From Alphaproteobacteria bacterium (GTDB lineage Bacteria; Pseudomonadota; Alphaproteobacteria; Micropepsales; Micropepsaceae): DNA of 12,251 nt. The notes beneath the pieces are model-generated. The model saw only the letters and a program-made list of their open reading frames with translations. It was not told where the DNA came from and did not search any database. The stretch spans positions 1 to 12,251 of the forward strand of contig JAEKMB010000124.1 of the NCBI GenBank assembly GCA_019508105.1, written 5' to 3'. Made by a program: the position numbers and the translations under genes. Below, piece by piece: positions 1 to 12,251 of the stretch (positions are counted from its first letter, which is position 1; each line of letters begins with the position of its first letter).

Positions 1-513
1 TCCGGCTTCGCGCGGGTGGTGCGGGCCCAGGGTCCTGATCTTGCCGCCATCGTGGAACGCGAGCATCCCGACCTTGTCATCATCGACATGGCCCTGCCCG
101 ACCGCGACGCGCTGGAAGATATACGCGCCATCTCGTCAGGCCGGCCCATCGTGATGTTCGGGGGCACCGACGATCCCACCTTTGTCCGGGAAGCGATTGC
201 GGCCGGGGTATGCTCCTACAATCTTTCCGGCGTCGCTCTGGCCGATCTCAAACCCATCATGACCTCCGCCATCGCCCTGTTTCAGCGTTACCGGCATGTC
301 GAAACCGAACTCGCCGCCGCCAATGCGTTGCTGGACGAACGCCGCAAGCTCGAGCGGGCCAAGGCGATCCTGATGAAGGACAAGCGCATGACGGAGCCGG
401 AAGCCTATCGCTGGCTGCAGAAGAAGGCGATGAACGAAAGTCGCAAGCTGTCCCAGATCGTCGAGGATTTCGTCAGGGCGCATCAGGATGCCCAACGGGA
501 GGTCAAGCCATGA
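1..513 (+). CDS. nasT: NasT: ANTAR-domain RNA-binding regulator of nitrate assimilation (5' end cut by window)
   Basis: Cytoplasmic response-regulator-like protein that binds paired hairpins in nas leader RNA when freed from NasS. The reading frame is open from base 1, so the 170 visible residues lack roughly the first 25 of a receiver domain; the GTG at 16 is internal. A receiver core is visible (LVIIDMALPD, with the likely phosphoacceptor position Asp at visible residue 29), then a coiled linker around residues 95-115, then an ANTAR domain at about residues 115-160 carrying the ERAKAILM and EAYRWLQKKAM signatures. Its stop overlaps the nasS start by four bases (ATGA), which indicates translational coupling and matched amounts of the two proteins. 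Family knowledge: NasT is controlled by binding NasS rather than by a kinase. Its predicted target is the hairpin pair at 1864-1881 and 1910-1929. The family call is secure; only the N-terminus is unknown. Confidence 0.93.
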   Translation, partial: SGFARVVRAQGPDLAAIVEREHPDLVIIDMALPDRDALEDIRAISSGRPIVMFGGTDDPTFVREAIAAGVCSYNLSGVALADLKPIMTSAIALFQRYRHVETELAAANALLDERRKLERAKAILMKDKRMTEPEAYRWLQKKAMNESRKLSQIVEDFVRAHQDAQREVKP

Positions 514-1697
514 GCGATATTGTAAGCCTGGAGGCGCGCAAGTCCGAGCCCAGGTTGCGCATCGGCATCCTGCGGCTGACCGATTCCGCCCCCGTCATCG
601 CGGCGCAGGAATTCGGCTATTTCGCCGATGAAGGCGTGGATGTGGAGCTGATAACCGAGCCATCCTGGGCCAATATCGCCGACAAATTGTCCTTTGGTTT
701 CCTGGACGCGGCGGTCATCGTGCCGCCCCTGGCGTTTGCCATTGAACTGGGACTGCGCGGCATCAGCCAGCCCTTGATCGTGCCCTGTGGCATTTCACTG
801 GGCGGCAATACCGTGACCTTGGAGCGGGGGTTGGCGGCGCGGGTTCGCGATGCCGCGCAGAGCCTGTCCATGGCCGAGGCGCTCGCCGCCCAGATCCGCA
901 GGCGCGAGGCTCCTTTGCCGCTGGGAATCGTGCACGCCTATTCCACCCACAATCTGCTGCTGCGCTACTGGCTGGCGAGCGGCGGCATAGATCTCGCCCG
1001 GGCGGTGAAATTCACCGTGGTGCCGCCCGCACGCGCGGTGGAAGCGTTGGCCAGCGGCCAGATCGCCGGCTTCTGCGCCGGCGCGCCCTGGGGCGAAGTG
1101 GCGGCCCGCGCCGCGGTGGGCACGACCGTGGCCACTTCCGACGATATCTGGCGCAACGCGCCAGAAAAGGCTTTTGCCGTGCGCAGGCGCTGGGCCGATG
1201 ACAATCCCGATCTCCTGAAAGGCGCGATCCGCGCCCTATTGCGCGCGGCTCAATTCTGCGACGCACCGGAAAATGCCTCCTACAGCGCCGCGCTGCTGTC
1301 GCGGCATAGATACCTGGACACAGACAGCCATGCCATTCTCGCCTCGCTGCCGGGCGGCGCGGTCACGTCGCAAAATCTGTCGCGCTTCTGGCGCCATGCC
1401 GCCACCTTCCCCTGGCGCAGCCATGCCGGCTGGTTCCTCCAGCAAATGGCCCGTTGGAACCTGATTGATGATGGCCAAGATCACGCCGCGCTGGCGGCAA
1501 GGGTCTATCGCCCCGACATCTACCGCAGCGTGGCCGGGGCGATGGGGTTGGCTGTGCCCCTGGCGGACAGCAAGGCGGAAGGCGGCCATGACAAGGGCTG
1601 GATGCTGGACGCTGTTCCGCGCCCCATCGCGATGGGTCCAGACCTGTTCTGCGACGGTACGGTCTTCCAGGACGAGGCGGCCCCAGCCGCCCAATAG
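510..1697 (+). CDS. nasS: NasS: cytoplasmic nitrate/nitrite-sensing protein, NrtA/CmpA-type fold
   Basis: A 395-residue protein related to the periplasmic nitrate-binding proteins NrtA/CmpA. The N-terminus is MSDIVSLEARKSEPRLRIGI with no signal peptide, so it should stay in the cytoplasm, as expected for NasS. Binding-protein features seen are LRIGILRLTDSAPVIAAQEFGYF at the start of lobe one, DVELITEPSWANIADKL, and FLDAAVIVPPLAFAIELGL. I chose the ATG at 510 because GGGAGG at 497-502 lies seven bases upstream, it overlaps the nasT stop, and the family homology begins there; an upstream extension of the frame to 210 lies inside nasT. Family knowledge: NasS holds NasT inactive without nitrate or nitrite and releases it on ligand binding. 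The TAG at 1695-1697 is followed by the long untranslated leader of the next gene. Confidence 0.92.
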   Translation: MSDIVSLEARKSEPRLRIGILRLTDSAPVIAAQEFGYFADEGVDVELITEPSWANIADKLSFGFLDAAVIVPPLAFAIELGLRGISQPLIVPCGISLGGNTVTLERGLAARVRDAAQSLSMAEALAAQIRRREAPLPLGIVHAYSTHNLLLRYWLASGGIDLARAVKFTVVPPARAVEALASGQIAGFCAGAPWGEVAARAAVGTTVATSDDIWRNAPEKAFAVRRRWADDNPDLLKGAIRALLRAAQFCDAPENASYSAALLSRHRYLDTDSHAILASLPGGAVTSQNLSRFWRHAATFPWRSHAGWFLQQMARWNLIDDGQDHAALAARVYRPDIYRSVAGAMGLAVPLADSKAEGGHDKGWMLDAVPRPIAMGPDLFCDGTVFQDEAAPAAQ

Positions 1698-1768
1698 ATT
1701 GGCGCAATGCACAATTATTAGTCGACGCGGCCTTTTCCAGGCGCAGATATCCATGTTTTTCGCGTTAT

Positions 1769-1788
1769 TTTCGGGCGATTTCGGGCGA
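1769..1788 (+). repeat. Exact tandem 10-bp repeat (TTTCGGGCGA twice)
   Basis: TTTCGGGCGA occurs at 1769-1778 and again at 1779-1788 without a gap. It lies in the upstream half of the leader, about one helical turn per unit, where a promoter or operator would be expected. It could bind a regulator as a direct repeat, or be chance in GC-rich DNA. No protein can be named for it. Confidence 0.45.
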
Positions 1789-1846
1789 ATCTGGATTTAT
1801 TGCACTTGCGAGAAGATCGTATTTGCGGTGCCATGAGCCGTGTTCT

Positions 1847-1869
1847 GGGCCGAGTCCCGGGACGGGCCC
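1847..1869 (+). promoter_or_regulatory. Alternative RNA stem that competes with ANTAR hairpin P1
   Basis: GGGCC (1847-1851) can pair with GGCCC (1865-1869), and inside it GTC (1854-1856) with GAC (1861-1863) around a CCGG loop; GTCCCGGGAC at 1854-1863 is a perfect DNA palindrome. Its 3' arm is the 5' arm of hairpin P1, so the two cannot form together. It may act as an off-state partner of P1. Seen by base pairing only; no folding energy was computed. Confidence 0.5.
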
Positions 1870-1881
1870 AAGGGCGGGCCC
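1864..1881 (+). promoter_or_regulatory. ANTAR-target hairpin P1, hexaloop AAGGGC
   Basis: GGGCCC (1864-1869) pairs with GGGCCC (1876-1881) around the six-base loop AAGGGC (1870-1875). The loop has A at position 1 and G at position 4, the conserved bases recognised by ANTAR proteins such as EutV and NasR in paired hairpins. It lies 28 bases before a second hairpin of the same design and directly downstream of a nasT gene. The stem is six G-C pairs. Confidence 0.75.
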
Positions 1882-1909
1882 ATCGCGCTGAGCGATTTAT
1901 CGAAAACCC

Positions 1910-1929
1910 GCGAACCAATGGCGGTTCGC
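1910..1929 (+). promoter_or_regulatory. ANTAR-target hairpin P2, hexaloop AATGGC
   Basis: GCGAACC (1910-1916) pairs perfectly with GGTTCGC (1923-1929) around the six-base loop AATGGC (1917-1922), again with A at position 1 and G at position 4. Both loops read AANGGC. Two such hairpins in tandem are the dual-hairpin ANTAR motif. The 3' arm shares bases 1926-1929 with the helix that covers the narK start, so forming P2 should free that start. Confidence 0.8.
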
Positions 1930-1963
1930 ATGTGGCGCTGATGGCGCCCAGCGAGCCATGCGA
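1926..1963 (+). promoter_or_regulatory. Start-sequestering helix, mutually exclusive with P2
   Basis: TCGCATG (1926-1932) pairs perfectly with CATGCGA (1957-1963), where 1963 is the A of the narK ATG. Inside, CGCTG (1936-1940) pairs with CAGCG (1949-1953) around an eight-base loop, with a 3x3 internal loop between the two stems. The weak Shine-Dalgarno-like AGCGAG (1950-1955) lies mostly within this structure. An inner alternative, GGCGC/GCGCC (1934-1938/1944-1948), is also possible. No run of T follows, so it is not a standard Rho-independent terminator. Inference: it blocks ribosome entry until NasT stabilises P2. Confidence 0.6.
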
Positions 1964-3168
1964 TGAAAACTGCTTTCCTGAAGTCCGGGCACCTCCCCAC
2001 CCTCATCTCCTGCTTCCTGTATTTCGATCTCAGCTTCGCCGTCTGGGTCCTGCTTGGACCGCTGGCGGTGCTCATCGCCCCTGACCTGCACCTCAACGCA
2101 GGTGAAAAAGGCCTGATGGTGGCCGTGCCTGTTCTGGCCGGCGCGCTGCTGCGCTTCCTCAATGGCATCTTGGTTGGCCAGTGGAAGCCCCGCAATGTCG
2201 GCCTGGTCATGCAGTTGGTCGTGATCGGCGGTTTGCTGACCGCCTGGCTGGTCGGTATCCATAGCCTGCCGCAGGTCCTGATGCTGGGCGTGGTGCTGGG
2301 AGTGGCGGGCGCAAGCTTCGCCATCGCGCTGCCGATGGTGTCCTACTGGTATCCGCCGGAACACCAAGGCACCGCGCTGGGCCTTGCTGGCGCCGGCAAT
2401 TCCGGCACCGTTTTCGCCTCGCTCTTCGCACCGCTCCTGGCGGTGGCGCTGGGCTGGCGCAACGTCCTGGGTCTCGCCGCGCTGCCGCTGATCGCCGTCT
2501 TCATCGTGTTTGCGATTTCGGCCAAAAACAGCCCCAACTGCCCTCCGAAGAAAAACATGGCCGACTATGCCCGCCTGCTGAAGCAGACCGATAGCTGGTG
2601 GCTTATGTTCTTCTATGCCGTCAGCTTCGGCGGCTTTGTCGGCCTGTCGTCCTTCCTGCCCATCTACTTCCATGACCAGTACAAGCTGTCGCCCGTGACG
2701 GCGGGTTATTTCACCGCTGCCTGCGTGTTCGCCGGGTCCTTCGCCCGTCCGTTCGGGGGATATCTGGCCGACCGCATCGGCGGCACGCGCGCCTTGTCGG
2801 TGGTCTATGCCACGGTGGCGGCGATCCTGTTCGTCGTCAGTCAGAGCAACCTGCCTGCGGTCGCCACGCTCGCCGTGTTCATCGTCTGCATGGCGACGTT
2901 GGGCATGGGCAATGGCGCGGTCTTCCAGCTGGTGCCGCAGCGCTTCGTTCGCGATGTCGGTCTGATGACCGGGCTAGTGGGCATGACCGGCGGCATTGGC
3001 GGCTTCTATCTGGCCGCGAGCCTGGGCTATGCCAAGCAGTTCACCGGCAGCTACAGCTTCGGCTTTGCCCTCTTCGCCGCGATGGCGATGGCCGCCTGGG
3101 CCGGCATCTCGACCGTGCGGCTGCGCTGGCGGCGCGAGGCATCCGGCCTCGCCACCGTGCGCATTTAA
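1963..3168 (+). CDS. narK: NarK/NasA-type nitrate/nitrite transporter (MFS)
   Basis: A 401-residue major-facilitator protein in the inner membrane, with about 12 hydrophobic segments, that should bring nitrate in and may exchange it for nitrite or take protons. Family marks: the N-terminus MKTAFLKSGHLPTL..FLYFDLSFAVWVLLGPL; Arg64 in ALLRFLNG and Arg262 in FARPFGGYLADRIGG, which I match to the two substrate-binding arginines of E. coli NarK; and the nitrate signatures GLAGAGNSG (140-148) and GMGNGAVFQLVPQRF (around Asn317). The ATG at 1963 gives the usual family N-terminus and is preceded seven bases upstream only by a weak AGCGAG. That weak site lies within the leader structures, so initiation probably depends on RNA folding. 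nirB follows 11 bases after the stop. Some clusters call this gene nasA. It is a single porter, not a fused NarK1-NarK2 form. Confidence 0.93.
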   Translation: MKTAFLKSGHLPTLISCFLYFDLSFAVWVLLGPLAVLIAPDLHLNAGEKGLMVAVPVLAGALLRFLNGILVGQWKPRNVGLVMQLVVIGGLLTAWLVGIHSLPQVLMLGVVLGVAGASFAIALPMVSYWYPPEHQGTALGLAGAGNSGTVFASLFAPLLAVALGWRNVLGLAALPLIAVFIVFAISAKNSPNCPPKKNMADYARLLKQTDSWWLMFFYAVSFGGFVGLSSFLPIYFHDQYKLSPVTAGYFTAACVFAGSFARPFGGYLADRIGGTRALSVVYATVAAILFVVSQSNLPAVATLAVFIVCMATLGMGNGAVFQLVPQRFVRDVGLMTGLVGMTGGIGGFYLAASLGYAKQFTGSYSFGFALFAAMAMAAWAGISTVRLRWRREASGLATVRI

Positions 3169-3173
3169 GGAGA
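3167..3173 (+). promoter_or_regulatory. Ribosome binding site of nirB
   Basis: AAGGAGA begins inside the TAA stop of the porter gene and ends six bases before the nirB ATG at 3180. It is the strongest Shine-Dalgarno sequence in the operon and contrasts with the weak, structure-bound site of the preceding gene, so nirB could initiate independently of the porter. Confidence 0.8.
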
Positions 3174-3179
3174 CCTGCC

Positions 3180-5642
3180 ATGAACATGGTCGCCGATCCC
3201 CGCGAACACCTGGTCGTCATAGGCAACGGCATGGCGGGCATGCGGACGGTGGAGGAACTGCTCAAGCTGGACAATGGCCGGCGCTTTCGCATCACCGTGT
3301 TCGGCGCGGAGCCGCACGTCAATTACAACCGCATCATGCTGTCCAGCGTTCTGGCCGGCGATAAAGCCGTGGACGACATCGTCATCAACAGCCGTGAATG
3401 GTACGACGAAAACGACATCACGCTTGTCACCGGGGATGCCGTGACCCGCATAGATCGCGGGGATGGCACTGTCACCTCCGCCAGCGGTCATAGCGTGCGC
3501 TATGACCGTTTGCTGATCGCCACCGGCTCCAGGCCGGTGGCTCCGCCGATTCCGGGCCTGGGTCTGCCTGGCGTATGCGCCTTCCGCGATATCGCCGATG
3601 TCGACAAGATGCTGGCGGCCGCAAAGGTGCACAAGCGCGCAGTGGTGATTGGCGGCGGCCTGCTGGGGCTGGAAGCGGCCTGGGGTCTCAAACAGCGCGG
3701 CATGTCAGTGGCGCTGGTGCACCTGATGCCGACCTTGATGGAACGCCAGCTGGACGCCGCGGCCGGTCAGATGCTGCAGCGCGACCTCGACCGGCGTGGC
3801 ATCGCCTTCTTCACCGACGGCCAGACCGAGGAAATTACCGGCACCGAGCGTGCCGAGGGCGTGCAATTGGCCGATGGCCGCTTTGTGCCGGCTGACCTGG
3901 TGGTTTTGGCCATCGGCATCCGTCCCAATATCGAGCTGGCCAAGGCGGCGCAGCTCGAAGTCAACCGGGGCATCGTGGTGACCGACGACATGCGCACATC
4001 CGATCCGGCCGTCTTTTCGGTCGGGGAATGCGTGGAACATCGCGGCAATGTCTTCGGCCTGGTGGCACCGATTTGGGATCAGGCCAAGGTCTGCGCTGCT
4101 CAGCTGGCGGGAGACGCAGAGGCCCTGTTCGCTTCCAAGGCGCTGGCCACAAGTCTCAAGATCACCGGCGTGGACGTTTTCTCCGCCGGCGCGCTGATGG
4201 CGGCCGACGAAAGCGATGACGAAATCACCCTGCGCGACGATTCCCGCGGCCTCTACAAGAAGATCGTGCTGCGCGATGGCAAGCTGGTGGGCGCTGTGCT
4301 GTATGGCGATGTCGGTGACGGCCAATGGTACTTGCAATTGATGCGCGACAAGCAAGATGTCAGCGCGTTGCGCGAGCGTCTGGTGTTCGGCCGCGCCTTT
4401 GCGGAAACCGGAAGCGGCAAACCCGCCGGCACCGATTTCGCAGCCATGCCGGATGACACCCAGATCTGCGGCTGCAATGGCGTCTGCAAGGGCGTCATCG
4501 TTTCGGCCATCCAGGACAAGAAGCTCACCTCGCTATCCGAAGTGCGCGCCCATACCAAGGCGTCGGCGTCCTGCGGCCAGTGCACCGGACAGGTCGAGGG
4601 CCTCTTGGCCTTCGCCGCCGGTGTCGATGCCAAGGCGGTCAAGAAAACCATGTGCGATTGCACGATGGCGAGCCACGACGAAGTGCGGGCCGCCATTGTT
4701 GCGGACAGACTGAAGACCATGGACAGCGTCCGCCACGCCTTCGACTGGAAGAAGCCCGAAGGCTGCCACAAGTGCCGCCCGGCGCTGAACTACTACCTGC
4801 TCTGCGCCTGGCCGGATGAATACCACGACGACGCCCAGTCGCGTTTCGTCAACGAGCGGGTACACGCCAACATCCAGAAGGACGGCACCTACAGCGTGAT
4901 CCCGCGCATGTGGGGCGGTCTCACGACCCCGGCGGAATTGCACGCCATCGCCAGCGTGGCGGAAAAGTTCAACATCCCGACTGTCAAGGTGACGGGCGGA
5001 CAGCGCATCGACCTTCTGGGTGTGAGAAAGGATGATCTGCCGGGCGTATGGAACGAACTGGGCAAGGCCGGCATGGTCAGCGGCCACGCCTATGCCAAGG
5101 GTCTGCGCACGGTGAAGACCTGCGTGGGCAGCGAATGGTGCCGCTTCGGCACCCAGGACTCCACTGGGCTGGGCGTGAAGCTGGAAAAGATGTGCTGGGG
5201 ATCCTGGACGCCGCACAAGGTCAAGTTCGCCGTCTCCGGCTGCCCGCGCAATTGTGCCGAGGCCACCATCAAGGACCTGGGCGTGGTCTGCGTGGAAGCA
5301 GGCTATGACCTTCTGGTCGGCGGCAATGGCGGCATTGATGTGCGGGTCACCGATCCCCTTGTGCGGGTGGCGACGGAAGCCGAGGTGCTGGAATATGCCG
5401 GCGCCTTCATGCAGATCTACCGGGAAGAGGCGCATTATCTGGAACGCACCGCGCCCTGGATCGCGCGCGTCGGCATCGATTATGTGAAGAAGCGGCTGGT
5501 GGAAGATGCCGAAGGCCGCGCAGCGCTGCATGCGCGCTTCCTGCATTCCCAGCGTTTTGCCCAAATCGATCCCTGGACCGAACGCGTGATGGGCGCCCAA
5601 GCCCATGAATTCGCAGCCCTGCCCGAAATGGCGGCGGGATGA
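3180..5642 (+). CDS. nirB: NirB: NADH-dependent assimilatory nitrite reductase, large subunit
   Basis: An 820-residue cytoplasmic flavoprotein that passes electrons from NADH through FAD and iron-sulfur centres to siroheme, reducing nitrite to ammonium. Domains in order: FAD-binding (VVIGNGMAG near residues 11-19), NAD-binding (AVVIGGGLLGLEAAWGL from residue 154), two successive BFD-like cysteine quartets (C430/C432/C465/C468 and C492/C494/C529/C532), a ferredoxin-like half domain near 575-640, and the siroheme/[4Fe-4S] site C648-x5-C654 and C688-x3-C692. Length and order match the roughly 850-residue NirB of E. coli, with no truncation. The stop overlaps the nirD ATG, expected for the two subunits of one enzyme. 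In Paracoccus the same protein (NasB) also supplies electrons for nitrate reduction, which may apply here because no other NADH-oxidising partner is present. Confidence 0.96.
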   Translation: MNMVADPREHLVVIGNGMAGMRTVEELLKLDNGRRFRITVFGAEPHVNYNRIMLSSVLAGDKAVDDIVINSREWYDENDITLVTGDAVTRIDRGDGTVTSASGHSVRYDRLLIATGSRPVAPPIPGLGLPGVCAFRDIADVDKMLAAAKVHKRAVVIGGGLLGLEAAWGLKQRGMSVALVHLMPTLMERQLDAAAGQMLQRDLDRRGIAFFTDGQTEEITGTERAEGVQLADGRFVPADLVVLAIGIRPNIELAKAAQLEVNRGIVVTDDMRTSDPAVFSVGECVEHRGNVFGLVAPIWDQAKVCAAQLAGDAEALFASKALATSLKITGVDVFSAGALMAADESDDEITLRDDSRGLYKKIVLRDGKLVGAVLYGDVGDGQWYLQLMRDKQDVSALRERLVFGRAFAETGSGKPAGTDFAAMPDDTQICGCNGVCKGVIVSAIQDKKLTSLSEVRAHTKASASCGQCTGQVEGLLAFAAGVDAKAVKKTMCDCTMASHDEVRAAIVADRLKTMDSVRHAFDWKKPEGCHKCRPALNYYLLCAWPDEYHDDAQSRFVNERVHANIQKDGTYSVIPRMWGGLTTPAELHAIASVAEKFNIPTVKVTGGQRIDLLGVRKDDLPGVWNELGKAGMVSGHAYAKGLRTVKTCVGSEWCRFGTQDSTGLGVKLEKMCWGSWTPHKVKFAVSGCPRNCAEATIKDLGVVCVEAGYDLLVGGNGGIDVRVTDPLVRVATEAEVLEYAGAFMQIYREEAHYLERTAPWIARVGIDYVKKRLVEDAEGRAALHARFLHSQRFAQIDPWTERVMGAQAHEFAALPEMAAG

Positions 5643-5986
5643 TGTCTGCCAACTGGAAGAATATCGGCCCTGTCGCCAACATTCCCCGGCGCGGCGCGCG
5701 CCGCCTGTGCCTGAAATCGGCGGGCAAGCCGGTGGCGGTGTTCCGTACCGGCGATGGTGACGTCTTCGCCCTGATCGATGAGTGCCCTCACAAGCAAGGT
5801 CCCCTCTCGGAAGGCATCGTGGCCGGCAACACCGTCACCTGCCCCCTGCACAATTGGGTGATCGGCCTGGAAGATGGTGAAGCCGTCGCGCCCGACAACG
5901 GATCGGCCCGCACCCTGTCGCTGCGCATCGTGGACGGCGACATCTTTATCCACCTGCCGGAACTGGTCGCCGGAGACCAGGTGTGA
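5639..5986 (+). CDS. nirD: NirD/NasG: Rieske-type small subunit of nitrite reductase
   Basis: A 115-residue Rieske protein. The [2Fe-2S] ligands are intact: C49-x-H51 (ECPHKQGPL) and C68-x-x-H71 (TCPLHNW). The E. coli NirD subunit lacks these ligands, whereas Paracoccus NasG keeps them and carries electrons between NasB and the nitrate reductase; this protein belongs with the latter type. The start is one of two adjacent ATGs, at 5639 (four-base overlap with the nirB stop) or 5642, both after GGCGGG; the choice changes one residue. The stop overlaps the GTG start of nasC. Position between the nitrite and nitrate reductase genes suits a shared electron carrier. Confidence 0.94.
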   Translation: MMSANWKNIGPVANIPRRGARRLCLKSAGKPVAVFRTGDGDVFALIDECPHKQGPLSEGIVAGNTVTCPLHNWVIGLEDGEAVAPDNGSARTLSLRIVDGDIFIHLPELVAGDQV

Positions 5987-8631
5987 CACGCACCACCTGT
6001 CCCTATTGCGGGGTCGGCTGCGGCGTGACGGTGGTGGACGGCATCCCGCGCGGCGACGAGGTCCATCCGGCCAATTTCGGGCGGCTATGCTCCAAGGGCG
6101 CGGCCTTGAAGGACACGCTGGCCCTGCCGGAGCGCCTAACCACGCCGATGCTGCATGGAAAGCCGGCCGGATGGGACGAAACGCTCGACCATATCGCGGC
6201 AGAGTTCCTGCGCATCCGCGCCGAGCATGGACCCGACGCCATCGCCTTCTATGTCTCAGGCCAGTTCCTGACCGAAGACTATTATGTGGCCAACAAGCTG
6301 ATGAAGGGGTTCATCGGTTCGGCCAACATCGACACCAACTCGCGCCTCTGCATGGCATCGTCGGTGGCGGGTCATATGCGCGCCTTCGGCGAGTACGTGG
6401 TGCCGGGCTGCTACGACGATCTGGAGGAAGCCGACCTTGTCATCCAGGTCGGCAGCAACATGGCCTGGTGCCATCCCGTATTGTACCAGCGCATGATGGC
6501 GGCCCGCGAAAAGCGAGGCACCAAAGTCATCAACATCGATCCGCGCCGGACCGCCACGGCGGAAAGTGCGGACCTTCACCTGGCGCTGGCGCCGGGTTCG
6601 GACGTGGTGCTGTGGTGCGGGCTGCTGGCCTATCTGGACAATGAAGGCGTACTGGACCGGGAATGGACCGCGCGCCACGTATCCGGCCTTGAGGAGACAC
6701 TGGACGCGGCCCATGCCGCCGCCCCGTCCATCGGCTTTGTCGCCGCTGCCGCCCAGATCAACCCTGGCGATGTGCGGGCCTTCTACGACATGTTCGCGCG
6801 TACCGAGCGGGTGGTGACGCTTTATTCGCAGGGTGTGAATCAGTCCGTCACCGGCACCGACAAGGTCAATGCCATCTTGAACTGCCATCTGGCGACGGCG
6901 TGTATCGGGCGCCCGGGCATGGGGCCCTTCTCCCTCACCGGCCAGCCCAACGCGATGGGCGGGCGCGAGGTGGGTGGCCTGGCCAACCAGCTTGCCGCGC
7001 ATATGGCATTCACCAGGGAAGACATCGACCGCGTAAGACGTTTCTGGAAGGCGCCCGCCATTGCGGACAAGCCCGGCCTCAAGGCTGTGGACATGTTCGA
7101 AGCCATCCATGACGGCCGCATCAAGGCGGTCTGGATCGCTGCCACCAACCCAGCCGACTCCATGCCCCGCGCCTCCCGCATACGTGAGGCGCTGGAAAAA
7201 TGTCCGCTGGTCATCGTCGCCGATGCCTGGCCTACCGACACGACTAGGCTGGCGGATGTCGTTCTGCCGGCTGCGGGCTGGGCCGAGAAGGATGGAACCG
7301 TCACCAATTCGGAACGCTGCATTTCGCGCCAGCGCGCCTTCCGCGCCGCGCCCGGCATAGCCCGCCCTGATTGGTGGATGTTTACCGAGGTGGCCAGGCG
7401 CATGGGCTGGGACGATGCCTTCCCCTATCAGGCGCCCGCCGAGATATTCTGCGAACATGCTGCTTTGTCGGCGTTTGAAAACCATGGCGCGCGTCTGTTC
7501 GACCTGGGCGGCCTGTGCGATCTGGAGGATGGCGGCTATGAGGCCATGGCGCCGGTGCAGTGGCCCGTGCCGCGTCATGGCCGCGGGGTACGCGGCCCGC
7601 GCCTGTTCGCACGCGGCGGTTTTTCCACACCGGACCGCAAGGCGCGCATGATACCGCTGCGCCTGCGCGCCGAAGAAGGTAGCGAGAAATTTCCGCTCAC
7701 GCTGAACACCGGCCGCGTGCGCGACCAATGGCACACCATGACCCGCACCGGCCGGGTTGCCAATCTGATGAGCCATATCTCCAGCCCCAGCCTGGCGCTG
7801 CATCCCCGTGATGCTGCGGCGCGCGGCATCACCGATCGGGGACTGATACGCATCGCCAGCGCAGACGCTTCGGTGGTGATGCGCGCATCGGTGGATGAAG
7901 GTGTGCGCCCAGGAGACGTCTTCGCTCCCATGCATTGGACCGACCAGTTCTCCTCTTCCGGCCCCATCGACAAGCTGGTGCATGCCCTGGCTGATCCCCA
8001 CTCAGGCCAGCCGGACCTCAAAGGAACGAAGGTTAGCGTTACCGCGATTGCCGAATGCTGGCGCGGCAGCCTGTTCCGCCTGGACAACGGCGATCCGGGG
8101 CTGAGCGAGGCGGTGTGGTGGTCCATGGCGCAGACCCGCACCGGCTTTGCGTTCGAACTGTCGGGCTGGAACCCGCTGGAAAAGGAAGTGCAATCCGAAC
8201 AGGTGCTCAGGCGCCTCCTGAAAATTTCCGGTGAAGCGGAGCTGGTGTCCTATTCCGACCCGCGCCGCGCCATCTTCCGCTATGCCGGCATTCTTCGGGG
8301 ACGGCTGGTGGGCTGCGTATTCTTCGCTCCGCCCTTGCAGGATTTTGCCGGCATCGAACAGGCCAAGGCTCTTCTGGGCAAGGAGATCAGCGCGATGGAG
8401 CGCATTTCCTTGCTCGCTGGCCTGGAGTCCAGCGGCGCGCAAGCCGCATCCCGGATCGTGTGCGCCTGCTTTTCGGTCAGCGAGACCGCGATCACAGGGG
8501 CCATCGCCGAACAAGGCTGCCAATCCCCCGCCGAGATCGGCAAGGTGCTCAAGGCCGGTACCAATTGCGGCTCCTGCATTCCGGAAATCAAGAAGCTGCT
8601 GGGCACAACTGCGCCCGCCCCGGCGGCCTGA
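5983..8631 (+). CDS. nasC: NasC: assimilatory nitrate reductase, molybdopterin catalytic subunit with C-terminal BFD-like domain
   Basis: An 882-residue cytoplasmic enzyme that reduces nitrate to nitrite (called NasA in Klebsiella and narB in cyanobacteria). The N-terminal [4Fe-4S] site is C6-x2-C9-x3-C13 with C36 in GRLCSKG. Cys123 in NSRLCMASSVAGH is the likely molybdenum ligand. The bis-MGD-binding core follows (GSNMAWCHP, GTKVINIDPRRTATA, SLTGQPNAMGGREVGGLANQL, TNPADSMPR), then the dinucleotide-binding domain with TLNTGRVRDQWHTMTRTGR near residues 570-590. The C-terminus adds a BFD-like [2Fe-2S] domain, C827-x-C829 and C862-x2-C865, absent from the cyanobacterial form. It starts at GTG 5983, overlapping the nirD stop, with GGAG at 5972-5975 seven bases upstream. 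No NasB-type FAD/NADH subunit is encoded nearby, so NirB/NirD or a ferredoxin is the probable donor. Confidence 0.95.
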   Translation: MTRTTCPYCGVGCGVTVVDGIPRGDEVHPANFGRLCSKGAALKDTLALPERLTTPMLHGKPAGWDETLDHIAAEFLRIRAEHGPDAIAFYVSGQFLTEDYYVANKLMKGFIGSANIDTNSRLCMASSVAGHMRAFGEYVVPGCYDDLEEADLVIQVGSNMAWCHPVLYQRMMAAREKRGTKVINIDPRRTATAESADLHLALAPGSDVVLWCGLLAYLDNEGVLDREWTARHVSGLEETLDAAHAAAPSIGFVAAAAQINPGDVRAFYDMFARTERVVTLYSQGVNQSVTGTDKVNAILNCHLATACIGRPGMGPFSLTGQPNAMGGREVGGLANQLAAHMAFTREDIDRVRRFWKAPAIADKPGLKAVDMFEAIHDGRIKAVWIAATNPADSMPRASRIREALEKCPLVIVADAWPTDTTRLADVVLPAAGWAEKDGTVTNSERCISRQRAFRAAPGIARPDWWMFTEVARRMGWDDAFPYQAPAEIFCEHAALSAFENHGARLFDLGGLCDLEDGGYEAMAPVQWPVPRHGRGVRGPRLFARGGFSTPDRKARMIPLRLRAEEGSEKFPLTLNTGRVRDQWHTMTRTGRVANLMSHISSPSLALHPRDAAARGITDRGLIRIASADASVVMRASVDEGVRPGDVFAPMHWTDQFSSSGPIDKLVHALADPHSGQPDLKGTKVSVTAIAECWRGSLFRLDNGDPGLSEAVWWSMAQTRTGFAFELSGWNPLEKEVQSEQVLRRLLKISGEAELVSYSDPRRAIFRYAGILRGRLVGCVFFAPPLQDFAGIEQAKALLGKEISAMERISLLAGLESSGAQAASRIVCACFSVSETAITGAIAEQGCQSPAEIGKVLKAGTNCGSCIPEIKKLLGTTAPAPAA

Positions 8632-9438
8632 ATGGGCGCGCTGGCGGACCTGACAATCCTGGTGCCGGAAAGCCGCGAATTGGACCTGTTCGCGGCCATG
8701 TTGGAAGCCGAAGGCGCCGTGGCGCTGCGTTGTCCGCTGGTCCAGATCCTGGATCTGGAAGACAGCAGCGATGCCGAGACCTGGATCGGACGTTGCATCG
8801 CCGGAGATTTCGACGATCTGATTCTGCTGACCGGCGAAGGCCTGCGGCGGCTGCTGGCGCTCAGTGGAACAAGGCATGAGGCGCTGGTGGCGGCGCTGCG
8901 GCGGCTGCGCACCATCACGCGCGGCCCCAAGCCGGCGCGCGCCTTGCGCGAGATCGGGCTGTCGCCGGGCCTCGCGGCCGGCATACCCACCTCGGGGGGT
9001 ATTCTGCAGGCGCTGGCGCAAGAAGATGTGGCGGGGCGGCGAATCGGCGTGCAGCTTTATCCCGGCGATGGTGCACAGCACCTTGTGGACAAGCTGCGGT
9101 CACGCGGCGCACTGGTATCGACCGTTACACCCTATCGTTATGCCTCGGAAGCCGAAACCGGCCAGGTGAGCGAGATGATCCGGGCGCTGGCAGCCGGCGA
9201 GATCGGCATGATTGCCTTTACCGCCACGCCGCAACTGGACCGGTTGATCAAGGTCGCAGAGGAATGCGGCCTGTCTGGGGAATTGTCACACGGGCTTGCC
9301 CGTACGCCCATCGCCTCCATCGGCCCCATTGTCGATGAGAAATTGCGGCATCACGGATTTGCCGCCACCATAAGTCCGCAAGGCAGTTTTCATCTCAAGC
9401 CGCTGGTACGCGCCATCATGGCCTGGCGGCAGGCATGA
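8632..9438 (+). CDS. hemD: Uroporphyrinogen-III synthase (HemD family)
   Basis: A 268-residue cytoplasmic protein, probably closing hydroxymethylbilane to uroporphyrinogen III, the precursor of siroheme for NirB. Sequence in order: LTILVPESRELDLFAAMLEAEG (first lobe), DDLILLTGEGLRRLL, TITRGPKPARALREIGL, PTSGGILQAL, GRRIGVQLYPGDGAQHLVDKLRSRGA (second lobe), and FTATPQLDRLIKVAEECG. These fit the HemD fold, including the form found linked to nitrate or nitrite reductase genes in other bacteria. The ATG begins on the base after the nasC stop, with no clear Shine-Dalgarno, so it likely depends on re-initiation. HemD is poorly conserved and the active site has no invariant catalytic motif, so an auxiliary or regulatory role cannot be excluded. 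It is not the SAM-dependent methyltransferase CobA/CysG, which is absent here. Confidence 0.83.
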   Translation: MGALADLTILVPESRELDLFAAMLEAEGAVALRCPLVQILDLEDSSDAETWIGRCIAGDFDDLILLTGEGLRRLLALSGTRHEALVAALRRLRTITRGPKPARALREIGLSPGLAAGIPTSGGILQALAQEDVAGRRIGVQLYPGDGAQHLVDKLRSRGALVSTVTPYRYASEAETGQVSEMIRALAAGEIGMIAFTATPQLDRLIKVAEECGLSGELSHGLARTPIASIGPIVDEKLRHHGFAATISPQGSFHLKPLVRAIMAWRQA

Positions 9439-10043
9439 GAACGCCTTGTGTCATCCTGGCGGGCGGGCGGTCGAGCCGCATGGGCGGCGGCGACAAATGC
9501 CTGCTGCCGCTGGATGGCAAGCCGATGCTGGCGCATATCCTGGAACGGGTCGCGCCGCAGGCGTCCACCATCCTGATCAACAGCAACTCTCCACCGGATC
9601 TGTTCGCGGCTTTCGGATGGCCGGTGCTGCCCGATATTCTTCCCGGCTTTCAGGGCCCGCTCGCCGGCCTGCTCACCGGCATGACCTGGGCGGCGCAGGC
9701 CGGCGCCACCCGCTTGCTGAGCGTTGCCTGCGATACCCCTTTCCTGCCGCCGGACCTGTCACAGCGGCTGGGCGCGGACCTGGCTGGCAGGGATATCGCC
9801 ATCGCGCGCGATGAGGCGGGCAGCCATCCTGTCATCGGCCTCTGGCCCACGGCGCTGGCGTCGCGCCTGGCCCGCGACATGGAACAGAACGGCATCCGCG
9901 GTGTCCATCAGTGGTTGCGCGGCCAGTCAGTCCGCGAGATTTCATTCGATGCGCTGCAGTTTCGCAACATCAATACGCGCGACGACCTGCAGCGGGCATT
10001 TCGAGTCACGCCATTTCCGGACCTGCATGAGAGGACTCAATGA
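9435..10043 (+). CDS. mobA: MobA: molybdenum cofactor guanylyltransferase
   Basis: A 202-residue cytoplasmic enzyme that transfers GMP from GTP to molybdopterin, giving the guanine dinucleotide cofactor needed by NasC. The nucleotide-binding signature LAGGRSSRMGGGDK spans residues 8-21, and the metal-binding ACDTPFLPP has Asp100. PGFQGPLAGLLTGM is the GPLxGL element of the family. Length matches E. coli MobA (about 195 residues). Its ATG overlaps the stop of the preceding gene (ATGA), and its stop overlaps the porin start in the same way. A mobA inside the operon lets cofactor supply rise with the nitrate reductase; another copy elsewhere in the genome may serve other molybdoenzymes. Confidence 0.93.
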   Translation: MRTPCVILAGGRSSRMGGGDKCLLPLDGKPMLAHILERVAPQASTILINSNSPPDLFAAFGWPVLPDILPGFQGPLAGLLTGMTWAAQAGATRLLSVACDTPFLPPDLSQRLGADLAGRDIAIARDEAGSHPVIGLWPTALASRLARDMEQNGIRGVHQWLRGQSVREISFDALQFRNINTRDDLQRAFRVTPFPDLHERTQ

Positions 10044-11347
10044 ATTTTCGTACCGCCTGCATTGCCTGCGCGTTGTCAGCCACCGGACTCGCGTCACCGG
10101 TTCGAGCCCAGACTTCCATCCCCGATGCCATCGCCAAGGGAAGGCCGGTGATCGACCTGCGGGCGCGGTATGAGGCGGTCGACGATGCTGGCAAGACAGT
10201 AACCGGCAAAGCCGGCACGTTGCGCGCGCGGCTGGGGTACGAGACCGGTGTCTGGAACGGCCTGTCCGTCCAGGCAGACTTCGATCAGATATGGACCATC
10301 GGCAGCGGCGGCTACAATAGCACACGAAATGGCAAAACCAGCTATCCGGTGGTGGCCGATCCTTCCATGACGGCGTTGAACCGCCTGCAACTGACTTACG
10401 CATCGGACTTCGACACCAAATTCATCCTGGGCCGCCAGAGGCTCCTGATCGGCAATCAGCGCTTTGTGGGAAATGCCGGCTGGCGTCAGCACGAACAGAC
10501 TTTCGACGCCCTTTCTGCCGTCAATACGTCGATCCAGGGGCTTACCCTGACCTATGCTTGGCTCTATCGCGTCAATCGCGTGAATGGCCCGGATATTCCG
10601 GTGCCGTCGAATACTGCGGCGGCAGCGACGGGCCAGGCCAACTATTTCAAAAGCAGCAGCCATGTGCTGGATGGCGTTTATGTTGGCGTCCCAGGCCTGC
10701 GGCTGGAAGGCTATGCCTTCCTGCTTGATCTTGCGGCGCCGGGCTATGCGACCCTGCCGGCCCAGCAACTGGCCACCGCTAGGCTTTCCACCTCCACACT
10801 GGGCATCCGCGGCGACTACGCCTTTCCCATCGCGGACGGCGTCGCTGCCAAGATCACGGGCGAATTCGCCCACCAGAGTAAATATGCCAACAACCCGCTC
10901 GCCATTAGCCTCAATTATTGGTTGGGCGAAGGCAGCGTGACCTGGCAAGGCCTCACCGGTCTGGTGGGGTATGAGGTGCTGGAAGGCAACGGCACCATCG
11001 GCTTCGCCACACCACTGGCCACCCTGCACGCATTCAACGGCTGGGCCGACATGTTCCTGGCGACGCCGGCCAATGGCCTCAAAGATCTCTATAGCAAAGC
11101 CACCTATGCCCTGCCCGCCGATTTCATCGGCGCAAAAAGCCTCAACTCGGCCATCGTCTATCACGACTACCGCACCGACGCATTGGGCCAGGGCATCGGC
11201 ACCGAATGGGACCTGCAGGCTGAATTGACCCTGGATAGCCAGCTGTCCTTAATGGCCAAGTATGCTAACTATGCCGGCTCAGGCGCGGCGTTCGGCGGCT
11301 TCGCCGACAAGTCGATATTCTGGCTGCAGACGGCATACAAATATTGA
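10040..11347 (+). CDS. Alginate-export-family outer-membrane porin, probably for nitrate/nitrite
   Basis: A 435-residue secreted beta-barrel protein. Residues 1-23 form a signal peptide (Arg4, hydrophobic ACIACALSATGLA, cleavage predicted after VRA23). The mature part has alternating amphipathic strands (PVIDLRARYEAVDD, KAGTLRARLGYETGVWNGLSV, FDTKFILGRQRLLIGNQRFVGN) and ends FWLQTAYKY, with the terminal aromatic residue typical of barrels inserted by the BAM complex. FILGRQRLLIGNQRFVGNAGWRQ resembles the alginate-export (AlgE-like) family, a broad group often annotated on loose homology. Its ATG overlaps the mobA stop and is preceded by AGAGGA (10030-10035), so it is the last gene of the nitrate operon. 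Nitrate or nitrite passage is inferred from this position only; alginate is very unlikely as substrate. Confidence 0.82.
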   Translation: MNFRTACIACALSATGLASPVRAQTSIPDAIAKGRPVIDLRARYEAVDDAGKTVTGKAGTLRARLGYETGVWNGLSVQADFDQIWTIGSGGYNSTRNGKTSYPVVADPSMTALNRLQLTYASDFDTKFILGRQRLLIGNQRFVGNAGWRQHEQTFDALSAVNTSIQGLTLTYAWLYRVNRVNGPDIPVPSNTAAAATGQANYFKSSSHVLDGVYVGVPGLRLEGYAFLLDLAAPGYATLPAQQLATARLSTSTLGIRGDYAFPIADGVAAKITGEFAHQSKYANNPLAISLNYWLGEGSVTWQGLTGLVGYEVLEGNGTIGFATPLATLHAFNGWADMFLATPANGLKDLYSKATYALPADFIGAKSLNSAIVYHDYRTDALGQGIGTEWDLQAELTLDSQLSLMAKYANYAGSGAAFGGFADKSIFWLQTAYKY

Positions 11348-11384
11348 AGCAGTTCTCCAATATCGTGGGCCCGCCAGAACCCAC

Positions 11385-11409
11385 GGTTGCGCGAAATGCG
11401 CGACCTTTC
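11385..11409 (+). terminator. Probable Rho-independent terminator of the nitrate operon
   Basis: GGTTGCGC (11385-11392) pairs with GCGCGACC (11398-11405), eight pairs including one G-T, around the loop GAAAT, followed by TTTC. It lies 38 bases after the porin stop. A second hairpin just upstream, CGTGGG/CCCACG (11364-11369/11380-11385), shares one base with it and may add to the effect. The short T run makes this moderate in strength. No matching T run exists for the opposite strand. Confidence 0.6.
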
Positions 11410-11485
11410 AGATCCTTACAAAAGTACCGACAGCAAATACCAACAGATGTACAACTGATGGCACAACCGTTTGAACAAATGATCG

Positions 11486-12251
11486 CTAGTGACTGATTTG
11501 CTCCAGTTCCTGGCCCGGCGGGATCTTTCGCAGGAAAAATGTTGCCCACAGTCCCAACGGGAGGATCACAGCGACTACCAGCCAAAGGAAGTCCGGCGTA
11601 GAGGTCGCGCTTAATACAGTCCACAACAGGGTTCCGACCACGAAACCCACGATTTGCACGGCGGAGAGAAAGCCCACCGCTGTGCCGCGAATCCTGGTGG
11701 GGAAGCTTTCGCCCTGATAGGCATAGCCTGCCCCGGACCAAGTGCCATTCGTGGCTTGATAAAGGAAAAAATATACCACGGAAACCGCCCAGATTGTATG
11801 GACGTATAGAAAAGCCAAGCTCAGCGGAGCAACCAATATTCCGGTTCCGATCAAGACGGTCCGCCGCCCGAATCGTTCACCCAGCAAGCCGCCCAAGAGG
11901 TAGAAAACGTATCCTATACCGCCGCAGATCAGGAGCAATTTGCTCGCCTGATCGGGGCTGAATGATTTGAAGTTGGTCAACCAGTAAGTGATATAGAAAT
12001 TCGTCGGGACAATTGCGGCGCCGTAGAAAATCCAAATGATTGAAAGCAGGACAAGCTGGCGGCGAACACCTCCGGAAGTGCTGAAAAGTTGCCCGATGGT
12101 AACGCGGTCAAGTTCTTCCACTGCAACCACATGGTGCTCAAGAAGTGCATCCAAGCGTGCTTTGTCGCCGGAACGATGCGCACCGCGCACTTCCTGAAGA
12201 TGAGAAAAACGTTCGGACTCGCGAATGAACACGCGCCCAAGCATGACAACG
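11486..12251 (-). CDS. MFS transporter of the sugar/aromatic-acid porter type, C-terminal part only (5' end outside window)
   Basis: The frame is open to the window edge (two more codons precede the ATG at 12244), so that ATG is internal; about 255 residues are visible. They correspond to the end of TM6, the central cytoplasmic loop and TM7-12. Family marks: FIRESERF after TM6 (the ESxRF/L element of sugar porters), GERFGRRTVL in the loop after TM8, and ESFPTRIRGTAVGF after TM10. The substrate cannot be read; sugars, aromatic acids or other organic acids are all possible. It is convergent with the nitrate operon and has no visible link to it. Base use differs: four hand-counted 60-base lines gave about 48% GC against about 69% in four lines of the nitrate genes, which may reflect transfer or a different gene history. 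Confidence 0.82.
   Translation of the reverse strand, partial: VVMLGRVFIRESERFSHLQEVRGAHRSGDKARLDALLEHHVVAVEELDRVTIGQLFSTSGGVRRQLVLLSIIWIFYGAAIVPTNFYITYWLTNFKSFSPDQASKLLLICGGIGYVFYLLGGLLGERFGRRTVLIGTGILVAPLSLAFLYVHTIWAVSVVYFFLYQATNGTWSGAGYAYQGESFPTRIRGTAVGFLSAVQIVGFVVGTLLWTVLSATSTPDFLWLVVAVILPLGLWATFFLRKIPPGQELEQISH

Follow-up and report, generated by a model that had tools for sequence, protein, structure and literature searches.

A probable ANTAR-responsive two-state leader upstream of the nitrate transporter gene narK in Alphaproteobacteria

Gene order and leader hairpins at the narK locus

The window, i.e., the whole 12,251-nt stretch of alphaproteobacterial DNA analyzed here, derives from a draft genome assembly (62% complete) and encodes NasT and a NasS-like sensor directly upstream of the narK leader, which spans 265 bases after the nasS-like gene (Table 1). 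ORFs following nirB were assigned by Pfam to a Rieske protein in the nirD position, a molybdopterin nitrate reductase, and HemD-like and MobA-like proteins, and a further ORF resembled Alginate_exp weakly, with a Pfam score under the family cut-off. No leader match was returned up to an E-value of 10 among 4227 Rfam families, and no sigma-70 promoter was found in 1690-2060. With the sigma-54 consensus, sites scoring at least 11 with both GG and GC were located upstream of P1 in 10 of the 16 leaders compared below, for example approximately 155 bases before the start in L032; at that score, none occurred in the window, L008, L003, L007, L042, or L043.

Table 1. Positions of genes, hairpins and helix arms in the window.
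Feature	Position	Strand	Evidence or remark
nasT, 5' end cut by contig end	1..513	+	Pfam ANTAR (PF03861) E 8.8e-15, Response_reg E 4.4e-7; ORF open at 5' end
nasS-like nitrate sensor gene, NMT1_2 family	510..1697	+	Pfam NMT1_2 E 4.3e-76; ATG overlaps nasT stop
P1 hairpin, arms GGGCCC and GGGCCC, hexaloop AAGGGC (A1 and G4)	1864..1881	+	Pair probability 0.90-0.91 in 1840-2000
P2 hairpin, arms GCGAACC and GGUUCGC, hexaloop AAUGGC (A1 and G4)	1910..1929	+	Proposed ON state; 98.8% of 84 cells paired (12 distinct sequences)
ALT 5' arm, GGUUCGC	1923..1929	+	Complete P2 3' arm; folding, alignment
5' arm of the earlier note's helix	1926..1932	+	Real complementarity; neither favored nor conserved
Inner hairpin GGCGC/GCGCC enclosed by ALT	1934..1948	+	Probability 0.98-0.99
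ALT 3' arm, GCGAGCC	1951..1957	+	Holds weak SD core GAG (1953-1955), 7 nt between GAG and ATG
3' arm of the earlier note's helix	1957..1963	+	Real complementarity; neither favored nor conserved
narK, MFS nitrate/nitrite transporter	1963..3168	+	Pfam MFS_1 E 2.2e-39; relatives with 70-84% identity align from residue 1
nirB, assimilatory nitrite reductase large subunit	3180..5642	+	Pfam NIR_SIR, Pyr_redox_2, Fer2_BFD

The leader carries the signature of an ANTAR target, namely tandem hairpins (P1 and P2) whose six-base loops start with A and have G as the fourth base, and an ANTAR-domain protein is encoded at 1-513 of the window itself. In the published account, A1/G4 six-base loops are the recognition signature of ANTAR proteins (PMC3369931). 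On the minus strand, P2 (1909-1930) resembles a weak terminator with the tail GGTTTTCGAT, one such site being found against a mean of 0.6 in shuffles. L039 has an extra hexaloop-like hairpin (loop AAAGGC) between P1 and P2 (2852-2948). The possibility of a conserved upstream ORF with its start codon in the P2 loop was rejected, as frames and lengths vary among relatives and L167 has no ATG there.

Two exclusive partners for the P2 3' arm

The minimum-energy fold pairs 1923-1929 with 1951-1957, forming a helix (ALT) whose pair probabilities in 1840-2000 are 0.88-0.96, versus 0.03 for P2 without protein. P2 and ALT are mutually exclusive, since 1923-1929 is common to both. The SD arm of ALT resembles a copy of the P2 5' arm (GCGAGCC versus GCGRRCC in most leaders), which fits the need of a switch with two partners for one strand. 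When P2 was forced, the mean SD unpaired probability in the window rose from 0.01 to 0.36. For the window alone, a 7/7 match anywhere between P2 and the start codon has a shuffle p of 0.12; hence such a match is not rare by itself, and the strength of the case lies in its recurrence across relatives.

ALT lies three bases upstream of a helix put forward in an earlier note on this DNA, according to which P2 competes with a structure hiding the narK start codon. The complementarity described there is real: TCGCATG (1926-1932) is the exact reverse complement of CATGCGA (1957-1963), the match reaches the A of the ATG at 1963, four bases of the 5' arm (1926-1929) are common to P2, and an inner stem over much of AGCGAG forms with this helix when 1926-1965 is folded alone. 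Its perfect 7 bp in the window and a covariation score matched by 6 of 500 shuffles favor a function of this helix as the OFF state. However, its pair probabilities in 1840-2000 are 0.004-0.005 (approximately 0.5% occupancy), a fold constrained to contain it lies 3.4 kcal/mol above the minimum (-64.0 versus -67.4 kcal/mol, 1840-2000), and it is paired in 67.1% of 82 cells across 12 distinct sequences (window included), with two of the seven positions paired in just 4/12 and 5/12 sequences. On its low probability and poor conservation the start-codon helix was rejected as the main competitor of P2, and we consider it most improbable as a functional OFF state. The conserved helix leaves the start codon out, and the SD segment 1951-1957 is the conserved partner of the P2 3' arm. 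The linker UUAUCG (1897-1902 region) pairs with CGAUGA over the start codon (1961-1966) in the lowest-energy fold predicted for the window.

Recurrence of the alternative helix in related leaders

We compared 16 leaders comprising 15 distinct P2-to-start sequences (the window, L003, L005-L008, L032, L034, L037-L039, L042, L043, L163, L164, and L167). Thirteen were found via the NarK protein and represent 12 distinct sequences, window included; leaders present twice (L003/L033, L004/L032, L005/L035, and L006/L036) were each counted once, while L009 and L111, in which the narK start is missing, were left out. Relatives of NasT and NasS were encoded upstream in 15 of the 16 within the examined stretches, and the genome of L034 has an ANTAR gene with a NasS relative elsewhere, on contig C161. 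L038 has an extra ORF (1877-2680) between the NasS relative and the leader.

Across the 12 distinct sequences, ALT was paired in 97.6% of 84 cells, versus 30-44% when the partner was slid by 1-3 columns. The leader's own P2 arm pairs at the SD in 7/7 positions in 14 leaders and in 6/7 in the other two, and the SD arm ends 4-12 nt before the start in all 16. As a null, 12 of 558 start regions of other long ORFs, whose starts were uncurated, reached 7/7 with GGUUCGC at the SD position. The ALT arms enclose a single hairpin in six leaders and two hairpins in ten. For nine distinct two-hairpin leaders, the whole OFF fold was paired in 96.9% of 162 cells (24-39% when slid) and none of 500 shuffles reached its pairing or its covariation score; the inner hairpin of L034, judged by eye to be misplaced by one base in the MAFFT alignment, was kept so. 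Four pairs of this fold show both-sided changes, three in the inner hairpins and one in ALT (C-G to U-A, L038), alongside several one-sided ALT changes. With just one both-sided change in ALT itself, its direct covariation is weak, and ALT alone did not exceed shuffles (85/500).

Model R1, built from P1-P2 alone and blind to downstream sequence, had 23 matches, spread over 22 genomes, at E 0.1 among 195 relatives; of 96 genomes of the family, 13 had a match at E 0.01, which in 10 of these scored at least 44 bits. Three of the ten strong matches (L163, L164, and L167) precede nirB with no narK between, and all keep ALT at 7/7, including L167, whose two arms, GGCUCGU and GCGAGUU, are each unlike those of the window. 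In L163 (1547-1670), a 13-codon ORF begins at the start codon that follows the SD arm, and its stop overlaps the nirB start, so that nirB would be reached by coupling, and in L164 a second in-frame ATG touches the SD arm; the starts of these two leaders are therefore uncertain. The 13-codon ORF begins MTAAF versus MKTAF in the window narK, as if left by deletion. Model R2, built from two-hairpin leaders only, recovered all six one-hairpin leaders, the window at E 1.7e-6 and the remaining five at E 7.8e-6 or better. Over 378 phylum genomes, R1 returned the window and one weak match (E 0.01), and the few strong matches of both models over the class indicate a phylogenetically narrow design. Weak R1 or R2 matches with no NasT, NasS, NarK, NirB, NirD, or NasA relative nearby (L146-L159, L168-L177, and L184-L187) were left out; by eye, L147 resembles a genuine terminator-type leader of another gene. 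Leader DNA gave one match in plasmids, 29 bases in a Streptomyces plasmid, which was taken as spurious.

In L042 and L043, from Rhodanobacter, a genus of the Gammaproteobacteria, gene order and leader are as in the alphaproteobacterial loci, and this suggests horizontal transfer.

SD strength was compared using duplex energies against the anti-SD sequence. The median was -2.8 kcal/mol for window-type leaders (group A) versus -5.6 kcal/mol for a further 69 narK genes (Mann-Whitney p 4e-5, with relatedness left out of account) and -2.5 kcal/mol in the 558 uncurated start regions. Hence, the group A SD is weak for narK and not unusual otherwise. This bears on whether the pairing is a by-product, with GCGAGCC conserved as a ribosome-binding sequence only and its match to P2 due to chance in GC-rich DNA. 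Such a reading can draw on the ordinary SD strength relative to the uncurated starts, on the little covariation and unexceeded shuffles of ALT, and on per-sequence shuffle p values of approximately 0.1 for a match anywhere (0.07-0.18, with 0.69 in L034 and 0.85 in L038, which has an equal 6/7 match also elsewhere). In contrast, GCGAG is a poor SD next to the 69 other narK genes, sliding the partner lowers the pairing to less than half, L167 and L038 have changed both arms and keep 7/7 and 6/7, respectively, and the inner sequence varies between one and two hairpins while the closing helix is constant. As the sequences are related, these counts are not independent; taken together, we consider a by-product decidedly unlikely.

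Terminator-type leaders as controls

In the 16 leaders, the longest T run was 1-3 in the 15 nt after the best-paired segment and 2-5 from P2 to ATG+30; over the latter interval the window has a longest run of 3, bearing out the observation in the earlier note that no T run follows. Runs of 4-5 (L007, L034, and L167) begin within the gene, 12 nt into it and 17-19 nt past the ALT arm, and no plus-strand terminator-like site was found at 1690-2060. The window leader thus has one hallmark of an antiterminator leader, a structure overlapping and excluding P2, and lacks the other, an intrinsic terminator with a U tract.

For comparison, we scrutinized leaders downstream of NasS-like genes at 30 class loci and 4 plasmid loci. 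Two of these 34 control loci belonged to group A, one had no downstream sequence, and 13 had an A1/G4 hexaloop hairpin of 5 bp or longer that we assigned to the region preceding the target gene. A T run of at least 6 was found behind the hexaloop in 12 of the 13, the exception being L131. Control ORF starts were called mechanically; L124 and L136, in which the called start precedes the hexaloop, were both kept by eye, hexaloops inside the next ORF (L128 and L141) were not counted, and L181 has a T run of 7 without such a hexaloop. In the sphingomonad controls L178-L180, the gene that follows is narK, meaning that terminator-type leaders of this gene exist at other loci. No R2 match at E up to 1 fell on any of the 13 control leaders, the two matches at control loci (L178 and L180) being outside the leader, and the terminator-type leader L144 was matched only at E 0.063.

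These comparisons weigh on ordinary ANTAR antitermination, whereby ALT would be an intrinsic terminator without a good U tract or a terminator would lie elsewhere. Nas leaders are described as antitermination systems, an added translational level being proposed only for Paracoccus denitrificans in the relevant passages of the literature, and ALT with its inner hairpin does form a long GC-rich stem where a terminator would sit. Nevertheless, all 16 leaders are without a T run behind the hairpin, a feature that is obvious in nearly all controls, the stretch around the window leader yielded no terminator-like site on the coding strand, and the stem covers the SD close to the start codon in every leader. 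We therefore regard antitermination as an unlikely explanation. Of the translational switch suggested in the earlier note, the idea that P2 excludes a helix blocking narK initiation, which NasT would open, without a terminator is supported by the recurrence in 16 leaders, their lack of T runs behind the hairpin, and the contrast with terminator-type leaders; the particular helix named was wrong, and its start-codon arm is not conserved.

Energetic balance of the two folds and proposed mechanism

RNAalifold preferred P2 for the two-hairpin leaders and ALT for those with one hairpin. In partition functions at 30 °C, ALT was the favored state in 11 of 16 leaders, and P2 was predicted to prevail without protein in the other five (L007, L034, L037, L038, and L039). 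At 37 °C, the long leader favored ALT in 10/16 and P2 in 6/16, L008 joining the latter by 0.2 kcal/mol, while with P2-to-start only, ALT was favored in 12, L007, L037, and L039 lay within 0.4, and L038 favored P2 by 7.7 kcal/mol. Among the computational results, these predictions weigh most against default OFF being the state of every leader. Forcing P2 raised mean SD unpairedness by at least 0.18 in 10 of the 11 leaders with ALT as the free state; the SD of L167 was just 1% unpaired, barely changed.

Given two exclusive folds that recur in relatives, the nitrate-responsive protein probably acts by uncovering the SD, not by antitermination. Folding and alignment point to the narK leader as a probable ANTAR-responsive two-state RNA controlling translation initiation, in which NasT would stabilize P1/P2 and free the SD. 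We infer that NasT binds this RNA, with the following direction of control and effect on translation. Without free NasT, the P2 3' arm (1923-1929) would pair with 1951-1957 and bury the weak narK SD (OFF). Nitrate or nitrite would lead NasS to release NasT, which would bind the P1/P2 hexaloops and keep the 3' arm in P2, leaving the SD free (ON), whereupon narK, and perhaps coupled downstream genes, would be translated. Low translation may secondarily cut mRNA via Rho or decay. Blocked translation initiation is established to cause polarity in other bacteria, and an indirect transcriptional effect could accordingly be envisaged, whereby blocked initiation exposes narK mRNA to Rho and the measurable change is in mRNA; we attach low probability to this explanation. 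For the preferred reading, an experimental test is practical since Rhodanobacter strains (L042 and L043; Rhodanobacter sp. Root480 and R. fulvus Jip2) carry the leader.

Betaproteobacterial narK leaders

Seven Thauera-type narK leaders (L058, L072, L074, L084, L087, L090, and L101, of which L087 and L090 are probably one genome) have a P1 hexaloop and a P2-like hairpin approximately 100 bases before narK, and T runs in their final 70 nt are limited to 1-3. The SD UGGAG is embedded in a long predicted helix that excludes the P2-like hairpin. Together with its inner hairpin this helix is paired in 94.2% of 137 cells, the long helix itself in 91.6%; three positions are unpaired or gapped in three or four of the seven, and a single pair has both bases replaced, from A-U to G-C, in three sequences. 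The pairing was reached by 18 of 500 shuffles and the number of both-sided pairs by 444 of 500. Judged by eye, the P2-like loop is without G4 in L087 and without A1 in L074, L084, and L101. An ANTAR protein was found in four of the five Thauera-type genomes searched and none in that of L072, and the two Thauera-type ANTAR proteins scanned are NIT-ANTAR, as is NasR. These predicted folds make the Thauera-type SD-embedding leader a candidate second, weaker case, which we treat as a lead and not as a result.

Dechloromonas-type leaders (L073, L075, L078, L082, L099, and L105) have one or two hexaloop hairpins approximately 100 bases before narK, but their predicted folds show no SD-embedding helix, and T runs of 6 are likewise absent. 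L063 is a betaproteobacterial leader with a textbook terminator. A tentative reading, possible though not the one we would presume, is that natural translation-activating ANTAR switches evolved on two or more occasions in nitrate assimilation, one using NasS-NasT in Alphaproteobacteria (and Rhodanobacter) and another using a NasR-like protein in Thauera-type Betaproteobacteria, the 3' arm of an ancestral terminator having been replaced by the SD. If true, the two origins would supply a mechanism for unexplained translational nitrate control in Paracoccus.

Comparison with known ANTAR systems

In P. denitrificans, nitrate is reported to free NasT from NasS (PMC3795266). On glutamate, nas mRNA is present and Nas protein absent in this bacterium, a nasS mutant makes the protein, and Luque-Almagro 2017 proposes a translational level of NasTS control (PMC5424462). 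The leader described here makes that report of translational NasT-NasS action directly testable; the relevant passages of the 2017 paper name no direct RNA mechanism (PMC5424462). Ramesh 2012 considered that terminator-less hits might act on translation initiation, one example overlapping both RBS and start (PMC3369931), and Mehta and Ramesh 2021 describe actinobacterial ANTAR RNAs that overlap the RBS or AUG and cite mycobacterial translational repression (PMC8164766). A literature search, with most subscription journals outside its scope, gave no natural ANTAR leader activating translation by SD release among the matches listed. ANTAR regulators are known as antiterminators, with translational repression in mycobacteria, and a natural activating leader would show the output exchanged and the sensor kept. 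Riboswitches likewise swap regulatory output while keeping the sensor.

Klebsiella nasF/NasR and the nas/NasT systems of Pseudomonas, Azotobacter, and Paracoccus are described as having the same ANTAR regulator, nitrate assimilation genes, and control by a structure after the ANTAR hairpin, and A1/G4 hexaloops as in the window are described for nasF (PMC3369931, PMC3795266, and PMC5424462). Unlike the known nas leaders, in whose descriptions the competitor is a transcription terminator, the window has no T run and its competitor is the SD segment. The EutV-responsive eut leaders of Enterococcus have, by their published description, the same P1-P2 dual hairpin with P2 overlapping an alternative hairpin (PMC3369931 and PMC8934654), but there the alternative hairpin serves as an intrinsic terminator. 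ANTAR RNAs of mycobacteria and actinobacteria are portrayed as acting at the ribosome site, as is proposed for the window leader, mostly without a terminator (PMC8164766). In those accounts, however, binding represses translation because the RBS is within or next to the bound hairpins, whereas in the window binding should activate because the SD is part of the alternative helix. NmPAL is a further protein with an ANTAR domain. In the engineered NmPAL riboptoregulator, as outlined in its report, the SD is no longer obstructed and translation increases once the light receptor NmPAL has bound its aptamer (PMC11381354). That system is a synthetic design with a different sensor, of which the window leader would be a natural nitrate-responsive counterpart.
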